A program made the position numbers and the translations under genes. The notes under the pieces are model-generated. The model had not been told where the DNA came from. It searched no databases and saw only the letters and a list, made by a program, of their open reading frames with translations. Of a stretch of DNA of 64,000 nt, positions 1 to 64,000 are shown piece by piece. The stretch's first letter is position 1; each line of letters opens with the position of its first letter. The stretch comes from an uncultured Dehalococcoidia bacterium (GTDB lineage Bacteria; Chloroflexota; Dehalococcoidia; Lucifugimonadales; UBA3495): positions 35,001-99,000 of the forward strand of contig CATOSK010000003.1 of assembly GCA_951812535.1 (NCBI GenBank), given 5' to 3'.

Positions 1-2
1 TC

Positions 3-182
3 ACTAGAGGTTCAACCCAAGATGATGTGCTTCACGTCCAGGGAACGCCCCAGGGAGTCAACCTGTATGAAGCGTTGAGAAAAGAAGTCTGGTCCTACGA
101 TTACAGTTCGGTCACTTTCTCTTTGCCCAATGAGCGGGTCACCGAGTGGAATAACATTAGTGGCAACCTGAAAATTCGTTAG
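3..182 (+). CDS. C-terminal fragment of a probably exported protein (5' end outside window)
   Basis: The frame is open from the left edge with no start codon and ends at TAG 180-182, giving 59 codons. The peptide contains DDVLHVQGTPQGVNLYEA and ends with a V-T-E-W-N-N-I-S-G-N-L-K-I-R tail. This layout (V-x-x-QG-x-P, then an aromatic/Ser stretch, then V-x-x-W and G-x-L-K-I at the very end) resembles a short C-terminal domain I associate with secreted or lipoprotein-anchored proteins. I cannot name the family with certainty. It lies 26 bp upstream of the DUF2283 gene on the same strand. The overlapping minus-strand frame looks like its shadow. Confidence 0.55.
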   Translation, partial: TRGSTQDDVLHVQGTPQGVNLYEALRKEVWSYDYSSVTFSLPNERVTEWNNISGNLKIR

Positions 183-208
183 CCAACCAAGCGAAGAAGA
201 AGGCAATT

Positions 209-436
209 ATGGCCCTGAAAGACCTGACCGAATACGTGAGCATGGTCTCTGCGGCTGCCCAACCTCCTGTCGGCAATCTATGGTTCCGCTACGACGAGGA
301 GGACGATGTCCTGTATATCCGCTTTGACCGGGCGGTTCCGGTTACCGACAGCGAGCTAACCGACGACGACATCATCCTGCGCTACAACGGCGATGAAGTC
401 ATCGGGGTAACCATTCTTGGCGCCAGCCAACGGTGA
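209..436 (+). CDS. DUF2283 domain small protein
   Basis: A 75-residue protein starting at ATG 209 behind a purine-rich GAAGAAGAAGG stretch. The middle reads WFRYDEEDDVLYIRFDRA, followed by V-T-D-S-E-L-T-D-D-D-I-I-L-R-Y and V-I-G-V-T-I-L-G. That is the beta-strand pattern of DUF2283, in which a 'YD...D.LYI.F' strand is followed by 'D...R.G.VVG..I'. The biochemical role is unknown. Members are often next to small toxin-like (DUF4258/RelE) genes, but no such partner is visible here because the upstream gene is cut by the window edge. Confidence 0.75.
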   Translation: MALKDLTEYVSMVSAAAQPPVGNLWFRYDEEDDVLYIRFDRAVPVTDSELTDDDIILRYNGDEVIGVTILGASQR

Positions 437-475
437 CTCTCCCAGCCTTCCCCTCACGCTGTCCCCCTTCCCCCT

Positions 476-503
476 TTGTCCTCTCCGCAGCCTGCGCTAT
501 AAT
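476..503 (+). promoter_or_regulatory. Promoter of thiL-tsaE-tsaB
   Basis: TTGTCC at 476-481, a 16-bp spacer and a perfect TATAAT at 498-503. The thiL ATG at 514 lies only about 10 bp past the -10 box, so the transcript would be nearly leaderless. The 13 bases at 491-503 (CCTGCGCTATAAT) recur exactly at 50256-50268 upstream of another gene. Confidence 0.6.
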
Positions 504-513
504 CCCCCACGCT

Positions 514-1524
514 ATGCTTATCCGAGACCTTGGCGAGTTTGGCGTCATCGACCTGCTCAACCGGATGGTTGTTGAGGGGCGCGTTATCCGGGACGGATTG
601 CCCTGCCCCGGAGTCAAGCTGCTGGTCGACACCGGCGACGATGCCGCCGCCTGGAACGCCGACGGCGCTACTGAGCTGTTCACCACCGACACCGTCGTGG
701 AGGAAATCCATTTCACCCGGGATACCACTCCCTGGCAGGACCTGGGCTGGAAGTCCCTGGCCTCCAACATCAGTGACATCGCCGCCATGGGCGGGCTGCC
801 CACCCACGCCCTCGTCACCCTGGGACTACCGCCGGATACCGCCATCGCGGACCTGGAGGACCTGTACCGGGGAATGCTCGAAATCTGCAACCAGTTCGGC
901 GTTTCCATCGTAGGGGGAGACATGGTCCGGTCGCCGGTCGTGTTCGTCACCGTCGCCTTGTCCGGCGTCACAGGCAATACGCCCCTGCTCCGCTCCACCG
1001 CCCGTCCCGGAGATGTCGTGGTTGTCACCGGGGAACTCGGCAGCTCCGCCGGGGGCCTGAAGCTGATGCTGGAGGGGCTGGAGGCATCCGGCGAAGCGGC
1101 GGAACACCTGAAAAACGCCCACCGCCGTCCTGTGCCCGACGTCGCGGCCGGGCAGGTCCTGGCCGAGTCCGGCGTGGCCACCGCCATGGACGTCAGCGAC
1201 GGGCTGTGCGACGACCTGGGCAAGCTCTGCCGGGCCAGCGGTGTGGCGGCGGAAATCGAGGCTATCCTGGTGCCCGTTCACCCGCTGCTGCGGGAAGTCT
1301 TTCCCGGGGAATGCGTCGGAATGGCCCTCAACGGAGGCGAGGACTACAAGCTGCTTTTCACCGTCCCCCCGGCCCAGTTAAACGAGGTCAACCAACGCTT
1401 GCCCCAGCCCGGCGTTGCCGTGGGACGCATTACCGCCGGAGAGCCCGGACGCGTTGCGGTGCTCGACCGGTCGGGCGCCGAGGTCTCTTCCGGGCGCCAG
1501 GGATGGGACCACTTCGCATCGTGA
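514..1524 (+). CDS. thiL: Thiamine-monophosphate kinase ThiL
   Basis: Phosphorylates thiamine monophosphate to the diphosphate cofactor in the cytoplasm. The protein begins MLIRDLGEFGVIDLL. It has the family's early 'DTGDDAAAW' metal/ATP motif, TTDTVVEEIHF, SNISDIAAMGG with its Asp pair, VGGDMVRS, and the late MDVSDGL and LNGGEDYKLL motifs. At 336 residues it has the usual length. The frame is open further upstream, but ATG 514 matches the family N terminus and leaves the TATAAT outside the gene. The stop overlaps the tsaE start by one base (TGATG), implying coupled translation. Confidence 0.95.
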   Translation: MLIRDLGEFGVIDLLNRMVVEGRVIRDGLPCPGVKLLVDTGDDAAAWNADGATELFTTDTVVEEIHFTRDTTPWQDLGWKSLASNISDIAAMGGLPTHALVTLGLPPDTAIADLEDLYRGMLEICNQFGVSIVGGDMVRSPVVFVTVALSGVTGNTPLLRSTARPGDVVVVTGELGSSAGGLKLMLEGLEASGEAAEHLKNAHRRPVPDVAAGQVLAESGVATAMDVSDGLCDDLGKLCRASGVAAEIEAILVPVHPLLREVFPGECVGMALNGGEDYKLLFTVPPAQLNEVNQRLPQPGVAVGRITAGEPGRVAVLDRSGAEVSSGRQGWDHFAS

Positions 1525-2060
1525 TGACAGCTTCCCTGACAATCGTTACCGCCAGTGCCGGGGATACCCGGCGGGTCGGCCACGTCATTGGCGAACAGGC
1601 ACAGCCAGGGGATGTCTACCTGCTGACCGGTCCGCTGGGCGCGGGGAAGACTTGCCTGACCCAGGGTTTGGCGGCCGGATTGGGCGTGACCCAGCGTCCC
1701 CGCAGTCCCACCTTCGTCCTGATGACCCGATACCAGGGACGATTGACCCTCCATCACATGGACCTCTACCGGGTGGGGGACCCGATGGAAGCCTGGGACC
1801 TGGGCTTGGAGGAGTACCTGAACGGCACCGGCGTTTGCGCCATCGAATGGGCCGACCAGGCAGAGGAGGTCTTTCCCGAAAACGCCCTCTGGATCGACCT
1901 GGCTTATTCCGGGCCAGGGTTGAGTCCCGATGATTCTGACGGGTCGCCGACGGATGAGACCGGCAAGAGGTTGGTCACAATCCAGGACGCACCGCAACGC
2001 TTCCTGCCCCTAATTGAGGAACTGGCTGCGGCTTTTCCCGGCACCGGGGAGAGGGTTTAG
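1524..2060 (+). CDS. tsaE: tRNA threonylcarbamoyladenosine synthesis ATPase TsaE
   Basis: ATPase of the TsaB-TsaD-TsaE complex that makes t6A37 in ANN-decoding tRNAs. The P-loop GPLGAGKT is near residue 36, followed by SPTFVLMTRY, the HMDLYRV strand and CAIEWADQ, all typical of TsaE. At 178 residues it is slightly longer than usual because of an acidic stretch (about residues 135-155) before the C-terminal helix. ATG 1524 overlaps the thiL stop and GTG 1521 is a minor alternative. tsaB follows with no gap. No tsaD is in the window. Confidence 0.93.
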   Translation: MTASLTIVTASAGDTRRVGHVIGEQAQPGDVYLLTGPLGAGKTCLTQGLAAGLGVTQRPRSPTFVLMTRYQGRLTLHHMDLYRVGDPMEAWDLGLEEYLNGTGVCAIEWADQAEEVFPENALWIDLAYSGPGLSPDDSDGSPTDETGKRLVTIQDAPQRFLPLIEELAAAFPGTGERV

Positions 2061-2750
2061 ATGCTGCTGGCCATCGACACATCGACCCGGTACGCGGGTG
2101 TTGCCCTCTACGATGGCGGACATATCCTGAGCATCCGGTCCTGGCATTCCACCAGCAGTCATACCTCGGAGTTGATGCCCGCCGTCAAAGGCATGCTGGA
2201 AGAACGGGGGATTACTCCCCGGGATCTGGAAGGAATCGCCGTGGCGCTGGGGCCCGGGGCGTTCAGCGCCCTCCGGGTGGGAATCAGCGCCGCCAAGGGT
2301 CTCGCGCTGGCTGCGGGAAAACCCCTGGCTGGAGTTCCCACCCTGGACCTGGAAGCCCATCCTTTCCTGGGGTGCGGCTTGCCCGTTTGTGCCCTGCTGG
2401 AAGGGGGACGGAACGAGGTGGCCGCCGCGTTTTTCAATCCCCGCGGGGAACGCACCGGCGACGACACGATGGGGCCGCCCGTGGACGTCTTGTCTGGAGT
2501 CGGGGAGCCGACGATCTGCTGCGGGGAGGGGATTTCCAGGTGGCGAGGCTTCATTGAGGAAGGCCTGGGGGAATTGGCAATCATCGTGCAGCCCGCCGCT
2601 GGAGCGCGATTGAGCTCCCTGGCCGAGTTGGGAGGCATCCGCTTCGACGCCGGTGAGGCAGACAACCTCGCAATTCTCCAGCCCCACTACCTGCGGATGC
2701 CCAGCATCGGCGGCCCGAAGCGCCGCGACCGCACACCGCAACGATCGTAA
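2061..2750 (+). CDS. tsaB: tRNA threonylcarbamoyladenosine protein TsaB
   Basis: Scaffold protein with an inactive ASKHA fold that pairs with TsaD in t6A synthesis. The N terminus MLLAIDTSTRYAGVALYD, then HSTSSHTSELMPAV and the GPGAFSALRVGISAAKG segment are diagnostic. The protein has 229 residues, a normal length. Its ATG directly abuts the tsaE stop, so thiL, tsaE and tsaB form one operon. A GC-rich stem-loop lies 28 bp downstream. Confidence 0.93.
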   Translation: MLLAIDTSTRYAGVALYDGGHILSIRSWHSTSSHTSELMPAVKGMLEERGITPRDLEGIAVALGPGAFSALRVGISAAKGLALAAGKPLAGVPTLDLEAHPFLGCGLPVCALLEGGRNEVAAAFFNPRGERTGDDTMGPPVDVLSGVGEPTICCGEGISRWRGFIEEGLGELAIIVQPAAGARLSSLAELGGIRFDAGEADNLAILQPHYLRMPSIGGPKRRDRTPQRS

Positions 2751-2777
2751 GAGTTGTTGATGCCCGGAGATTCATCA

Positions 2778-2800
2778 GGCCCGGGTTTACGGCCCGGGCC
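2778..2800 (+). terminator. GC stem-loop between tsaB and ndk
   Basis: GGCCCGGG at 2778-2785, a 7-base loop and CCCGGGCC at 2793-2800 form a perfect 8-bp stem. No T-run follows, so this is either a weak terminator or an RNA-stability element in a transcript continuing into ndk. Confidence 0.4.
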
Positions 2801-2828
2801 CAATTCACGGAGTTAGGAATCGAATATC

Positions 2829-3281
2829 ATGGAACAAACATTGGTCTTGGTGAAGCCCGACGGTGTCCAGCGGGGCCTGGCGGGAGAGGTCATTTCCCGC
2901 CTGGAGAAAAGGGGCCTGAAACTTGTTGCGCTGAAGCTCATGCAGGTTAGCGATGCCCTGGCCCGGGAGCACTACGGGGAGCACGTGGAGCGGCCCTTCT
3001 TTCCCGGTCTGGTGAGCTTCATAACCTCCGCGCCCATCGTGGCCATGGTCTGGGAGGGGGAGAACGCCATCAACCTGGTCAGGAAAACCATGGGAACCAC
3101 CAATCCGGTGGACTCCGATCCGGGGACCATCCGGGGGGACTTGGGAATCAACATCGGCCGGAACATCGTCCACGGCTCTGACGGTCCCGAGTCGGCGCCC
3201 CGGGAGATCGGCCTGTTCTTCCGCCCGGAGGAGATCCTGAGCTATGAGCGCAGCGCCGACCCCTGGATTACTGAACCCTGA
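2829..3281 (+). CDS. ndk: Nucleoside diphosphate kinase
   Basis: Transfers gamma-phosphate between nucleoside di- and triphosphates through a phosphohistidine. The protein starts MEQTLVLVKPDGVQRGL. It carries the catalytic-histidine motif NIVHGSDG near residue 114 and the G-T-I-R-G-D-L-G segment before it. It has 150 residues, full length. The last 14 bp overlap the 3' end of the convergent rsfS. Confidence 0.97.
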   Translation: MEQTLVLVKPDGVQRGLAGEVISRLEKRGLKLVALKLMQVSDALAREHYGEHVERPFFPGLVSFITSAPIVAMVWEGENAINLVRKTMGTTNPVDSDPGTIRGDLGINIGRNIVHGSDGPESAPREIGLFFRPEEILSYERSADPWITEP

Positions 3282-3621
3282 CCACCTGGGGCGCCTGGGA
3301 CCAGAGGCGTTCCAGGCCGAAGTACTCCCGCTCATCCAAACCGAATATATGCACGATGACGTCGCTGTAGTCCAGCAGCACCCAGCCCGATCCACGGGCG
3401 CCTTCCCGGTGGTAACGGTTGACGCCGGCCTCCCTCATGGCTTGGCTGATATCGTCCTCGAGGGCCTCGATCTGCCGGGAGGACTCGGCGGTCATTACCA
3501 CGAAGTAGTCGGCAAAGGACGCCAGCCGGCGCAGGTCCAGCATCACAATATCTGCCGCCAGTTTCTCCGAGGCCACTTCCACCACTAGCTGGGCAACTTC
3601 GGTAGGATTCAGGGGAAGCAC
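3268..3621 (-). CDS. rsfS: Ribosomal silencing factor RsfS
   Basis: Binds ribosomal protein uL14 on the 50S subunit and blocks subunit joining when nutrients fall. The segments DIVMLDLRRLASFADYFV, S-S-R-Q-I-E-A-L and GSGWVLLDYSDVIVHIF are the family core. The frame is open far upstream, but homology begins near P-L-N-P-T-E-V-A. Candidate starts are GTG at 3621 or the non-standard CTG at 3612. The latter has AAAGGAG eight bases upstream, which is better spacing. A good promoter (TTGACC, 18 bp, TACAAT) ends 42 bp upstream. Confidence 0.88.
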   Translation of the reverse strand: MLPLNPTEVAQLVVEVASEKLAADIVMLDLRRLASFADYFVVMTAESSRQIEALEDDISQAMREAGVNRYHREGARGSGWVLLDYSDVIVHIFGLDEREYFGLERLWSQAPQVVRVQ

Positions 3622-3663
3622 TCCTTTAATATAAATGAACGTAATACTTTCCAAACAATAATC

Positions 3664-3693
3664 ATTGTAGTGCACCCGTCCTGAGGCGGTCAA
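3664..3693 (-). promoter_or_regulatory. Promoter of rsfS
   Basis: Reading leftwards, TTGACC (3693-3688), an 18-bp spacer and TACAAT (3669-3664). Transcription would start near 3657, leaving a leader of about 36 nt before the GTG at 3621. Confidence 0.6.
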
Positions 3694-3838
3694 CGAATGC
3701 GGCGCAGGCGCATCCGCGGGTGGACCCACCGAAGGGATGGGGCCCATACCCTTGCTCGGCGCAAACCGCCGCAAAGTGCTTGCAATTGCTCCCATTTGGA
3801 CTTGACACCGGGGGCTACTCACCATGCCAGCAGGCGTG

Positions 3839-3886
3839 TATAATTGGTTTTCTTAACCAAAACAGATTGTGATATATTTAACAATC
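3839..3886 (+). promoter_or_regulatory. gltB -10 element with two inverted repeats
   Basis: TATAAT at 3839-3844 is directly followed by TTGGTT-N5-AACCAA (3844-3860) and then GATTGT-N10-ACAATC (3865-3886). Both repeats are perfect in their arms and lie over the expected start of transcription, so they are candidate operators. No good -35 lies 16-18 bp upstream; a TTGACA at 3802 is 31 bp away. Confidence 0.4.
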
Positions 3887-4071
3887 ATTGCCTGGCGGAG
3901 CCAATCCACCCAGGCAATCGCCTTCGACCAGCGCACGGCCATCCAACCTTCCGTGTCCCGCAGGCGCCAATAGCTACGGAGCCGCCAAGCAGCCCTTGGA
4001 CAAATAGCCTGGTAAACAGGCTGCGGAGGCGGCGGGCCTTAGAACGAAGAGAATTGGCCGGGAGTCCCGCT

Positions 4072-8632
<4,561 letters not shown>

Positions 8633-8640
<8 letters not shown>

Positions 8641-10084
8641 AATTACTGGATTCATGGAATTTGGGCGCGTCCCTCCGGAACGGCGCCCACCCCGTGAACG
8701 AATCAACGACTATCGCGAGTATTACCAGCCCTGGCCCGAAACTCAGGCCAAGGAACAGGGCGCCCGCTGTATGGACTGCGCCGTTCCCTTCTGCCACATG
8801 GGCTGCCCCCTCGGCAACGTCATCCCCGAGTTCAATCACCAGGTCTATCTCGGCAACTGGGAGCAGGCCACCCGCACCCTCCTCAGCACCAACAACTTCC
8901 CCGAGTTCACCGGACGCATCTGTCCCGCCCCCTGCGAGGGTTCCTGCGTCCTCGCCATCAACCAGGACCCGGTGACCATCGAGTACATCGAGAAGGAAAT
9001 CTCCGACCGGGGATTCGCCAACGGCTGGATCAAGCCCGAGCCTCCCGCCGAGCGCACCGGCAAAAAGGTCGCCGTGGTGGGTTCCGGCCCCGCCGGACTG
9101 GCCGCGGCCCAGCAGATCAACCGCGCCGGCCATTGGGTCACCGTCCTGGAACGGGCCGACTTCATCGGCGGCCTCCTCATGCTCGGCATCCCCGACTTCA
9201 AGCTGGACAAGGACGTCGTCCGCCGCCGCATCCAGCTAATGTCCGACGAGGGGATCGAGTTCCGCACCAACTGCAACGTCGGCGTCAACTACTCTGTTGA
9301 AGACCTGCTGGCCGAGTTCGACGCCGTATGCCTCACCGGCGGCTCCACCCAGGCCCGCGACCTCCCCGTCCCCGGACGCGACCTGGACGGAATACACCTG
9401 GCAATGGACTATCTTCCCCAGCAGAACCGTCTCCTGGCCGGGATTGAGACCCCGGAGGGACAGCGCATCACTGCCGAGGGGAAGCGCGTCGTCATTCTGG
9501 GCGGCGGCGACACCGGCGCCGACTGCCTGGGCACCGCCCATCGCCAGGGAGCCGAGGTCGTGTACCAGTACGAGCTTCTGCCCGAACCCCCTGTCGACCG
9601 TCCCGAACAAAACCCCTGGCCCCAGTGGCCCTTGATTCTCCGCACCTCCGGGGCCCACGAGGAGGGCGGCGTCCGTGATTACAACATCCTCACCAAGTCC
9701 TTCTCCGGCCGCAACGGCAGGGTGGAAAAGCTCCACGCCGTCCGCGTGGATTGGGTCGCCGGCGACGGCGGCCGCCCCCAGATGCAGGAAGTCCCCGAAA
9801 GCGGGTTCGAGATTGAGACCGACCTGGTCCTGCTGGCCATGGGCTTCCTCCACCCCGAGCACGACGGAATGCTCTCCCAGTTGGGAGTGGAACTGGATGG
9901 GCGCGGCAACGTGGTGGTGGACCAGAACAAAATGACCAGCGTCCCCCGGGTCTTCGCCGGCGGCGACATGGTCCGCGGACAGTCCCTGGTCGTCTGGGCC
10001 ATATCCGAGGGACGCGATGTCGCCCGCGGCGTCGATCAATACCTCATGGGAGCCTCCGCCCTGCCCCCCACCTCCCCAGCCTAG
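8633..10084 (+). CDS. gltD: Glutamate synthase small subunit GltD
   Basis: Feeds electrons from NAD(P)H through FAD and 4Fe-4S clusters to GltB. Cysteines C46-x2-C49-x4-C54-x3-C58 and C97-x3-C101-x3-C105 bind the clusters. GSGPAGLAAA near residue 145 is the FAD site and VVILGGGDTGADC near residue 290 the NADPH site. The protein ends with the GGDMVRGQSLVVWAISEG motif. It has 483 residues. The ATG lies inside the gltB end (8-bp overlap), so the subunits are translationally coupled. Confidence 0.97.
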
Positions 10085-10224
10085 CGGCCGAAAACCTCCT
10101 GGCCTTGCCATTGTCTTTGGGACTCCTCCCTGCATGACCTTGTCTTCATTTTTGCCAACGTCTTGCAAGATGAAGAATGAGGGGCCGGGCGTTCCATCGG
10201 GGTGGGTAGGTTAAGAAGTTGTCC

Positions 10225-12360
10225 ATGAAGGCTGTAATTGCGCTCTTTCTTTTGCTGATCGTCACCTTGCTGTCGTCATGCAGCAGCGAACCGACGCCGG
10301 AACCCACCGCGGCGCCGCCAGCGGAAACGCCCGTGCCGGCAGCGGACTCCAGCGCCCCCGAACCGACCGCGGCACCGGAGCCGACGGCCACGCCGGCCCC
10401 TACTCCCACGCTAGAACCCAAACCTGCGTTATCGCTTGACTTGACTCAGGATACGACCTGGTCGCAGGTGATTACCGCCTTGTCTCCTAAGGAACGGGAC
10501 TGCATCCGCAACGCCATCGACAGGCAGGCCCTGGCGGACCTGTCGCGGTCGACGCTAGTGTGGCCAGACGACGAAGACCTGGCCGAAGAATGGACCCCCG
10601 TCATTTTCGCTTGCCTGGCCCCGGACACCGCCCGCGCCCTCTACGCCCCGCTCGTGCTTGCCTTCCTGGAGCCCGTGTTAGCCGAGGTGGGCATCACCCT
10701 GACCGCGGAGCACCAGCTATGCGCCCAGGAGAAGATATCGGATGTTGACGTTGTGGCTGTCCTGGTTGCTGAAGACGACGAGGCCGGCATTGATGTTTGG
10801 GGCCGCATTGTGTCCTGCTTCCCGGTGTATATGGCAGCCACCTTTGTGGGGATGCCGGAAATGGGGGTGTATTTGAAGGATGACCAACTCGCCTGCGTCC
10901 GGGAATGGTACGAAGGTATTGACTGGGACACCATGTGGGCGTCTGAGGATGGGGCCGGGTTTATGTCCATCCTGCCCGGACTAGCGGACTGTTCTCCCGA
11001 CCTCGTCCTCAATATGGTATTGCAGGAAAGCAGCACCCGGGTCACCTTCTGGGACCTGGACGATGGAGAGTTGGACTGCCTGCGCGAGGGGATGACTGCG
11101 CTTGATTGGGCCAGCATACCCCTTGGGGAGAAAGAAGGCATGGCCGCTCTCGCTGATGCCGTCCAACTGTCCCAGTGCGTGAGTCCCAGAGAGCCCCCGC
11201 AGGAGATCCCGCAAGCCCCACGGGAGTTCAGCGCTGCCGATGATGGGTCCCTGCTCTGGTACTTCCCCATGGAGGACCCGGTTGCCAGCTCACCGACCGT
11301 AGTCGACGGGGTCTTGTACTTCGGTTCCGAAGACCACCGCGTCTATGCCTTGGATGCGGCGACCGGGGACCCGCTTTGGAGTTTCGAGACCGGCGATGCC
11401 GTCTGGGCAGCCCCAACTGTGACGGACGACGCTGTTTACTTCGGCTCAGACGACGAGTACGTCTACGCCTTGGACCGGGAGACGGGCGAACTCCTGTGGG
11501 AGCACCATACCCGGGATTGGGTCGAATACTCTCCCCGCTTCAGGGACGGAATCGTCTACATCCTGTCCGGAACATACGAGAAGCGGGAGATTCAGGCCCG
11601 CGACGGGAAGACCGGGCGGGTCCTGTGGGCGGTGGAAATGCCTGACACCAAGCGGCCTCCGGCGGTTATTGGTGGCAAGATCTACGTCATAGGCGGGAAG
11701 TCTGGAAAGGTTCATGCCCTCGATGCTTCAAGCGGGGAGCTGCAGTATATTTTGGATATTGAGGAAGTTGATAGTCCGCCGGTCGTGATCGCCGGTGTTG
11801 CTTACCTCACGGGTTACGATACCGCGTACGCGGTGGGCGAGGCGAGCGGGGAGATTCTGTGGAGCTATGCCCCGGGGATACCGGCGGGCAGCCCCGCCGT
11901 GGTCGAGGACGGAGTTTTTTACTTCGCACCAGACCGGCACGTCTACGCCCTGGACGCGGCAACGGGAGAAGTTCTCTGGTCCTACTTGTCGGACGGCCCG
12001 ATACCCCGCCGCCCCGTGGTTGCTGGGGGAATGGTGTTGCTGAGTTCCATTCCCCGCACCGACCTCGGGCAACTCCGTGCGCTGGACGCCGCCAGTGGAG
12101 AGGTCGTTTGGAGCCAGGAACCAACAGGTGGCTACGTGCGGTCGCTGGCAGTGGTAGATGGCGTTCTGTACGTCGAAGACACTGGCGGATTCCTGCGGGC
12201 AATTGACCCGGCCACGGGTGAGGACGTTTGGGAGTTCCAATGGAGCCACCAATTCGACGGTTCGTCCTACACCGTCGTTGATGGCGTGGTATATGTTGGT
12301 TCTACGGGGGGCAAGGATTCGGGCATGTACGCCTTCACCGCTCCGTCACCTGGTGATTGA
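10225..12360 (+). CDS. Lipoprotein with four Cys-pair repeats and a PQQ-type beta-propeller
   Basis: Signal peptide with lipobox L-L-S-S-C at residue 19, then a Pro/Glu/Thr/Ala linker to about residue 68, so it should be anchored outside the membrane. Residues 88-320 hold four similar units, each with two cysteines: C93/C130, C166/C198, C224/C256 and C285/C318, the first Cys usually in a (L/I)-x-C-(L/V)-R-E type helix. From about residue 335 to the end there are repeated VVDGVLYFGS...VYALDAATGDPLWSF blades of the PQQ/BamB-like propeller family. ATG 10225 follows TTG 10219; the ATG gives the better signal peptide. No enzymatic residues are evident. A scaffold or sensor role is an inference. 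Confidence 0.85.
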   Translation: MKAVIALFLLLIVTLLSSCSSEPTPEPTAAPPAETPVPAADSSAPEPTAAPEPTATPAPTPTLEPKPALSLDLTQDTTWSQVITALSPKERDCIRNAIDRQALADLSRSTLVWPDDEDLAEEWTPVIFACLAPDTARALYAPLVLAFLEPVLAEVGITLTAEHQLCAQEKISDVDVVAVLVAEDDEAGIDVWGRIVSCFPVYMAATFVGMPEMGVYLKDDQLACVREWYEGIDWDTMWASEDGAGFMSILPGLADCSPDLVLNMVLQESSTRVTFWDLDDGELDCLREGMTALDWASIPLGEKEGMAALADAVQLSQCVSPREPPQEIPQAPREFSAADDGSLLWYFPMEDPVASSPTVVDGVLYFGSEDHRVYALDAATGDPLWSFETGDAVWAAPTVTDDAVYFGSDDEYVYALDRETGELLWEHHTRDWVEYSPRFRDGIVYILSGTYEKREIQARDGKTGRVLWAVEMPDTKRPPAVIGGKIYVIGGKSGKVHALDASSGELQYILDIEEVDSPPVVIAGVAYLTGYDTAYAVGEASGEILWSYAPGIPAGSPAVVEDGVFYFAPDRHVYALDAATGEVLWSYLSDGPIPRRPVVAGGMVLLSSIPRTDLGQLRALDAASGEVVWSQEPTGGYVRSLAVVDGVLYVEDTGGFLRAIDPATGEDVWEFQWSHQFDGSSYTVVDGVVYVGSTGGKDSGMYAFTAPSPGD

Positions 12361-12757
12361 TGTGCCAGTGGAGAACGCACTTTGCTGACGCTTCGCCCAT
12401 TCCCAAGTCCCGCGCCCAGCCCGTACTATGGAGGCATGGTGGAAACAACCCTCATCCCACCCGCCTTGGAATCTTCCTCTCCGGGCGCCAACGGTACAAT
12501 GCGACAGAATGGCACATTATTGACACAAAATGGCACATTGTTGGCACATACCTGGCACAGGTCAGCCCCGAAAATGGTCCGAAATTCGCGTGTTGGCGCC
12601 TTCCCCAAGCCTGAATGGCACGAATGGCACCAAAAAAGAAATTCCGGCATTTCCCGAGTCTGACCCCACCTCTCCCACGGTGGACAAACCCCATGGCCGA
12701 TACTAGACTACTGGCACCTTCCCCCAATCCTTGAAGCCATTCCCAGGAGGTCCATCC
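12361..12757. other. Intergenic region with phased TGNNNCA heptamers
   Basis: 397 bp between the lipoprotein gene and the Ldh2-family gene. It contains a 26-bp block at 12384-12409 that reappears at 48433-48457, six phased heptamers at 12500-12559, and further TGGCAC copies at 12616 and 12625. Reading frames across it are short, Cys/Pro-rich products of the repeats and look non-coding. AGGAGG at 12745-12750 is the ribosome binding site of the next gene. Confidence 0.6.
12500..12559 (+). repeat. Six helically phased TGNNNCA heptamers
   Basis: TGCGACA at 12500, TGGCACA at 12510, TGACACA at 12521, and TGGCACA at 12531, 12542 and 12553. The steps are 10, 11, 10, 11 and 11 bp, an average of 10.6, so every copy faces the same side of the helix. 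The copies at 12510 and 12531 extend to an identical 11-mer (AATGGCACATT). Confidence 0.7.
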
Positions 12758-13813
12758 ATGCCCGTATTCACTCCCGAATATCTCGAAAAAGTCGCCTACC
12801 ACATCTACTGCGCCAAGGGCACCCCGGCTGACGAGTCGGAAATTGTCGCCCGCCACCAGGTCAAGGCCAACCTCGTCGGCCACGACTCCCACGGGGTCAT
12901 CCATATCCCCGAGTACTGCGAGCGCATCGACCGGGGACACATCGTCCCCGGCGCTCCCTTTGTCGTAGAAAGCGACACCCCCACCACCGCCGTCATCAAC
13001 GGCAACTGGGGCTTCGGATTCGTAGTCACCGAGAAGGCCACCCGCATGGTCATCGAGAAGGCCAGGACCCAGGGCGTCGCCGCCATCACCGTCCACCTTC
13101 AGAGCCACATCGGACGCCTCGGCGACTACCCCACCATGATCCTCAACGAAGGCATGATCGGCATGATCACCGCCGACTCCGGCGCCGGCCCCAAGGCTGT
13201 CGCCCCCTTTGGCGGACGCGCCCGGAGGCTGGGAACCAATCCCATCTGCATGGGCATCCCCAGCGACCTGGAAGGCCCCGTCCTGCTGGACATGGCCACC
13301 AGCGCCGTCGCCGCCGGAAAGATCGGCCTGGCCCGCAACCGGAATGAGGCCGTCCCCGTGGGCTGGATCATCGACAAGGACGGCAACCCCACCACCGATC
13401 CCAACGACTACCCCGCCGGCGGGGCCATACTGCCCGTCGGCGCCGACCAGGGGCACAAGGGCTACGGCCTGTCCTTCATGGTAGAGATCTTTTCCGGCCT
13501 GCTCACCGGCTTGGGATTTGGCATAGACCCACAGGCCCGCCACAATGACGGCGTCTTCGTCGTCGCCTTCGACGTCGAGAAGTTCCGCCCGTTAGCCGAC
13601 TTCAAGACAGAGGTCAAGGAGTTTGCCGAGTTCGTCAAGACCTCCCCGCCCGCCGCCGGCTTCAGCGAGGTCCTTTATCCCGGAGAAATCGAGCACCTCA
13701 CCGAGAAGCGTCGCCGCGCCGAGGGCATCTTTGTAGAGGACGAGACCTGGCGCCAGATTACCGAGCTCATGCACGAACTCGGTGTCGCGGAGACCGTCGG
13801 ACAACCCGGCTAG
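12758..13813 (+). CDS. Ldh2 family (malate/L-lactate/ureidoglycolate-type) dehydrogenase
   Basis: NAD(P)-dependent 2-hydroxyacid dehydrogenase of the Ldh2 superfamily, distinct from classical lactate dehydrogenases. The N-terminal HDSHGVIHIPEYCERI motif carries the catalytic His. IGRLGDYPTM, the LGTNPICMGIP loop and DQGHKGYGLSFMVEI are all family marks. It has 351 residues, the usual length. ATG 12758 follows AGGAGG with 7-bp spacing. The substrate cannot be told from sequence. It is a single gene ended by a strong stem-loop shared with the convergent neighbour. Confidence 0.88.
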   Translation: MPVFTPEYLEKVAYHIYCAKGTPADESEIVARHQVKANLVGHDSHGVIHIPEYCERIDRGHIVPGAPFVVESDTPTTAVINGNWGFGFVVTEKATRMVIEKARTQGVAAITVHLQSHIGRLGDYPTMILNEGMIGMITADSGAGPKAVAPFGGRARRLGTNPICMGIPSDLEGPVLLDMATSAVAAGKIGLARNRNEAVPVGWIIDKDGNPTTDPNDYPAGGAILPVGADQGHKGYGLSFMVEIFSGLLTGLGFGIDPQARHNDGVFVVAFDVEKFRPLADFKTEVKEFAEFVKTSPPAAGFSEVLYPGEIEHLTEKRRRAEGIFVEDETWRQITELMHELGVAETVGQPG

Positions 13814-13838
13814 AAGGACACCCGGGCCTGGACAAACC

Positions 13839-13868
13839 AAAGGGGCGGGAAACAACTCCCGCCCCTTT
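13839..13868. terminator. Bidirectional terminator
   Basis: AAAGGGGCGGGA (13839-13850), loop AACAAC, TCCCGCCCCTTT (13857-13868): a perfect 12-bp stem bounded by A and T runs, placed between convergent genes. Confidence 0.85.
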
Positions 13869-13897
13869 GCCTTTTCCCCGAGAATAACCGCCTCCAG

Positions 13898-14617
13898 CTA
13901 GTCTTCCCTCAACTCCAGCAGCTTCTGCAGCAGCGGTATCTCTGAAATCTTCTTCGGGTCCAGGTCCTCCCAGTAAATTCCCACCGGGGTAGGCAGTCCT
14001 CCCCCGCAACGGATAACTTCCTCCGGCGTCACCACGTAGTCCAGCGGCACGTCGTGGTGGGTCATGGGAAGGTCTTCATCCAGCACCTGCATTGGATGGA
14101 CCGTGCTCACCACCGGCGTCCCCGGAGCGACCACTCCCGCCGCCACCGCCAGCCCGTACTCCAGGTCGGCGAACCCGCCGCCCTTGCCGATCCGGACGCC
14201 CTGCCGGTTCACGGCCACCGACCCGGAAATCACCAGGTCCACCGGACGCATCTCTTCCACGTAAACCGGACGCCCGGCCCGGGAAGCTCCGCTGATGGTT
14301 GACGCCTTGGCCGGAGTGATGTCCAGCCGCGCCGGGTCCAGCTCCACGAAGCACTGCTCCTTCCGAAGGCGGGGCACGGCCATGTAGACGATCTTCCCCT
14401 CCTCCAGGGCAAGCTGCCGCAGGGGCCGCTGGGCCTTGTCCGGATTGCTCTTCACCACCCGCGCCTTCTGCCACACTTCCAGGTCTCCCACCAGGTCCGC
14501 GGCGGCCTCCGCGCCCCTGAAGTGAGGAATCTTGTCGTGGACGTTCTTGGCCCGGGCCACCCTGGACTGCTCCATCGCCGTCCAGACCTCTTCCCTGATG
14601 CTGTCCTTGTCCCGCAT
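13898..14617 (-). CDS. 5-formyltetrahydrofolate cyclo-ligase family protein
   Basis: Starts MRDKDSIREEVWTAMEQS. It contains K-S-N-P-D-K-A-Q-R-P-L-R near residues 57-68 and the G-K-G-G-G-F-A-D-L-E-Y loop that corresponds to the 'GkGgGyyD' nucleotide/folate loop of the NagB/RpiA/cyclo-ligase fold. It has 239 residues, nearer to MTHFSD-like proteins than to the 190-residue canonical enzyme, so 5-formyl-THF may not be its substrate. The C-terminal part (P-T-P-V-G-I-Y-W-E-D-L) resembles that of the longer group. It lies upstream of the twin YIP1 genes' 3' end and converges with the Ldh2 gene. Confidence 0.8.
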   Translation of the reverse strand: MRDKDSIREEVWTAMEQSRVARAKNVHDKIPHFRGAEAAADLVGDLEVWQKARVVKSNPDKAQRPLRQLALEEGKIVYMAVPRLRKEQCFVELDPARLDITPAKASTISGASRAGRPVYVEEMRPVDLVISGSVAVNRQGVRIGKGGGFADLEYGLAVAAGVVAPGTPVVSTVHPMQVLDEDLPMTHHDVPLDYVVTPEEVIRCGGGLPTPVGIYWEDLDPKKISEIPLLQKLLELRED

Positions 14618-14651
14618 GGCTCAACCTCTGTCGGGTAATGTTCCCAGCCCT

Positions 14652-15236
14652 TTAGCCCAGGGCATGGTACCACAGGAAAAGAATCTGGCTGACCGGCGGC
14701 GGCTCGGATTCCGGCCCGCCGATCTGCAGCACCCAGAACAGGACCGCGTTGATGATGATAACCGGCAGGAATCCGATAGCGACCACGAAGAACGCCCGCC
14801 ACGTTGAACGGTAGTCCAGGGCTTGACGCACGCCGGTCAACATCGCCGCGAACTGCCAGATGCGCGGAACGATTTCAAACAGCCATCCAATGGCTGGCAG
14901 GAAGATGAAGAAGATCAGGAGGCCGGGCGTTTGAGCAAATCCCGTGCATCTTGAAACCTGCCCCCAGCTTGCCTGGGTTTCCGGGGTTCCCAGCATCTTC
15001 GTTCCGATAAACCAGACGAACACCGCCCATATCGCCCAGGACAGGACGCCTCTGAGCACTCCGAACAAAAGCCCACGTACCAGGTCTCCATCCCCTTGGA
15101 GCAGGCTCCCCGCTCCGATTGCGACAGCCACCAACACCACCACAGCCAGTGCCTGAAGCATTGCTCCCTGATCATGCTCCACATCCTCGAACGTGTTCCG
15201 GTTCAAGGCGGCCGCGCCCAACATTCTTTGCAGCAT
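14652..15236 (-). CDS. YIP1 family membrane protein (copy 1)
   Basis: A 194-residue protein with several hydrophobic helices. It begins MLQRMLGAAALNRNTFEDVE and is collinear with its neighbour at 15310-15903, sharing MLxRMLGA, N-x-N-T-F-E-D-V-E, G-F-A-Q-x-P-G-L and A-L/C-L-D-Y-x-S-T-W-R-A. ATG 15242 is an alternative; 15236 matches the start of the paralogue and has better spacing to GAAGAG. YIP1-type proteins are integral membrane proteins of uncertain bacterial function. Confidence 0.8.
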   Translation of the reverse strand: MLQRMLGAAALNRNTFEDVEHDQGAMLQALAVVVLVAVAIGAGSLLQGDGDLVRGLLFGVLRGVLSWAIWAVFVWFIGTKMLGTPETQASWGQVSRCTGFAQTPGLLIFFIFLPAIGWLFEIVPRIWQFAAMLTGVRQALDYRSTWRAFFVVAIGFLPVIIINAVLFWVLQIGGPESEPPPVSQILFLWYHALG

Positions 15237-15309
15237 ATTCATCAGCTCTTCAACACCTCACGCGTTCTATTCCAAACCCTGCTGCCATGATCGGCCATCC
15301 ACCTATCCA

Positions 15310-15903
15310 TCATTCTGATTCCACAACGCTGAGGTCGGTTCCGAGCAACGAGTCCACGAACTCGGCTCCGAAGATGCCCAGCAGCACTAGAGTCAGCACA
15401 ATCAAAATCGCGAAGACCAGAACGAAGGCAATGACGACCACACCGACGGCACGCCATGTCGAGGTATAGTCCAGGCACTGCCGCACCGCAATCACCATTG
15501 CGATGAACTGCCAGACTGAAGCGGCGATAAGTATCACCTGGCCAATCCAGGGAAGAAAGGCAAGGATCTTGAACAGGCCAGGAGCCTGGGCAAACCCGGT
15601 CCCCCGGGCCAGCTGGCCCCAGTCGGCGTGCGTCTCCGGTCCCCGCAGGATCGTTGTTCCGATGAGCATGGTCAGAAAAGCCCAGGCCGCCCACCAGATC
15701 AACCCATAAACCACGCCGCCCAATAGTCCGATGATGAAGCTGCCCCCTCCGCCGACCACCGACCCTAACCCTGCTCCCAATCCGGTGGCCAGGGATACCA
15801 GGATCACCACCGCCATCGCCTGCATGGTCGCGCCGGAGTCGTTCTCCACATCCTCAAACGTGTTAGCGTTCAGGCGGATCGCTCCCAGCATTCGTTCCAG
15901 CAT
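15310..15903 (-). CDS. YIP1 family membrane protein (copy 2)
   Basis: A 197-residue membrane protein, paralogue of the downstream gene. Helices are visible at V-V-I-L-V-S-L-A-T-G-L-G-A-G-L, G-L-I-W-W-A-A-W-A-F-L-T and V-I-A-F-V-L-V-F-A-I-L-I-V-L-T. ATG 15903 is preceded by AGGTGA with about 9-bp spacing; TTG 15912 is too close to it. The two genes are tandem duplicates 73 bp apart and probably co-transcribed away from lysS. Confidence 0.8.
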   Translation of the reverse strand: MLERMLGAIRLNANTFEDVENDSGATMQAMAVVILVSLATGLGAGLGSVVGGGGSFIIGLLGGVVYGLIWWAAWAFLTMLIGTTILRGPETHADWGQLARGTGFAQAPGLFKILAFLPWIGQVILIAASVWQFIAMVIAVRQCLDYTSTWRAVGVVVIAFVLVFAILIVLTLVLLGIFGAEFVDSLLGTDLSVVESE

Positions 15904-15980
15904 TTCTCCCAATCACCTCATGTGTGCCCATTTCGGGCGTTTTGCAGCCTTCCCCGGCCTTGACCGCGGTGCCAAAATAA

Positions 15981-16039
15981 TAACATAACGAGTTTCTGCG
16001 GCCCCTCGGTTTCCCATACCGGTTCCGCTTATTATGTTA
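15981..16039. promoter_or_regulatory. Divergent promoter region with paired TAACATAA boxes
   Basis: TAACATAA (15981-15988) and its inverse TTATGTTA (16032-16039) flank a 43-bp segment between the leftward YIP1 gene and rightward lysS. Each box overlaps an AT-rich TTATTAT-like sequence, so they could be -10 regions or a regulator's paired sites. A TAGAAT at 16081-16086, 30 bp before the lysS ATG, is another possible -10. Confidence 0.35.
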
Positions 16040-16115
16040 GCCGATTGCCCCAAAGCCTTCCGTCGGATGTGGCCTTGCGCTAGAATTGACCCATCCAAGA
16101 CCCACTGGCGATCCA

Positions 16116-17633
16116 ATGACAATTTCGGAACGTGACGACGGGCTGCTCGGCAGCCGAAGACAAAAGCTCCACCGCCTCCGGGACCGGGGTATCGACCCTT
16201 ACCCTCCACGCTTCCACCGCACCGCCTCCGCCGCCCAGGCCACGGCGGATTTCGAGGCTTCGGAACGTGAAGGAGAAGATCAAGACGCCGCTTCGACCGT
16301 CGCCCTCGCTGGACGCATCACCTCCATGCGCGTCATGGGACGCGCCGCTTTCCTGGACCTCCGCGACGGCTCCGGCGCCATCCAGGCCCTCCTGCGCCAG
16401 AACGTGCTTGGCGATGCCTACGAACTAATCAAGGACCTCGACATCGGAGACTTTCTCGGCGTCACGGGCAGCATGATGCGCACCCGCACCGGCCAGGTGA
16501 CCGTTGGAGTGCAGGAAGCGCACGTGCTCTCCAAGGGGATGCGTCCCCTGCCGGAGAAGTGGCACGGCCTTCGCGACACCGAGATCCGCTACCGCCAGCG
16601 TTATCTCGACCTCATAGCCAACCCCGAGATCATGGACACCTTCGCCCAGCGGAGCAAGGTTGTCAGCGGCATCCGCCGCTTCCTCAACAACCGGGGCTTC
16701 CTGGAAGTGGACACCCCCATCATGGTGCCCGTGGCGGCCGGTGCCCACGCGCGGCCCTTTGTCACCCACCACAACGCCCTCGACCAGCAGCTTTACCTCC
16801 GCATCGCCACCGAGCTTTACCTGAAGCGCCTCATCGTCGGCGGATTCGACAAGGTCTATGAGCTGGGCCGCGTCTTCCGCAACGAGGGCATCGACCAGGA
16901 CCACAACCCGGAGTTCACCCTGCTGGAGAGCTATGAGGCCTACGCCGACTATAACGACGTGATGGCCATGGTGGAGGAATTGGTTTCCTCCGTCGCCGCC
17001 GATGTCGCCGGCAGTCCCCGCGTTCCCTTTGGGGAGACCGAGATTGACTTCACTCCCCCCTGGAACCGGGTCCAGCTTCGGGAGGAACTGGAGCTCCGCA
17101 GCGGCATCAACATCGACGCCTTCCCAGATGCGGAGTCCCTGTCCCGCCGTGCGCGGGAAGCAGGGGTGGACACTTCCCAGATGGACAGCCGGGGGCGCCT
17201 TATCGACAAGCTCCTCTCCACCTTCGTCGAGCCCCGCCTGGTCCAGCCCACCTTTATCCTCGACTACCCCGTGGATATGTCCCCCCTGGCCAAGGGCAAA
17301 CCCGACTGCCCCGGCTACGTGGAACGGTTCGAAGCCTTCGCCGCCGGAATGGAGATCGCCAACTCCTATACCGAGCTGAACGACCCCGAAGTCCAGCGGG
17401 CCCGCTTCGAGGGGCAGGAAGAGATCCGCCAGACCTACCAGGACGACGAAGTGGACCGGCTGGACGAGGACTTCCTCACTGCCCTGGAATACGGCATGCC
17501 CCCCACCGGCGGATTGGGCATGGGCATCGACCGCCTGGTCATGCTCCTCACCGGCCAGCCCAGCATCCGCGACACCCTCTTCTTCCCCCACATGCGGACG
17601 CTGGCTCCCTCCCCTGAGCCGGAGCTGGAATGA
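16116..17633 (+). CDS. lysS: Lysyl-tRNA synthetase (class II)
   Basis: Charges tRNA-Lys. The N-terminal OB-fold anticodon domain runs from about residue 60 to 150 (A-G-R-I-T-S-M-R-V-M-G...). Class II motif 1 is around GFLEVDTPIM, motif 2 is FRNEGIDQDHNPEFTLLE and motif 3 is GLGMGIDRLVMLL. It has 505 residues, the standard length. ATG 16116 is chosen because the upstream in-frame codons have no homology and would overlap the TAGAAT box. serS follows 57 bp later. Confidence 0.97.
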   Translation: MTISERDDGLLGSRRQKLHRLRDRGIDPYPPRFHRTASAAQATADFEASEREGEDQDAASTVALAGRITSMRVMGRAAFLDLRDGSGAIQALLRQNVLGDAYELIKDLDIGDFLGVTGSMMRTRTGQVTVGVQEAHVLSKGMRPLPEKWHGLRDTEIRYRQRYLDLIANPEIMDTFAQRSKVVSGIRRFLNNRGFLEVDTPIMVPVAAGAHARPFVTHHNALDQQLYLRIATELYLKRLIVGGFDKVYELGRVFRNEGIDQDHNPEFTLLESYEAYADYNDVMAMVEELVSSVAADVAGSPRVPFGETEIDFTPPWNRVQLREELELRSGINIDAFPDAESLSRRAREAGVDTSQMDSRGRLIDKLLSTFVEPRLVQPTFILDYPVDMSPLAKGKPDCPGYVERFEAFAAGMEIANSYTELNDPEVQRARFEGQEEIRQTYQDDEVDRLDEDFLTALEYGMPPTGGLGMGIDRLVMLLTGQPSIRDTLFFPHMRTLAPSPEPELE

Positions 17634-17690
17634 GCCACGTCCCTGACAACCACAGAACTAACCCCCAAACTTCCACCGGTACGGCCTTCC

Positions 17691-18968
17691 ATGCTTTCTA
17701 TTGAACTGATCCGACGCGACCCCGATGTCGTGCGCCAGGCCCTCGCTGCCCGGGGCGAGGATGACCCCTTGGATGAACTGCTGGCGTTGGATGCCCGCCG
17801 CCGGCAGGCCATCACCGAGGGCGACCAGCTCCGCTCCCAGCGCAACGATGTCAGCCGACGCATCGGCCAGGCCCGTTCCTCGGGACAGCCGCCTCCCCAG
17901 GATGTCATCGACGAGATGCGCCAGGTGGGGGAACGCATCTCCGCTCTGGAGCAAGAGACCCGTGAGACCGAGGAGCAGGTCCGCGAGATCCTGCTGGGCC
18001 TGCCCAACATCCCCCGCCCGGGCGTTCCCCAGGGCCTGGATGAGCAGGGCAACGTCGTTCTCCGCACCTGGGGCGAGCCGCCGGTCCTGGACTTTGATTC
18101 CAAGCCCCACTGGGACCTGGCCGAGGATCTGGGCATCATCGACTTCCAGCGGGGCGTCAAGCTCTCCGGCAGTCGCTTCTATACCATGTCGGGCTACGGG
18201 GCCAGGCTGGAACGCGCCGCCGCCAGCTGGATGCTCGACCTCCACGGCCGGGAGCACGGCTACACCGAGCTGATGCTGCCCATCATCGTCCGGCGGGAGA
18301 TCATGGAAGGCTCCGGCAACCTGCCCAAGTTCGCCGACAACCTCTACCACGACGAGGAAGATGACCTCTGGCTCGTCCCCACCGCAGAGGTCCCCATCAC
18401 CAACCTCCACCGGGATGAGATCATGCCCCCCGGCTCCCTGCCCACCCGCTACGTCGCCCAGACTCCCTGCTTCCGCCGAGAGAAGGCCGCCGCAGGCCGG
18501 GACACCCGGGGCATCAAGCGCGTTCACCAGTTCAACAAGGTGGAGATGTACAAATTCGTCGAACCTGACACCTCCGACGAAGAGCTGGAAAGACTGCTTG
18601 ACGACGCCGAGGACGTCTGCCGCCGCCTCAACCTCCCCTACCGCATCCTCCAGCTTTGCACCGGCGACATGTCCTTCCCCTCGGCCAAGTCCTACGACAT
18701 CGAGGTATGGGCCGCCGGATGCGAGGAATGGCTGGAGGTCAGTTCCTGCTCCAACTGCACCGACTTCCAGGCCCGCCGGGCCAACATCCGCTTCCGCCGG
18801 GAGCCGGGAGCGCAGCCCGAGTTCGTCCACACCCTCAATGGATCGGGCCTGGCCCTCCCCCGTATCATCATCGCCATCCTGGAAAACAACCAGCAGCCCG
18901 ATGGCTCGGTGGTCATCCCCGAGGAACTCCGCCCCTATACCGGCTTCGACGTTATTCCCGCTCCCTAA
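17691..18968 (+). CDS. serS: Seryl-tRNA synthetase
   Basis: Charges tRNA-Ser and tRNA-Sec. The first 110 residues form the tRNA-binding coiled coil starting MLSIELIRRDPDVVRQAL. The catalytic core has VPTAEVPITNLHRDEI, the motif 2 stretch F-R-R-E-K-A-A-A-G-R-D-T-R-G, HQFNKVEMYKFV, and motif 3 NGSGLALPRIIIAILEN. It has 425 residues, full length. It is probably co-transcribed with lysS. A strong terminator follows at 19028. Confidence 0.97.
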   Translation: MLSIELIRRDPDVVRQALAARGEDDPLDELLALDARRRQAITEGDQLRSQRNDVSRRIGQARSSGQPPPQDVIDEMRQVGERISALEQETRETEEQVREILLGLPNIPRPGVPQGLDEQGNVVLRTWGEPPVLDFDSKPHWDLAEDLGIIDFQRGVKLSGSRFYTMSGYGARLERAAASWMLDLHGREHGYTELMLPIIVRREIMEGSGNLPKFADNLYHDEEDDLWLVPTAEVPITNLHRDEIMPPGSLPTRYVAQTPCFRREKAAAGRDTRGIKRVHQFNKVEMYKFVEPDTSDEELERLLDDAEDVCRRLNLPYRILQLCTGDMSFPSAKSYDIEVWAAGCEEWLEVSSCSNCTDFQARRANIRFRREPGAQPEFVHTLNGSGLALPRIIIAILENNQQPDGSVVIPEELRPYTGFDVIPAP

Positions 18969-19027
18969 ACGGGAACAATCCCGAGTCCCCTTCCGCTTGG
19001 GCAAGGGAAGGCCAGGATGGGGAGACG

Positions 19028-19064
19028 AAAAGCCGTTGCGGAGGAATGTTCCGCAACGGCTTTT
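19028..19064. terminator. Bidirectional terminator after serS
   Basis: AAAAGCCGTTGCGGA (19028-19042), a 7-base loop and the perfect complement ending in TTTT (19050-19064): a 15-bp stem serving serS and the convergent sulfurtransferase gene. Confidence 0.9.
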
Positions 19065-19089
19065 CAACACGGGGTTTGGGGTGGGTTCG

Positions 19090-19932
19090 TTACTTCTCGA
19101 TAGGTGCTCCCACGATGCTGCCCCACTCAGTCCAGGACCCGTCATAGTTCCGGACGTTGGAGTAGCCCAGCAGTTGGGTCAGCACGAACCACGTGTGGGA
19201 TGAACGCTCGCCGATCCGGCAGTAGGCCACCGTGTCCCGGCTCCCGTCCACTCCGCGCCCGCCGTAGAGGGCCTGCAGATCGTCGGCGGACTTGAAGGTA
19301 CCGTCCTCGTTGGTCGCCTGGGCCCACGGAACGCTGGCCGCGCCGGGAATGTGTCCGCCCCGCTGGGAGCCTTCCTGCGGCGCCGCGGGTGGGGCGAGCA
19401 GTGCCCCGCTGAATTCATCCGGCGAACGCACGTCCACCAGAGCGATGTTTCCCGCGTTGACCGAAGCCAAGACCTGGTCCCGGTAAGCCCGGATGCTCTC
19501 ATCCGGGTCCTTGGCGGAATAGGAAGCCGCAGCGACGGACGGCGCATCGGTGGTCATGGGGCGGTCTTCCGCCTCCCACTTGGCCCGGCCGCCGTTCATA
19601 ATTCGCACGTCGTTATGCCCGTAGTACTTCATCTGCCAGAACGCCCAGCAGGCGAACCAGTTGCTGTTGTCTCCGTAGAGCACCACCGTGGTGTCATTGG
19701 AGACGCCGGAACTGCCCAGCAGCTCTTCCATCTCCGCCTTGGATATCAGGTCGCGGCGGACCGTCTGCTGCAGCTGGCTCTGCCAGTTCCAGCCCACCGC
19801 TCCCGCGATGTGTCCCTGCTCGTAGGAGGACGTGTCCACGTCCACTTCAATCAGCCGGACGTTGGCATCGCTGCCGTGGTCGGCCACCCACTGGGTATCC
19901 ACCAGGGAGTTTGGGTGCGCATAATCAGCCAT
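19090..19932 (-). CDS. Two-domain rhodanese sulfurtransferase
   Basis: Transfers sulfane sulfur, for example thiosulfate to cyanide or a protein thiol. It has tandem rhodanese domains. The N-terminal one (residues 1-130) is non-catalytic and contains [14 protein letters not shown] and [13 protein letters not shown]. The C-terminal one has [23 protein letters not shown] and the active-site loop CRIGER with the catalytic Cys, then [14 protein letters not shown]. It has 280 residues, typical length. ATG 19932 has GAGGAGG five bases upstream. Confidence 0.93.
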
Positions 19933-20081
19933 CACTGCCTCCTCAAGGGTTACTAAATTCTCCCGGCCTGACCCCACCCATCGCCGCAACACGAGCCGGG
20001 GCCGCCGTTCACCTGGCCGGAGTTCATGCCGCCAGTTTACTCACTGCCCAAAATTGGGGCAACACGCTGCGGGAAAAATCG

Positions 20082-20465
20082 TCAGCCTTCGTCCCATTCC
20101 GCCGGGCTCGGTTCGTCGAAAGGCAGGTTGTTTCGAATGGCTTCGTCGCGCCGTTTCAGCCACGCTTCCCAACGAGCACGTTCTTCCTTACGGCCTTCTT
20201 CCCGCGCTTCCCGGTCACGCCGTTCTCTGTACCTTTGTGCGAATACCAAGATGACCTACCAGGTCGCAAGAATAGTGATGGTCAACCCAATTGCAGGACC
20301 CACCCCATGAACGATTGCCGTGGGGGTTTCCAGTGGGGCTTGCTGAACATTATAAACCGTCTCGTACACCGTTGCCGCTACGATGAAGGTCCAGACCAGA
20401 CCAACCGATGCGACGAGATAACGAATTTCCCAATCCCTGAACAAGCCGGCTGCACCTGCGAACAA
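20082..20465 (-). pseudogene. Two-helix membrane protein gene interrupted by one in-frame TAG
   Basis: The minus frame from TTG 20465 encodes FRDWEIRYLVASVGLVWTF and a second hydrophobic segment ending L-T-I-T-I-L-A-T-W, then TAG at 20258-20256. In the same frame it continues V-I-L-V-F-A-Q-R-Y-R-E-R-R-D-R-E-A-R-E-E-G-R, a charged tail with RWEAWLKRRDEAIRNN and LPFDEPSPAEWDEG, ending at TGA 20084-20082. The second transmembrane helix spans the stop, so the two parts are one broken 127-codon gene, not two genes. Either one substitution made the stop or the base is a sequencing error. The start codon is uncertain. The family is not recognised. Confidence 0.6.
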
Positions 20466-20656
20466 TTGTTTCTATGCCTGAATGTATACGCCTGGCCGCC
20501 GGGTGTAAAGGGCCGTGTGTCAGCAAAGACCCCGGCACCCTTGCAAACCGCCTTTCCGGGTGTAAACTTGTCCCCAACGGCAGCTTTCCGGCAGCGGAAC
20601 CCGTCGCCGGAATAACCAGAAGCAACGATAGAACAGCCATCACGGGAGACCGCTCC

Positions 20657-21049
20657 ATGCCCTACACCATAAACCACGTTCACATACGTTCCCAGGATCC
20701 CCACAAGTCCGCCGCCTGGTACACCAAGCACTTCGATGCCAAACTCGTCTCCGAGCGCACCGTCATGCCGGGCACCATCACTCTCGGAATGGAATTGGAA
20801 GGCTCCTGCCGCCTCAACATCTCCTCCAAGCAGGAAGGCACCCCCGACACCCGCCCTTCCGCCGAGCTCAACCGCCTCGGCCTAGAGCACTTCGGGTTCC
20901 ATACCGACGACATCACCGGCGATCTCGCCCGCCTCGAGGCCGACGGGGTGCGGGTGGTCCTGCCCGAGACCGAGTTCACCCCGGGCACCCGGCTGGCCTA
21001 CATCGAAGGCCCGGACGATGTTCTCATCGAGTTGGTCCAGCGGCGCTGA
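20657..21049 (+). CDS. VOC/glyoxalase-like protein
   Basis: A 130-residue single-chain vicinal-oxygen-chelate fold. It starts MPYTINHVHIRSQDPHKSAA, followed by W-Y-x-K-H-F-D-A, then L-E-H-F-G-F-H-T-D-D and Y-I-E-G-P-D-D-V-L-I-E-L. The potential metal ligands are the early His, the His of F-G-F-H-T and the Glu of I-E-L-V. It could be a lyase, dioxygenase or isomerase; the substrate is unknown. ATG 20657 is used because the long open frame upstream lacks the fold. Confidence 0.8.
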   Translation: MPYTINHVHIRSQDPHKSAAWYTKHFDAKLVSERTVMPGTITLGMELEGSCRLNISSKQEGTPDTRPSAELNRLGLEHFGFHTDDITGDLARLEADGVRVVLPETEFTPGTRLAYIEGPDDVLIELVQRR

Positions 21050-21188
21050 TTCTTCAAGCGGAGTCCCTTATCTCCCTACGCACCCTCGCTGGCGGCTCCT
21101 CGTTGTCTTCGTCGGCGGCTCCTCAGAACCAGAGAATTGACCAGTTGGCATCGCCGCCCGATCCGGCGGGAGTGCTGGCCCCTTCCCT

Positions 21189-22580
21189 ATGACCACCAAC
21201 GCCGGACCAGATCCGGCCGATAACCCGGACCGGCCTCAGGAACCGTCCACCTCGGAAGCATCCTCCCCTGGGAGTGCCGTCACTGCCGCCGGCGAAGCCC
21301 GGGATGATGCGGCGCCTCCCCGGCGGGGACGGTTCACCCGTTCCAGCAGTTTCTATGCCCTGAAACAATACCCCGACTTCCGCTACCTGTGGGTGGGCAA
21401 TTTCCTCACCGTCGGCGCCCAGTGGATCCAGGTGCTTACCATCGGATGGCTGGTGCTACACCTCACGGACGGCAACGCCTTCCTGACCGGCACCGTCGTA
21501 GGAATCCGCACCTTTCCTGTTTTGCTCATTGGCCCCTGGGCCGGTGTGCTGGCCGACCGGATCGACCGCCGCAAGATGGTCATGGTGACGCAGGGGTGCA
21601 TGGCGGTGGCGGCTTGCGGTTTCGCCATGTTGGTTATTCTCACCGACCTGGATGCCCGGCCGGTTACTGGGCCGCTCCAGTGGTGGCACGCCTTCGTCTA
21701 CATGGGAATCGCCGGTGTCGCTCACTCGATAATCCAGCCCGTGCGGCAGGCCATGGTCGCCAACACCGTCCCCCGCAACGACCTGGCCAGCGCCCTCGCC
21801 CTCACCGGGATTGCCCATCCCTCCATGCGCATCACCGGACCGGCGCTCGGCGGGCTGCTCATTGTCACCCTGGGCTACAAGTGGAATTTCCTGCTGGAAG
21901 CCATCGCTTATCTCGGGATCGTGTTGCTGATGATTCCCGTGCGCCTGCGTTACCGTGAAGAGGTACGCCGCAGGTCGGAGTCAGCGCTGCGCAGCATGGC
22001 AGAAGGGCTGGCTTACGTGGCGAAGGAGCCGCGCATCCTCCAGCTAATTGTGATGTCCCTCATTCCCAATTTTGTCTTCTCGCCCCTGGCCTTCCTGTTG
22101 CCCGTGTTCACCACGGAGGTCCTGCACCGTGGCGCCGGCTCCGGCGGACTGCTGGCCGCGGCCATCGGCGGGGGAGGCATTATCGCCGCCATAATCGTGT
22201 CGAGCATCGGGTATATCGTCCGCAAGGGGATGGCCACGGCCCTGGGAATGGTCGGGGGTTGTGTATTCGTCCTTTTCTTCGCCCAGTCGCACTGGTTCCT
22301 GGCGTCCATGCTTCTCCTGGGCGGACTGGGATTCTGCCAGTACGTTTTCCGCGTCGGCAACAGCACCCTCCTCGCGACCATCACCCCCGACGCGCTCCGG
22401 GGACGGGTGATGAGCATCTATTTCCTGGACAACGGCTTCACGCCTCTCGCCACCCTGCTCATCAGCGTATTCGTCCACTTCTGGACGCCCACCGGCGCAT
22501 TTACCGTCATCGGAGCGGTGGTCGTCGTCCTGGCGGCCCTGCAATTGGTCTTCTTCCGGCAGGTTCGCCAGTTGGAATAG
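21189..22580 (+). CDS. MFS transporter
   Basis: A 463-residue major facilitator protein with a 45-residue cytoplasmic, Pro/Ala-rich N-terminal extension before helix 1 (F-R-Y-L-W-V-G-N-F-L). The loop 2-3 signature is G-V-L-A-D-R-I-D-R-R-K. The pattern (Q-P-V-R-Q-A-M-V-A-N in helix 5, D-A-L-R-G-R-V-M-S-I-Y before helix 11) places it with the MFS_3/EntS-like exporters. A second member of this group is at 51304. The substrate is unknown. Confidence 0.88.
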   Translation: MTTNAGPDPADNPDRPQEPSTSEASSPGSAVTAAGEARDDAAPPRRGRFTRSSSFYALKQYPDFRYLWVGNFLTVGAQWIQVLTIGWLVLHLTDGNAFLTGTVVGIRTFPVLLIGPWAGVLADRIDRRKMVMVTQGCMAVAACGFAMLVILTDLDARPVTGPLQWWHAFVYMGIAGVAHSIIQPVRQAMVANTVPRNDLASALALTGIAHPSMRITGPALGGLLIVTLGYKWNFLLEAIAYLGIVLLMIPVRLRYREEVRRRSESALRSMAEGLAYVAKEPRILQLIVMSLIPNFVFSPLAFLLPVFTTEVLHRGAGSGGLLAAAIGGGGIIAAIIVSSIGYIVRKGMATALGMVGGCVFVLFFAQSHWFLASMLLLGGLGFCQYVFRVGNSTLLATITPDALRGRVMSIYFLDNGFTPLATLLISVFVHFWTPTGAFTVIGAVVVVLAALQLVFFRQVRQLE

Positions 22581-22718
22581 TCTCCGGGCCGGATTCAGGA
22601 AACGTGTCCCTGGCTGCCGAGACCGGCCGTAACAACCTGGTAACCTGGGAGAAACCCGCAGTTAATACCCCGGCCATATAATCACGGTGAAACGATATCC
22701 TGCGCCCAGTTGTGAAAT

Positions 22719-24098
22719 ATGATTCCGACAGGACTCTCCCCGGGAACTGCTACCAGCGAATACCTCAGCGCCTCCGGTGCTGTGCTGCCGGCGTACCGGC
22801 CGATGATTGACATCCTGGAGGGAATGGGCCCCGCCGTTCTCCGGGAACGATGGCGGCGAGCGAAGCGCGAGGTGGCCCTGGACGGTTTCTCGTTCCTGCT
22901 CGAACCCAGGACATTCCGCCCTGTCCCCACCGACTGGATCCCCCGGGTGATACCCCAGGCGGAATGGGAGCCGATAGGACGGGGCGTGGAGCAGCGTCTC
23001 AAAGCCATCAACCGCTTCCTGGCCGACCTCTACGCGGGCACCCAGACCATCGTTCCCAACGACGTGATCTTCACCTGCCAGTACTACTATCCGGAGTACC
23101 AGGACTTCCTCCCAGCCCGGGATATCTTCGTCCATATCTACGGCATCGACCTGGTCCACGTTGGAGCAGGGCAGTACGCCGTCCTCGAGGACAACCTGCG
23201 GATACCCTCGGGGATTGCCTACCAGCTCAAGTGCGTGGAAATCGCCCAGCGCATCATGCCGGAGCTGGCCGAGGCCTATGACATCATCCGCTACGACATA
23301 CGGGACACCTATCTCGACCTCTTCGCGTCCCTGTGCGACAACGAGTCCCCCACCTGCGTTATCCTGACCGACAGCAAGTTCGGGGCCGCCTTCTTCGAGC
23401 ACCGCTACCTGGCCGACCTGCTGGGCATCCCCCTGGTTGAAGGTTCGGACCTCTACATCGGCTCCGATGGCAGGGTATACGCCAGGAATGTTGACGGTGA
23501 CGTGGTAATTGACCTCATCTACCGCCGGGTCGAGGACCTGGAAATATTCCTCCCCGGCCTTACCGAAGCCTACCTGCAGGGCAGGGTCGTCCTGGTCAAC
23601 GGGATGGGCACCAGCGCCGCCGATGACAAGCTCGTCTTCCTGTGGGTGCCGGAGATGATCCGGCATTACCTCGGCGAAGAACCGATCCTGCAGCAGGCAC
23701 CCAGCTACGACCTGAACCATCCCGAGAGCCTGCGCTACGTCCTGGAAAACCTGGACCGGCTGGTCCTGAAAATCCGGCAGGGGTACGGGGGCCTGGGGGT
23801 GTACATCATGCCCGACCTCGACATGAGCTACCGGAGCCGCATGGCCCGCAATATCATCGAGCAGCCCCGGGCCTACATCGCCCAGGAGACCCTTGACTTT
23901 TCCAGGCACTTGATATTCGATGAAACCACCGGCTCCTTCGAGGAACGGTATGTGGATTTGAGGGTGTTTGCCGTCCAGAACGGCCGGGGGGAGGCCCATG
24001 CCTTTCCCGGCGGCCTTACCCGGGTGGCCAATGCCAACAGCCGCATCACCAACAACTCTTCCGGTGGACTATGCAAACCGACCTGGGTGATCCGCTGA
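22719..24098 (+). CDS. Circularly permuted type-2 ATP-grasp protein
   Basis: A 459-residue protein of the circularly permuted ATP-grasp group, predicted to ligate amino-group-containing molecules. It shows F-L-L-E-P-R-T-F-R-P-V-P, R-L-K-A-I-N-R-F-L-A-D-L-Y, the 'R-D-I-F-V-H-I-Y-G-I-D-L' strand, V-L-E-D-N-L-R-I-P-S-G, L-V-L-K-I-R-Q-G-Y-G-G-L-G and R-Y-V-D-L-R-V-F. Its last 28 bp overlap the transglutaminase gene, and an alpha-E gene follows. This trio is a known conserved neighbourhood proposed to make and cleave a peptide-like product; no product has been shown. Confidence 0.9.
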   Translation: MIPTGLSPGTATSEYLSASGAVLPAYRPMIDILEGMGPAVLRERWRRAKREVALDGFSFLLEPRTFRPVPTDWIPRVIPQAEWEPIGRGVEQRLKAINRFLADLYAGTQTIVPNDVIFTCQYYYPEYQDFLPARDIFVHIYGIDLVHVGAGQYAVLEDNLRIPSGIAYQLKCVEIAQRIMPELAEAYDIIRYDIRDTYLDLFASLCDNESPTCVILTDSKFGAAFFEHRYLADLLGIPLVEGSDLYIGSDGRVYARNVDGDVVIDLIYRRVEDLEIFLPGLTEAYLQGRVVLVNGMGTSAADDKLVFLWVPEMIRHYLGEEPILQQAPSYDLNHPESLRYVLENLDRLVLKIRQGYGGLGVYIMPDLDMSYRSRMARNIIEQPRAYIAQETLDFSRHLIFDETTGSFEERYVDLRVFAVQNGRGEAHAFPGGLTRVANANSRITNNSSGGLCKPTWVIR

Positions 24099-24985
24099 AC
24101 GGTTCCCGAATTGTGGCCAGCTACACCTATGCGGCCCGCTACCGCTACTCGGACACCGTGGTGCAGAACGATAACTTCCTCCGGCTGTCCGCGTACGAGG
24201 ACGAGCGGCAGACGCCCGTCAGCTTCTCGGTAATGACGGCTCCCCAGACCCGCCCGGCCGGGTTCACCGACGGCTTCGGCAACGTCACCCACCGGGTGCG
24301 GCTGACTGCCCCCCACCAGGAATTCACCATCCTCGCCATCGGGACCGTGCAGCTCACCCAACCCCAACCGGTAAGCGTTGACGTTGCGATGCAGTCGTTG
24401 GGATACGACCTGCTCGCCCAGCAATTCGTGGCGCCGTCTCCCCTGGTGGCCCCGGACCTGCTCACCGACGAGGCCCGCTTCATTGCCGGCGGCGCCGCCA
24501 GCCTCATGGAGTCGGTGGACCGGGTGGCGACCTGGGTCCACGAAAACATCCGGTACGAACCGGGTACAACCCATGTCGGCACCACCGCCGACCAGGTAAT
24601 GGCTTCCGGAACCGGTGTCTGCCAGGACATGGCCCACCTGTGCCTTGGGCTGCTCCGCGCACTGGGAATTCCGGCACGCTACGTTAGCGGCCTCCTGGCC
24701 ACCCAGGCAGGCGATACCCACGCCTGGGTCGAGTTCCTCCACCCCCAGCTGGGATGGGTGCCCTGCGACCCCACCCGGGGCAAGACCGTGGTCACCGACG
24801 CCGACCTGCTCAAGTTCGCCGTCGGCCGGGACTACTCCCAAGCTTCCCCGGTGGAGGGTTCCTTCACCTGCAAAGGGTACGGCTGGCTGGAGGCGGTAAT
24901 GGCACAGGTGATGTTCAACCAGGAGGATGTGTCCTTTGAAGACGCCCAGGGATTGATCTCCACCCGGACGATTCCTCCAGCATGA
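24071..24985 (+). CDS. Transglutaminase-like cysteine protease family protein
   Basis: A 304-residue protein with the N-terminal beta domain of bacterial transglutaminase-like proteins (Y-A-A-R-Y-R-Y...; D-G-F-G-N-V-T-H-R-V). The catalytic core follows: Cys in S-G-T-G-V-C-Q-D-M-A-H-L, His in GDTHAWVEFLHPQLGWVPCD, and Asp in C-D-P-T-R-G. The full Cys-His-Asp triad suggests an active peptidase or amidase. It overlaps the ATP-grasp gene by 28 bp, so translation is probably coupled. Confidence 0.9.
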   Translation: MQTDLGDPLNGSRIVASYTYAARYRYSDTVVQNDNFLRLSAYEDERQTPVSFSVMTAPQTRPAGFTDGFGNVTHRVRLTAPHQEFTILAIGTVQLTQPQPVSVDVAMQSLGYDLLAQQFVAPSPLVAPDLLTDEARFIAGGAASLMESVDRVATWVHENIRYEPGTTHVGTTADQVMASGTGVCQDMAHLCLGLLRALGIPARYVSGLLATQAGDTHAWVEFLHPQLGWVPCDPTRGKTVVTDADLLKFAVGRDYSQASPVEGSFTCKGYGWLEAVMAQVMFNQEDVSFEDAQGLISTRTIPPA

Positions 24986-25041
24986 TTGACCCAGCAGCAG
25001 ACGCGTACCAGTCCGTAACCCGAAAAGAGGGAGAGCTCTAA

Positions 25042-25566
25042 ATGACCGAACCAAGGTCGCTTGCAATGGCCCAGGACCGGTGGATCACCGATTCCCGGAT
25101 CTACAATCTCATCTGGCTGGGCCGGTGGCTGGAGCGGGCCGAGAACATCGCCCGCACCACCAGCGCCGCCACTCAGCGCATACCCGCAGGAGCGGGGGAC
25201 GCCGACGGTCTGCAAGCGGCAATGCGGGACGTGGCCGCCACCCTGGGCGTACCCCCAGAGGACTGTTCCGACCTCACCCTGGAAATCCTGTACAGCAACC
25301 CGGTATCGTCCATGCTGCAAAGCCTCTACAAGGCGCGCATGAATGCGACCCAGGTCGCTCCGGTGGAATTGGTCAGGGCCATCTCCGAAGTGGTCCTGAT
25401 GCTGGAGGAGCAAGAGTCCTCCGGGCCGGCATCGGCTGACGATGTGTCAAGGACCGCCCGGGGAGTCATGGAAGGTCTGGCCGCCGTCGGCGAGGAAATC
25501 GAAAACAGGTGGTTCAGCCGGGAGTCCCTGACCGAAGAAGAGGCCTACCACCGCTTCGTCCAGTAG
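25042..25566 (+). CDS. Short alpha-E (DUF403) domain protein
   Basis: A helical protein with the alpha-E signature D-S-R-I-Y-N-L-I-W-L-G-R-W-L-E-R-A-E-N-I-A-R and, near the end, R-W-F-S-R-E-S-L-T-E-E-E-A. It has 174 residues, while most alpha-E proteins are about 300, so roughly half is missing or this is a compact variant. The frame ends cleanly at TAG and I found no continuation in other frames. AGGGAGAG precedes the ATG. It is third in the ATP-grasp/transglutaminase operon. Confidence 0.8.
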   Translation: MTEPRSLAMAQDRWITDSRIYNLIWLGRWLERAENIARTTSAATQRIPAGAGDADGLQAAMRDVAATLGVPPEDCSDLTLEILYSNPVSSMLQSLYKARMNATQVAPVELVRAISEVVLMLEEQESSGPASADDVSRTARGVMEGLAAVGEEIENRWFSRESLTEEEAYHRFVQ

Positions 25567-25970
25567 TCCCCGGTATCGTTAACCCGCCCAGGGCAATCGC
25601 ACTTGGGTTCTCGAAGACACATTGACGTTCTCGATCCAGCCGCCCCCTTGATAAAGTGCGGGATGGATAGTCAATAAGTTATCCAAGGCAATAGTTGCCA
25701 ATAGGGTATATGGGTGTCGGGTTGCGGCATCTGCATGGTGGTATCCTTCAAATGCGAAAGCCCTGTTAACCCGCCGAAACAACAGGGCACCGGGTCCGGG
25801 ATACCGGCCGGATGGGATTCAGCACTGGCGCAGTCCCAAGGGGAACAGTCCGGTCCAGGGGACTGTCGGAAGTAATAAAAACGCTAAACCCCAGCAGTCG
25901 GGGGTGTTAACCGCCAACTGAAGGCAGGGCGAAGAGCCAAGGGGGAAGCGGACGAAGGGAGCCGTTCCGC
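25567..25970. other. Convergent intergenic region with stem-loops, no clear gene
   Basis: 404 bp between the 3' ends of the alpha-E gene and the nitrile hydratase operon. Visible structures are GCCCTGTT-N13-AACAGGGC at 25760-25788 and an ACAGTCC/GGACTGT stem near 25845-25866. GTTAACCCGCC occurs twice (about 25577 and 25765). A 67-codon minus frame (25579-25782) has no recognised motif and I do not call it. The stem-loops may end both transcripts, although neither has a T-run. Confidence 0.45.
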
Positions 25971-26618
25971 CTAAGCCCGGGCAATCTCCGGCGAGCGGGG
26001 GTTGGTGACGCCGATCATGCTGTCCCGGGATACCAGCTTCGCCAACTCCTCCTCGCTCATGCCATCGGTACCGGGCGGACGCTGGGGCAACACCAGGTAG
26101 CGCAGGTCGGCGGTGCTGTCCAGGACGCGCACTTCCACATCCTCCGCAATATCCAGCCCGAACTCCCGCATTACGCCCCTCGGGTCAACCACCGCCCGCG
26201 ACCGGTAGGCCAGGCTCTTGTACCAGTCCGGCGGAGTGCCCAGCAGGGCGCGGGGATAGCAGGAACAAAGGGTGCAGACCACCAGGTTGTGGACGCCGGG
26301 AGTGTTTTCCACCACCGCAAGCTGCGGAGTCGTCTCCGGCAGCGCATACCCCAGTTCGCTCAAAGCAGCCCTGGGATCAGCCAGCAGCCTGGCCTTGAAT
26401 ACCGGGTCCATCCACGCCCGGGCCACCACCCGCGCCCCGTCGGCAGGGGAGCGGGACTCGTTGATCTCCACCGCCCGTTGTATCTCCCCGGCGGTGCAGA
26501 TCCCCTTTTCCACCAGCAGCGCCTCGATGGCCCGGGCCCGGCGGGCAATCGGCCCCAGCTCCGCATCCTCCGCCATTCCCGGGTGTTCGTGGCCGTGGCC
26601 TTCTTGCTCTGCGCTCAC
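25971..26618 (-). CDS. Nitrile hydratase alpha subunit / thiocyanate hydrolase gamma subunit (cobalt type)
   Basis: Carries the metal site C115-T-L-C118-S-C120 inside V-V-C-T-L-C-S-C-Y-P. The Thr after the first Cys is typical of the cobalt form; iron enzymes usually have Ser. P-P-D-W-Y-K-S follows, as in the family. It has 215 residues with a His-rich N terminus (EGHGHEH). It starts at GTG 26618, with AGGAGG six bases upstream. Its partners upstream encode the two halves of a beta subunit separately, as in thiocyanate hydrolase and three-subunit nitrile hydratases. No activator gene adjoins. Confidence 0.9.
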   Translation of the reverse strand: MSAEQEGHGHEHPGMAEDAELGPIARRARAIEALLVEKGICTAGEIQRAVEINESRSPADGARVVARAWMDPVFKARLLADPRAALSELGYALPETTPQLAVVENTPGVHNLVVCTLCSCYPRALLGTPPDWYKSLAYRSRAVVDPRGVMREFGLDIAEDVEVRVLDSTADLRYLVLPQRPPGTDGMSEEELAKLVSRDSMIGVTNPRSPEIARA

Positions 26619-26639
26619 GGGTTCCCTCCTGTTCCTGGA

Positions 26640-26933
26640 CTAGGCCGGTTCCAGCCAGTGCTGGTAAACGTCCACCAGCAGCTTGTCCGAAGCCGGTCCG
26701 GAGTAGCCGTCCCAAAGGTCGGCCTGGTAAAACTCGATCCGGTAAAGGGGCTGTTGCGGCATCCCGTCGCCGCCGTGGGCCAGCGATTCCGGGTTGCGGA
26801 AGGTGCCGCAGACGCCCTCCACCCGTCCCGCCTTTCCCTGGATGTACGCGGGAGTCCGGAAGTGCCCCGGAGGGGACCCCACCCGCACCCGTACTCGATC
26901 GCCAACCCGGTATTGCAGGGACACAGCTATCAC
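26640..26933 (-). CDS. C-terminal half of a split nitrile hydratase beta subunit (thiocyanate hydrolase alpha-like)
   Basis: A 97-residue SH3-like barrel: Y-R-V-G-D-R-V-R-V-R, P-P-G-H-F-R-T-P-A-Y-I-Q-G-K-A-G, then L-Y-R-I-E-F and D-V-Y-Q-H-W-L-E-P-A at the end. These align with the last third of ordinary nitrile hydratase beta subunits. GTG 26933 overlaps the stop of the N-terminal-half gene by four bases (GTGA), and the alpha gene starts 21 bp after its stop. Confidence 0.88.
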   Translation of the reverse strand: MIAVSLQYRVGDRVRVRVGSPPGHFRTPAYIQGKAGRVEGVCGTFRNPESLAHGGDGMPQQPLYRIEFYQADLWDGYSGPASDKLLVDVYQHWLEPA

Positions 26934-27229
26934 CCTTCCCCGGGCTGGCCGGACACCCGCGCGTCAATCTCGCCGGCGGTGAGGATTCCCTTCTCCACCA
27001 GCAGGATCTCCAGCGCCGCGGTCCACCGCTCGTAGTAGCTCATGGACTCGTAGGCGGAAGGTTCCAGGCTCTCGATGGCCCGGCGCATCTCGTCGGTGGT
27101 GCGGATGCCCTTCCGTCCCAACACCTGGTGCAGAGCGTCCATGCGCCGCTCCCAGTCCATCAGCTCGTGCTCGCTGCGGTCGATGGGTTCTTCGGTGGGC
27201 CATCCCCCGCGATCGTGTACTCTCGGCAT
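26930..27229 (-). CDS. N-terminal half of a split nitrile hydratase beta subunit (thiocyanate hydrolase beta-like)
   Basis: A 99-residue protein starting MPRVHDRGGW, the conserved H-D-x-G-G start of beta subunits. It ends with YYERWTAALEILLVEKGILT, the helix that precedes the barrel in fused beta subunits. ATG 27229 has AGGA about nine bases upstream; an in-frame TTG at 27253 is less likely. It is the first of the three subunit genes, giving the order beta-N, beta-C, alpha, which I recall as the scnB-scnA-scnC order of thiocyanate hydrolase. Confidence 0.88.
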   Translation of the reverse strand: MPRVHDRGGWPTEEPIDRSEHELMDWERRMDALHQVLGRKGIRTTDEMRRAIESLEPSAYESMSYYERWTAALEILLVEKGILTAGEIDARVSGQPGEG

Positions 27230-27265
27230 AAGATTACGTCCTGAGTCCGCCAAATCTTCCCGGCC

Positions 27266-28270
27266 TCAGCCGCCGGCGCCCTGGGCCGGTTTCGACGGGA
27301 ACCGGGCCGCCAGAATGTCGACAATCAACCGCGCCCCCAACTGGGCGGTGATCTCCGACGAATCGTAGGGTGGAGCAACTTCGACGAGATCAAATCCGAT
27401 GAGATTGTTCCGGCTGACCAGGGCTGCCAGGCACTCCCGCGCTTCCTGGTAGAACAGTCCCCCGATTTCCGGCGTGCCCGTCCCCGGGGCCTGGCTGGGG
27501 TCCATGACATCAATGTCGAAGGTCAGATACAGGTTCTCCCCCTGCGGGACCAGCTCCGCGACTCCCGCGGGCCCCAGCTCGCGGAAACGGTTGGTGGTTA
27601 TGATGAGGCTGCCGTGCTCCAGGGCCTCCTCGTAGGGCTGCCGCCGCGCCGTCCTGATACCCACCGAGGTTATGTGGTGGACGAAGGGCAGTTCCCGGCA
27701 GCGCCGGATGGGGCTGCCGTGGGTCTGCAGCGCGCCCTGGTAGTCGTGAGAATAGTCCAGATGGGCGTCGAAATGAACAATGTTCAGCGGCGCGAACCGG
27801 CCCAATCCCCGCACCACCGGAAAGGTGATGGCATGATCGCCGCCCACCACCACCGGGAAGGCACCCCGCTCCACCACCCGGGACACCGCACGGGTCAGCT
27901 TGTCGAAGTTGTGCAGCACGTCCGAAGGGATGGTGGTGACGTTGCCGCAGTCGGCCATGGTGATTCCCCGCAGCAACTCATCCCCGGCATCGATGTCGAA
28001 GAACCCCTCCGCCTCCGCCTGCCTTCCCGACGGGTCGGTGTAGGGATAGGCCCGGGGCGCATCCCGAACGGCGTCGGGTCCGAACCGGGCTCCCGGCCGG
28101 CCAAACGTCCCCTGGTCGAAGGGCATCCCGATGAAGGCGACATCGGCGTTTAGCTCATCGAGGTTGTTGCACAGTGGCGCCTTGAAGAAGCTGCGCGGCT
28201 GCGCCCGCAGGTCCGGCCACGGGTCGCCGGTGGGTTCGGCGTACTGCTGGCTGAAGTCGGGTTGGGACAT
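27266..28270 (-). CDS. Agmatinase/ureohydrolase family enzyme
   Basis: Binuclear metal hydrolase of the arginase-agmatinase fold, acting on guanidino compounds to release urea. Metal motifs are V-V-V-G-G-D-H-A-I-T, D-A-H-L-D-Y-S-H-D and F-D-I-D-V-M-D-P-S, giving the full His/Asp set. It has 334 residues. The substrate (agmatine, guanidinobutyrate, guanidine or other) cannot be set from the motifs. It lies 36 bp upstream of the nitrile hydratase genes and 22 bp after the luciferase-like gene, so it is probably in their operon. Confidence 0.9.
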   Translation of the reverse strand: MSQPDFSQQYAEPTGDPWPDLRAQPRSFFKAPLCNNLDELNADVAFIGMPFDQGTFGRPGARFGPDAVRDAPRAYPYTDPSGRQAEAEGFFDIDAGDELLRGITMADCGNVTTIPSDVLHNFDKLTRAVSRVVERGAFPVVVGGDHAITFPVVRGLGRFAPLNIVHFDAHLDYSHDYQGALQTHGSPIRRCRELPFVHHITSVGIRTARRQPYEEALEHGSLIITTNRFRELGPAGVAELVPQGENLYLTFDIDVMDPSQAPGTGTPEIGGLFYQEARECLAALVSRNNLIGFDLVEVAPPYDSSEITAQLGARLIVDILAARFPSKPAQGAGG

Positions 28271-28292
28271 GGTAGGACTGCCTTAACTTCGC

Positions 28293-29351
28293 CTAATCCG
28301 CGAAGGCGGGCATGACCTCCTTGGCGAACAGTTCCAGCGAGTCCAGAACCTTCTGGTGGGCGATGCCCCCGTAGTTGACGAACAGGATGACCTTCTCAAC
28401 CCCCGCCTCCTGCAGCGTCTCCACCTTCTGGCACACCTCGTCCGGCGACCCGAAGAGGATGACATCTTCGGTCATCTGGCGGAAGTCCAGGGACGACTCG
28501 GCGGAGAACCTGCGCCGGTACTCGGCGAAGTTGTCGGGAAGCAGTTCTCCCCTCCGCTCCGGCGGAGCGCCCACCTCGTTGCCCGTTTCCTTGAACCACA
28601 TGAAGGGGACGCGGGCGTCGTCGAAGACACGCTCGGAGTCGGCCACCGTGTACATTGCCCTTGCCACCGTTACCCGGTGCGGGGCTCCTTCGGAATCGTC
28701 TCCCGCCTCGCCCACGGCGGAGCGAAAGTAGTCCAGCTGGGACGCCACCCGGGAAAAGCTCTCCCCCTGTCCGACCAGAAGGTTCCAGCCGTGGGCTGCG
28801 ATGCGGTCCATGCTGGGCTGGCTGGACGCGGCCACCCACAGGGGCGGATGAGGCTGCTGGACCGGTTTGGGATGGACTGTCATGTCGTTGTAGGTCCAGA
28901 ATTCCCCCTCGTGCTCGAAGGGTTCCCGGGCGGTCCACCCCTGGACCAGGACATCCAGCGCTTCGTGGAAGCGTCGGTCAGCCTCGTCCATGGCGATGTT
29001 CAGCTTGTGGTACTCGCCCCACTGGTACCCCCGGCCCACTCCCAAATCCAACCGTCCGCCGCTGAGCAGGTCCACCGTGGCAGCTTCCTCGGCAACCTGT
29101 ATCGGGTTATGGAAAGGCAGCACCGTTACCGCCGTCCCCAGCCGGATCACACTGGTCTGGGCCGCCAGGTAGGACAGGACTGAGAAGGGAGCGGAGACGA
29201 TTCCGTGGCGGGAGAAGTGGTGCTCGGTGAACCACACCGAGTCATAACCCATCTGCTCCGCCCAAAGCACCTGGTCCAGCGCTTCCCGGTAGTACTCGAC
29301 CTCCCGGTTGGGGTCGGGAAGCTGGACGGAATGGAACAGGCCGAATCTCAT
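28293..29351 (-). CDS. LLM class (luciferase-like) flavin-dependent oxidoreductase
   Basis: TIM-barrel FMN or F420 enzyme. It starts MRFGLFHSVQLPDPN. It has W-F-T-E-H-H-F-S-R-H-G near residue 44, V-L-P-F-H-N-P-I-Q-V-A-E-E, L-S-G-G-R-L-D-L-G-V-G-R-G-Y and P-H-P-P-L-W-V-A-A, all common to bacterial-luciferase-type monooxygenases. It has 352 residues. The E-H-H motif with the long variable C-terminal segment suggests an FMN monooxygenase rather than an F420 dehydrogenase. Substrate unknown. It is second in the presumed nitrile hydratase operon. Confidence 0.9.
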   Translation of the reverse strand: MRFGLFHSVQLPDPNREVEYYREALDQVLWAEQMGYDSVWFTEHHFSRHGIVSAPFSVLSYLAAQTSVIRLGTAVTVLPFHNPIQVAEEAATVDLLSGGRLDLGVGRGYQWGEYHKLNIAMDEADRRFHEALDVLVQGWTAREPFEHEGEFWTYNDMTVHPKPVQQPHPPLWVAASSQPSMDRIAAHGWNLLVGQGESFSRVASQLDYFRSAVGEAGDDSEGAPHRVTVARAMYTVADSERVFDDARVPFMWFKETGNEVGAPPERRGELLPDNFAEYRRRFSAESSLDFRQMTEDVILFGSPDEVCQKVETLQEAGVEKVILFVNYGGIAHQKVLDSLELFAKEVMPAFAD

Positions 29352-29396
29352 TGGTTAACCTCGTCGCGGGGAAAAGCGGTGGCCGGTCAAACGGGG

Positions 29397-30236
29397 TCAG
29401 AGGGACTGCCAGTAGCGGCGGCCCTCCAGGCGGACTATCTTGCCGAAGCCGGGGGCGGGCAGATGCACGGCGGCCACCGGCAGGCCTTCTTGCTCCATGC
29501 GGTCCAGCAGGGAGCCCCGGGTGGCCCGGGCCTGGGCGGCATCCATGTCGGCGCGGGAGACCCAGTCCTGCTCATGCACCTGGGCGGTGTTGTGCAGGAC
29601 GTCCCCCAGAACCAGCGCCGACTCCCCCTGGGAGCGGATGACAATGCTCATGTGTCCAGGGGTGTGCCCGGGCGAGGGCAGGCTGGTCAGCTCGCTGGTT
29701 ATCTGCGTCTCCCCCTCCATGAACTCGATCAGGCCCAGGTCCTCCAGCGGCCATACGCACTGGGGAGCGTTGGGGAACCGTCCCTCGACCAGCGCCGGAT
29801 CGTGGCAAGCCTCCCAGTCGCCCCGGCTCATCCAGTAGCGGGCGTTGGGGAAGGTGGGCACGTACTTTCCGTCGGCGGACTGGAGGTTCCAGCCGACGTG
29901 GTCCCGGTGCAGGTGGGTCATCACCACCGCATCAATCTCGCCGGGGCTGATACCGTGAGCCTGGAAATCGTTCAGCAGCTCGCCCCACGGCGTTTCCGGC
30001 GCGTCGTCCGGCTTCGGCCCCAGACCCGTATCCACCAGGATATTCTTCCCGTCGGAGCGGATCAGAAAGGCGGCCAGGTTGAAGCTGACCTTCCCTTCGC
30101 GGCTGAGGTGGTCCCGGTAGGGCTGCCAGTTCTCCTCAGGAATTGATGGGAAGAAGTTGCAGAGGTCGAACTCCAGCAAACCGTCGGAAAGCGACGTGAT
30201 CGAGACGTTGCCGACGGTCATGACGTTGCCTGCCAT
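29397..30236 (-). CDS. MBL-fold metallo-hydrolase
   Basis: A 279-residue metallo-beta-lactamase-fold protein with the HxHxDH motif H-L-H-R-D-H-V-G, D-T-G-L-G-P near residue 71, P-S-P-G-H-T-P-G-H and L-V-L-G-D-V-L-H. The order fits the AHL-lactonase/quorum-quenching-like branch, but many unrelated esterases share it. ATG 30236 has AGGAGGG just upstream. It is the first gene of a minus-strand series running through to the nitrile hydratase alpha gene. Confidence 0.88.
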   Translation of the reverse strand: MAGNVMTVGNVSITSLSDGLLEFDLCNFFPSIPEENWQPYRDHLSREGKVSFNLAAFLIRSDGKNILVDTGLGPKPDDAPETPWGELLNDFQAHGISPGEIDAVVMTHLHRDHVGWNLQSADGKYVPTFPNARYWMSRGDWEACHDPALVEGRFPNAPQCVWPLEDLGLIEFMEGETQITSELTSLPSPGHTPGHMSIVIRSQGESALVLGDVLHNTAQVHEQDWVSRADMDAAQARATRGSLLDRMEQEGLPVAAVHLPAPGFGKIVRLEGRRYWQSL

Positions 30237-30355
30237 AAGCCCTCCTGAAGAAATGGAGAAGAAAGTAGGGATGCTGGGAAACCGTGGCTGATTTTAACAC
30301 ATCGCCTCCCCGTTCCTTCCCCGGGGTTTCTCCACCGGGCTCCGCCTGGAAAATC

Positions 30356-30385
30356 TTGTAACCCCACCGCATAACCGCCTACAAT
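30356..30385 (+). promoter_or_regulatory. Promoter of the ABC-F gene
   Basis: TTGTAA (30356-30361), an 18-bp spacer and TACAAT (30380-30385). This leaves a leader of about 80 nt before the GTG start at 30473. Confidence 0.55.
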
Positions 30386-30472
30386 ACCGGCAATGTTGTC
30401 ACTACGCCCGAACAACCCCTACGCAATCCTCTCATTGTCTTATCCCATTTCGCCGTCCCGGGGCCCGCTTTC

Positions 30473-32338
30473 GTGAACATCGTCTCGGCATCCGGCCTGG
30501 CCCTGGCCTACGGCGACGCGGAGGTCTTCTCCGGGATTCACCTGGAAATCCCCGACGACGCGCGCATCGGGATGGTCGGCCCCAACGGGGCGGGCAAGAC
30601 ATCCCTGCTGCGGGTGATTTCCGGCGAGGCCGAACCCGACGCCGGCCGGCTTCGCCTCCATACCGGCCTTCGCATCGGGTATGTCCCGCAGGTCCTCCCA
30701 GGCGAAATCCCGGGCACCGTCCGCGACTACGTGATGACCGCCTTCGACGACCTGCGCCTGCTGGAAGGCCAGATCGAGTCCAGCCTGGCGCTTCTCGGCA
30801 CCAACGGCCACGGGGGTGATGACTTCCACGCCGGCGATTACGCCGCCTTGCTGGACCAACTTGAGGCCCGGGGCGGCTACGATTACGAAAGCCGCCTGGA
30901 AAGGGTGGCCGCCGGGATCGGCCTGACTCCCGACACTCTGGACACTCCGGCGGACGCCGCCAGCGGCGGGGAGCGCACCCGGGCGGCCCTGGCCCGCGCC
31001 CTGCTCTCCGAGCCTGACCTGCTCATCCTCGACGAGCCCACCAACTACCTGGACCTGAAGGGACTGGACTGGCTGGAACGCCTCCTGAGCCACTTCCGCA
31101 AGGCTTTCCTCGTGGTGTCCCATGACCGGTACTTCCTCGACCGGGTGGTCAACCGGGTCTGGGAACTGGACCACGAGCGGCTCCAGAGCTTCCCCGGGAA
31201 CTATTCCAAGTACCGAGCGTTGAAAGGGGAGCAGATTGACTGGCAGCGGAAGCGCTACCAACGCCAGCAGGAATACATCGCCAAAGAGGAGGAGTTCATC
31301 CGCCGTTACGGCGCCGGTCAAAGGGCGCGGGAGGCCCAGGGACGGGCCAAGCGCCTCGGCCGGATGGAACGGTTTGAAGCGCCTCCCCCTGATGCTCCCA
31401 TCCGGCTGGCGTCAGTCACCGCCGGGCGCACGGAGCACGTCGTCCTGAGAACCCAGGACCTGGCCGCCGGATACTTCGAGAACGGCCAACCCCACAGGCT
31501 TCTCTCAGTCTCCGACATCCAGTTGGAACGGGGGACCCGGGTCTCCATCCTGGGAGACAACGGTGCGGGCAAGACCACCTTCCTCAACACCATCCTGGGG
31601 GAACAGCGCCCGCTGGAAGGCTCGGCATACCTGGCCGCCGCCGTCGAAGCCGGTTACTACCGTCAAGGACACGATTCCATCCCCGAGGATATAACCGTCT
31701 TCGAAGCGTTGCTGGAGGCTAGGAATATTCCCCTGCCCGAGGTCAGACCCTACCTGGCCCGCTTCCTGTTCCGCGACGACGAGGTTTTCCAGGAAGTTGG
31801 CACCCTCAGCGGCGGTCAGCGGAGCCGCCTCTCCCTGGCCCGCCTGCTCATTACCGAGCCCAATCTGCTGGTCCTCGACGAGCCGACAACCCACCTGGAC
31901 ATCGCCACCCGCGAGGCGCTGGAAAAGGTCCTCATGGACTACGAAGGGACTATCATCGCCGTTTCCCACGACCGCCACTTCATCTCCCTCATCGCCCAGC
32001 AACTATGGATCGCCGAAGACGGACAGGTCACGGTGTTCCCCGGAACCTACGCCGAATGGGAACAGAAGAACCGCCCCGAGCCTCCGGCGGAGCCTCGCCG
32101 TCCCCGCCCGGCACCCCCGCGACAGCCCGCTGCGGTCAAGGCCAAGCCCGAGGCCAAGAAAACGAAGGTGGATATGGCCCAGGTCATTGACGACCTGGAA
32201 ACGAGGCTGGCGGTTATTGAAACCGACCTGGAGACCGCTTCAGCGGGGCAGGATGTGTCGGCCATCGTCCGGCTGGGGGAGGAACACGAAACAGTCCAGC
32301 GGGAGCTGGAAGAGGCCTGGCTGGAATTTACCCGCTAG
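30473..32338 (+). CDS. ABC-F family ATPase
   Basis: Soluble ATPase with two nucleotide-binding domains and no membrane part; the family acts on ribosomes. Walker A motifs are G-P-N-G-A-G-K-T (near residue 38) and G-D-N-G-A-G-K-T (near 363). Signatures are A-S-G-G-E-R-T-R and L-S-G-G-Q-R-S-R, and both have L-D-E-P-T-N/T-Y/H-L-D. Between them lies the ABC-F linker K-R-Y-Q-R-Q-Q-E-Y-I-A-K-E-E-E-F-I-R-R. A Pro/Arg-rich stretch precedes a C-terminal coiled coil (about residues 560-621), like Uup/YfmR-type proteins. The start codon is GTG. Confidence 0.93.
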   Translation: MNIVSASGLALAYGDAEVFSGIHLEIPDDARIGMVGPNGAGKTSLLRVISGEAEPDAGRLRLHTGLRIGYVPQVLPGEIPGTVRDYVMTAFDDLRLLEGQIESSLALLGTNGHGGDDFHAGDYAALLDQLEARGGYDYESRLERVAAGIGLTPDTLDTPADAASGGERTRAALARALLSEPDLLILDEPTNYLDLKGLDWLERLLSHFRKAFLVVSHDRYFLDRVVNRVWELDHERLQSFPGNYSKYRALKGEQIDWQRKRYQRQQEYIAKEEEFIRRYGAGQRAREAQGRAKRLGRMERFEAPPPDAPIRLASVTAGRTEHVVLRTQDLAAGYFENGQPHRLLSVSDIQLERGTRVSILGDNGAGKTTFLNTILGEQRPLEGSAYLAAAVEAGYYRQGHDSIPEDITVFEALLEARNIPLPEVRPYLARFLFRDDEVFQEVGTLSGGQRSRLSLARLLITEPNLLVLDEPTTHLDIATREALEKVLMDYEGTIIAVSHDRHFISLIAQQLWIAEDGQVTVFPGTYAEWEQKNRPEPPAEPRRPRPAPPRQPAAVKAKPEAKKTKVDMAQVIDDLETRLAVIETDLETASAGQDVSAIVRLGEEHETVQRELEEAWLEFTR

Positions 32339-32347
32339 GGACCCGTC

Positions 32348-33211
32348 TCAGTCGAAGAACTTCCGAATCTCCGCCAGGCAGTGGTCCGGGTGTTCCATGG
32401 GAACGAAGTGGGATCCCCTCCCAAGCGGTTTCAGCCGGAAGCTTCCGGCTTCGCGCATCAGGTGTTGGACCGCCGGGTCGTCTTCCATCTGCCGACCGTC
32501 GTATTCCCCAACCAGCAGCAGGTAGTCGCCGCCCAGGCCCTTCAGAATCTCCGGCGGATTCAACTCCTGCCGCGCCACGTAAAAGGCTGCCTCGGCGTCG
32601 TTGGGACACTTTATTTCCACGCGTCCATCGTCCAGCAGCCACGTGCCCCCGTCGATGTAGTCGGTGAACACCTCGTCGGTCCAGGTGGTGAAGGTGCGGC
32701 GGTGACGGTAGGCGTCGAACATTTCGTCCCTGCTGTTCCAGACTGACCGCTTCTGGGCCGTTCTTGCCATCCGGTCCCGCTGCTCCTCGGGCGTCAGCAT
32801 CTCCATCGGGCTGGGCCCGACCCGGGTATCCAGCAGCGCGACCTTGCCCACAATACCGGGATGGGATGAATCGGCCAGCAGCAGGGCCATCCCGCCGGCG
32901 GAATGGCCCACGCCGAAGGGCCGCTCCAGTCCCAGGGCCTGGATGATCGCGGCTATATCCGCCCCCAGGTCCAGGAAAGTGTAACCCGTCCCCGGCTTGT
33001 CCGTGTCGCCATGCCCACGCAGGTCGGGGCAGATAACCCGGTAGTCCGCCGACAGGTCCCGGGCGTTGGCGTTCCACACCTGGGCGCACAGTCCAATCCC
33101 ATGCATCATCACCAGAGGCGGACTGGACGCGTCGCCCCATTCCAGGTAGTGGTGGCGGATGCCGTTGGCTTCCACGAAGTTGCTCAGCGGTTGCTTACTG
33201 GACGCTCCCAA
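32348..33211 (-). CDS. Alpha/beta hydrolase
   Basis: Alpha/beta-fold hydrolase with oxyanion strand V-M-M-H-G-I-G-L, nucleophile elbow G-V-G-H-S-A-G-G, an acid candidate in L-L-L-V-G-E-Y-D-G-R, and the catalytic His in G-R-G-S-H-F-V-P-M-E-H-P. It begins around FVEANGIRHHYLEWGD, as in 2-hydroxymuconate semialdehyde hydrolase-like or haloperoxidase-like esterases. The start is uncertain: TTG 33211 has GGGAGG just upstream, while TTG 33244 adds 11 residues. It converges on the ABC-F gene with 9 bp between stops. Confidence 0.85.
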   Translation of the reverse strand: MGASSKQPLSNFVEANGIRHHYLEWGDASSPPLVMMHGIGLCAQVWNANARDLSADYRVICPDLRGHGDTDKPGTGYTFLDLGADIAAIIQALGLERPFGVGHSAGGMALLLADSSHPGIVGKVALLDTRVGPSPMEMLTPEEQRDRMARTAQKRSVWNSRDEMFDAYRHRRTFTTWTDEVFTDYIDGGTWLLDDGRVEIKCPNDAEAAFYVARQELNPPEILKGLGGDYLLLVGEYDGRQMEDDPAVQHLMREAGSFRLKPLGRGSHFVPMEHPDHCLAEIRKFFD

Positions 33212-33350
33212 TGTTCCTCCCGTGACTGATGGCGTTGGGCCCAAAACAGTCTATTGAGGGCGCAAAACCGTGTCAAACCAGACTCGTTCACCGCCGCCGG
33301 GGTTCCGCTACAACAGACACGCCGGGAGAAACTCGTGCCCCCCAATGCCG

Positions 33351-33356
33351 TATAAT
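33351..33356 (+). promoter_or_regulatory. Possible -10 box for the Uma2 gene
   Basis: An exact TATAAT at 33351-33356, 105 bp before the ATG at 33462. No convincing -35 is present at the right distance. Confidence 0.35.
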
Positions 33357-33461
33357 GGGCTCACCATCCCCGGTCTGGAAATCGCTTCATTCTATTGCGC
33401 TAGTTTTAGCGCCGGTGCAATAGCCCGTTACGCCATCAAACCGCCGTCCGCGAGGCCTGAC

Positions 33462-34196
33462 ATGACCACCAACCCCTCCGCCAAGGCCGCCCCTTCCACC
33501 GGATACATCGTGCTACCCGACGCGCCGAAGCCAGAGGACATGAACAACTATCTCTTTTTGCACTCCCCCGGCAACTCCCACTTTCTGGCTTTGCACCTCG
33601 GCAACCCGGACACCACCCTGATGCTTGGCGACACCTACATCGCCAGGGAACCGACCTCCAGTCAGCTAGGACTGTTCGCTCCCGACCTGTTCATTGCCTT
33701 CAACGTCAACCCCGCCGCCGCCAAGGAACGCAACGGCTATGTTATCTCCGAGCAGGGCAAGCCCCCGGACTTTGTGCTGGAGATTGGGTCGCGCTACACC
33801 GGCCGCCGCGACGTTACCGTAAAGCGGGAGGGATACGCCGCCCTGGGCATTCCGGAGTACTGGCGGTTCGACGATTCCGGCGGACGCTTCCACGGGGCTC
33901 CCCTGGCCGGGGACCGGCTGGTGGACGGCATCTACCAACCAATCCCCATCGAACAGCTGGAGGCCGGGACGTATCAGGGATACAGTGCGGCGCTGGACTT
34001 GTTCCTGCGGTGGGAGGACGGGAAGCTGGGCTGGTACGACCCGGCGACGGGGAGGCATATCCCCCGGTTCAGCGATGAGCGGGAACGGGCGGATGCCGAG
34101 CGAGCGAGGGCGGAAGTTGAGCGCGATCGGGCAAATCAGGCCGAGGCGCGGGTACGCGAACTCGAAGCGGAACTCCGCAGCCGGGAACAACGCTGA
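33462..34196 (+). CDS. Uma2 family protein (PD-(D/E)XK nuclease fold)
   Basis: A 244-residue member of the DUF820/Uma2 family, which has a restriction-endonuclease-like fold. The core is L-F-A-P-D-L-F-I-A-F-N-V (the Asp), P-D-F-V-L-E-I-G-S (the Glu), V-K-R-E-G-Y-A-A-L-G-I-P-E-Y-W-R-F-D (the Lys and the typical E-Y-W). The C-terminal 45 residues are an Arg/Glu/Ala-rich coiled coil (E-R-E-R-A-D-A-E-R-A-R-A-E-V-E-R). The function is unknown; genomes rich in this family often carry many copies. ATG 33462 begins the folded part; the open frame upstream crosses the TATAAT. Confidence 0.85.
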   Translation: MTTNPSAKAAPSTGYIVLPDAPKPEDMNNYLFLHSPGNSHFLALHLGNPDTTLMLGDTYIAREPTSSQLGLFAPDLFIAFNVNPAAAKERNGYVISEQGKPPDFVLEIGSRYTGRRDVTVKREGYAALGIPEYWRFDDSGGRFHGAPLAGDRLVDGIYQPIPIEQLEAGTYQGYSAALDLFLRWEDGKLGWYDPATGRHIPRFSDERERADAERARAEVERDRANQAEARVRELEAELRSREQR

Positions 34197-34233
34197 CAGC
34201 TTTCAGTCCCGGTCCCACCTCCGCGTTCTCGCG

Positions 34234-34272
34234 TTGACAGTCCGGTAGCCCGTTTGTTAAATTTGTAACAAA
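34234..34272 (+). promoter_or_regulatory. fmdB promoter with overlapping palindromic operator
   Basis: TTGACA (34234-34239), a 17-bp spacer and TTAAAT (34257-34262) form a good sigma-70-type promoter. A perfect inverted repeat, TTTGTTA (34253-34259), N6, TAACAAA (34266-34272), covers the -10 box, the usual position for a repressor site. The segment is very A/T-rich in a GC-rich setting. Confidence 0.6.
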
Positions 34273-34330
34273 TTCGGGTTCCGTCAAATGGCGGCAAAAA
34301 CCCGTCCCATCCCGCCCCAGGAGGCTTCGA

Positions 34331-34642
34331 TTGCCACGCTACGATTACCAATGTACTGGCTGTGGAAACGACTTTGAACTTACCCAGAGCTTCAAGGAAG
34401 CCGGTTCCGGCACCTGCCCCCTCTGTTCCGGGGAAGGACGCCGCGTCTTCCACGCCGTACCCGTCATTTACAAGGGCTCCGGGTTCTACACCACCGACTA
34501 CGGCCGCCCCAAGACCCGGGTGGACAACAACAAGGAGGAAAAGGAGGCCAAGAGCGGCTCCGAATCTTCCGAGTCCAAGTCCACTTCTTCCTCAGAGACC
34601 AAGTCCGAATCCACCGCCGCGGCGGCTTCCAGCGACTCCTAG
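34331..34642 (+). CDS. FmdB-family zinc-ribbon protein
   Basis: A 103-residue protein starting MPRYDYQCTGCGNDFELTQS. Zinc ligands C8-x2-C11 and C29-x2-C32 form one ribbon. After residue 60 it is a low-complexity Ser/Glu/Lys tail, as in many FmdB-family regulatory proteins. The start is TTG 34331, with AGGAGG ending six bases before it. The transcript should end at the perfect stem-loop 34737-34771. The function is not established for the family. Confidence 0.88.
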   Translation: MPRYDYQCTGCGNDFELTQSFKEAGSGTCPLCSGEGRRVFHAVPVIYKGSGFYTTDYGRPKTRVDNNKEEKEAKSGSESSESKSTSSSETKSESTAAAASSDS

Positions 34643-34736
34643 AACTTTCTCTCTAGAGGCAACCGCTCTCGCCCCCAATTTGGGCAACTTGTCCAAAGCG
34701 GCTGGGCGGTTCCCTTTGTCCAGCCAGCGAATATCG

Positions 34737-34771
34737 CCCGTCACCCCATCAGTCGCGGGGTGACGGGTTTT
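34737..34771 (+). terminator. Intrinsic terminator whose T-run holds the dtd start codon
   Basis: CCCGTCACCCC (34737-34747), a 9-base loop and GGGGTGACGGG (34757-34767) form a perfect 11-bp stem followed by TTTT (34768-34771). The TTG start of dtd is at 34770-34772, inside the T-run. Confidence 0.8.
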
Positions 34772-35231
34772 GCGCGCCTTGGTACAGAGGGTTTCATCCG
34801 CGTCCGTCCAGATTGACGCCGAGACCGTTTCCTCCATCGGCGCCGGATTGCTGGTGCTGCTGGGAGTGGCGGAAGGGGACAACGAGGCCGATGCCGCATA
34901 TCTCGCCGGCAAGGTCGCCAACCTCAGGATCTTTGCCGACGGCGAGAACCGCTTCAACCGCTCCGCCCTGGACATTGGGGCGGAGCTTCTGGTTGTCAGC
35001 CAGTTCACCCTGTACGGCGACACCCGCAAGGGCCGGCGTCCCGACTTCACGGCCGCGGCGAACCCCGAAGAGGCCCGCCGCCTCTACGAGCACACCGTTG
35101 AATTGTTCCGAGGACTGGGCCTGGCCACCGCCACCGGGCGCTTCCAGGAATACATGGAGGTGACCCTGGCCAATGACGGCCCGGTAACCCTGATGCTGGA
35201 CAGCGCCGACCGGCAGAGACCGCGCCGCTGA
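34770..35231 (+). CDS. dtd: D-aminoacyl-tRNA deacylase
   Basis: Removes D-amino acids and misloaded glycine from tRNA. It has the full N terminus MRALVQRVSSASVQID, the S-Q-F-T-L-Y-G-D catalytic motif near residue 78 and the A-N-D-G-P-V-T-L-M-L-D (NxGPxT) motif near residue 135. It has 153 residues. The conserved MRALVQRV start forces the TTG codon at 34770, which lies in the T-run of a strong hairpin; there is no free upstream Shine-Dalgarno, because GGGGTGACGGG is in the stem. Confidence 0.94.
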   Translation: MRALVQRVSSASVQIDAETVSSIGAGLLVLLGVAEGDNEADAAYLAGKVANLRIFADGENRFNRSALDIGAELLVVSQFTLYGDTRKGRRPDFTAAANPEEARRLYEHTVELFRGLGLATATGRFQEYMEVTLANDGPVTLMLDSADRQRPRR

Positions 35232-35243
35232 ATCCTTCCCGGC

Positions 35244-35771
35244 CTAGCGGTGCCAGCCCATTCCGAGGAACAACCCCCGCAGGTAGGCGATCTGTCCGCC
35301 GTGGGCCACGGCGTCCCAGGTCATCTGCCCCAGTCCGGCTGCCACCGTGCGCGGCTCCGGGGCCGGCGGGATCACCTTTACCACCGCCAGGTCGTCCAGC
35401 GTCAGACCCTCCAGGTATGCCTCGGCCGCCGCCCGCACCGCTCCGTAGTATCCGGTCAGCGTCTCCTTGGAAGGAGCGTCCCACGCAGCGACCTGCTCGC
35501 CCGTCCAGCCCACGCCCCGGTCCTCCGGGTCATCGGCCATGCCGAATTGGCCGGCCCAGCCGCCGCTGACCCACAGCTGTTCCGTTTCCTGCAGCCGGGT
35601 GTGGATGAACGTGTCCACCACCCGGCACATGTGCCACATTATCCAGGCCACGGAGTTGCACTGCTCGGCAGGGATGCGGGCGACGAGGGCGTCGTCCATG
35701 TCGGCCAGCGCCGCGTCGATCATGTCCCAGTTCCGCCGATGCGCGGTCAAGAGTCCTTCTGCGGGCAGCAT
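35244..35771 (-). CDS. DinB family protein
   Basis: A 175-residue four-helix-bundle protein of the DinB/YfiT-like metalloenzyme group. Likely metal histidines are in I-M-W-H-M-C-R-V-V-D near residue 47 and in V-A-H-G-G-Q-I-A-Y-L-R near residue 157. The family includes thiol-dependent transferases and hydrolases, so the reaction is unknown. It converges with dtd (12 bp between stops) and lies just downstream of the carboxymuconolactone decarboxylase-like gene, probably in one transcript. Confidence 0.82.
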   Translation of the reverse strand: MLPAEGLLTAHRRNWDMIDAALADMDDALVARIPAEQCNSVAWIMWHMCRVVDTFIHTRLQETEQLWVSGGWAGQFGMADDPEDRGVGWTGEQVAAWDAPSKETLTGYYGAVRAAAEAYLEGLTLDDLAVVKVIPPAPEPRTVAAGLGQMTWDAVAHGGQIAYLRGLFLGMGWHR

Positions 35772-35791
35772 ACAGCCCTCCCCAGGATTGC

Positions 35792-36349
35792 CTATTGTCC
35801 GGTTACGGGAATCTCCGGCCCCACTCCATCCGGGAGGTCCACCTCGAAGGCCGCCAGGATCTGGCCCACGAGCAGGTAATGGCCGATAAGAGCGGTGATC
35901 TCCAGGGTCTTGCTCACACCGTACTTGTCCACGACCGCCTTGTAGGTGGCGTCGCTGATCTTCCGGTACTGGAGCAGTTCCTTGGTGTACGTGACCAGCA
36001 GGGCCGTCTCACCCTCCAATCCGTAGGGAGCGGTGCCGTTGGCGATGGCGGCGACCGTCTCATCCGACACGCCGGCCTGCCGTGCCAGGCGGGCGTGGGC
36101 CGAGAACTCATACTGGTTCTTGATCTCCCGGGCCGTGGTTATGATGATTGTTTCCTTCAGGGACTCGGGCAGGTCCAGGTTGAACCGGACGAAGGCTCCG
36201 GTGTGGGCCACCCGGGCCGCCAGGTCGGGACTGTGGAGCAGCACGCCGTAGGGGCCGCGCACACTGCCGCGGCTGTCGGCTATGGAGTCGTAATACTGGT
36301 GTTCCTCGGGTTTCAGCTCTTCTCTCGAAACATTACCTAGCCGCGCCAT
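35792..36349 (-). CDS. Carboxymuconolactone decarboxylase family protein
   Basis: A 185-residue all-helical protein with the CMD-family core L-K-E-T-I-I-I-T-T-A-R-E-I-K-N-Q-Y-E-F-S, then A-H-A-R-L-A-R-Q-A-G-V-S-D-E-T-V. The AhpD-type Cys-x-x-Cys is absent, so it should not be a peroxidase-type disulfide enzyme; it may be a decarboxylase or a non-catalytic relative. A perfect tandem 14-bp repeat lies just upstream at 36363-36390. Confidence 0.82.
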   Translation of the reverse strand: MARLGNVSREELKPEEHQYYDSIADSRGSVRGPYGVLLHSPDLAARVAHTGAFVRFNLDLPESLKETIIITTAREIKNQYEFSAHARLARQAGVSDETVAAIANGTAPYGLEGETALLVTYTKELLQYRKISDATYKAVVDKYGVSKTLEITALIGHYLLVGQILAAFEVDLPDGVGPEIPVTGQ

Positions 36350-36786
36350 TGCTGCGCCTCCTTGTATTCCTGACTGTGTATTCCTGACTGCATTTCAGAA
36401 CAGTATCCGGATCTCCGGATGGCGGCGGAATACCCCCGTCCGGGCCGCCCTTGATGATACCTGCTGGCGGCAGCCGTGTCGAACCAATGAAGCAGCCGCC
36501 AGGAAGCGGGGGGACTTGCGGGGTCAACCCAACGCCGAGGAGGATTCGGCGGACCGGAACGGCCTCGGCTCGCTCTGACCGGAGTTTTCGTACTTGCGCC
36601 CAACCCCCTTTTCTTGTAACCTTGGGTTGCTCATTCAGCACACGAAGCCGCCAAGCTCGCCTTTGAAAACCCACCCGGTGACCCACCCTCCCTTCGCCCC
36701 TTGACAAGTGAACTTCATTGGGCGCGAAAGGGGCGGCCTTTTGGGGGAAGGCGGCGGCGACACTCAGACTAGGAGGAAGGCAACGA
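36350..36786. other. Intergenic region between the CMD-family gene and sodN
   Basis: 437 bp with two divergent genes. It carries TGTATTCCTGACTG twice in tandem (36363-36376 and 36377-36390), a TTGACA at 36701-36706 that could be the sodN -35 although no good -10 follows at 16-18 bp, and the sodN ribosome site AGGAGG at 36771-36776. Minus frames here (for example 36337-36603) are Pro/Arg/Ser-rich with no known motif and I regard them as non-coding. Confidence 0.5.
36363..36390. repeat. Perfect tandem 14-bp repeat, two copies
   Basis: TGTATTCCTGACTG repeated head to tail with no spacer, 14 bp upstream of the leftward CMD-family gene. Confidence 0.75.
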
Positions 36787-37236
36787 ATGATTAACCCGCT
36801 GCGCTGGTTGAAGGTACAGAAGGCTTACGCCCACTGTGACATCCCCTGCGGAATTTACGACCCCATCTCGGCCAAAATCGCGGCCCAGACGGTCCAGAAA
36901 ATGGTACTCCGGATCGAGGCTCTCGAGCACGGCCACGACGCTGGAACCGCCAACACCATGTCCCGCTACGTGGCGGTCAAGGAACAGCATGCCGAGCTCT
37001 GCAAGCATGAACTGCGCGTCCTCTGGGCCGACTACACCTGGCCCAATACCGACCCCAACGAAATTGCCTCCAAGTTCAACGCCGCCCTGAAGCTGGCCGG
37101 ACAGTGCAAGCAGACCGTCAGCATGGAAAACGCCGAGAACCTGGTCGCCGCCATTGACGACATCGCCACCGTCTTCTGGGGCACCAAGGGCGTCGAGTAC
37201 AGCGACCCCAACGCCGCCGTCCGCTACGGCGCATAA
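36787..37236 (+). CDS. sodN: Nickel superoxide dismutase
   Basis: Dismutates superoxide using a nickel hook. After a 15-residue prepeptide (MINPLRWLKVQKAYA) comes the hook H16-C17-D-I-P-C21-G-I-Y, where His1, Cys2 and Cys6 of the mature protein bind nickel. The four-helix body includes M-S-R-Y-V-A-V-K-E-Q-H-A-E-L-C-K-H-E and F-W-G-T-K-G-V-E-Y. It has 149 residues, the normal precursor length. It needs the SodX protease to trim the prepeptide; no sodX is visible within the window. ATG 36787 follows AGGAGGAAGG. Confidence 0.96.
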   Translation: MINPLRWLKVQKAYAHCDIPCGIYDPISAKIAAQTVQKMVLRIEALEHGHDAGTANTMSRYVAVKEQHAELCKHELRVLWADYTWPNTDPNEIASKFNAALKLAGQCKQTVSMENAENLVAAIDDIATVFWGTKGVEYSDPNAAVRYGA

Positions 37237-37265
37237 CACCTTACCGAAGGGAAAGGAACCAGAAC

Positions 37266-37298
37266 AGGGGCGGGTCTGTGGACCCGCCCCTTAGTTTT
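37266..37298. terminator. Terminator after sodN
   Basis: AGGGGCGGGTC (37266-37276), loop TGTG, GACCCGCCCCT (37281-37291), then TAGTTTT: an 11-bp perfect stem with a T-rich tail. It also ends near the heme operon's last gene. Confidence 0.85.
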
Positions 37299-37334
37299 GC
37301 CTGGGGGAATGCCCGTCGCTATCCCTAAGGAGGT

Positions 37335-37826
37335 TCAAAGGGGAGGCATCGGCGGCGGATAGTCAATCAGCGGGTCGGACGAGGCTTCCTCCTCGCTCAT
37401 CCGGAGCCTGTCAATTGACTGCTGCTGGTCAGTGGAGGGGACGAAATCGGGATTCGGCCCCCGCTCCCGCGCCTCCAGCAGGAACTCCAGCAGGCCAGTT
37501 ACGGTGTCCAACTCCTGCCTCAATTGCCATTCGTGCAGCCGGTCTTCGTAGAAGTTGCCATGCAATTCATCGGCGTACTGCTGGAGGATCCCCAACGCGG
37601 GGTTGCCGTACTCGTCAGCGATCAATCCCATGATTTCCCGCCACAGGTTGTGGGAGCCATGACGCCACTGGCGGTCTTCCCCGATGGCTTTGATGGCGTG
37701 AGCCACGGCACCCGCCGCCTTCTCCGAAGCGTGCACCCGGTCGCCCTTCTGTTCCAGCTCGTAGTGCGCTTGCTGGATCAGCCGGCGGCTCATCTCAGAA
37801 TGCCGGTTGGCAAGTTCGGTGGACAT
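37335..37826 (-). CDS. PaREP1-like protein
   Basis: A 163-residue helical protein. The segment S-R-R-L-I-Q-Q-A-H-Y-E-L-E-Q-K-G-D, then A-S-E-K-A-A-G-A-V-A-H-A-I-K-A-I-G, and W-R-H-G-S-H-N-L-W follow the PaREP1/HEPN-like pattern in which 'A-S-E-K-A-W-G-A-x-A-x-A-x-K' is the hallmark. The family may be nucleic-acid related, but no activity is proven. Its ATG overlaps the hemL stop by one base (TGATG), so it is the last gene of the heme operon. Confidence 0.7.
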   Translation of the reverse strand: MSTELANRHSEMSRRLIQQAHYELEQKGDRVHASEKAAGAVAHAIKAIGEDRQWRHGSHNLWREIMGLIADEYGNPALGILQQYADELHGNFYEDRLHEWQLRQELDTVTGLLEFLLEARERGPNPDFVPSTDQQQSIDRLRMSEEEASSDPLIDYPPPMPPL

Positions 37827-39118
37827 CAGATACTTCCCAGCTCCCCCAAAGCCGCCTCCGCCGCCTCTATCGTCCGGTCGATGTCCTCTTCCGTATGGGC
37901 GGTGGATACGAACCCCGCCTCAAACTGGGACGGAGCAAAGTAGACGCCCCGCTCCAGCATGGCGTGGAAGTACCGTCCGTATTGCCCTGCGTCGGACTGC
38001 TCCACCTGGGCCAGAGCTTCCACCGGGCCACCGGTGAAGAATCCGGTGAACATGGACCGCACCCGGTTGATGCTCCCGGGAACCTCGGCCCGCTGGAACA
38101 CTCCGGCGACCCCATCGGTCAGCCGTTGGGCAAGCGTATCCAAACTTTCGTAGAGTCCCGGCTTCTGCAGTTCCTTCAGCGTGGTAATCCCCGCGGTTAC
38201 AGCCAGCGGGTTGCCGGACAAGGTGCCGGCCTGGTACATCGGCCCGAGCGGAGCAACCTGCTCCATGATCTCCCGCCGCCCGCCGTAGGCGCCCACCGGC
38301 AGCCCGCCCCCTATTATCTTGCCCAGGGAGGTGATGTCGGGGGTGATCCCATACAGCGTCTGCGCCCCGCCATAGGCAACCCGGAATCCGGTGATGACCT
38401 CGTCAAAGATCAACACCGCTCCGTTCTCCTGCGTAACCCGCCTCAGTCCCTGGAGGAACCCCTCAGCGGGAGGCACCACTCCCATGTTCCCAGCCACCGG
38501 CTCCACGATGATGCCGGCCACATCCCCCGGGTATTCCTCGAAATACCGCTCCACCGACGCCAGGTCGTTGTAGTCGGCCACCAGGGTTTCCTGCGCGTAG
38601 GAGTCCGGCACTCCGGCGCTGGTGGGGATGCCGTGGGTCATCGCCCCCGATCCGGCCCGCACCAGAAGCCCGTCGGCGTGGCCGTGGTAGCAGCCCGCGA
38701 ACTTGATGACCTTGCTCCGACCCGTGTAGGCCCGGGCCAGGCGGATGGCGCTCATGCAGGCCTCGGTCCCGGAACTCACCAGCCGGACGCTGTCCACCGA
38801 CGGCAGCGCCTCGCATATCATCTGCGCCAGCTCCACTTCGCCTTCCGTCGGAGCGCCAAAGCTGGTGCCGTTGCCCGCGGCCTCCCGCAGCGCTTCCACC
38901 ACTGCCGGATGGGCATGGCCCAGGGCCAGCGGCCCCCACGAGCATACATAGTCGATGTACTCGTTTCCGTCCACATCCCAGACCCGGCTGCCCTGCCCCC
39001 GGGCGATGAAGGGGGGCGTCCCCTGCACGGCGCGGAATGACCGTACCGGGCTGTTGACCCCGCCGGGAATATACTGCTGGGCCAGAGAAAATAATCGTTC
39101 AGAATTGGCTTGGTTCAT
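37826..39118 (-). CDS. hemL: Glutamate-1-semialdehyde 2,1-aminomutase
   Basis: Class III aminotransferase-fold enzyme making 5-aminolevulinate from glutamate-1-semialdehyde. The PLP lysine is K267 in T-S-L-G-K-I-I-G-G-G-L-P-V-G. Other marks are V-S-S-G-T-E-A-C-M-S-A-I-R-L-A-R-A, C-Y-H-G-H-A-D-G and I-F-D-E-V-I-T-G-F-R. It has 430 residues. With hemA in the same operon it gives the C5 route to ALA. Confidence 0.97.
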   Translation of the reverse strand: MNQANSERLFSLAQQYIPGGVNSPVRSFRAVQGTPPFIARGQGSRVWDVDGNEYIDYVCSWGPLALGHAHPAVVEALREAAGNGTSFGAPTEGEVELAQMICEALPSVDSVRLVSSGTEACMSAIRLARAYTGRSKVIKFAGCYHGHADGLLVRAGSGAMTHGIPTSAGVPDSYAQETLVADYNDLASVERYFEEYPGDVAGIIVEPVAGNMGVVPPAEGFLQGLRRVTQENGAVLIFDEVITGFRVAYGGAQTLYGITPDITSLGKIIGGGLPVGAYGGRREIMEQVAPLGPMYQAGTLSGNPLAVTAGITTLKELQKPGLYESLDTLAQRLTDGVAGVFQRAEVPGSINRVRSMFTGFFTGGPVEALAQVEQSDAGQYGRYFHAMLERGVYFAPSQFEAGFVSTAHTEEDIDRTIEAAEAALGELGSI

Positions 39119-39160
39119 CGGACCTCTTTTTGCGCGGGATTTGATTGGGCGTGTACGGTT

Positions 39161-39451
39161 TTACAAGCTGCCCAAGCCCCTGTAAGCGGTTTCTCCACGG
39201 CTGTCGATCCGGCCGAACTCTATCCAACGTTCCTCATCGTTGATCCGGTAAACGACTCGATAGGAGCCGACACGGATCCGATAAAGTGCCGGGAGTAACT
39301 GTATGGCGCCGTTCGGTCTTGGGTTTTCCGCCAGAGCCTCTATTGCGTTTAGGATGCGCCGCTGGTGTACGGGATGAATCCTCCGAAGCGCCCGGTTTAC
39401 GCTGCTACCCAGGGGTTTAATCCGATAGGGAGTCGGGGATGCTGGAGGCAT
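39161..39451 (-). CDS. RelE/ParE-family toxin
   Basis: A 96-residue toxin-fold protein: N-R-A-L-R-R-I-H-P-V-H-Q-R-R-I-L-N-A-I-E-A-L-A-E-N-P-R-P-N-G, then Y-R-I-R-V-G-S-Y-R-V-V-Y-R-I-N-D. The Arg-rich 'YRIRVGxYRVVY' strand pair is the family hallmark; RelE members cleave mRNA in the ribosome and ParE members poison gyrase. Its start lies 35 bp inside the end of the upstream gene, whose C-terminal tail looks like an antitoxin. It sits between hemB and hemL. Confidence 0.85.
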   Translation of the reverse strand: MPPASPTPYRIKPLGSSVNRALRRIHPVHQRRILNAIEALAENPRPNGAIQLLPALYRIRVGSYRVVYRINDEERWIEFGRIDSRGETAYRGLGSL

Positions 39452-39995
39452 ATTCTTCCCAGGGGACCTTGCCTTCCTCCGGTTCTTCGAAGGACTCCAG
39501 GGCGGTCACGATGTCCTCCAAGTCCTTGTAGCCTTCCGGAGAATTCATGAAATCCCGGTAGTGGTCATAGTCCACGATCAGTTCCCAGCGGTTTCTGAAT
39601 CCCCGCAGGTACTCCCGCAGCGGTTCGCCAAACTTCCTGACCCCGGACTCCAGGTCCAGGTCACGGATTTTGTCGTTGGCGCCGGACGCGTAGGCGTGGA
39701 AAACCATGGAAGGGAACACCCACACCTCTTCAACTTCGTCCTCGACAAACGTGACGCCCAAAATAAAGAAACTCGGTCTGGGGTCAAAGGAAGGCATCTG
39801 AAACCAGCGCGGGTCCTTACCGCCTGACCCGCCCGCCGACTTGATTTGTACCTCGATTACCTTGCCGTCCGGGAGCCTTAACAGGGCGTCCAATCCTTCG
39901 TCCACCAAGGGCCGGTAAACGGCGACGCCCAGTTTCAGCAGTTCGCGGAATACATGCAATTCCGCTATTTCACCGGCTACTTGCCTCGTAATCAT
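39417..39995 (-). CDS. PD-(D/E)XK-like protein with an antitoxin-like C-terminal tail
   Basis: 192 residues. The N-terminal half reads A-G-E-I-A-E-L-H-V-F-R-E-L-L-K-L-G, then V-D-E-G-L-D36-A-L-L and V-I-E48-V-Q50-I-K52-S-A, the Asp...(E/Q)-x-K pattern of Mrr/DUF4365-like nuclease folds, followed by W-V-F-P-S. The last 45 residues (Y-K-D-L-E-D-I-V-T-A-L-E-S-F-E-E, then E-E-G-K-V-P-W-E-E-Y) resemble the tail of antitoxins that precede RelE/ParE toxins. The ParE-like gene overlaps its end by 35 bp, as expected for an antitoxin-toxin pair. Fusion and activity are inferences. Confidence 0.6.
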   Translation of the reverse strand: MITRQVAGEIAELHVFRELLKLGVAVYRPLVDEGLDALLRLPDGKVIEVQIKSAGGSGGKDPRWFQMPSFDPRPSFFILGVTFVEDEVEEVWVFPSMVFHAYASGANDKIRDLDLESGVRKFGEPLREYLRGFRNRWELIVDYDHYRDFMNSPEGYKDLEDIVTALESFEEPEEGKVPWEEYASSIPDSLSD

Positions 39996-40010
39996 AGTTG
40001 CCCTCGACCC

Positions 40011-40988
40011 CTACTCCTGGAGCCAGCGGGCCACCTGCTTGGCGTGGTAGCTGATGGTTATGTCGGCTCCCGCCCGCCGGATGGCCGTCAGCAGTTCCAT
40101 CGTCACGGGCTGCTCGTCGACCCAGCCCAGCTGGGACGCCGCCTTGACCATAGAGTACTCGCCACTGACGTTGTACGCCGCCAGCGGATAGTCGAACCGC
40201 TCCCGCGCCTGCCGGATGACGTCCAGGTAGGCCAGGGCCGGCTTGACCATCACGATATCCGCGCCTTCGGCGATGTCCGTCTCGATTTCCCGCAGCGCCA
40301 TGCGGGCGTTGGCCGGGTCCATCTGGTAGCTGCGCCGATCCCCGAACTGGGGCGTCGAGTCTGCCGCCACCCGGAAGGGGCCGTAGAAGGATGAGGCGTA
40401 CTTGGCGGCATACCCCATGATGGGAACGTCCTGCTCGCCCGCCGCGTCCAGGGATTCGCGAATGGCCCGCACCTGTCCATCCATCATCGACGACGGGGCC
40501 ACCATGTCCGCGCCCGCCTGCACCTGGGCCAGGGCAGCCCTGGCCAGCAGATCCAGGGTCTTGTCGTTGTCCACCCGCCCATTGTCGATTACCCCACAAT
40601 GCCCGTGGTCGGTGTACTCGCAGAGGCAAACATCTCCCACCACCATCAGGGAAGGCGCCGCCTCCTTGATAACCCGGATAGCTTCCTGCACTATGCCCTC
40701 CGGATCGTAAGCGCCGGAACCGACGGCGTCCTTTTCCGGCGGCAGCCCGAAGAGCAGAACACCGGGGATGCCCAGCGAGGCTATCTCCCGAGCCTCTTCG
40801 GCCAGCAGGTCCAGCGACAGGTGGAAGCAGCCCGGCATCGGCTCTATGGGTTCCTTCACTCCTTCCCCGTGGGTGACAAACAGGGGATAGATGAAGTGGG
40901 ACGCGGACAACCGGGTCTCCCGCACCAGTGAACGCATGGTGGCCGATTCGCGCACCCGGCGCAGCCTTACATCAGGAAAGCCTAGCAT
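40011..40988 (-). CDS. hemB: Delta-aminolevulinic acid dehydratase (porphobilinogen synthase)
   Basis: Condenses two 5-aminolevulinates to porphobilinogen. Catalytic lysines are K196 (M-G-Y-A-A-K-Y-A-S-S) and K249 (V-M-V-K-P-A). The C121-L-C123...H-C131 cluster marks a zinc-type active site rather than the magnesium-only form. It has 325 residues from ATG 40988; longer upstream frames lack homology. Fourth heme enzyme in the operon. Confidence 0.97.
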   Translation of the reverse strand: MLGFPDVRLRRVRESATMRSLVRETRLSASHFIYPLFVTHGEGVKEPIEPMPGCFHLSLDLLAEEAREIASLGIPGVLLFGLPPEKDAVGSGAYDPEGIVQEAIRVIKEAAPSLMVVGDVCLCEYTDHGHCGVIDNGRVDNDKTLDLLARAALAQVQAGADMVAPSSMMDGQVRAIRESLDAAGEQDVPIMGYAAKYASSFYGPFRVAADSTPQFGDRRSYQMDPANARMALREIETDIAEGADIVMVKPALAYLDVIRQARERFDYPLAAYNVSGEYSMVKAASQLGWVDEQPVTMELLTAIRRAGADITISYHAKQVARWLQE

Positions 40989-41080
40989 GACTGGTTCTCC
41001 TTGAAATTTCGTCTCAGCCCTGAATCGTTGAACCCTAAACTGTTGAAAGAGGAGGAACGCCGGCCGACTGCGGACGGTTG

Positions 41081-42607
41081 TCAGACAGTCGGAGCCACCG
41101 GGGCGGTGAAGCGGTCTGCCAGGATTTCGACCAAACCCTCCACCGTGGGCTGCTCCGCTTCCAGGTCCACCCGCAGACCCAGTTCCCGCGCCGCCGCGGC
41201 GGTGACGGGCCCAATGCACGCGACCAGGGCATCTTCCAAGTATTGCTTTTCCCCGCCCAGAATGTCCAGCAGGTTGTTCACCGTGGACGAACTCGTGAAC
41301 GTCACCACGTCAACACCCGACGACAAGGCGGTACGGGCGCTCTCTGCCGCCCCTCTCGGAGTGACTGTCTGGTAGGCAGCCACCCGCTCCACCCGGGCGC
41401 CCAACTCGGACAGACCCTGGGCAAGCACATCTCTTCCGATATTGGATCCCGGAAGCAGCACCGGCACTCCCACCCAGTCCCTCGACGCCAATTCCTCGAC
41501 CACCGACTCCGAGACCGACCTCGCCGGAACGAAATCGGGAACTATGCCCCGTTCCTCCAGCGCCCGCCGCGTCGCCGGACCGATGGCCCCCACCGTGACG
41601 CCGGACAGCGCCCGCGCGTCTTTCCCCTTCTTGTGGAGGCGTTGGAAAACCGACTCGACCCCGTTGACGCTGGCGAAGATCACCCAACCCGGTTCCCCCA
41701 GCCGCTCAATCGAGTCGTCCAGCTCGCCACAGTCTTCCAGCGGCGCAATCTCGATGGAAGGCAGCTCGATGATATCCGCGCCCAGTTCCTCCAGTTGGCT
41801 CCGCAGATTGGAAGCCTGCGTCCTGGACCTGGTGACAAGCACCTTCTTCCCGAACAGCGGCCGGTTGTCAAACCACCGTACCCGCTCCCGCAGGTCGACG
41901 ACCGGCCCCACGATGGCAATAACCGGAGGCCTGATTCCGGCCGCCCTGCCCTTTTCCACCACGTCGGTCAGGTCCCCGGTGACCGTTTTCTGCCGCGCCC
42001 ATGTCCCCCACTGGACCAGGGCCACCGGCGTTCCCGGGTCCATCCCCTTTTCCTGGAGGGTTTCCATGATGGACGCCAGCGCGGCCCAACCCATCAGGAC
42101 GACCAGCGTCCCGCCGGTATTGGCCAGGATGTCCCAGGGGATGACCGACTCCGGTTTGGATGGGTCCTCGCTGCCGCTGACCACGGTGAAGCAGGTGGAG
42201 ATCCTGCGGTGAGTCACGGGGATACCAGCGTAGGCCGCGGCGGCCACCGCTGAAGTAATCCCGGGAACAACCTCGAAGGGCACTCCGTTCTCCGCCAGGG
42301 CCAGCGCCTCCTCGCCGCCTCTCCCGAACACGAAGGGGTCGCCCCCCTTCAGCCGGACAACCACCTTCCCCGCCTGACCCTGCTCCACCAGGAGAGCGTT
42401 GATCTCGTCCTGGGTAAGGGCCTGACGCCCGCGCTCCTTTCCCACGAACACCCGCTCGGCGCCCGCCGGAGCCAGGTCCAGCAGCGACGGGTCCATCAAC
42501 CGGTCGTAGACCACCATCTGGGCCCGCTGCAAACAGCGCATCCCCTTGACGGTGATCAACCCCGGGTCTCCCGGCCCGGCCCCCACCAGGTAAACTTTGC
42601 CTGTCAT
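41081..42607 (-). CDS. cobA-hemD: Uroporphyrinogen-III C-methyltransferase / uroporphyrinogen-III synthase fusion
   Basis: Residues 1-250 are the SAM-dependent methyltransferase: V-G-A-G-P-G-D-P-G-L-I-T at the start, R-L-K-G-G-D-P-F-V-F-G-R-G-G-E-E, V-P-G-I-T-S-A-V-A and P-V-T-H-R, making precorrin-2. From about residue 253 (K-K-V-L-V-T-R-S-R-T-Q-A-S) to 508 is uroporphyrinogen-III synthase with F-A-S-V-N-G-V-E and T-F-T-S-S-S-T-V-N-N. One chain therefore turns hydroxymethylbilane to uroporphyrinogen III and on to precorrin-2. It follows hicA by 12 bp. Confidence 0.96.
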   Translation of the reverse strand: MTGKVYLVGAGPGDPGLITVKGMRCLQRAQMVVYDRLMDPSLLDLAPAGAERVFVGKERGRQALTQDEINALLVEQGQAGKVVVRLKGGDPFVFGRGGEEALALAENGVPFEVVPGITSAVAAAAYAGIPVTHRRISTCFTVVSGSEDPSKPESVIPWDILANTGGTLVVLMGWAALASIMETLQEKGMDPGTPVALVQWGTWARQKTVTGDLTDVVEKGRAAGIRPPVIAIVGPVVDLRERVRWFDNRPLFGKKVLVTRSRTQASNLRSQLEELGADIIELPSIEIAPLEDCGELDDSIERLGEPGWVIFASVNGVESVFQRLHKKGKDARALSGVTVGAIGPATRRALEERGIVPDFVPARSVSESVVEELASRDWVGVPVLLPGSNIGRDVLAQGLSELGARVERVAAYQTVTPRGAAESARTALSSGVDVVTFTSSSTVNNLLDILGGEKQYLEDALVACIGPVTAAAARELGLRVDLEAEQPTVEGLVEILADRFTAPVAPTV

Positions 42608-42619
42608 ATCAACCGTGCG

Positions 42620-42850
42620 TCATAACAGTCGGCGGAAATCCTCAATTGAAACGCGGGCTGTCCTCAATATGCTGCGCATAACTGGCAATGGAACTATCTG
42701 TCCGGCATGAACGGGTACGGTCGCTCTTCGAGTCGGGTCAATTCCATCAACAAGAAAATTGTGGCTCCCTCTGATTCTGACAATCTCGAAACCTGCCTGT
42801 TCCAACGCGCGGACAACTTCGCGCCCTGTGACTCTCGGAAGACGAGTCAC
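42620..42850 (-). CDS. hicA: HicA-family toxin
   Basis: A 76-residue double-stranded-RNA-binding-fold mRNA interferase: T-G-R-E-V-V-R-A-L-E-Q-A-G-F-E-I-V-R-I-R-G-S-H-N-F, with the catalytic His in G-S-H, then V-P-V-H-A. The start is GTG 42850, overlapping the hicB stop by four bases (GTGA). The module lies between hemC and cobA-hemD in the heme operon. Confidence 0.9.
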   Translation of the reverse strand: MTRLPRVTGREVVRALEQAGFEIVRIRGSHNFLVDGIDPTRRATVPVHAGQIVPLPVMRSILRTARVSIEDFRRLL

Positions 42851-43074
42851 ACTTCGAGTTCCACAACCTCTACTGTTTTCTCATCCTCCTGGGGAATCGC
42901 CTGGCCTTTTGCTTGCAGCCCTTCCAGGGTCACTGCTATGGCCTCTTTCGCATTTTCCAGTGCTTCCAGCCTGGTTCGGCCATACGTGCTGATCGTAAGA
43001 GCAGGGACGGTGGCAATGAACAGCTCGTCTATCTCATCCCATTCGAAGACAACAGTGTAACGTGCGCTTCCCAT
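42847..43074 (-). CDS. hicB: HicB-family antitoxin
   Basis: A 75-residue protein of the HicB/UPF0150 type: Y-T-V-V-F-E-W-D-E-I-D-E-L-F-I-A-T-V-P-A-L, T-Y-G-R-T-R-L-E-A-L-E-N-A-K-E-A-I. There is no separate helix-turn-helix after the core, so it may regulate weakly or through its N terminus. ATG 43074 lies 25 bp after the hemC stop. The order antitoxin then toxin is the less common one for hicAB. Confidence 0.88.
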   Translation of the reverse strand: MGSARYTVVFEWDEIDELFIATVPALTISTYGRTRLEALENAKEAIAVTLEGLQAKGQAIPQEDEKTVEVVELEV

Positions 43075-43099
43075 CAAGATTCCCCGGACGTGGTGATTC

Positions 43100-44038
43100 T
43101 CAACCCAGCTCCACCAACCCATCCGCCCCCTGCCCCGCCAACTCCCGGAAGGCCTCCGCTGCCAACCCCCTCGGATCGTTGGCCGGGCCTGCTATCGTGC
43201 AGCGAAACGCCTCATCCCCCGATGGAGAAGCCATGAACGCCGTCAGTTCCAACCTGTCTCCCTCGCAGGTCGCATAAGCGGCCACCGGGGTCTGGCAGCC
43301 CCCTCCCAGGACTTCGAGAAAAGCCCGTTCTGCCGTGACGGCCGACCTGGTGCCGGAGTGTTCGGCCGCGGACAACAGCTCCAGCATCCGCCCGTCGCCG
43401 TCCCGGGTCTCCACCGCCAGCGCTCCCTGTCCCGGAGGCGGCACGAACTCCCGGGGGTCCAGAAACTCGGTGATCCGCTGGGAAAGGCCCAACCGGGACA
43501 GGCCTGCAGCGGCCAGGATAGCCCCGTCGCACTCCCCGCCTTCCGACTTCCGCAGCCGCGTCTCCACGTTTCCCCGCAGCGGGACCACCGTCAAACCCGG
43601 ATGCAGCCGCCGCAATTGGGCCTGCCTGCGGGGACTGCTCGTGCCGATGCGCGAGTTGGCCGGAATCTCCCCGAGCGTGACTCCCCAGCGGTTGACCTGC
43701 ACATCCCGGGGGTCCTCCCTTTCCAGGACCGCCCCGATGGTCAGGCCCTCCGGCAGTTGGGTGGGCATGTCCTTCAGGCTGTGCACCGCCAAGTCTATCT
43801 CGCCGGACAGCAGTTGCTGCTCGATCTCCTTGACGAACACCCCCAGTCCCATTCCCGCCAGGGGCGCCGTGGCGTTGGCGTCTCCCTGCGTCCGCACCAC
43901 CACGGGTTCAAAGGATAGATTGGGGTGAGCCTCCCGCAGCAGGTCAACCACGAGTTCCGTCTGGCGCAGGGCCAGCGCGCTCCCCCGGGTGCCAACCCGG
44001 ACTGGACTACTGGGGGCCACGCCTGCGCGACCCTCCAT
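43100..44038 (-). CDS. hemC: Hydroxymethylbilane synthase (porphobilinogen deaminase)
   Basis: Polymerises four porphobilinogens on a dipyrromethane cofactor attached to C248 (L-G-G-G-C-Q-T-P-V-A-A-Y). It also has V-G-T-R-G-S-A-L-A-L-R-Q-T, H-S-L-K-D-M-P-T and G-T-S-S-P-R-R-Q-A-Q-L. It has 312 residues, full length. Its first 32 bp overlap the hemA end. Confidence 0.97.
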   Translation of the reverse strand: MEGRAGVAPSSPVRVGTRGSALALRQTELVVDLLREAHPNLSFEPVVVRTQGDANATAPLAGMGLGVFVKEIEQQLLSGEIDLAVHSLKDMPTQLPEGLTIGAVLEREDPRDVQVNRWGVTLGEIPANSRIGTSSPRRQAQLRRLHPGLTVVPLRGNVETRLRKSEGGECDGAILAAAGLSRLGLSQRITEFLDPREFVPPPGQGALAVETRDGDGRMLELLSAAEHSGTRSAVTAERAFLEVLGGGCQTPVAAYATCEGDRLELTAFMASPSGDEAFRCTIAGPANDPRGLAAEAFRELAGQGADGLVELG

Positions 44039-45302
44039 CGAAGTCCAGGATCTGACGGGCCAGCTTTTGGAAGGCGGCCTCCCGGTTTTCCTTCAGGACC
44101 CGGGTGGGCTGGTGCAGCAGTTTCTTCACCAGCGCCTGCGTCATGGCATCCAGGTGAGCCGCCAATTCCTCCGGGTCCCCTTCCCACCGGCCGCTGGTCC
44201 TGGACAGGGTCTTGGCCACCTCCTGCCGCCGGATGGTTTCGGCCTGGGTCCGGATGGAGGCGATCAGCGGGACCACGTCCAGCGAGTCCCACCACTCCCG
44301 GAACTGCCGGGTCCGTTCTTCAACGATTTCCTCCGACCTCTGCAATGCGTCCTGGATGCTCTCCCGGGAAGTTTCCGCCAGCGTTTGGAGGGAATCGATG
44401 TCGTAGACTTCCACACCCTCCAGCCCGGCGGCGGACGGATCGACGTCGCGGGGAACGGCGATATCCACCAGCAGCAGCGGCCGCCCGTCCCTCCCACGCA
44501 TCGCGGCAGAGACCATGCCCCGGTCCACGACGAACCCCGGTGACCCGGTGGAGCTGATAACCACGTCGGCCTCGGCCAGGTTCAGGGCCAGGTCCTCGAA
44601 GGGAGCGGCCACTCCCCCCAACTCCTTGGCCAGCTCCTCGGCCCGCCACTGGGTGCGATTGGACACCGTGATCCTTCGCGCCCCGGCATCGGCCAGGGCC
44701 TGCGCCACCAGCCGGCCCGCGTCGCCCGCTCCCACGACCAACACCCGCCGGTCGGACAGGCCCCCCAGGATTCCCCGGGCCAGCTGGACTGCGGCCTGGC
44801 TCACCGAGCGGGAATGGTTGCCGATGTTCGTCTCCCGGTGCACCTGCCTCGCTGTCCGCAGCGCCTGGTGGAACAATCCCGAAAGCGGCCCCCGGGCGCT
44901 GCCGGTGTCGCTGGCCACGCTGAAGGCCGTCCTGACCTGGCCCAGGATCTGCCGCTCGCCCACGACCATCGAGTCCAGGCCGCTCGCCACCCGAAACAGG
45001 TGCCGGGCGCAATCATCCTCGTGGTGCTGGTACAGGTGTTCCCTCAGCTCATGGCCCGGGATGCCCGACATGGCGCTGAGGAAGTTTCCCACGTAGGCCG
45101 GCAGGCCCATCCCTTCCGCCGACCGCTCATCGGCGTAGGTATAGACCTCCATCCGGTTGCAGGTCGACAGGATCACCCCCTGGGGCGCGTAATCCCCCAG
45201 CAGCTCCAGCGCCTGGGAGAGTTGTTCCCTTTCGATGGTGAGCTTCTCCCGCACATCCAGGGACGCAGTGCGGTGGTTCAGCCCCAAGACCAGCAGGCTC
45301 AA
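44007..45302 (-). CDS. hemA: Glutamyl-tRNA reductase
   Basis: Reduces glutamyl-tRNA to glutamate-1-semialdehyde, the first step of C5 tetrapyrrole synthesis. It starts L-L-V-L-G-L-N-H-R-T-A-S-L. The nucleophile is C48 in S-T-C-N-R-M-E-V-Y. The NADPH domain begins V-L-V-V-G-A-G-D-A-G and a C-terminal dimerisation helix follows. It has 431 residues. The start codon is TTG, overlapping the upstream gene's stop by four bases (TTGA). Confidence 0.96.
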   Translation of the reverse strand: MSLLVLGLNHRTASLDVREKLTIEREQLSQALELLGDYAPQGVILSTCNRMEVYTYADERSAEGMGLPAYVGNFLSAMSGIPGHELREHLYQHHEDDCARHLFRVASGLDSMVVGERQILGQVRTAFSVASDTGSARGPLSGLFHQALRTARQVHRETNIGNHSRSVSQAAVQLARGILGGLSDRRVLVVGAGDAGRLVAQALADAGARRITVSNRTQWRAEELAKELGGVAAPFEDLALNLAEADVVISSTGSPGFVVDRGMVSAAMRGRDGRPLLLVDIAVPRDVDPSAAGLEGVEVYDIDSLQTLAETSRESIQDALQRSEEIVEERTRQFREWWDSLDVVPLIASIRTQAETIRRQEVAKTLSRTSGRWEGDPEELAAHLDAMTQALVKKLLHQPTRVLKENREAAFQKLARQILDFDGGSRRRGPQ

Positions 45303-46018
45303 CTCACCGTCTCCTTAACCCGCCCGCGAGGGCGCACCGAACATCCTCCCCCATTGCACTGGGACAGATCCGGGCAAAGGTCCGCCTGGCCGTCATCCAT
45401 CAGCCGCGACAGCAGTTGCTCCAGCGCTTCCGCCGCCCGTCCTTCCTGGACCATCTCCAGCAGTTCCTCGGTGATGCAGCACTGCCACCGTTCCGGATCA
45501 ATGACGACGCGCTTCTCCTTGATTTCCTTCCGTGCCTCTGCCAGCACCGGCGCCAGGTCTGCCCACCGCAGGTTGGCGTCGTCCGCCAGGGTTTCCCTCA
45601 TCTTCCGGGCCAGGGCGGGGCTGGCGCCTCCCGTGGAAATCGCCAGCGTCACCGGGTCCCGCTTCACTATGGATGGAGCGATGAACGTGCAAAGGTCTGG
45701 ATCGTCCACCACGTTCAGCAGGACTCCCAGCCGCTCCGCCTCCTCGTAGATTTCCCGGTTCACATACCAGACGTTGGTCGCCGCCACGCCGATGAACGAC
45801 CCTGCCAGGTCGCCGGGTTCATACTTGCGGGCGATCCATTCCACGTCGCCTCTTTGCGCCGCCCGCTGGATGCCCGGCGTCGCGTCGGGACTGATTACGG
45901 TTATGCTGGCTCCGGCGTCGCGGAGGGCTGCGATTTTCCCCTGGGCGATCCGGCCGCCCCCGAAGATCACGCAACGCTTGCCGGCCAGGTTTAGATATAC
46001 AGGATAGTATTCGGGCAT
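45299..46018 (-). CDS. Precorrin-2 dehydrogenase (SirC/Met8-like) with a Cys-bearing tail
   Basis: Oxidises precorrin-2 to sirohydrochlorin with NAD+, and in Met8-type proteins also inserts iron. The N terminus Y-Y-P-V-Y-L-N-L-A-G-K-R-C-V-I-F-G-G-G is the NAD site; V-V-D-D-P-D-L-C-T-F-I-A-P-S and S-T-G-G-A-S-P-A-L-A-R follow. It is 239 residues long, with an extra C-terminal stretch holding C215, C221 and C226 in C-P-D-L-S-Q-C-N-G-G-G-C, not part of the standard fold. It overlaps hemA by four bases. Confidence 0.92.
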   Translation of the reverse strand: MPEYYPVYLNLAGKRCVIFGGGRIAQGKIAALRDAGASITVISPDATPGIQRAAQRGDVEWIARKYEPGDLAGSFIGVAATNVWYVNREIYEEAERLGVLLNVVDDPDLCTFIAPSIVKRDPVTLAISTGGASPALARKMRETLADDANLRWADLAPVLAEARKEIKEKRVVIDPERWQCCITEELLEMVQEGRAAEALEQLLSRLMDDGQADLCPDLSQCNGGGCSVRPRGRVKETVS

Positions 46019-46087
46019 GGGTTCCTTCGGTTGGTTACTCCTTTGATAGCTTGTTCTGGAATCCTGGTTTCGTGTTCCCCGGGCAGG

Positions 46088-46240
46088 TTAGCGCGGCACC
46101 TCGCCCCGCATCCGCAGGGAGCGCAGGCGGTTCCGTGCGGCGGTGGCCGTCTTACGTCCGACCCTTCCGCGGTTGGCCCGCTTCCAGGTGCGGACCTTCT
46201 GCTTGCGTTCCACCGCGTTGTATGCCCGTTGACCTTTCAT
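46088..46240 (-). CDS. Small strongly basic protein of unknown function
   Basis: A 50-residue frame from ATG 46240 to TAA 46088: MKGQRAYNAVERKQKVRTWK, then R-A-N-R-G-R-V-G-R-K-T-A-T-A-A-R-N-R-L-R-S-L-R-M-R-G-E-V-P-R. It is rich in Arg/Lys with few acidic residues, like small ribosomal or nucleic-acid-binding proteins. Most third codon positions are G or C, matching real genes nearby. It fills the only sizeable gap in the heme operon, on the same strand, between the AhbA/B and SirC-type genes. No clear Shine-Dalgarno is present, so expression is uncertain. Confidence 0.5.
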   Translation of the reverse strand: MKGQRAYNAVERKQKVRTWKRANRGRVGRKTATAARNRLRSLRMRGEVPR

Positions 46241-46291
46241 TGACGGATAGCCCTGGCTGGATAGTCCTGGGATCGAATTGCGGGCGACCGC

Positions 46292-47359
46292 CTAGTCGTC
46301 GACGGCGGCCAGTTCTGCCTGCTCGTTTTCCCAGAACTCCTCGTAGTCCTCGACGAAATACTTCACCCGGGTCTTCTTGTACTCCCGGGTGCTATACAAC
46401 ATCAGGTTGTCCGTGATGCCGGTGGCCTTGCTGATCTCCTCGCCGATCTCCTCGCACCCGTCCGGGGTCGTGGCGTGGACCATGGTGAAATGGGTGTAGG
46501 GCCAGTCCGGGAATGTCGGACGCTGGTAGCAGTGGGTAACCGCCGAATGTTCGGCCATGATCATCCCCACTTCCTCGTACCGTTCCTCCGGCACCTTCCA
46601 GACAATCATCGCGTTGGCCCGGAAACCCGACCGGCGGTGGTGCAGCACCGCGCTGAACCGCCGCATGATCTTTCGTTCCTGGAAGTCCTCGGCCAGGGCG
46701 AACAACCCGGCGTTGGTAATGCCCAGCCGCTCCGACATGGCGTCGAAGGGACGGCTCACCAGGTCCAGGTCCTCCTGGAGTTCCCGGATTGCTGCCTTCT
46801 CCTCTTCGGCCACCGGCACCGCCTGGTTCCAGTCCGGGGCCGGCGTCCGCTGCGCCTGCTCCCCGGGAGCGGCATCCGGATTGTAGTTGTGGGCCGAGCT
46901 CTTCCGGTTCACCATGTCGAAGTTGACGCCGATTTTGAAGAACCGGATGGTCGGCATGATGCGGTAGTTCTGCGCCCCGGTCTGCTCGGCCATCCATATA
47001 ATCGTAGCTTCCAGGTCTCCGTCGGGAGGCACGGCGATGGTGAACCACAGGTTGTAGTAGGACCCCTCCCGGGCGTAGTTGTGGCTCACCCCCGGATGGC
47101 GGTTGATGAAAAGCGCTCCGTCGTGCAGCTTCTCCGGTTCGTAGGCGAAAGCCACCAGCGTCGTCTTGTACGCCAGGCGCCGCGTATCGAAGATGGCGCT
47201 GATCTGCCGCACCACGTTCTGCCGCTTCAGCTCCGCCAGCCGGGAAATGACCTCGTCTCCGCCAATTCCCAACTCCTCGCCGATTTCCTGGTAGGGTTCA
47301 TCGGCCAAGGGGAACCGGCTCTGGATGATATTCAGTAGATTACGGTCAACCAGGTCCAT
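46292..47359 (-). CDS. ahbAB: Fused siroheme decarboxylase AhbA-AhbB
   Basis: Two Lrp/AsnC-like halves in one 355-residue chain (about 1-170 and 190-355), each starting with a winged-helix segment (N-L-L-N-I-I-Q-S-R-F-P-L and L-V-S-R-P-F-D-A-M-S-E-R-L-G-I) and containing R-Q-I-S-A-I-F-D and R-R-F-S-A-V-L-H-H-R. AhbA and AhbB normally are separate subunits that decarboxylate siroheme to 12,18-didecarboxysiroheme on the alternative route to heme, also used towards heme d1 (NirDLGH). A fused gene serves both roles. It leads the tetrapyrrole operon. Confidence 0.88.
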   Translation of the reverse strand: MDLVDRNLLNIIQSRFPLADEPYQEIGEELGIGGDEVISRLAELKRQNVVRQISAIFDTRRLAYKTTLVAFAYEPEKLHDGALFINRHPGVSHNYAREGSYYNLWFTIAVPPDGDLEATIIWMAEQTGAQNYRIMPTIRFFKIGVNFDMVNRKSSAHNYNPDAAPGEQAQRTPAPDWNQAVPVAEEEKAAIRELQEDLDLVSRPFDAMSERLGITNAGLFALAEDFQERKIMRRFSAVLHHRRSGFRANAMIVWKVPEERYEEVGMIMAEHSAVTHCYQRPTFPDWPYTHFTMVHATTPDGCEEIGEEISKATGITDNLMLYSTREYKKTRVKYFVEDYEEFWENEQAELAAVDD

Positions 47360-47427
47360 TTCAGTCCGTCTCCGTTGGCTTTAAGGGTCGCCGCCTCCGC
47401 AGCCTGCTTACCCTGCTTATAGCGTAA

Positions 47428-48108
47428 CTAGTCAAGGGGTTGCTCGGCGGCTCCGTGCCGGGCGTTCGCGCTGCCCTGGCTGGGAACAACAACGTCCCCG
47501 CCGTTCCGGCCCAGCCGTTTCTCGTAGGATTCCACGATTCCCACCAACACCCGGTCCGAGGTTTCCAGCATTTGGGACCACGATGCGACGTTGCCCGAAT
47601 CCAGCACCATGGTGCGGAAAAAAACGAACGCCTCCACCGTGTCTTTCAGCGGGGTATGGCGGTCAGCCATTTCGGCGCCGTACTCGTGCCCCAGCATCAG
47701 GGCTTCTTCCAGGGTTTCCTGTCTCCGCCGCCGGGGTTGGGATTCCTGCAGCAACAGCGAGAGCAGGCGGCGTCCGAACAGACGCATCCGGTCGCGCCCT
47801 TCCTCCTCCACGCTCTGGAACCACGATTGCCGGGCCACATCCTCGTGTCCCAGCCGTCGGCGGATCCTCCGCAGGGTGGACCCCTCCAGCCGCTCCCTGG
47901 ATTCGGCCTCCGCTGGAACGGCCGCCGGCTGGGTCAGGCTGAGCACGTCTTCCCTGGAAAAACGGCGGTGCCCTCCGGGCGTCCGGTAGACCCGCAAATG
48001 CCCCAGGTCGGCCCAATGCCGCAGCGTGGCCTCCTTCACCTGGAGGAGACGGCACGCCTCTCCCAGGGAAAGCCACTGGCCCTGGTCGGTGGGTTGGAGG
48101 TCAACCAT
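47428..48108 (-). CDS. MerR-like helix-turn-helix regulator
   Basis: 226 residues. The N-terminal helix-turn-helix W-L-S-L-G-E-A-C-R-L-L-Q-V-K-E-A-T-L-R-H-W-A-D-L-G, then Y-R-T-P-G-G-H-R-R-F, is the MerR/excisionase type. The C-terminal helical domain (L-E-E-A-L-M-L-G-H-E-Y-G-A-E-M-A, then T-V-E-A-F-V-F-F-R-T-M-V-L) resembles domains of RsbR-like N termini found in similar Chloroflexota regulators. It lies 68 bp upstream of the heme operon on the same strand, so it may control it or be its first gene; the target is an inference. Confidence 0.8.
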   Translation of the reverse strand: MVDLQPTDQGQWLSLGEACRLLQVKEATLRHWADLGHLRVYRTPGGHRRFSREDVLSLTQPAAVPAEAESRERLEGSTLRRIRRRLGHEDVARQSWFQSVEEEGRDRMRLFGRRLLSLLLQESQPRRRRQETLEEALMLGHEYGAEMADRHTPLKDTVEAFVFFRTMVLDSGNVASWSQMLETSDRVLVGIVESYEKRLGRNGGDVVVPSQGSANARHGAAEQPLD

Positions 48109-48215
48109 CCGGCGTCACGCTGGAAAAATCTGTCAAAACCTATATAAACCTGAGAAAATGGGGCCGTTTTTCAGGCCCACAAGAGATTAGCACACGGTGA
48201 TTCCACCGTCAATTC

Positions 48216-48256
48216 ACCCGGGCTTCGTGAACCGTTAACCCGGGCTTCGTGAACCG
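48216..48256. repeat. Two 19-bp direct repeats 22 bp apart
   Basis: ACCCGGGCTTCGTGAACCG at 48216-48234 and again at 48238-48256. The 22-bp period is two helical turns. They lie about 110-150 bp upstream of the leftward MerR-like gene, a possible autoregulatory site. Confidence 0.75.
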
Positions 48257-48539
48257 AAGTTCTCCGCCCTTCGTTGTTCTCACTCGCACGGCAGCGTTGC
48301 AATTCAGGTGGTTTCCTTCCCGGCCCGCCTCCGGCTCTCCCGTCTTTCCCGTCTTTCCCGTCTTTCCCGCGCAGGCCGGAATCCATACCCCTGCAGATGT
48401 TAAGCTGAACCGCCTAAAACGGAACCATGCCCGCTGACACTTGCCCCTTCCCAAGTCGGGCATCCCCCCGCTACCATAATAAGGTGTCAAATCCCGGCGA
48501 GGTGTCAGGTCCCCTTGGTCCGGGTCCATCCAGCGTAAA

Positions 48540-48566
48540 TGTTACGGAATGCGGCAAAATGTGGCA
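48540..48566 (+). repeat. Three phased TGNNNCA-like heptamers
   Basis: TGTTACG at 48540, TGCGGCA at 48550 and TGTGGCA at 48560, exactly 10 bp apart. TTTCGCA at 48713 and TGTCGCA at 48723 are a further pair 10 bp apart. Same kind of array as at 12500-12559. Confidence 0.55.
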
Positions 48567-48755
48567 GGAGATTTTCCTCCCCGAGCCGCATCCGTTCCAG
48601 CCCCACCGTGACGAACCGCGACAAAACCAGGACATTCCGGCGGCAAGACCGGACTTTTGGGTGAAAGTTCACGGCCAACCCTTGGGCGTCCCCACCCACG
48701 AATGTCCCAAAATTTCGCACCTTGTCGCACATCTCCAGCCCGCAGGAGGCCCCCG

Positions 48756-49697
48756 ATGTCCGTGATGGTAACCGGCGGCACCGGATTCATCGGCAACCGC
48801 ATCATCCGCAAGCTCGTCGAGCGTGGCGAAGAAGTCGTGTGCTTCGATCTCGCTCCGCCCCGGCCCAACCTTGAACCCTACCTCGACCGCATCAGCATCT
48901 ACCGGGGCGACGTGACCCAGGTCCCCCAGCTCCTGGAAGCCTGCCACACCCACGGCGTCCACAAGATCATCCACATGGCGGCCCTCCTCCCACCCGACAC
49001 CGAAGACCGGCCCCACCTGGGAATGCTGGTCAACATCCAGGGCACCAACAACGTGTTCGAGGTTGCCCGCTGGACCGGCATCCAACGGGTGGTGTACGCC
49101 AGTTCCATCGCCGTCTACGGCGTCCAGGACACCTTCGGCAACCGCCCTCTGAACGAAGACGACCTGGCGGCCCCTATCAATATGTACGGCATGACCAAGG
49201 CCGCCAACGACTTCGCCGCCGGCAAGTACCGGGACAACTATGGGCTGGACATCCGGGGCATCCGCATCTGCACCGTCTTCGGCCACGGGCGCGTCACCGG
49301 CATGACCGGAATGATCGGAGGACTCATGGTTTCCCTCCCCGCCATCGGCCAGCCCGTGTCCATGGCCTTCGACCCAATGGAAGCCTCCCCCATGATCCAT
49401 GCCGAAGACGCCGCCGAGCTCTTCGTTGAGGCCGCGCTGAAGGAGGACCTCCGGCACAACGTCTACATCAGCGGCGGCCACCTCGCCACCATCCAGGACA
49501 TGGCCGACACCGTCCGTGAGTTCATCCCCGACGCCCAGATCACCACCGGCGACCGCCCCGTCCCGCACGTATACCTGGTGGACAACAGCCGGATGCTGGC
49601 CGACATCGGCTACGAAATGCCGCCCCTGCGGGTCCGCGTCCTCGAACACATCAACGACGCCCGCCGGGAAGCGGGGATGGACCCGCTTCAGGGGTGA
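48756..49697 (+). CDS. NAD-dependent epimerase/dehydratase (extended SDR)
   Basis: A 313-residue extended short-chain dehydrogenase: M-V-T-G-G-T-G-F-I-G-N nucleotide site, catalytic S-S-I-A-V-Y-G and Y-G-M-T-K (the Y-x-x-x-K pair), then R-I-C-T-V-F-G-H-G-R. The substrate is probably a nucleotide sugar or lactone-type compound, but it cannot be fixed. ATG 48756 follows GCAGGAGG. A long repeat-rich region lies upstream, similar to that of the Ldh2-family gene. Confidence 0.88.
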   Translation: MSVMVTGGTGFIGNRIIRKLVERGEEVVCFDLAPPRPNLEPYLDRISIYRGDVTQVPQLLEACHTHGVHKIIHMAALLPPDTEDRPHLGMLVNIQGTNNVFEVARWTGIQRVVYASSIAVYGVQDTFGNRPLNEDDLAAPINMYGMTKAANDFAAGKYRDNYGLDIRGIRICTVFGHGRVTGMTGMIGGLMVSLPAIGQPVSMAFDPMEASPMIHAEDAAELFVEAALKEDLRHNVYISGGHLATIQDMADTVREFIPDAQITTGDRPVPHVYLVDNSRMLADIGYEMPPLRVRVLEHINDARREAGMDPLQG

Positions 49698-49754
49698 GGC
49701 CCCGGATGGAACAAGGGCCTTTTGCCATCACCGCTAGCCCAGAGCGGGTCGGCC

Positions 49755-50162
49755 CTACCCCAGGTCACTATGAGATCGGGGTGGTTCCCCCTCGACACAG
49801 CTCCAGGGTGCCCGCTCCACCTTCACCCCGTCCCGGTAGATAGACCACCCGGCGTTTTCCGGCTCGATTTCGCGGCAATGCCCGATCTGCGCCCTTCGGA
49901 TGCATTTCCCGTCGAGGACAGACCCGGGAGCCGCGACCACCTTTCCGATGGTCCCGTCGCCGGAAATCCGGTTCATGGCGAACATCCCTTGCTGGATGTG
50001 TCGGTCCATATCATCACTGAAAGGCCGACCTTGGACCGCCTCCGCTTCTCCAATGTCGTAGGACAGGGCCAACTCGACCGTGTGTCCCGCGACAATGACC
50101 TCCGAATATCGGACCGTAAGCCCCCGGATGGTTAGGTCTCGCTCCCGCGTCTCGCTTGCCAT
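49755..50162 (-). CDS. Conserved-looking protein of unknown function
   Basis: 135 residues from ATG 50162, which has a run of G (GGGGGG) just upstream. It shows L-T-I-R-G-L-T-V-R-Y-S-E-V-I-V-A-G-H-T-V-E-L-A-L-S-Y-D-I-G-E-A-E-A-V, then two Cys (C-I-R-R-A-Q-I-G-H-C) and a Trp-bearing end. There is no transmembrane segment or signal peptide. I do not recognise the family. It is divergent from the LLM oxidoreductase gene. Confidence 0.55.
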   Translation of the reverse strand: MASETRERDLTIRGLTVRYSEVIVAGHTVELALSYDIGEAEAVQGRPFSDDMDRHIQQGMFAMNRISGDGTIGKVVAAPGSVLDGKCIRRAQIGHCREIEPENAGWSIYRDGVKVERAPWSCVEGEPPRSHSDLG

Positions 50163-50255
50163 AAACCCCCCCTTGCTTCGAAGTTTCGCGTTGGCGGCAC
50201 ACTGTTCCAGTCTCGGGACTACTCCGAACACACATCGACGGTGTCCCCCTTCCCT

Positions 50256-50268
50256 CCTGCGCTATAAT
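50256..50268 (+). promoter_or_regulatory. -10 region identical to that of thiL
   Basis: CCTGCGCTATAAT at 50256-50268, with exact TATAAT at 50263-50268, repeats the 13 bases before thiL (491-503). The LLM gene's ATG is 42 bp downstream. The -35 region is weak. Confidence 0.5.
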
Positions 50269-50309
50269 ACCCGCAATGCATCCAACGTCCCGAGTCGACC
50301 GGAGGAATC

Positions 50310-51236
50310 ATGAGCATCGCCATCGGATATGTTCCCGGGGCATTCGGCCAGGGTGGTGAGAACCCCAACTTCCTCCGGGAGCTGGTCGAGGTGGGAGACA
50401 AGTACGGCTACGACTCCATCTGGCTCAGCGACCGCATCGTCTCCGACCGATTCAGCCTGGAGCCGATAGTCGCCCTCTCCATGGTCGCCGCCTATTCCGA
50501 CCGGATGAAGTTCGGCACCAGCGTGCTGGCCCTGCCCCTGCGCAACCCGGTGGTCCTGGCCAAGCAGGTCGCCACGTTGGACTACCTCTCCCGGGGACGT
50601 TTCTTCCCCGCCGTCGGGCTGGGACAGGAAGAACCCGAGGAATACGAGGCCTGCGGCGTGCCCAAGGGCGACCGCGCCCGGCGCACCGACGAGGCCATCG
50701 TCCTCATGCGCCGCCTGTGGCAGGAGGACAAGGTCACCCACGAAGGCGACTTCTTTACCTGCCACGACGTCAGCATCACCCCCAAGCCCATCTTCCAGCC
50801 CTCGCCCCCGGTATGGATCGGCGGACGCAGCCCCGCCGCCGCCCGCCGGGTCGGCCGCGTCGGCGACGGATGGCTCGTTTCCAGCGCCACTCCGTCCGAA
50901 GTTGGCGAGGGCCGGGACATCGTCTTCGACACCGCCGCCCAGTGCCAGCGGGAAATCGAAGAGGACCACGTCGGCGTCCTCCTCGGATACTACATTTCGG
51001 ACGACTACGAGCAGGCGGCCACCAAGGCCCATCAGTTTGTCACCCGCCACCGGCCCGACGCCCACTTTACCGAGTTCACCGCTGTCGGCACCACCGAGCA
51101 GGTCGGCGAGCTTATCCAGCAGTACATCGACGCCGGCGCCTCCAAGTTCGCCGTCCGCCCCCTCTGCGCCGGCGAAGAGTCCATGGAACAGCTCGAGATC
51201 ATGGGCCAGGAAGTCCTTCCCGACTTCCACAAGTGA
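50310..51236 (+). CDS. LLM class flavin/F420-dependent oxidoreductase
   Basis: A 308-residue luciferase-like TIM barrel: M-S-I-A-I-G-Y-V-P-G, S-I-W-L-S-D-R-I-V-S, G-T-S-V-L-A-L-P-L-R-N-P-V-V-L-A-K-Q, L-S-R-G-R-F-F-P-A-V-G-L-G and P-P-V-W-I-G-G-R. Compact size and L-P-L-R-N-P fit the F420-using branch better than the gene at 28293. Substrate unknown. The MFS gene follows 67 bp later and may be co-transcribed. Confidence 0.88.
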   Translation: MSIAIGYVPGAFGQGGENPNFLRELVEVGDKYGYDSIWLSDRIVSDRFSLEPIVALSMVAAYSDRMKFGTSVLALPLRNPVVLAKQVATLDYLSRGRFFPAVGLGQEEPEEYEACGVPKGDRARRTDEAIVLMRRLWQEDKVTHEGDFFTCHDVSITPKPIFQPSPPVWIGGRSPAAARRVGRVGDGWLVSSATPSEVGEGRDIVFDTAAQCQREIEEDHVGVLLGYYISDDYEQAATKAHQFVTRHRPDAHFTEFTAVGTTEQVGELIQQYIDAGASKFAVRPLCAGEESMEQLEIMGQEVLPDFHK

Positions 51237-51303
51237 ACCGGGCCGCCGGACGCTTTTGTATCGGCGCCAGAACCCGCCCCCAACCGGCCGCTGAGAGAAT
51301 GTC

Positions 51304-52644
51304 TTGACTCCTGATGCGGGTGCGCCTGATCCGGGGTCGCCGCCCCCGTTGGCCCGGCTCCGCGCCGCCACACCGCCGGCCCTGCGGTACCGCTCCTTCC
51401 GGTACTTCTGGCTCGGGATGCTCGCCTCGGTCACCGGCTACCAGGTCTTCCAGTTCAGCCAGCTTTGGCTGGCGTACCAGCTCACCGGCTCTCCCCTGTC
51501 CCTCGGGTATGTCGGGCTCGCCAACGCCATCCCCGGCATCGTCCTCAACCTCTTCGGGGGAGTCTATGCCGACCGCCTGGACCAGCGCCGCCTCATCATC
51601 GTCACCCAGCTCATTACCGCATCCCTAATCGGACTGCTGGCCAGCCTGACCCTGCTCGCCCTGGTGCGGCCGTGGCACCTCTTCGCCATCGCCTTTTCCG
51701 TCGGAGCCGTCGAAGCCTTCAACCAGCCGGCCCGCCAGTCCCTCTACCCCCGCCTCGTCGACCGGCGCGTCCTGGTCAGCGCCATCGCCCTCAACTCATC
51801 CATCTGGCAGGGCACCCGCATCGTCGCCCCCGCCCTGGCGGGAGTAACCATCGCCCTGGTCGGAACATCAGCAGCAATCTACGGAGCGGCGGCATGTTCC
51901 GCGCTGATGGCCCTGGTCATCTTCTTCCTCCGCGTACCTCCCGTCGCAAGCGCCCCCCGGTCCAGCGCTGCCCGGGGAATGCTGGAAGGCTTGGCGTTCA
52001 TCTGGAATAACCGCATCTTCACCTTCCTCATCGGTATGACCTTCATCAACAGTTTCTTCGGAATGAGCTACATCATCCTGATGCCCATCTTCGCCGTGGA
52101 TGTGCTCCAGGTCGGCGCAGGAGGACAGGGCCTGCTGGTCAGCGTCAGCGGCGTCTCCGCCCTGGCAACGTCCCTCTGGTTCGGCTCCCGTACCGGCGTC
52201 TCCCACCAGGGCTTCCTGATGATCGGTGGGGCCGTTTTCTTCGGAGGACTCATCGCCGCCTTCGCCGTCACCTCCCAGTTCCTCGGATGGTTCCCCCTGG
52301 CCCTCGCCATCCTGTTCCTTGCCGGATTCGCCAACTCCCTCTACATGGTCAACGTCCAGGGACTTCTCCACAGCCTCGTCCCTGACCGGATGCGTGGCCG
52401 CGTCATGGGCTTCTTCGGAATGACCTGGAGCGTCATGCCCCTCGGAGGCCTTCAGTCCGGCGCTATCGCCAGCGTCCTGGGAGCGCCGATCGCCGTCGCC
52501 ATCGGCGGGCTGGCCGTCGCCGCTTTCGCCGTGGGCCCTGCCCTCTTCAACCCCCACGTCCGCAGGGTGGACCAACTCCTCGTCCAGCGGGAAGAGGCCC
52601 TGGCCGCGTCCGCCAGCGGCGGCAGTAGTAGAGGTGAGAGCTAA
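51304..52644 (+). CDS. MFS transporter
   Basis: A 446-residue MFS_3/EntS-type exporter. It shares with the protein at 21189 the helix 1 pattern F-R-Y-F-W-L-G, G-G-V-Y-A-D-R-L-D-Q-R-R between helices 2 and 3, F-N-Q-P-A-R-Q-S-L in helix 5 and D-R-M-R-G-R-V-M-G before the last helices. The start codon is TTG 51304. The substrate is unknown. Confidence 0.87.
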   Translation: MTPDAGAPDPGSPPPLARLRAATPPALRYRSFRYFWLGMLASVTGYQVFQFSQLWLAYQLTGSPLSLGYVGLANAIPGIVLNLFGGVYADRLDQRRLIIVTQLITASLIGLLASLTLLALVRPWHLFAIAFSVGAVEAFNQPARQSLYPRLVDRRVLVSAIALNSSIWQGTRIVAPALAGVTIALVGTSAAIYGAAACSALMALVIFFLRVPPVASAPRSSAARGMLEGLAFIWNNRIFTFLIGMTFINSFFGMSYIILMPIFAVDVLQVGAGGQGLLVSVSGVSALATSLWFGSRTGVSHQGFLMIGGAVFFGGLIAAFAVTSQFLGWFPLALAILFLAGFANSLYMVNVQGLLHSLVPDRMRGRVMGFFGMTWSVMPLGGLQSGAIASVLGAPIAVAIGGLAVAAFAVGPALFNPHVRRVDQLLVQREEALAASASGGSSRGES

Positions 52645-52693
52645 CTGGAGAACAGGCGGAGGTTGGGGCGAAAGCTCGCAGCGTCCCGGACCC

Positions 52694-53044
52694 CTACCGC
52701 CGCTCCCGCGCCCGACGGACCCGGAAATTGGCCCCGTCCTTCTGGCGGCGGGCCCATTTCAGGTAGCCCCGGACCTCGGGGTTGGCCTTGAGCAAATCCA
52801 GGGAGTGGAGTTCTGCTGCGAGGGTAGACTCCGAGAACATGGCGTGAAGCTGCCGGTGACAGGTTGCGCACAGTCGGGCCGTCGGCCCAAACTTGCCCCC
52901 TCTGGCCTTGGGGACCAGGTGATGAATCGTGTACCGTTCAACGTCCCGGAGACATAGTTCGCAGGACGCGGATTCCGCCTTGCCGGGCAGGGCATCTCCC
53001 GGACGCTGCCCGCCGTTCCGGCGTGGGCGGTCGCCCCGGCTCAC
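52694..53044 (-). CDS. HNH nuclease-domain protein
   Basis: 116 residues. The HNH core is S-C-E-L-C...Y-T-I-H-H-L-V-P-K-A-R-G-G, then R-L-C-A-T-C-H-R-Q-L-H-A-M-F: the two Cys pairs bind zinc and the H-H...H set is the catalytic centre. GTG 53044 overlaps the upstream stop by four bases (GTGA), which is why I prefer it to the earlier GTG at 53098. HNH proteins of this compact type may be nickases or repair factors; the partner is the unknown protein upstream. Confidence 0.8.
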   Translation of the reverse strand: MSRGDRPRRNGGQRPGDALPGKAESASCELCLRDVERYTIHHLVPKARGGKFGPTARLCATCHRQLHAMFSESTLAAELHSLDLLKANPEVRGYLKWARRQKDGANFRVRRARERR

Positions 53045-53526
53045 CCCGGGCTTTCCTCCGAATGAAGGAAACGCCAGCCGGGCATATCCACCTGCCACTC
53101 ACCGTCTTCCAGGCGCATCGGAATGACCAGCCCCGACATCATGCGGCGCTCGTGGACGCGGTCGTTGTCCTGGGTGACGCCGAAGGGCAGGAACACGAAG
53201 GCATACTCGTCGTCGATATACCGCGTTGGGGCAACCCCCAGATCAGTCAGGTCCTCCAGCGGCCACAGCCCGAGGACGGTCTTCCTGAAATCTTCCAGCA
53301 TGGACGCCCGCATGGAATGGGACTGGTCGTACCCCGCCCGGTAGGCGTCCTGCATGTTGACGTTGTTGCGGGTGGCCCACACGCCCATGCGCATTCCCCG
53401 GGTCTCCCGGGAGAGCATTGACCACGCCAGGTCCATGTTGCCGTCCCGGACCGCTTCGGCGAACACGCCGGCCCGGTTGCCCACGTCGTCGGGTTCCTGG
53501 CTCCTTCGTTGTCCGGGAATTCGCAT
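53041..53526 (-). CDS. Protein of unknown function upstream of the HNH gene
   Basis: 161 residues from ATG 53526, beginning MRIPGQRRSQEPDDVGNRAG. The segment V-F-A-E-A-V-R-D-G-N-M-D-L-A-W-S-M-L-S-R-E-T-R-G is typical of NTF2-like or DUF4878-type proteins in which a helix precedes a curved sheet, and the end W-Q-V-D-M-P-G-W-R-F also fits. It is translationally coupled to the HNH gene. A possible promoter (TGCTATTAT on the minus strand, 53619-53611) lies 85 bp upstream. Confidence 0.6.
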   Translation of the reverse strand: MRIPGQRRSQEPDDVGNRAGVFAEAVRDGNMDLAWSMLSRETRGMRMGVWATRNNVNMQDAYRAGYDQSHSMRASMLEDFRKTVLGLWPLEDLTDLGVAPTRYIDDEYAFVFLPFGVTQDNDRVHERRMMSGLVIPMRLEDGEWQVDMPGWRFLHSEESPG

Positions 53527-53837
53527 TGGCAGCACCCTTACCGTTGGTGGAAAAACTGGTGGAAAAACACGCTGGCGGCAACGCGTTGCCCGCCCGCTCA
53601 TTTGTGGGCCATAATAGCATATTGGCCCTGTCGGTTCCGGCAGGGAACGGGGGTTCACCGCAGGGGGAAGGCGGTGCATCGGCGCTTACGTTTTTCGTTG
53701 ACACCCCATATTGGCGGTGTTAGGATGATTGTTGACCAAAAGGGTCAACAATAGGAAAACCAGTGGGGTAGAGTCCTGGGAACGGCCAGGACTGCCCGGC
53801 ATCCGCAATGGGTCCGTCCAGTTTTGGAGGAGCATCT
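53527..53837. other. Divergent control region between the HNH pair and suf
   Basis: 311 bp. It holds a leftward extended -10 (TGCTATTAT at 53619-53611), the rightward suf promoter 53698-53726 and the palindrome 53728-53752. Nothing else gene-like is visible. Confidence 0.6.
53698..53752 (+). promoter_or_regulatory. suf operon promoter with perfect palindromic operator
   Basis: TTGACA (53698-53703), a 17-bp spacer and TAGGAT (53721-53726) form a near-ideal promoter. Directly after the -10 is ATTGTTGACC (53728-53737), AAAAG, GGTCAACAAT (53743-53752), a perfect 10-bp inverted repeat over the expected +1. This is the classical place for a repressor of iron-sulfur assembly genes. The leader to the sufB ATG is about 105 nt. 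Confidence 0.75.
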
Positions 53838-55304
<1,467 letters not shown>

Positions 55305-55359
55305 CCGGGGTGTCTCTTTTCCCTGACAAGCTGGCCATAGGCTGGAAGGACTCCCGGCA

Positions 55360-55620
55360 ATGACAACCGCAACGGATGATTCCCGCCTCGGGATACTCGA
55401 AGGCCGGATAATTGAACAATCCGCTACGATAAGGCAACTCAGTGACCGGGTTGAAGCAGGATTGCGCGATGTGAACGAACGCATAGACTCCGGGTTGCTG
55501 GATGTCCGGCAGGAGTTGCGAGCCACCAACGCCCGCATCGACCGCATGTTCTTGGCCATCCTCGGTATCGGAGCGGCCCAGATAGCCCTGCTGATTACCC
55601 TCATTTTTCGCACCACTTGA
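55360..55620 (+). CDS. Small coiled-coil membrane protein inside the suf operon
   Basis: 86 residues. Positions 10-60 are heptad-like and charged (L-S-D-R-V-E-A-G-L-R-D-V-N-E-R-I-D-S-G-L-L-D-V-R). One C-terminal transmembrane helix follows (M-F-L-A-I-L-G-I-G-A-A-Q-I-A-L-L-I-T-L-I-F), ending R-T-T, so it is tail-anchored. It is like many short coiled-coil proteins of unknown function and is not a known suf component. It sits 55 bp after sufB and 33 bp before sufC on the same strand, so it is co-transcribed. Confidence 0.7.
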   Translation: MTTATDDSRLGILEGRIIEQSATIRQLSDRVEAGLRDVNERIDSGLLDVRQELRATNARIDRMFLAILGIGAAQIALLITLIFRTT

Positions 55621-55653
55621 CCAAGCCATCCCCACCGAGGCTATAACCACTCC

Positions 55654-56421
<768 letters not shown>

Positions 56422-56441
56422 CCGCCTCGCCTGAATAACCA

Positions 56442-57773
56442 ATGACAACGACACCCACCCGCTTTCCCCACTACACCGCTGCATTCGAAGCCCTGTCCGC
56501 CGATGACGGGCTGGCTTGGCTCGCCCCTCTGCGTCAACGCGCCTGGGACCGGTTTGGCGAGCTTGGGTTGCCCACCCAGCGCCGCGGCAATGAGAAATGG
56601 AAGTACACCGACATCCGCCGCATCGCCAACGTACCCTTCACCCATCCCCTGGACCTGGCGCCTGAGATTGAGCAGGACCGCCTGGCCTCCGCGCCTTCCG
56701 GCCCCGGGTGGACCGCGCTGGTATTCGTGGACGGACGTTTTTCCCCGTCACTTTCCTCCCCCCCACCCGCCGGATTCTACGCCGGTTCCATCGCCGGCGC
56801 CGAAACCGCCCAGGCATTGGTGGAAGAACACCTGGCGGGACAGGCATCCCCTGATGACGATGGCTTCGTGGCCCTGAATACCGCCTTCCTGCGGGACGGG
56901 GCGCTGGTCCACCTTCCCAGGAACGCCGAAGCTGCCGATCCGGTCAACCTGGTGTACATCACCACCGGCCGGGAGCAACCCCGCGTGACCCACCCCCGGA
57001 CCCTGGTGGTGGCCGAAAGCAACTCCCGCCTCAACCTGGTGGAGAGCTACGTCAGCCTCACCGGGGAGCGGTTCCTCACCAACGCCGTCACCGAAATCGT
57101 CGTCAAGGACAGCGCCTCGGTGAACCACCACCGCCTGCTCCTGGAGAGCGACCAGGCCTACCACGTCGGCGTCAGCCGGGTTGCCCAGGGACGGGACAGT
57201 TCCTTCACGTCCGCCTCCTTCGCCAAGGGAGCCGCCCTCGGGCGAAACGACTTCCAGGTGACACTGGACGGGCCGGGTTCCACCTGCACCCTGAACGGCC
57301 TGTACTTCACCACCGGCAACCAGCACATGGACAACTTCATCAACATTGACCACGTCCAGCCCAACTGCACCAGCCGCCTGCTCTACAAGGGCATCCTGGA
57401 CGGACATTCCCGCGCGGTCTTCGGAGGCAACGTAACGGTCCGCAAGGAAGCGCAGAAAACCGACGCCCAGCAGACCGACAAGAACCTGTTGCTTTCCCAT
57501 GAGGCCGAGGTGGACAGCAAGCCCAGCCTCCTCATCTACGCCGACGACGTCAAATGCGGCCACGGCGCCACCGCCGGACATATCGACGATGACACCCTCT
57601 TCTATATGCGCAGCCGGGGACTAGACGTGGCCACCGCGAGCCAGATCCTAATTCACGCCTTCGCCAGCGAAATCATCGAGGCCGTGGAGCTGGAACCGCT
57701 TCGGGATTTCCTCGACTCCCTCTTCATGGAGGCGATTCCCGACGCGACCCTGCCTCTTGGGAGGGCATCGTGA
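56442..57773 (+). CDS. sufD: Fe-S cluster assembly protein SufD
   Basis: SufB-related partner. It contains W-K-Y-T-D-I-R-R-I, the beta-helix segment with G-L-Y-F-T-T-G-N-Q-H-M-D-N-F and A-V-F-G-G-N-V-T-V-R-K-E-A-Q-K-T-D-A-Q-Q, then C-G-H-G-A-T-A-G-H-I-D and F-Y-M-R-S-R-G-L. It has 443 residues. The stop overlaps the sufS start by four bases. Confidence 0.95.
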   Translation: MTTTPTRFPHYTAAFEALSADDGLAWLAPLRQRAWDRFGELGLPTQRRGNEKWKYTDIRRIANVPFTHPLDLAPEIEQDRLASAPSGPGWTALVFVDGRFSPSLSSPPPAGFYAGSIAGAETAQALVEEHLAGQASPDDDGFVALNTAFLRDGALVHLPRNAEAADPVNLVYITTGREQPRVTHPRTLVVAESNSRLNLVESYVSLTGERFLTNAVTEIVVKDSASVNHHRLLLESDQAYHVGVSRVAQGRDSSFTSASFAKGAALGRNDFQVTLDGPGSTCTLNGLYFTTGNQHMDNFINIDHVQPNCTSRLLYKGILDGHSRAVFGGNVTVRKEAQKTDAQQTDKNLLLSHEAEVDSKPSLLIYADDVKCGHGATAGHIDDDTLFYMRSRGLDVATASQILIHAFASEIIEAVELEPLRDFLDSLFMEAIPDATLPLGRAS

Positions 57774-59005
57774 CCACTCCCAATAACCCTCTCGACATCG
57801 AAAAGCTGCGCCAGGACTTCCCGGTCCTCCACCAGGAAGTCAACGGACATCCCCTGGTCTACCTGGACAACGCGGCCACCAGCCAGAAACCCCAGTGCGT
57901 CATCGACGCGCTGGTCCACTACTACGCAACCGACAACTCCAACGTCCATCGCGGCGTCCACACCCTCAGCCAGCACGCCACCGACGACTACGAGGCCGCC
58001 CGCAGCAAAGTCCGCCGCTTCATCAACGCCGCCGAGGACCACGAGCTCATCTACGTACGCGGCACCACCGAGGCCATCAACCTCGTAGCCCAGACCTACG
58101 GCCGCCAGAACATCGGGGCCGGCGACGAGATCATCATCACCGGCATGGAGCACCACTCCAACATCGTCCCCTGGCAGATCCTCACCCAGGACACCGGGGC
58201 CGTCCTCCGGGTCATCCCCTTCAACGACAACGGCGAGCTGCTGCTGGACGAGTACGAAAAACTCCTTGGCCCCCGCACCAAGCTGGTATCCGTCGTTCAC
58301 CAGTCCAACGCCATGGGCACCATCAACCCCATGGAGGCCATCATCGAGCAGGCTCACGCCCGGGGAATCCCGGTACTGGTAGACGGCGCCCAGTCCATTC
58401 CCCACATACCCATCGACGTCCAGAAATTGGACTGCGACTTCTTCGCCTTCTCCGGACACAAGCTCTACGGTCCCACCGGCATCGGAATCCTCTACGGCAA
58501 GTCCGAACTCCTGGAGCAAATGCCCCCCTACCAGGCGGGCGGAGAGATGATCCGCTCCGTCACCTTCGAAAAGACCCTCTACAACATCCTGCCCCACAAG
58601 TTCGAGGCCGGCACGCCCAACATCGCCGGCAGCATTGGGCTGGGAGCAGCCATTGACTACGTTGAAGACGTCGGCATGGAGCGGATCGCTTCCTACGAAA
58701 AGGAGCTCCTGGACTACGGCACCGACCGGCTCACGCGCATCGAGGGTCTGCGGCTCATCGGCACCGCCAGGGAAAAGGGCGGCATCCTGTCCTTCACCCT
58801 GGGCGACATCCATCCCCACGACATCGGCACCATCCTGGACTCCCAGGGAATCGCCATCCGGACCGGCCACCACTGCGCCCAGCCGGTGATGCAGCGTTTC
58901 GCGATTCCCGCAACGGCCCGAGCCTCCCTCGCCTTCTACAACACCCGCGCCGAGATAGACACGCTCGTCGAGGGCATTGACCGGGTGCTCGAGGTCTTCA
59001 GCTAG
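57770..59005 (+). CDS. sufS: Cysteine desulfurase SufS
   Basis: PLP enzyme removing sulfur from cysteine. The Schiff-base lysine is K231 in F-S-G-H-K-L-Y-G-P-T-G-I-G, the persulfide cysteine C369 in R-T-G-H-H-C-A-Q-P, and V-L-V-D-G-A-Q-S-I-P-H lies between. It has 411 residues, group II (SufS/CsdA) with a short Cys loop. The start is GTG 57770, overlapping sufD (GTGA). Confidence 0.97.
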   Translation: MTTPNNPLDIEKLRQDFPVLHQEVNGHPLVYLDNAATSQKPQCVIDALVHYYATDNSNVHRGVHTLSQHATDDYEAARSKVRRFINAAEDHELIYVRGTTEAINLVAQTYGRQNIGAGDEIIITGMEHHSNIVPWQILTQDTGAVLRVIPFNDNGELLLDEYEKLLGPRTKLVSVVHQSNAMGTINPMEAIIEQAHARGIPVLVDGAQSIPHIPIDVQKLDCDFFAFSGHKLYGPTGIGILYGKSELLEQMPPYQAGGEMIRSVTFEKTLYNILPHKFEAGTPNIAGSIGLGAAIDYVEDVGMERIASYEKELLDYGTDRLTRIEGLRLIGTAREKGGILSFTLGDIHPHDIGTILDSQGIAIRTGHHCAQPVMQRFAIPATARASLAFYNTRAEIDTLVEGIDRVLEVFS

Positions 59006-59044
59006 GCAACATCACTTATTGCAACACCCGAAGGTTGAACGCAC

Positions 59045-59509
59045 ATGTCTGACCTTAGCGACCTTTACCAGGAAATCCTCCTGGAACACAACAGCAAGCC
59101 CCGCAACTTCCGCAAGCTGGACGACGCCACGGTATTCGCCGAGGGTTTCAACCCCCTCTGCGGCGACCAGTACACCGTCTACCTCAAGCTCGACCGGAAC
59201 GAATCCGGGGAGGACGTGGTCTCCGACATCAGTTTCCAGGGGGCCGGTTGCGCCATATCCAAGGCCTCCGGGTCCATGCTCACCAGCCAGGTCAAGGGCA
59301 TGACCCTGTCCGAAGCCGACGCCCTGTTCCACCAGTTCCACCGGATGCTGACCGAACCCGGCGCGGAGCTGGACTACGACCTGCTCGAAGACCTGGAAAT
59401 GCTCGCCGGCGTCGCCGAGTATCCCACTCGTATCAAGTGCGCCATTCTCATCTGGCACGCCCTCCGCGCCGCCATGGAAGGCAAGAACGACGTGGTGACC
59501 ACCGAGTAA
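59045..59509 (+). CDS. sufU: SufU-type sulfur-transfer/scaffold protein
   Basis: 154 residues. It starts L-Y-Q-E-I-L-L-E-H-N-S-K-P-R-N. Ligands are C39-G-D41 (P-L-C-G-D), C69 (G-A-G-C-A-I-S-K-A-S) and C132 (R-I-K-C-A-I-L). The insertion between the second and third Cys is longer than in IscU, as in zinc-binding SufU, which accepts sulfur from SufS. Its SufS partner is 39 bp upstream. Confidence 0.93.
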   Translation: MSDLSDLYQEILLEHNSKPRNFRKLDDATVFAEGFNPLCGDQYTVYLKLDRNESGEDVVSDISFQGAGCAISKASGSMLTSQVKGMTLSEADALFHQFHRMLTEPGAELDYDLLEDLEMLAGVAEYPTRIKCAILIWHALRAAMEGKNDVVTTE

Positions 59510-59565
59510 CCGGCCCAGGCACAACGCCGACCTACTGTACTGACCGGTCCGAGAACAGCCCTCTC

Positions 59566-60027
59566 ATGCCGCAGTTGCCCGACTTCCCCTTCGACAGCCT
59601 CTACGCCGACGCCATCATGGACCACTACCGCAACCCCCGCCATCGGGCGCCGGTGTTGGGCGGGAACATCCAGTCCCACCAGTTCAACCCCTTCTGCGGC
59701 GACGAGGTTACCTTGGACATCCGCCTGGACTCCCAGGGCCGCGTGGCCGAGGTCAGCTCCGTTTCCGACGGCTGCTCCATCATCCAGGCCTCCGCCTCCA
59801 TGATGGCCGACTCCATGCCCGGCAAGACCCTGGAACAGCTCAGGGGACTGTGCCAGCAGTTCCGCGGCATGATGCAGGGACAAACCCTGACGGACGAAAC
59901 ACTCGCCGGAATGGGGGACTTGCCCGCCCTCAGGGTCGTCCGGCAATACCCGGTCCGCATCAAGTGCGCCCTCCTTCCCTGGGTCGCCCTGGAAGAAGGC
60001 ATCAAGCAGGCCACCCCTGCCAACTAG
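59566..60027 (+). CDS. Second SufU/IscU-like protein
   Basis: 153 residues, paralogue of the preceding gene, with the same ligand plan: C44-G-D46 (P-F-C-G-D), C70 (S-D-G-C-S-I-I-Q-A-S) and C134 (R-I-K-C-A-L-L). It keeps all three cysteines and the Asp, so it should still bind metal or sulfur. It differs in the helix between the second and third Cys and has an extra cysteine in L-C-Q-Q-F-R. ATG 59566 has only a weak ribosome site. Last suf-operon gene. Confidence 0.88.
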   Translation: MPQLPDFPFDSLYADAIMDHYRNPRHRAPVLGGNIQSHQFNPFCGDEVTLDIRLDSQGRVAEVSSVSDGCSIIQASASMMADSMPGKTLEQLRGLCQQFRGMMQGQTLTDETLAGMGDLPALRVVRQYPVRIKCALLPWVALEEGIKQATPAN

Positions 60028-60072
60028 ACATCGGCCTGCCCTTGGGGAATGCCCGGGGAGGCATTAGCGTAC

Positions 60073-60357
60073 CTAAACCGGCTCCTTGTTTTCCAGCCAG
60101 GCGTACACCAACCGAACGTAATCTGCGAAAGTTAGCTCATCTCTGACCAATCGCGTTTCCTGACACAACGCGGGAAGTTCGTACTGGAATTGGTCGTACT
60201 CCTCCGCCATGATGCTGCCACTCGCGAGTCCTTCGTTGTAAGAAGCCAGCCAATTCCTTACCACGACTACAAGCTCTCTTGCGCTGCCGCTGTGAGACTT
60301 TACGCCCTGACCTGCAATATCCGAGACGAATACATCATCGTTGTTTCGTGTTGTCAT
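60073..60357 (-). CDS. Acidic helical protein of unknown function
   Basis: 94 residues from ATG 60357, beginning MTTRNNDDVFVSDIAGQGVK and containing A-R-E-L-V-V-V-V-R-N-W-L-A-S-Y, then Y-D-Q-F-Q-Y-E-L-P-A-L-C-Q-E-T-R and F-A-D-Y-V-R-L-V-Y-A-W-L-E. No signal or membrane segment. Unknown family. Its start lies inside the end of a 48-codon basic gene (23-bp overlap), so the two look like a coupled pair. Confidence 0.55.
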   Translation of the reverse strand: MTTRNNDDVFVSDIAGQGVKSHSGSARELVVVVRNWLASYNEGLASGSIMAEEYDQFQYELPALCQETRLVRDELTFADYVRLVYAWLENKEPV

Positions 60358-60481
60358 TCAGGTTTGCTTTTTTGGATCGACTCCGAGCTGCCGCCACCTT
60401 CTTGACCGCCCTGCGGGCCTCCTTCAGAGTAATGGCGCCTTTTGTCCTAAGGGGTGCCGGTCGTTGGCGTTTAGCGGGCAC
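60335..60481 (-). CDS. Small basic protein upstream of the 94-residue gene
   Basis: 48 residues from GTG 60481 to TGA 60335: MPAKRQRPAPLRTKGAITLK, then E-A-R-R-A-V-K-K-V-A-A-A-R-S-R-S-K-K-A-N. A strong AAGGAGGAG ribosome site ends five bases before the GTG. It overlaps the acidic downstream gene by 23 bp. A basic/acidic overlapping pair on its own suggests a toxin-antitoxin-like or regulator module, but I recognise neither protein. AGCAT-N6-ATGCT at 60515-60530 upstream could be its operator. Confidence 0.5.
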   Translation of the reverse strand: MPAKRQRPAPLRTKGAITLKEARRAVKKVAAARSRSKKANLNDNTKQR

Positions 60482-60605
60482 GGTTGCTCCTCCTTGTCCT
60501 TGCGCTTCACCAATAGCATGACATGATGCTGGCGCCGGGGGGCGGCACCGCCTCGAACGCGTACCTCCGGCAGCCCAGGCCCCGCCCGGGAAATCAGCTC
60601 GCCCC

Positions 60606-61598
60606 CTAAATCCCCAGACCAGCGTAGACCTCGGGATTGGCGCATGCCTCCAGCCGCTCCCCCCTCAGCCCGGCCAGCAGGTTCCGCACCGCCAGGAACA
60701 TCGTCTCCCGCCGCGTAGGGATGGCCGCGCTTCCCACGTGGGGAGTGATCACGATGTTGTCCAGGGTCAGCAGGGGGCTGTCTGCCGGCAATGGTTCGGG
60801 ATCGGTCACGTCCAGGCCCGCGGCGTAGATCCATCCCTCCTTCAGCGCGGTATACAGCGCCTGCGGGTCCACCACCGGCCCACGGGCGGCGTTGATCAGG
60901 ACCGCCGTGGCTTTCATCGCCCGCAGTTCCGCCTCCCCCATGAAGTGGCGGGTCTCCGGCGTCAGTGGAACGTGCAGCGAGACAAAGTCCGCCGCTGACA
61001 GGAGGGCGGAGAGGTCAGCGTACTCCAGTCCGTACTCTGCTTCCAGCTCCGGCTTGCGGGTGCGGGAGTAGTAGACAACCCGCATGTCGAACCCCCTGGC
61101 CCGCTTCACCATCTCCAGTCCGATCTCCCCCAGCCCGACGATCCCCAGCGTCGCCCCGTGAACGTCCACGCCCAGCCAGCCCAGCGGATGGAACGCCATT
61201 TGCCACTGTCCGTCCCGCACCCACCGTTCGCTCTCTCCCACCCGGCGGGCCGCGCACATCAGGAGGGCGAACGCCAGGTCTGCGGTACACTTGGCCAGGA
61301 CCCCGGGAGTGTTGCCCACCAGGATCCCCCGTCTCGTTGCCTCGGCGACGTCGATATGGTCCACCCCCACGCCCAGGTTGCTGACAACCTTCAATCCCGG
61401 AGCGGCCTCCATCGTTGGCCCGTCCATCCGGTCCATGATGTTGGTCAACACGCCCGCCCTGCCGGATAGCAGACTTCGGAAAGTATCCGGCGACGGAGGG
61501 TATTCATCCGGCCAAACCTCCACCTCGGCCCCTTCTTCCAGCATCTTCACGGCTTCGGGCAATATCTCCCGGGATACCAACACAGCGGGCTTGTCCAT
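60606..61598 (-). CDS. D-2-hydroxyacid dehydrogenase
   Basis: NAD(P)-dependent reductase of the glyoxylate/hydroxypyruvate/phosphoglycerate dehydrogenase group. The NAD site is L-G-I-V-G-L-G-E-I-G-L-E. Catalytic residues are Arg in L-I-N-A-A-R-G-P-V-V-D, Glu in D-V-T-D-P-E-P-L-P and His in I-T-P-H-V-G-S-A. It has 330 residues from ATG 61598, which has AGGGG just upstream. The substrate is not determined. Confidence 0.9.
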   Translation of the reverse strand: MDKPAVLVSREILPEAVKMLEEGAEVEVWPDEYPPSPDTFRSLLSGRAGVLTNIMDRMDGPTMEAAPGLKVVSNLGVGVDHIDVAEATRRGILVGNTPGVLAKCTADLAFALLMCAARRVGESERWVRDGQWQMAFHPLGWLGVDVHGATLGIVGLGEIGLEMVKRARGFDMRVVYYSRTRKPELEAEYGLEYADLSALLSAADFVSLHVPLTPETRHFMGEAELRAMKATAVLINAARGPVVDPQALYTALKEGWIYAAGLDVTDPEPLPADSPLLTLDNIVITPHVGSAAIPTRRETMFLAVRNLLAGLRGERLEACANPEVYAGLGI

Positions 61599-61715
61599 AG
61601 GCCCCTCCCTGTCGCCGGCCCGGGAATATCCATCGCGTAGCGCCCGGCCGGGTTTGCGCCATTTTATCCAACGCCCGGCCGGTTGCGCCACCGCGTTACC
61701 ACCAGTCGCTCCCGG

Positions 61716-61724
61716 TGCTATACT
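61716..61724 (+). promoter_or_regulatory. Extended -10 promoter of the cyclodeaminase-family gene
   Basis: TGCTATACT (TG-n-TATACT) at 61716-61724, with a weak TTACCA 17 bp upstream. Start of transcription near 61731, leader about 26 nt. Confidence 0.5.
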
Positions 61725-61756
61725 TGGCCGGAAATTTTCGCACCCTGGAGGAACCA

Positions 61757-62716
61757 ATGGCCCTGTTTTTGACCGAGCGCGAAGTCGTGGGACTGCTGCC
61801 CATGGACGAGTGCATCGAAGTGCTGGATGAAGCCTTTTCCCACGCGGGAGCGGGTCAGGTTGAAGTCAAGCCCCGCTCCCGCATCCGAATGCCCAACGGC
61901 TTCTTCCACTTCATGTCCGCATCCGACGAAGGGCACGGCGTGTTCGGCTACAAGGCCTACCCTTCCTTCGCCGGCCCAGCCGGAAGCAAGTTCCTCGTCA
62001 TGCTATATGACTTCGAGTCAGGGGAGCTTCTCGCCCTCATCGAGGCTGGCCGGCTCGGACAGATCCGCACCGGCGCCGCCTCCGGACTCGCCACCAGGTA
62101 CATGGCCCGCCAGGACGCTTCCACCGTCGCGGTCTTCGGTTCCGGGTTCCAGGCCCGCACCCAGTTGGAAGCCGTCTGCGCCGCCCGCGACATCAAGCAG
62201 GCCCGGGTGTACAGCCGCCGCGAGGAGCGCCGGGAGGAATTCGCCCGGCGCATGAGTGAGCAGCTCAACCTCAACGTTGAAGCCGTGGCAAGCCCCTCCG
62301 ACTGCGTGGCGGGTGCCGACGTCATCGTCACCATAACCTCCGCCCGCGACCCGGTATTTGCCGGGTCCGAACTCGCCCCGGGAGCCCACGTCAACGCCGC
62401 CGGAGGCAACCACTGGCAGCGCCGCGAGGTGGACGAGGACACTGTGACCCGCTCCAGCGTTATCGTCGTTGACAACCTGGACCAGGCCCGGGTGGAGTGT
62501 GGAGACCTCCTGTGGCTGGAGGCCCGGGGCAGCTTCCGCTGGGACATGGCCCACGAGCTTCAGGACGTGGTGGCTGGCCGCGTGGACGGGCGCCCTTCCC
62601 CCGACTCCGTCACCCTCTTCGAGTCCATGGGCGTCGCCCTCGAGGACATTGCCGCCGCCCAGCTGGTCTACCGTAAAGCCAGGGAACAGGGCATCGGCCA
62701 GGAACTTCCCTTCTGA
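61757..62716 (+). CDS. Ornithine cyclodeaminase / mu-crystallin family protein
   Basis: 319 residues. The substrate-side motif K-P-R-S-R-I-R-M-P comes before F-G-Y-K-A-Y-P; NAD binding is V-A-V-F-G-S-G-F-Q-A-R-T-Q-L-E-A, and G-A-H-V-N-A-A-G-G-N closes the site. The family includes ornithine cyclodeaminase, alanine dehydrogenase and ketimine reductase; the lack of clear cyclodeaminase-only residues makes an amino- or imino-acid reductase equally likely. ATG 61757 follows GGAGGAA. Confidence 0.88.
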   Translation: MALFLTEREVVGLLPMDECIEVLDEAFSHAGAGQVEVKPRSRIRMPNGFFHFMSASDEGHGVFGYKAYPSFAGPAGSKFLVMLYDFESGELLALIEAGRLGQIRTGAASGLATRYMARQDASTVAVFGSGFQARTQLEAVCAARDIKQARVYSRREERREEFARRMSEQLNLNVEAVASPSDCVAGADVIVTITSARDPVFAGSELAPGAHVNAAGGNHWQRREVDEDTVTRSSVIVVDNLDQARVECGDLLWLEARGSFRWDMAHELQDVVAGRVDGRPSPDSVTLFESMGVALEDIAAAQLVYRKAREQGIGQELPF

Positions 62717-62749
62717 CCCTGCCCCCTTCGCAAGTGGTGGGACAAGAAA

Positions 62750-62777
62750 GAAGGCCCCCGCATCAACGGGGGCCTTC
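62750..62777 (-). terminator. Stem-loop terminator, T-run on the minus side
   Basis: GAAGGCCCCCG (62750-62760), loop CATCAA, CGGGGGCCTTC (62767-62777): a perfect 11-bp stem. On the minus strand it is followed by TTTCTTGT, so it ends leftward transcripts from the small gene at 62968; it may also serve the rightward gene. Confidence 0.75.
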
Positions 62778-62800
62778 GCTGTTGGTAATGTCAGATCGGG

Positions 62801-62968
62801 TTAGATGACCCGGCCAACGAACCGGTGCTTTTCAGCCTCGCACAGTTCCCGGGACAGCCGTTCCTGTTCGGTCATTCCGGGACCTGCCAGCAAGTCATAA
62901 ACGTGGACGATCTGGTGTCCCAGCTTGGGCAGAACTCCCTTTTCTTCGGTTTGTACGCGTGTAGCCAA
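62801..62968 (-). CDS. Small protein of unknown function with its own promoter and terminator
   Basis: 55 residues from TTG 62968 to TAA 62801. It contains K-G-V-L-P-K-L-G-H-Q-I-V-H-V-Y-D-L-L-A-G-P-G, then M-T-E-Q-E-R-L-S-R-E-L-C-E-A-E-K-H-R-F. The amphipathic helix and natural composition suggest a real protein. There is no good Shine-Dalgarno before the TTG, and an internal ATG (residue 32) is the only ATG. It sits in a transcript that should run from about 63087 to 62742. Confidence 0.45.
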   Translation of the reverse strand: MATRVQTEEKGVLPKLGHQIVHVYDLLAGPGMTEQERLSRELCEAEKHRFVGRVI

Positions 62969-63093
62969 CGTAGGTTTCTGTCAACCCCCTGATAATATAT
63001 TGGTGTCGTCGCTCCCTCGTTTACCGCGCTCCCCGGATGGACGTCTACACCCGGTTATGTCGATAATGTAACTGAGGCAACATCACTGTATCC

Positions 63094-63122
63094 AATATAC
63101 TACTGCCTTAATATCGTGTCAA
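63094..63122 (-). promoter_or_regulatory. Strong leftward promoter
   Basis: Reading leftwards, TTGACA (63122-63117), a 17-bp spacer and TATATT (63099-63094), close to consensus, pointing into the small gene at 62968. Confidence 0.65.
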
Positions 63123-63258
63123 GGGATATTAGCAAGCTCTTAATATAAATAAAGCAAATATAACATCCGCCTCGTCGGCCGTGGGGGGAGGGGAAAGGGG
63201 TCTCTTCAGGAAAAGGGGGTTTGCAGGCCAACTGTCCCGCAGCCTGTTGGGGAAAGGG

Positions 63259-64000
63259 CTACAAGCCCAGCTTGCCGGGGTTCATGATGTTCGCCGGGTC
63301 CAACGCCCGCTTGATGGATTGAATGACGTCCTGGGATGTGCCCCGCTCGCGGGCCAGCAGGTGGTTCAGCTTCACGCCCGTCCCGTGGCAATACTCCATG
63401 ATGCCGCCCATGTCCTGGGCCAGTTCCAGCACCCTCGCCACGCCCTCGCCCAGCCGGTCCCGGTAGCCCGCGTCGTTGCTCCGGGAAGGGACCACCATCA
63501 TCGAAAAAAGCTCCGGACGGCTCCACAGCGCGTACTCCACCACCCTCGCCCCATGCTCCGCCAGGATCGTCTCGCTCCTGCGGCGGTATTCCAGCACCTG
63601 GGAAATCGGCAGCGCCAGGTGCAGGTAGTCGAAGCTGCGCCCCCTCTGCCGGTTCCACCGCACCTCCCGGGGTTTATCCAGGGCGGTCCGCTTGAAGTTC
63701 TCCGCCGATTCGTGCCTGTACTCCCAGTAGTCCAGCGTCGGCTCCGGGCCAATGTCCTTGCCGCCAAACTCCTTGCAGACCTGCATCGTCCGCAGGTGGT
63801 TGGCCGCCACGCCCTCCCTGAACCCCTCGAAAAGCAGGTACAGCTTCACCTGCCCGTCCTCTTCCGTCAGGTCCAGGAGCGTTGGGCGGATTCCCAGGGC
63901 CATCATCTCCCCCACCGCCCCGAAGCCATCGTCGAAGCTGTCGAAGCCTGCGGCAGCGAACACCTCCGCCTCCGGCTTGCGGAAGACCTTGACCGTGGCC
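63259..64000 (-). CDS. FAD-linked oxidase, C-terminal part (5' end outside window)
   Basis: The minus frame is open to the right edge (A-T-V-K-V-F-R-K-P-E-A-E-V-F) with no start, so the gene is cut; 246 codons are visible. It has the C-terminal domain of GlcD/D-lactate-type or vanillyl-alcohol-oxidase-like flavoproteins: H-E-S-A-E-N-F-K, D-Y-L-H-L-A-L-P-I-S, E-Y-A-L-W-S-R-P-E-L-F, and the typical ending G-T-G-V-K-L-N-H...I-K-R-A-L-D-P-A-N-I-M-N-P-G-K. The FAD-binding half and the substrate are not visible. Confidence 0.85.
   Translation of the reverse strand, partial: ATVKVFRKPEAEVFAAAGFDSFDDGFGAVGEMMALGIRPTLLDLTEEDGQVKLYLLFEGFREGVAANHLRTMQVCKEFGGKDIGPEPTLDYWEYRHESAENFKRTALDKPREVRWNRQRGRSFDYLHLALPISQVLEYRRRSETILAEHGARVVEYALWSRPELFSMMVVPSRSNDAGYRDRLGEGVARVLELAQDMGGIMEYCHGTGVKLNHLLARERGTSQDVIQSIKRALDPANIMNPGKLGL

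Follow-up and report, generated by a model that had tools for sequence, protein, structure and literature searches.

In RAYT/REPIN systems, a few protein genes are accompanied by many short dispersed copies that come from the flanks of the gene, and promoter-carrying MITEs are short dispersed elements with promoters of their own. Among phage proteins, SF6 TerS is thought to rely on weak, cooperative contacts of its HTH when it recognizes bent pac DNA (PMC4737164), and Apl of phage 186 represses from direct repeats lying one turn apart (PMC7498355). In the 64,000-nucleotide stretch of DNA analyzed here (the window), two blocks that match each other are members of a family of about 30–40 short cassettes, each consisting of a promoter and then helically phased repeats, located upstream of many genes of a SAR202-type bacterium. 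We consider it probable that this module is a solo copy of the promoter, leader, and operator of an orphan TerS-like HTH autoregulator, which places many unrelated genes behind that promoter and operator. Binding and repression are inferred, and no binding, transcript, expression, or protein data stand behind the regulator model.

The initial annotation had reported that positions 48433–48457 match 12384–12409 in 23 of 25 bases and with a single gap. The match was confirmed, and its local score (22) exceeds the maximum of 40 Markov-shuffled 64-kb windows (19; mean, 15.6) as well as the best score elsewhere in the real window (16). The first block (48433–48479, plus strand) has the promoter-like layout TGACA-N8-TTCCCA-N18-TACCAT, with TGACA at 48435–48439, a -35-like TTCCCA at 48448–48453, an 18-bp spacer, and a -10-like TACCAT at 48472–48477 (PWM score, 47.9; E = 3.2e-9 with model R1). 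The second (12384–12431, plus strand) is a divergent family member (PWM score, 27.0; E = 0.014) composed of TGACG (12386–12390), TTCCCA (12400–12405), an 18-bp spacer, and TACTAT (12424–12429). A position-weight scan of the window detected only these two blocks. Directly after the 48433 block, a 14-bp direct repeat (AGGTGTCAAATCCC/AGGTGTCAGGTCCC) with 18-bp spacing occupies 48482–48513, and two further repeats, TTCACCCGGGCTTCGTGAACCG (22 bp, direct) and CCGTCTTTC (9 bp, tandem), lie upstream of the block, at 48213–48256 and 48331–48366.

An array was seen about 100 bp behind each block, as had been claimed. The operator-like array at 48537–48569 (plus strand), which holds the same position relative to its block as in other copies, was described as phased TGNNNCA repeats; the spacing of its units at 48540, 48550, and 48560 is indeed exactly 10 bp, but the units are TGTTACG, TGCGGCA, and TGTGGCA, the first of which is not a strict TGNNNCA. 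The array at 12500–12559 (plus strand) contains six strict units, at 12500, 12510, 12521, 12531, 12542, and 12553 (spacings of 10, 11, 10, 11, and 11 bp). One chain of three or more strict TGNNNCA units was found in the window versus none in 30 Markov controls. The two genes said to have strong ribosome sites both start about 190–200 bp past the array, and AGGAGG is present at each. One is an NAD-dependent epimerase/dehydratase-like gene (48756–49697, plus strand; AGGAGG at 48744–48749), named from the initial annotation and the appearance of its sequence, and the other is an Ldh2/malate-dehydrogenase-like gene (12758–13813, plus strand), for which the family name comes from the initial annotation only. 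A second array, absent from that annotation, lies inverted at 48703–48729 (minus strand), 26 bp before the start codon of the 48756 gene, with TGTCCCA, TTTCGCA, and TGTCGCA in 10-bp steps at 48703, 48713, and 48723; inverted arrays with a matching site are also present in cassettes of another genome, G068.

A DNA search with the 48433 region found a third copy on the same contig. In the whole genome of the window (G000; estimated contamination, 6.3%), a pattern search gave 15 blocks and 24 arrays versus none in reversed-pattern controls, and a profile search gave 30 block copies at E < 0.001. The position-weight scan of fetched G000 loci catalogued 34 blocks with the consensus CTGACANTTGCCCCTTGCCAACCCCG...CTACCATGG. 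In most copies the array begins at +95 to +114 behind the block, its distance and orientation being fixed, and behind the 34 blocks, 55 of 71 spacings from one TGNNNCA unit to the next are exactly 10 bp. Between most copies, the similarity is confined to block and array, and the intervening leaders are unlike. Copy number, layout, and phasing are matters of observation, and the genome-wide profile search that the initial annotation had proposed bore out its suggestion of a dispersed element family, with dozens of copies of fixed layout. The same model detected no block copies in G003, G025, G044, and G068. Expanded cassette copies occur in six genomes, all among the 16 of 79 relatives that carry the HTH gene described below. 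All genomes studied are assemblies, and the cassette counts, drawn from searches and selected stretches, are lower bounds. A dispersed palindrome (CTGGGGGATGCATCCCCCAG), separate from the cassette, was noticed near several cassettes, upstream of the block (L009, L012, and L024).

The cassettes are oriented toward genes. The next gene was observed to be co-directional for 34 of 34 cassettes in G000, 41 of 42 in G068, 26 of 27 in G012, and 31 of 40 in G015, compared with a random expectation of about 0.6 estimated in the window; the excess is weak in G015 (P = 0.016) and strong in the other three genomes. Gene calls are our own, made with a home-made coding-potential gene finder, and the orientation and association tests take no account of relatedness among genomes and copies. 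The targets in G000, named by reading the sequences, look unrelated (among them dnaN, ffh, rplU, gatB, proC, a cysteine desulfurase, and selA), and targets barely overlap between genomes, as is expected for copies spread by turnover but not for a stable regulon. The alternative raised by the initial annotation, a regulon of related catabolic genes, did not hold up, and a regulon of any single function was rejected because the targets are diverse and few of them recur in more than one genome. Many of the genes have an apparent second, ordinary promoter after the array (read from the sequence and not counted), and the cassette may matter little for those genes. Separately, the proteins downstream of L008 (G000) and L243 (G015) are 91% identical over 347 residues across two genera, far above other shared targets, and transfer is possible. 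At L155 in G068, a gene 125 bp after the array start begins with MTTEDGRKYRLGLDLGTNSVGWAAVLLNED, which by appearance resembles the start of Cas9.

At L011, L067, L075, L076, L093, and L096, the block is followed by a gene that encodes an HTH protein of about 130–200 residues. A full locus in the genome of the window (contig C5, 33542–34355) has the order block, array, HTH gene, and a gene for a small protein, Q. The phage TerS profile PHROG 2538 matches the HTH family (E = 1.9e-9; five of six members), and PF13022 matches it weakly. The AlphaFold (AF2) model consists of an HTH followed by two long helices (pLDDT, 86.5), and the nearest PDB fold in a Foldseek search was that of phBC6A51 (2AO9), with a probability of 1.0 and otherwise modest scores (E = 0.011; TM-score, approximately 0.4). 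The named relatives of the protein come from SAR202/Dehalococcoidia MAGs, and a search of viral contigs with the HTH alignment gave no match. A third intact HTH paralog of G000 (C6, 121065–121430; L131) has no evident block or array. In leaders of HTH genes, for example L106–L125, a motif near CCAAATCCAACCCGCCACTGAGGC recurs between the -10 element and the start codon.

A block with identical spacing precedes 35 of the 52 distinct HTH genes compared (none in 1040 shuffles), and a phased array lies near the gene start in 37 of the 52, compared with 23 of 312 shuffles (7%). An evident array is missing at the other 15, and some of the three-unit arrays counted are of low complexity and may be due to chance. 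This promoter layout on HTH genes spans several SAR202-type genera in two families. In one genus (g54, family f19), up to eight paralogs per genome have the same promoter and differing array sequences. In G000, TGCGACA units precede the HTH gene on C5 and TGTCCCA/TGTCTCA units that on C4, and both array classes recur as solo arrays; G068, of another family, shows a parallel pairing of HTH genes and solos with TGTYCCA and TGTCGCA. The latter and TGCGACA are reverse complements, and the HTH proteins of both share a RAT-x-x-RWM recognition helix; the site TGCGACA accompanies [HN]RATxxRWM helices in two different families. Judged by eye and without a formal covariation test, the array sequence tends to follow the recognition helix, although G012 and G015 contain several array core sequences that are not all matched one-to-one with an HTH gene. 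The constancy of the block while the arrays vary with the HTH protein argues that different factors read the two.

The gene for Q follows the HTH gene at a short distance, on the same strand, in 11 or more of the relatives and at the majority of the named loci. The linkage was also observed across genomes: Q is present in 15 of 79, of which 14 are HTH-positive (hypergeometric, 1e-12, relatedness ignored). It reaches 31 copies per genome, often directly after a cassette without an HTH gene. In G015, block-leader-array-Q repeat units are about 90% identical and have a common right end (GAAGCTTAG); inspection by eye revealed neither a clear left end nor a target duplication. We flag Q, a protein family present in multiple copies, for which Pfam, PHROGs, and the fold searches made gave no convincing match.

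The homology of solo cassettes to the 5' region of HTH genes was observed directly. Over an interval of about -14 to +152, which opens shortly ahead of the block and closes shortly after the array, the solos L006 and L007 share 84–94% identity with one another as well as with the HTH gene L011; past the end of this interval they diverge. A G068 solo extends as far as the opening codons of the HTH gene, the start-codon region being common to both. These findings indicate that the solos are 5' fragments of the HTH gene. The best reading is that copying placed the promoter-operator in front of many unrelated genes and did so separately in several lineages; the mechanism of copying is inferred, not demonstrated. 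In G068, the MITE-like elements at L151, L155, and L043 have GTAACTGTTCAGA as inverted ends. Their target duplications are 8 bp long, reading GCCCAACA in L151 and GTCAGGCT in L043 and being shifted by one base in L155, and some of the elements carry the cassette. Their GTAA ends recall, as we presume, IS66. The young G000 group has neither inverted ends nor target duplications, and these features were rejected as a general mode of spread because they are confined to some of the G068 copies.

We propose the following mechanism, in which DNA binding, cooperativity, repression, the effect on downstream genes, and any host benefit are all inferred. The general transcription machinery would use the block as a promoter, and the array would consist of half-sites along one face of the helix that several subunits of the HTH protein may bind cooperatively. 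At HTH genes the array overlaps the gene start, and binding there should block the gene's own transcription. Through solo cassettes, this promoter and operator would come to precede dozens of unrelated genes, and the HTH protein should set or damp transcription into them. Where paralogs have different operator sequences, each probably acts mainly on its own cassettes. In short, the HTH protein probably binds the repeats, and many unrelated genes may be under its control.

The alternative that deserves most attention is that the cassettes are non-autonomous mobile elements and HTH and Q form a selfish two-gene element, the array serving movement or copy control and effects on neighboring genes being incidental. 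We regard this as quite possible without favoring it. Lineage-specific expansions with different targets, the high copy number of Q and the highly similar Q units of G015, the decayed HTH copies that we encountered, and the few G068 copies inside elements with inverted ends and target duplications are all in keeping with mobility. However, the young G000 group lacks such ends and duplications, and near-complete co-directionality in three genomes is unexpected for free insertion. Moreover, no transposase catalytic domain was recognized in HTH or Q; searches for a Y1 tyrosine transposase domain (Pfam and PHROGs for both proteins, NCBIfam for HTH only) were negative.

The kinship with TerS also raises the possibility that the cassettes are dispersed pac-like signals that let a phage or gene-transfer agent package host DNA. 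In SPP1, too, pac extends over promoters, direct repeats, and the beginning of the TerS gene (PMC4737164), and a TerS-like homolog is present in streptococcal satellite phages. We nevertheless rejected this as very unlikely: no large terminase (PF03237) was found in G000, G012, G015, G038, or G049, none was recognized among the ORFs flanking HTH genes, the HTH genes sit amid ordinary chromosomal genes, and the cassettes are oriented toward genes. It is just as improbable that the array acts as RNA, either a leader element or a small RNA. Its location downstream of a promoter-like block implies that it is probably transcribed, but exact 10-bp phasing fits duplex DNA, the same site is inverted in one cassette, and the array falls within codons in several genera. 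A chance C-rich match, conceivable for a C-rich block in a GC-rich genome, is scarcely credible in view of the shuffle scores and the dozens of copies at fixed spacing with no control matches, and was discarded.

Going beyond the autoregulator model, we suggest only tentatively, and with more doubt than conviction, that TerS-like HTH and Q constitute a new class of two-gene element in SAR202-type Chloroflexota, each lineage of the element having an operator code of its own and the element spreading truncated promoter-operator copies of itself that rewire host genes, so that several parallel regulator-operator networks derived from a phage packaging protein would coexist in a genome. No published description of the cassette or the HTH system was found in the papers searched, including the phBC6A51 literature, although such absence is weak evidence. 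If the proposal is true, a phage packaging protein has turned into a family of regulators on the chromosome, with self-operators that have been copied in front of essential and metabolic genes, and there would be a chance to watch a network form by the copying of one autoregulated promoter. The host lineage is abundant, uncultured, marine, and sponge-associated; a conserved promoter module is gained for a group without genetics. Across many paralogs, operators appear to change in step with recognition helices, and they therefore offer a natural data set for the DNA-recognition code of TerS.

Compared with known systems, the HTH protein resembles phage TerS (phBC6A51-like; PHROG 2538, PDB 2AO9) and that of the SPP1 pac system in combining, according to a model with only weak fold matches, an HTH with a helical region. 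As in SPP1, direct repeats span the promoter and the start of the protein's own gene; a phased array near the gene start is present at 37 of 52 HTH genes. Unlike phage TerS, it occurs with no large terminase in the genomes checked, with dozens of chromosomal sites upstream of genes, with paralog-specific operators, and with the partner Q; the repeat-sequence specificity proposed here would also differ from the recognition by SF6 TerS (PMC4737164). Phage 186 Apl and recombination directionality factors share HTH-type sites arranged as direct repeats one helix turn apart and repression of promoters (PMC7498355), but Apl belongs to another protein family, as far as the profile searches made can tell, no integrase was noticed here, and the present sites are dispersed genome-wide. 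The pattern of few protein genes and many short dispersed copies derived from gene flanks is that of RAYT/REPIN, whereas here there is no transposase and the copies are gene-oriented and carry a promoter and phased direct repeats. Promoter-carrying MITEs are similar as short dispersed promoter elements, and the G068 subset has inverted ends and 8-bp duplications, whereas the young G000 copies have neither.
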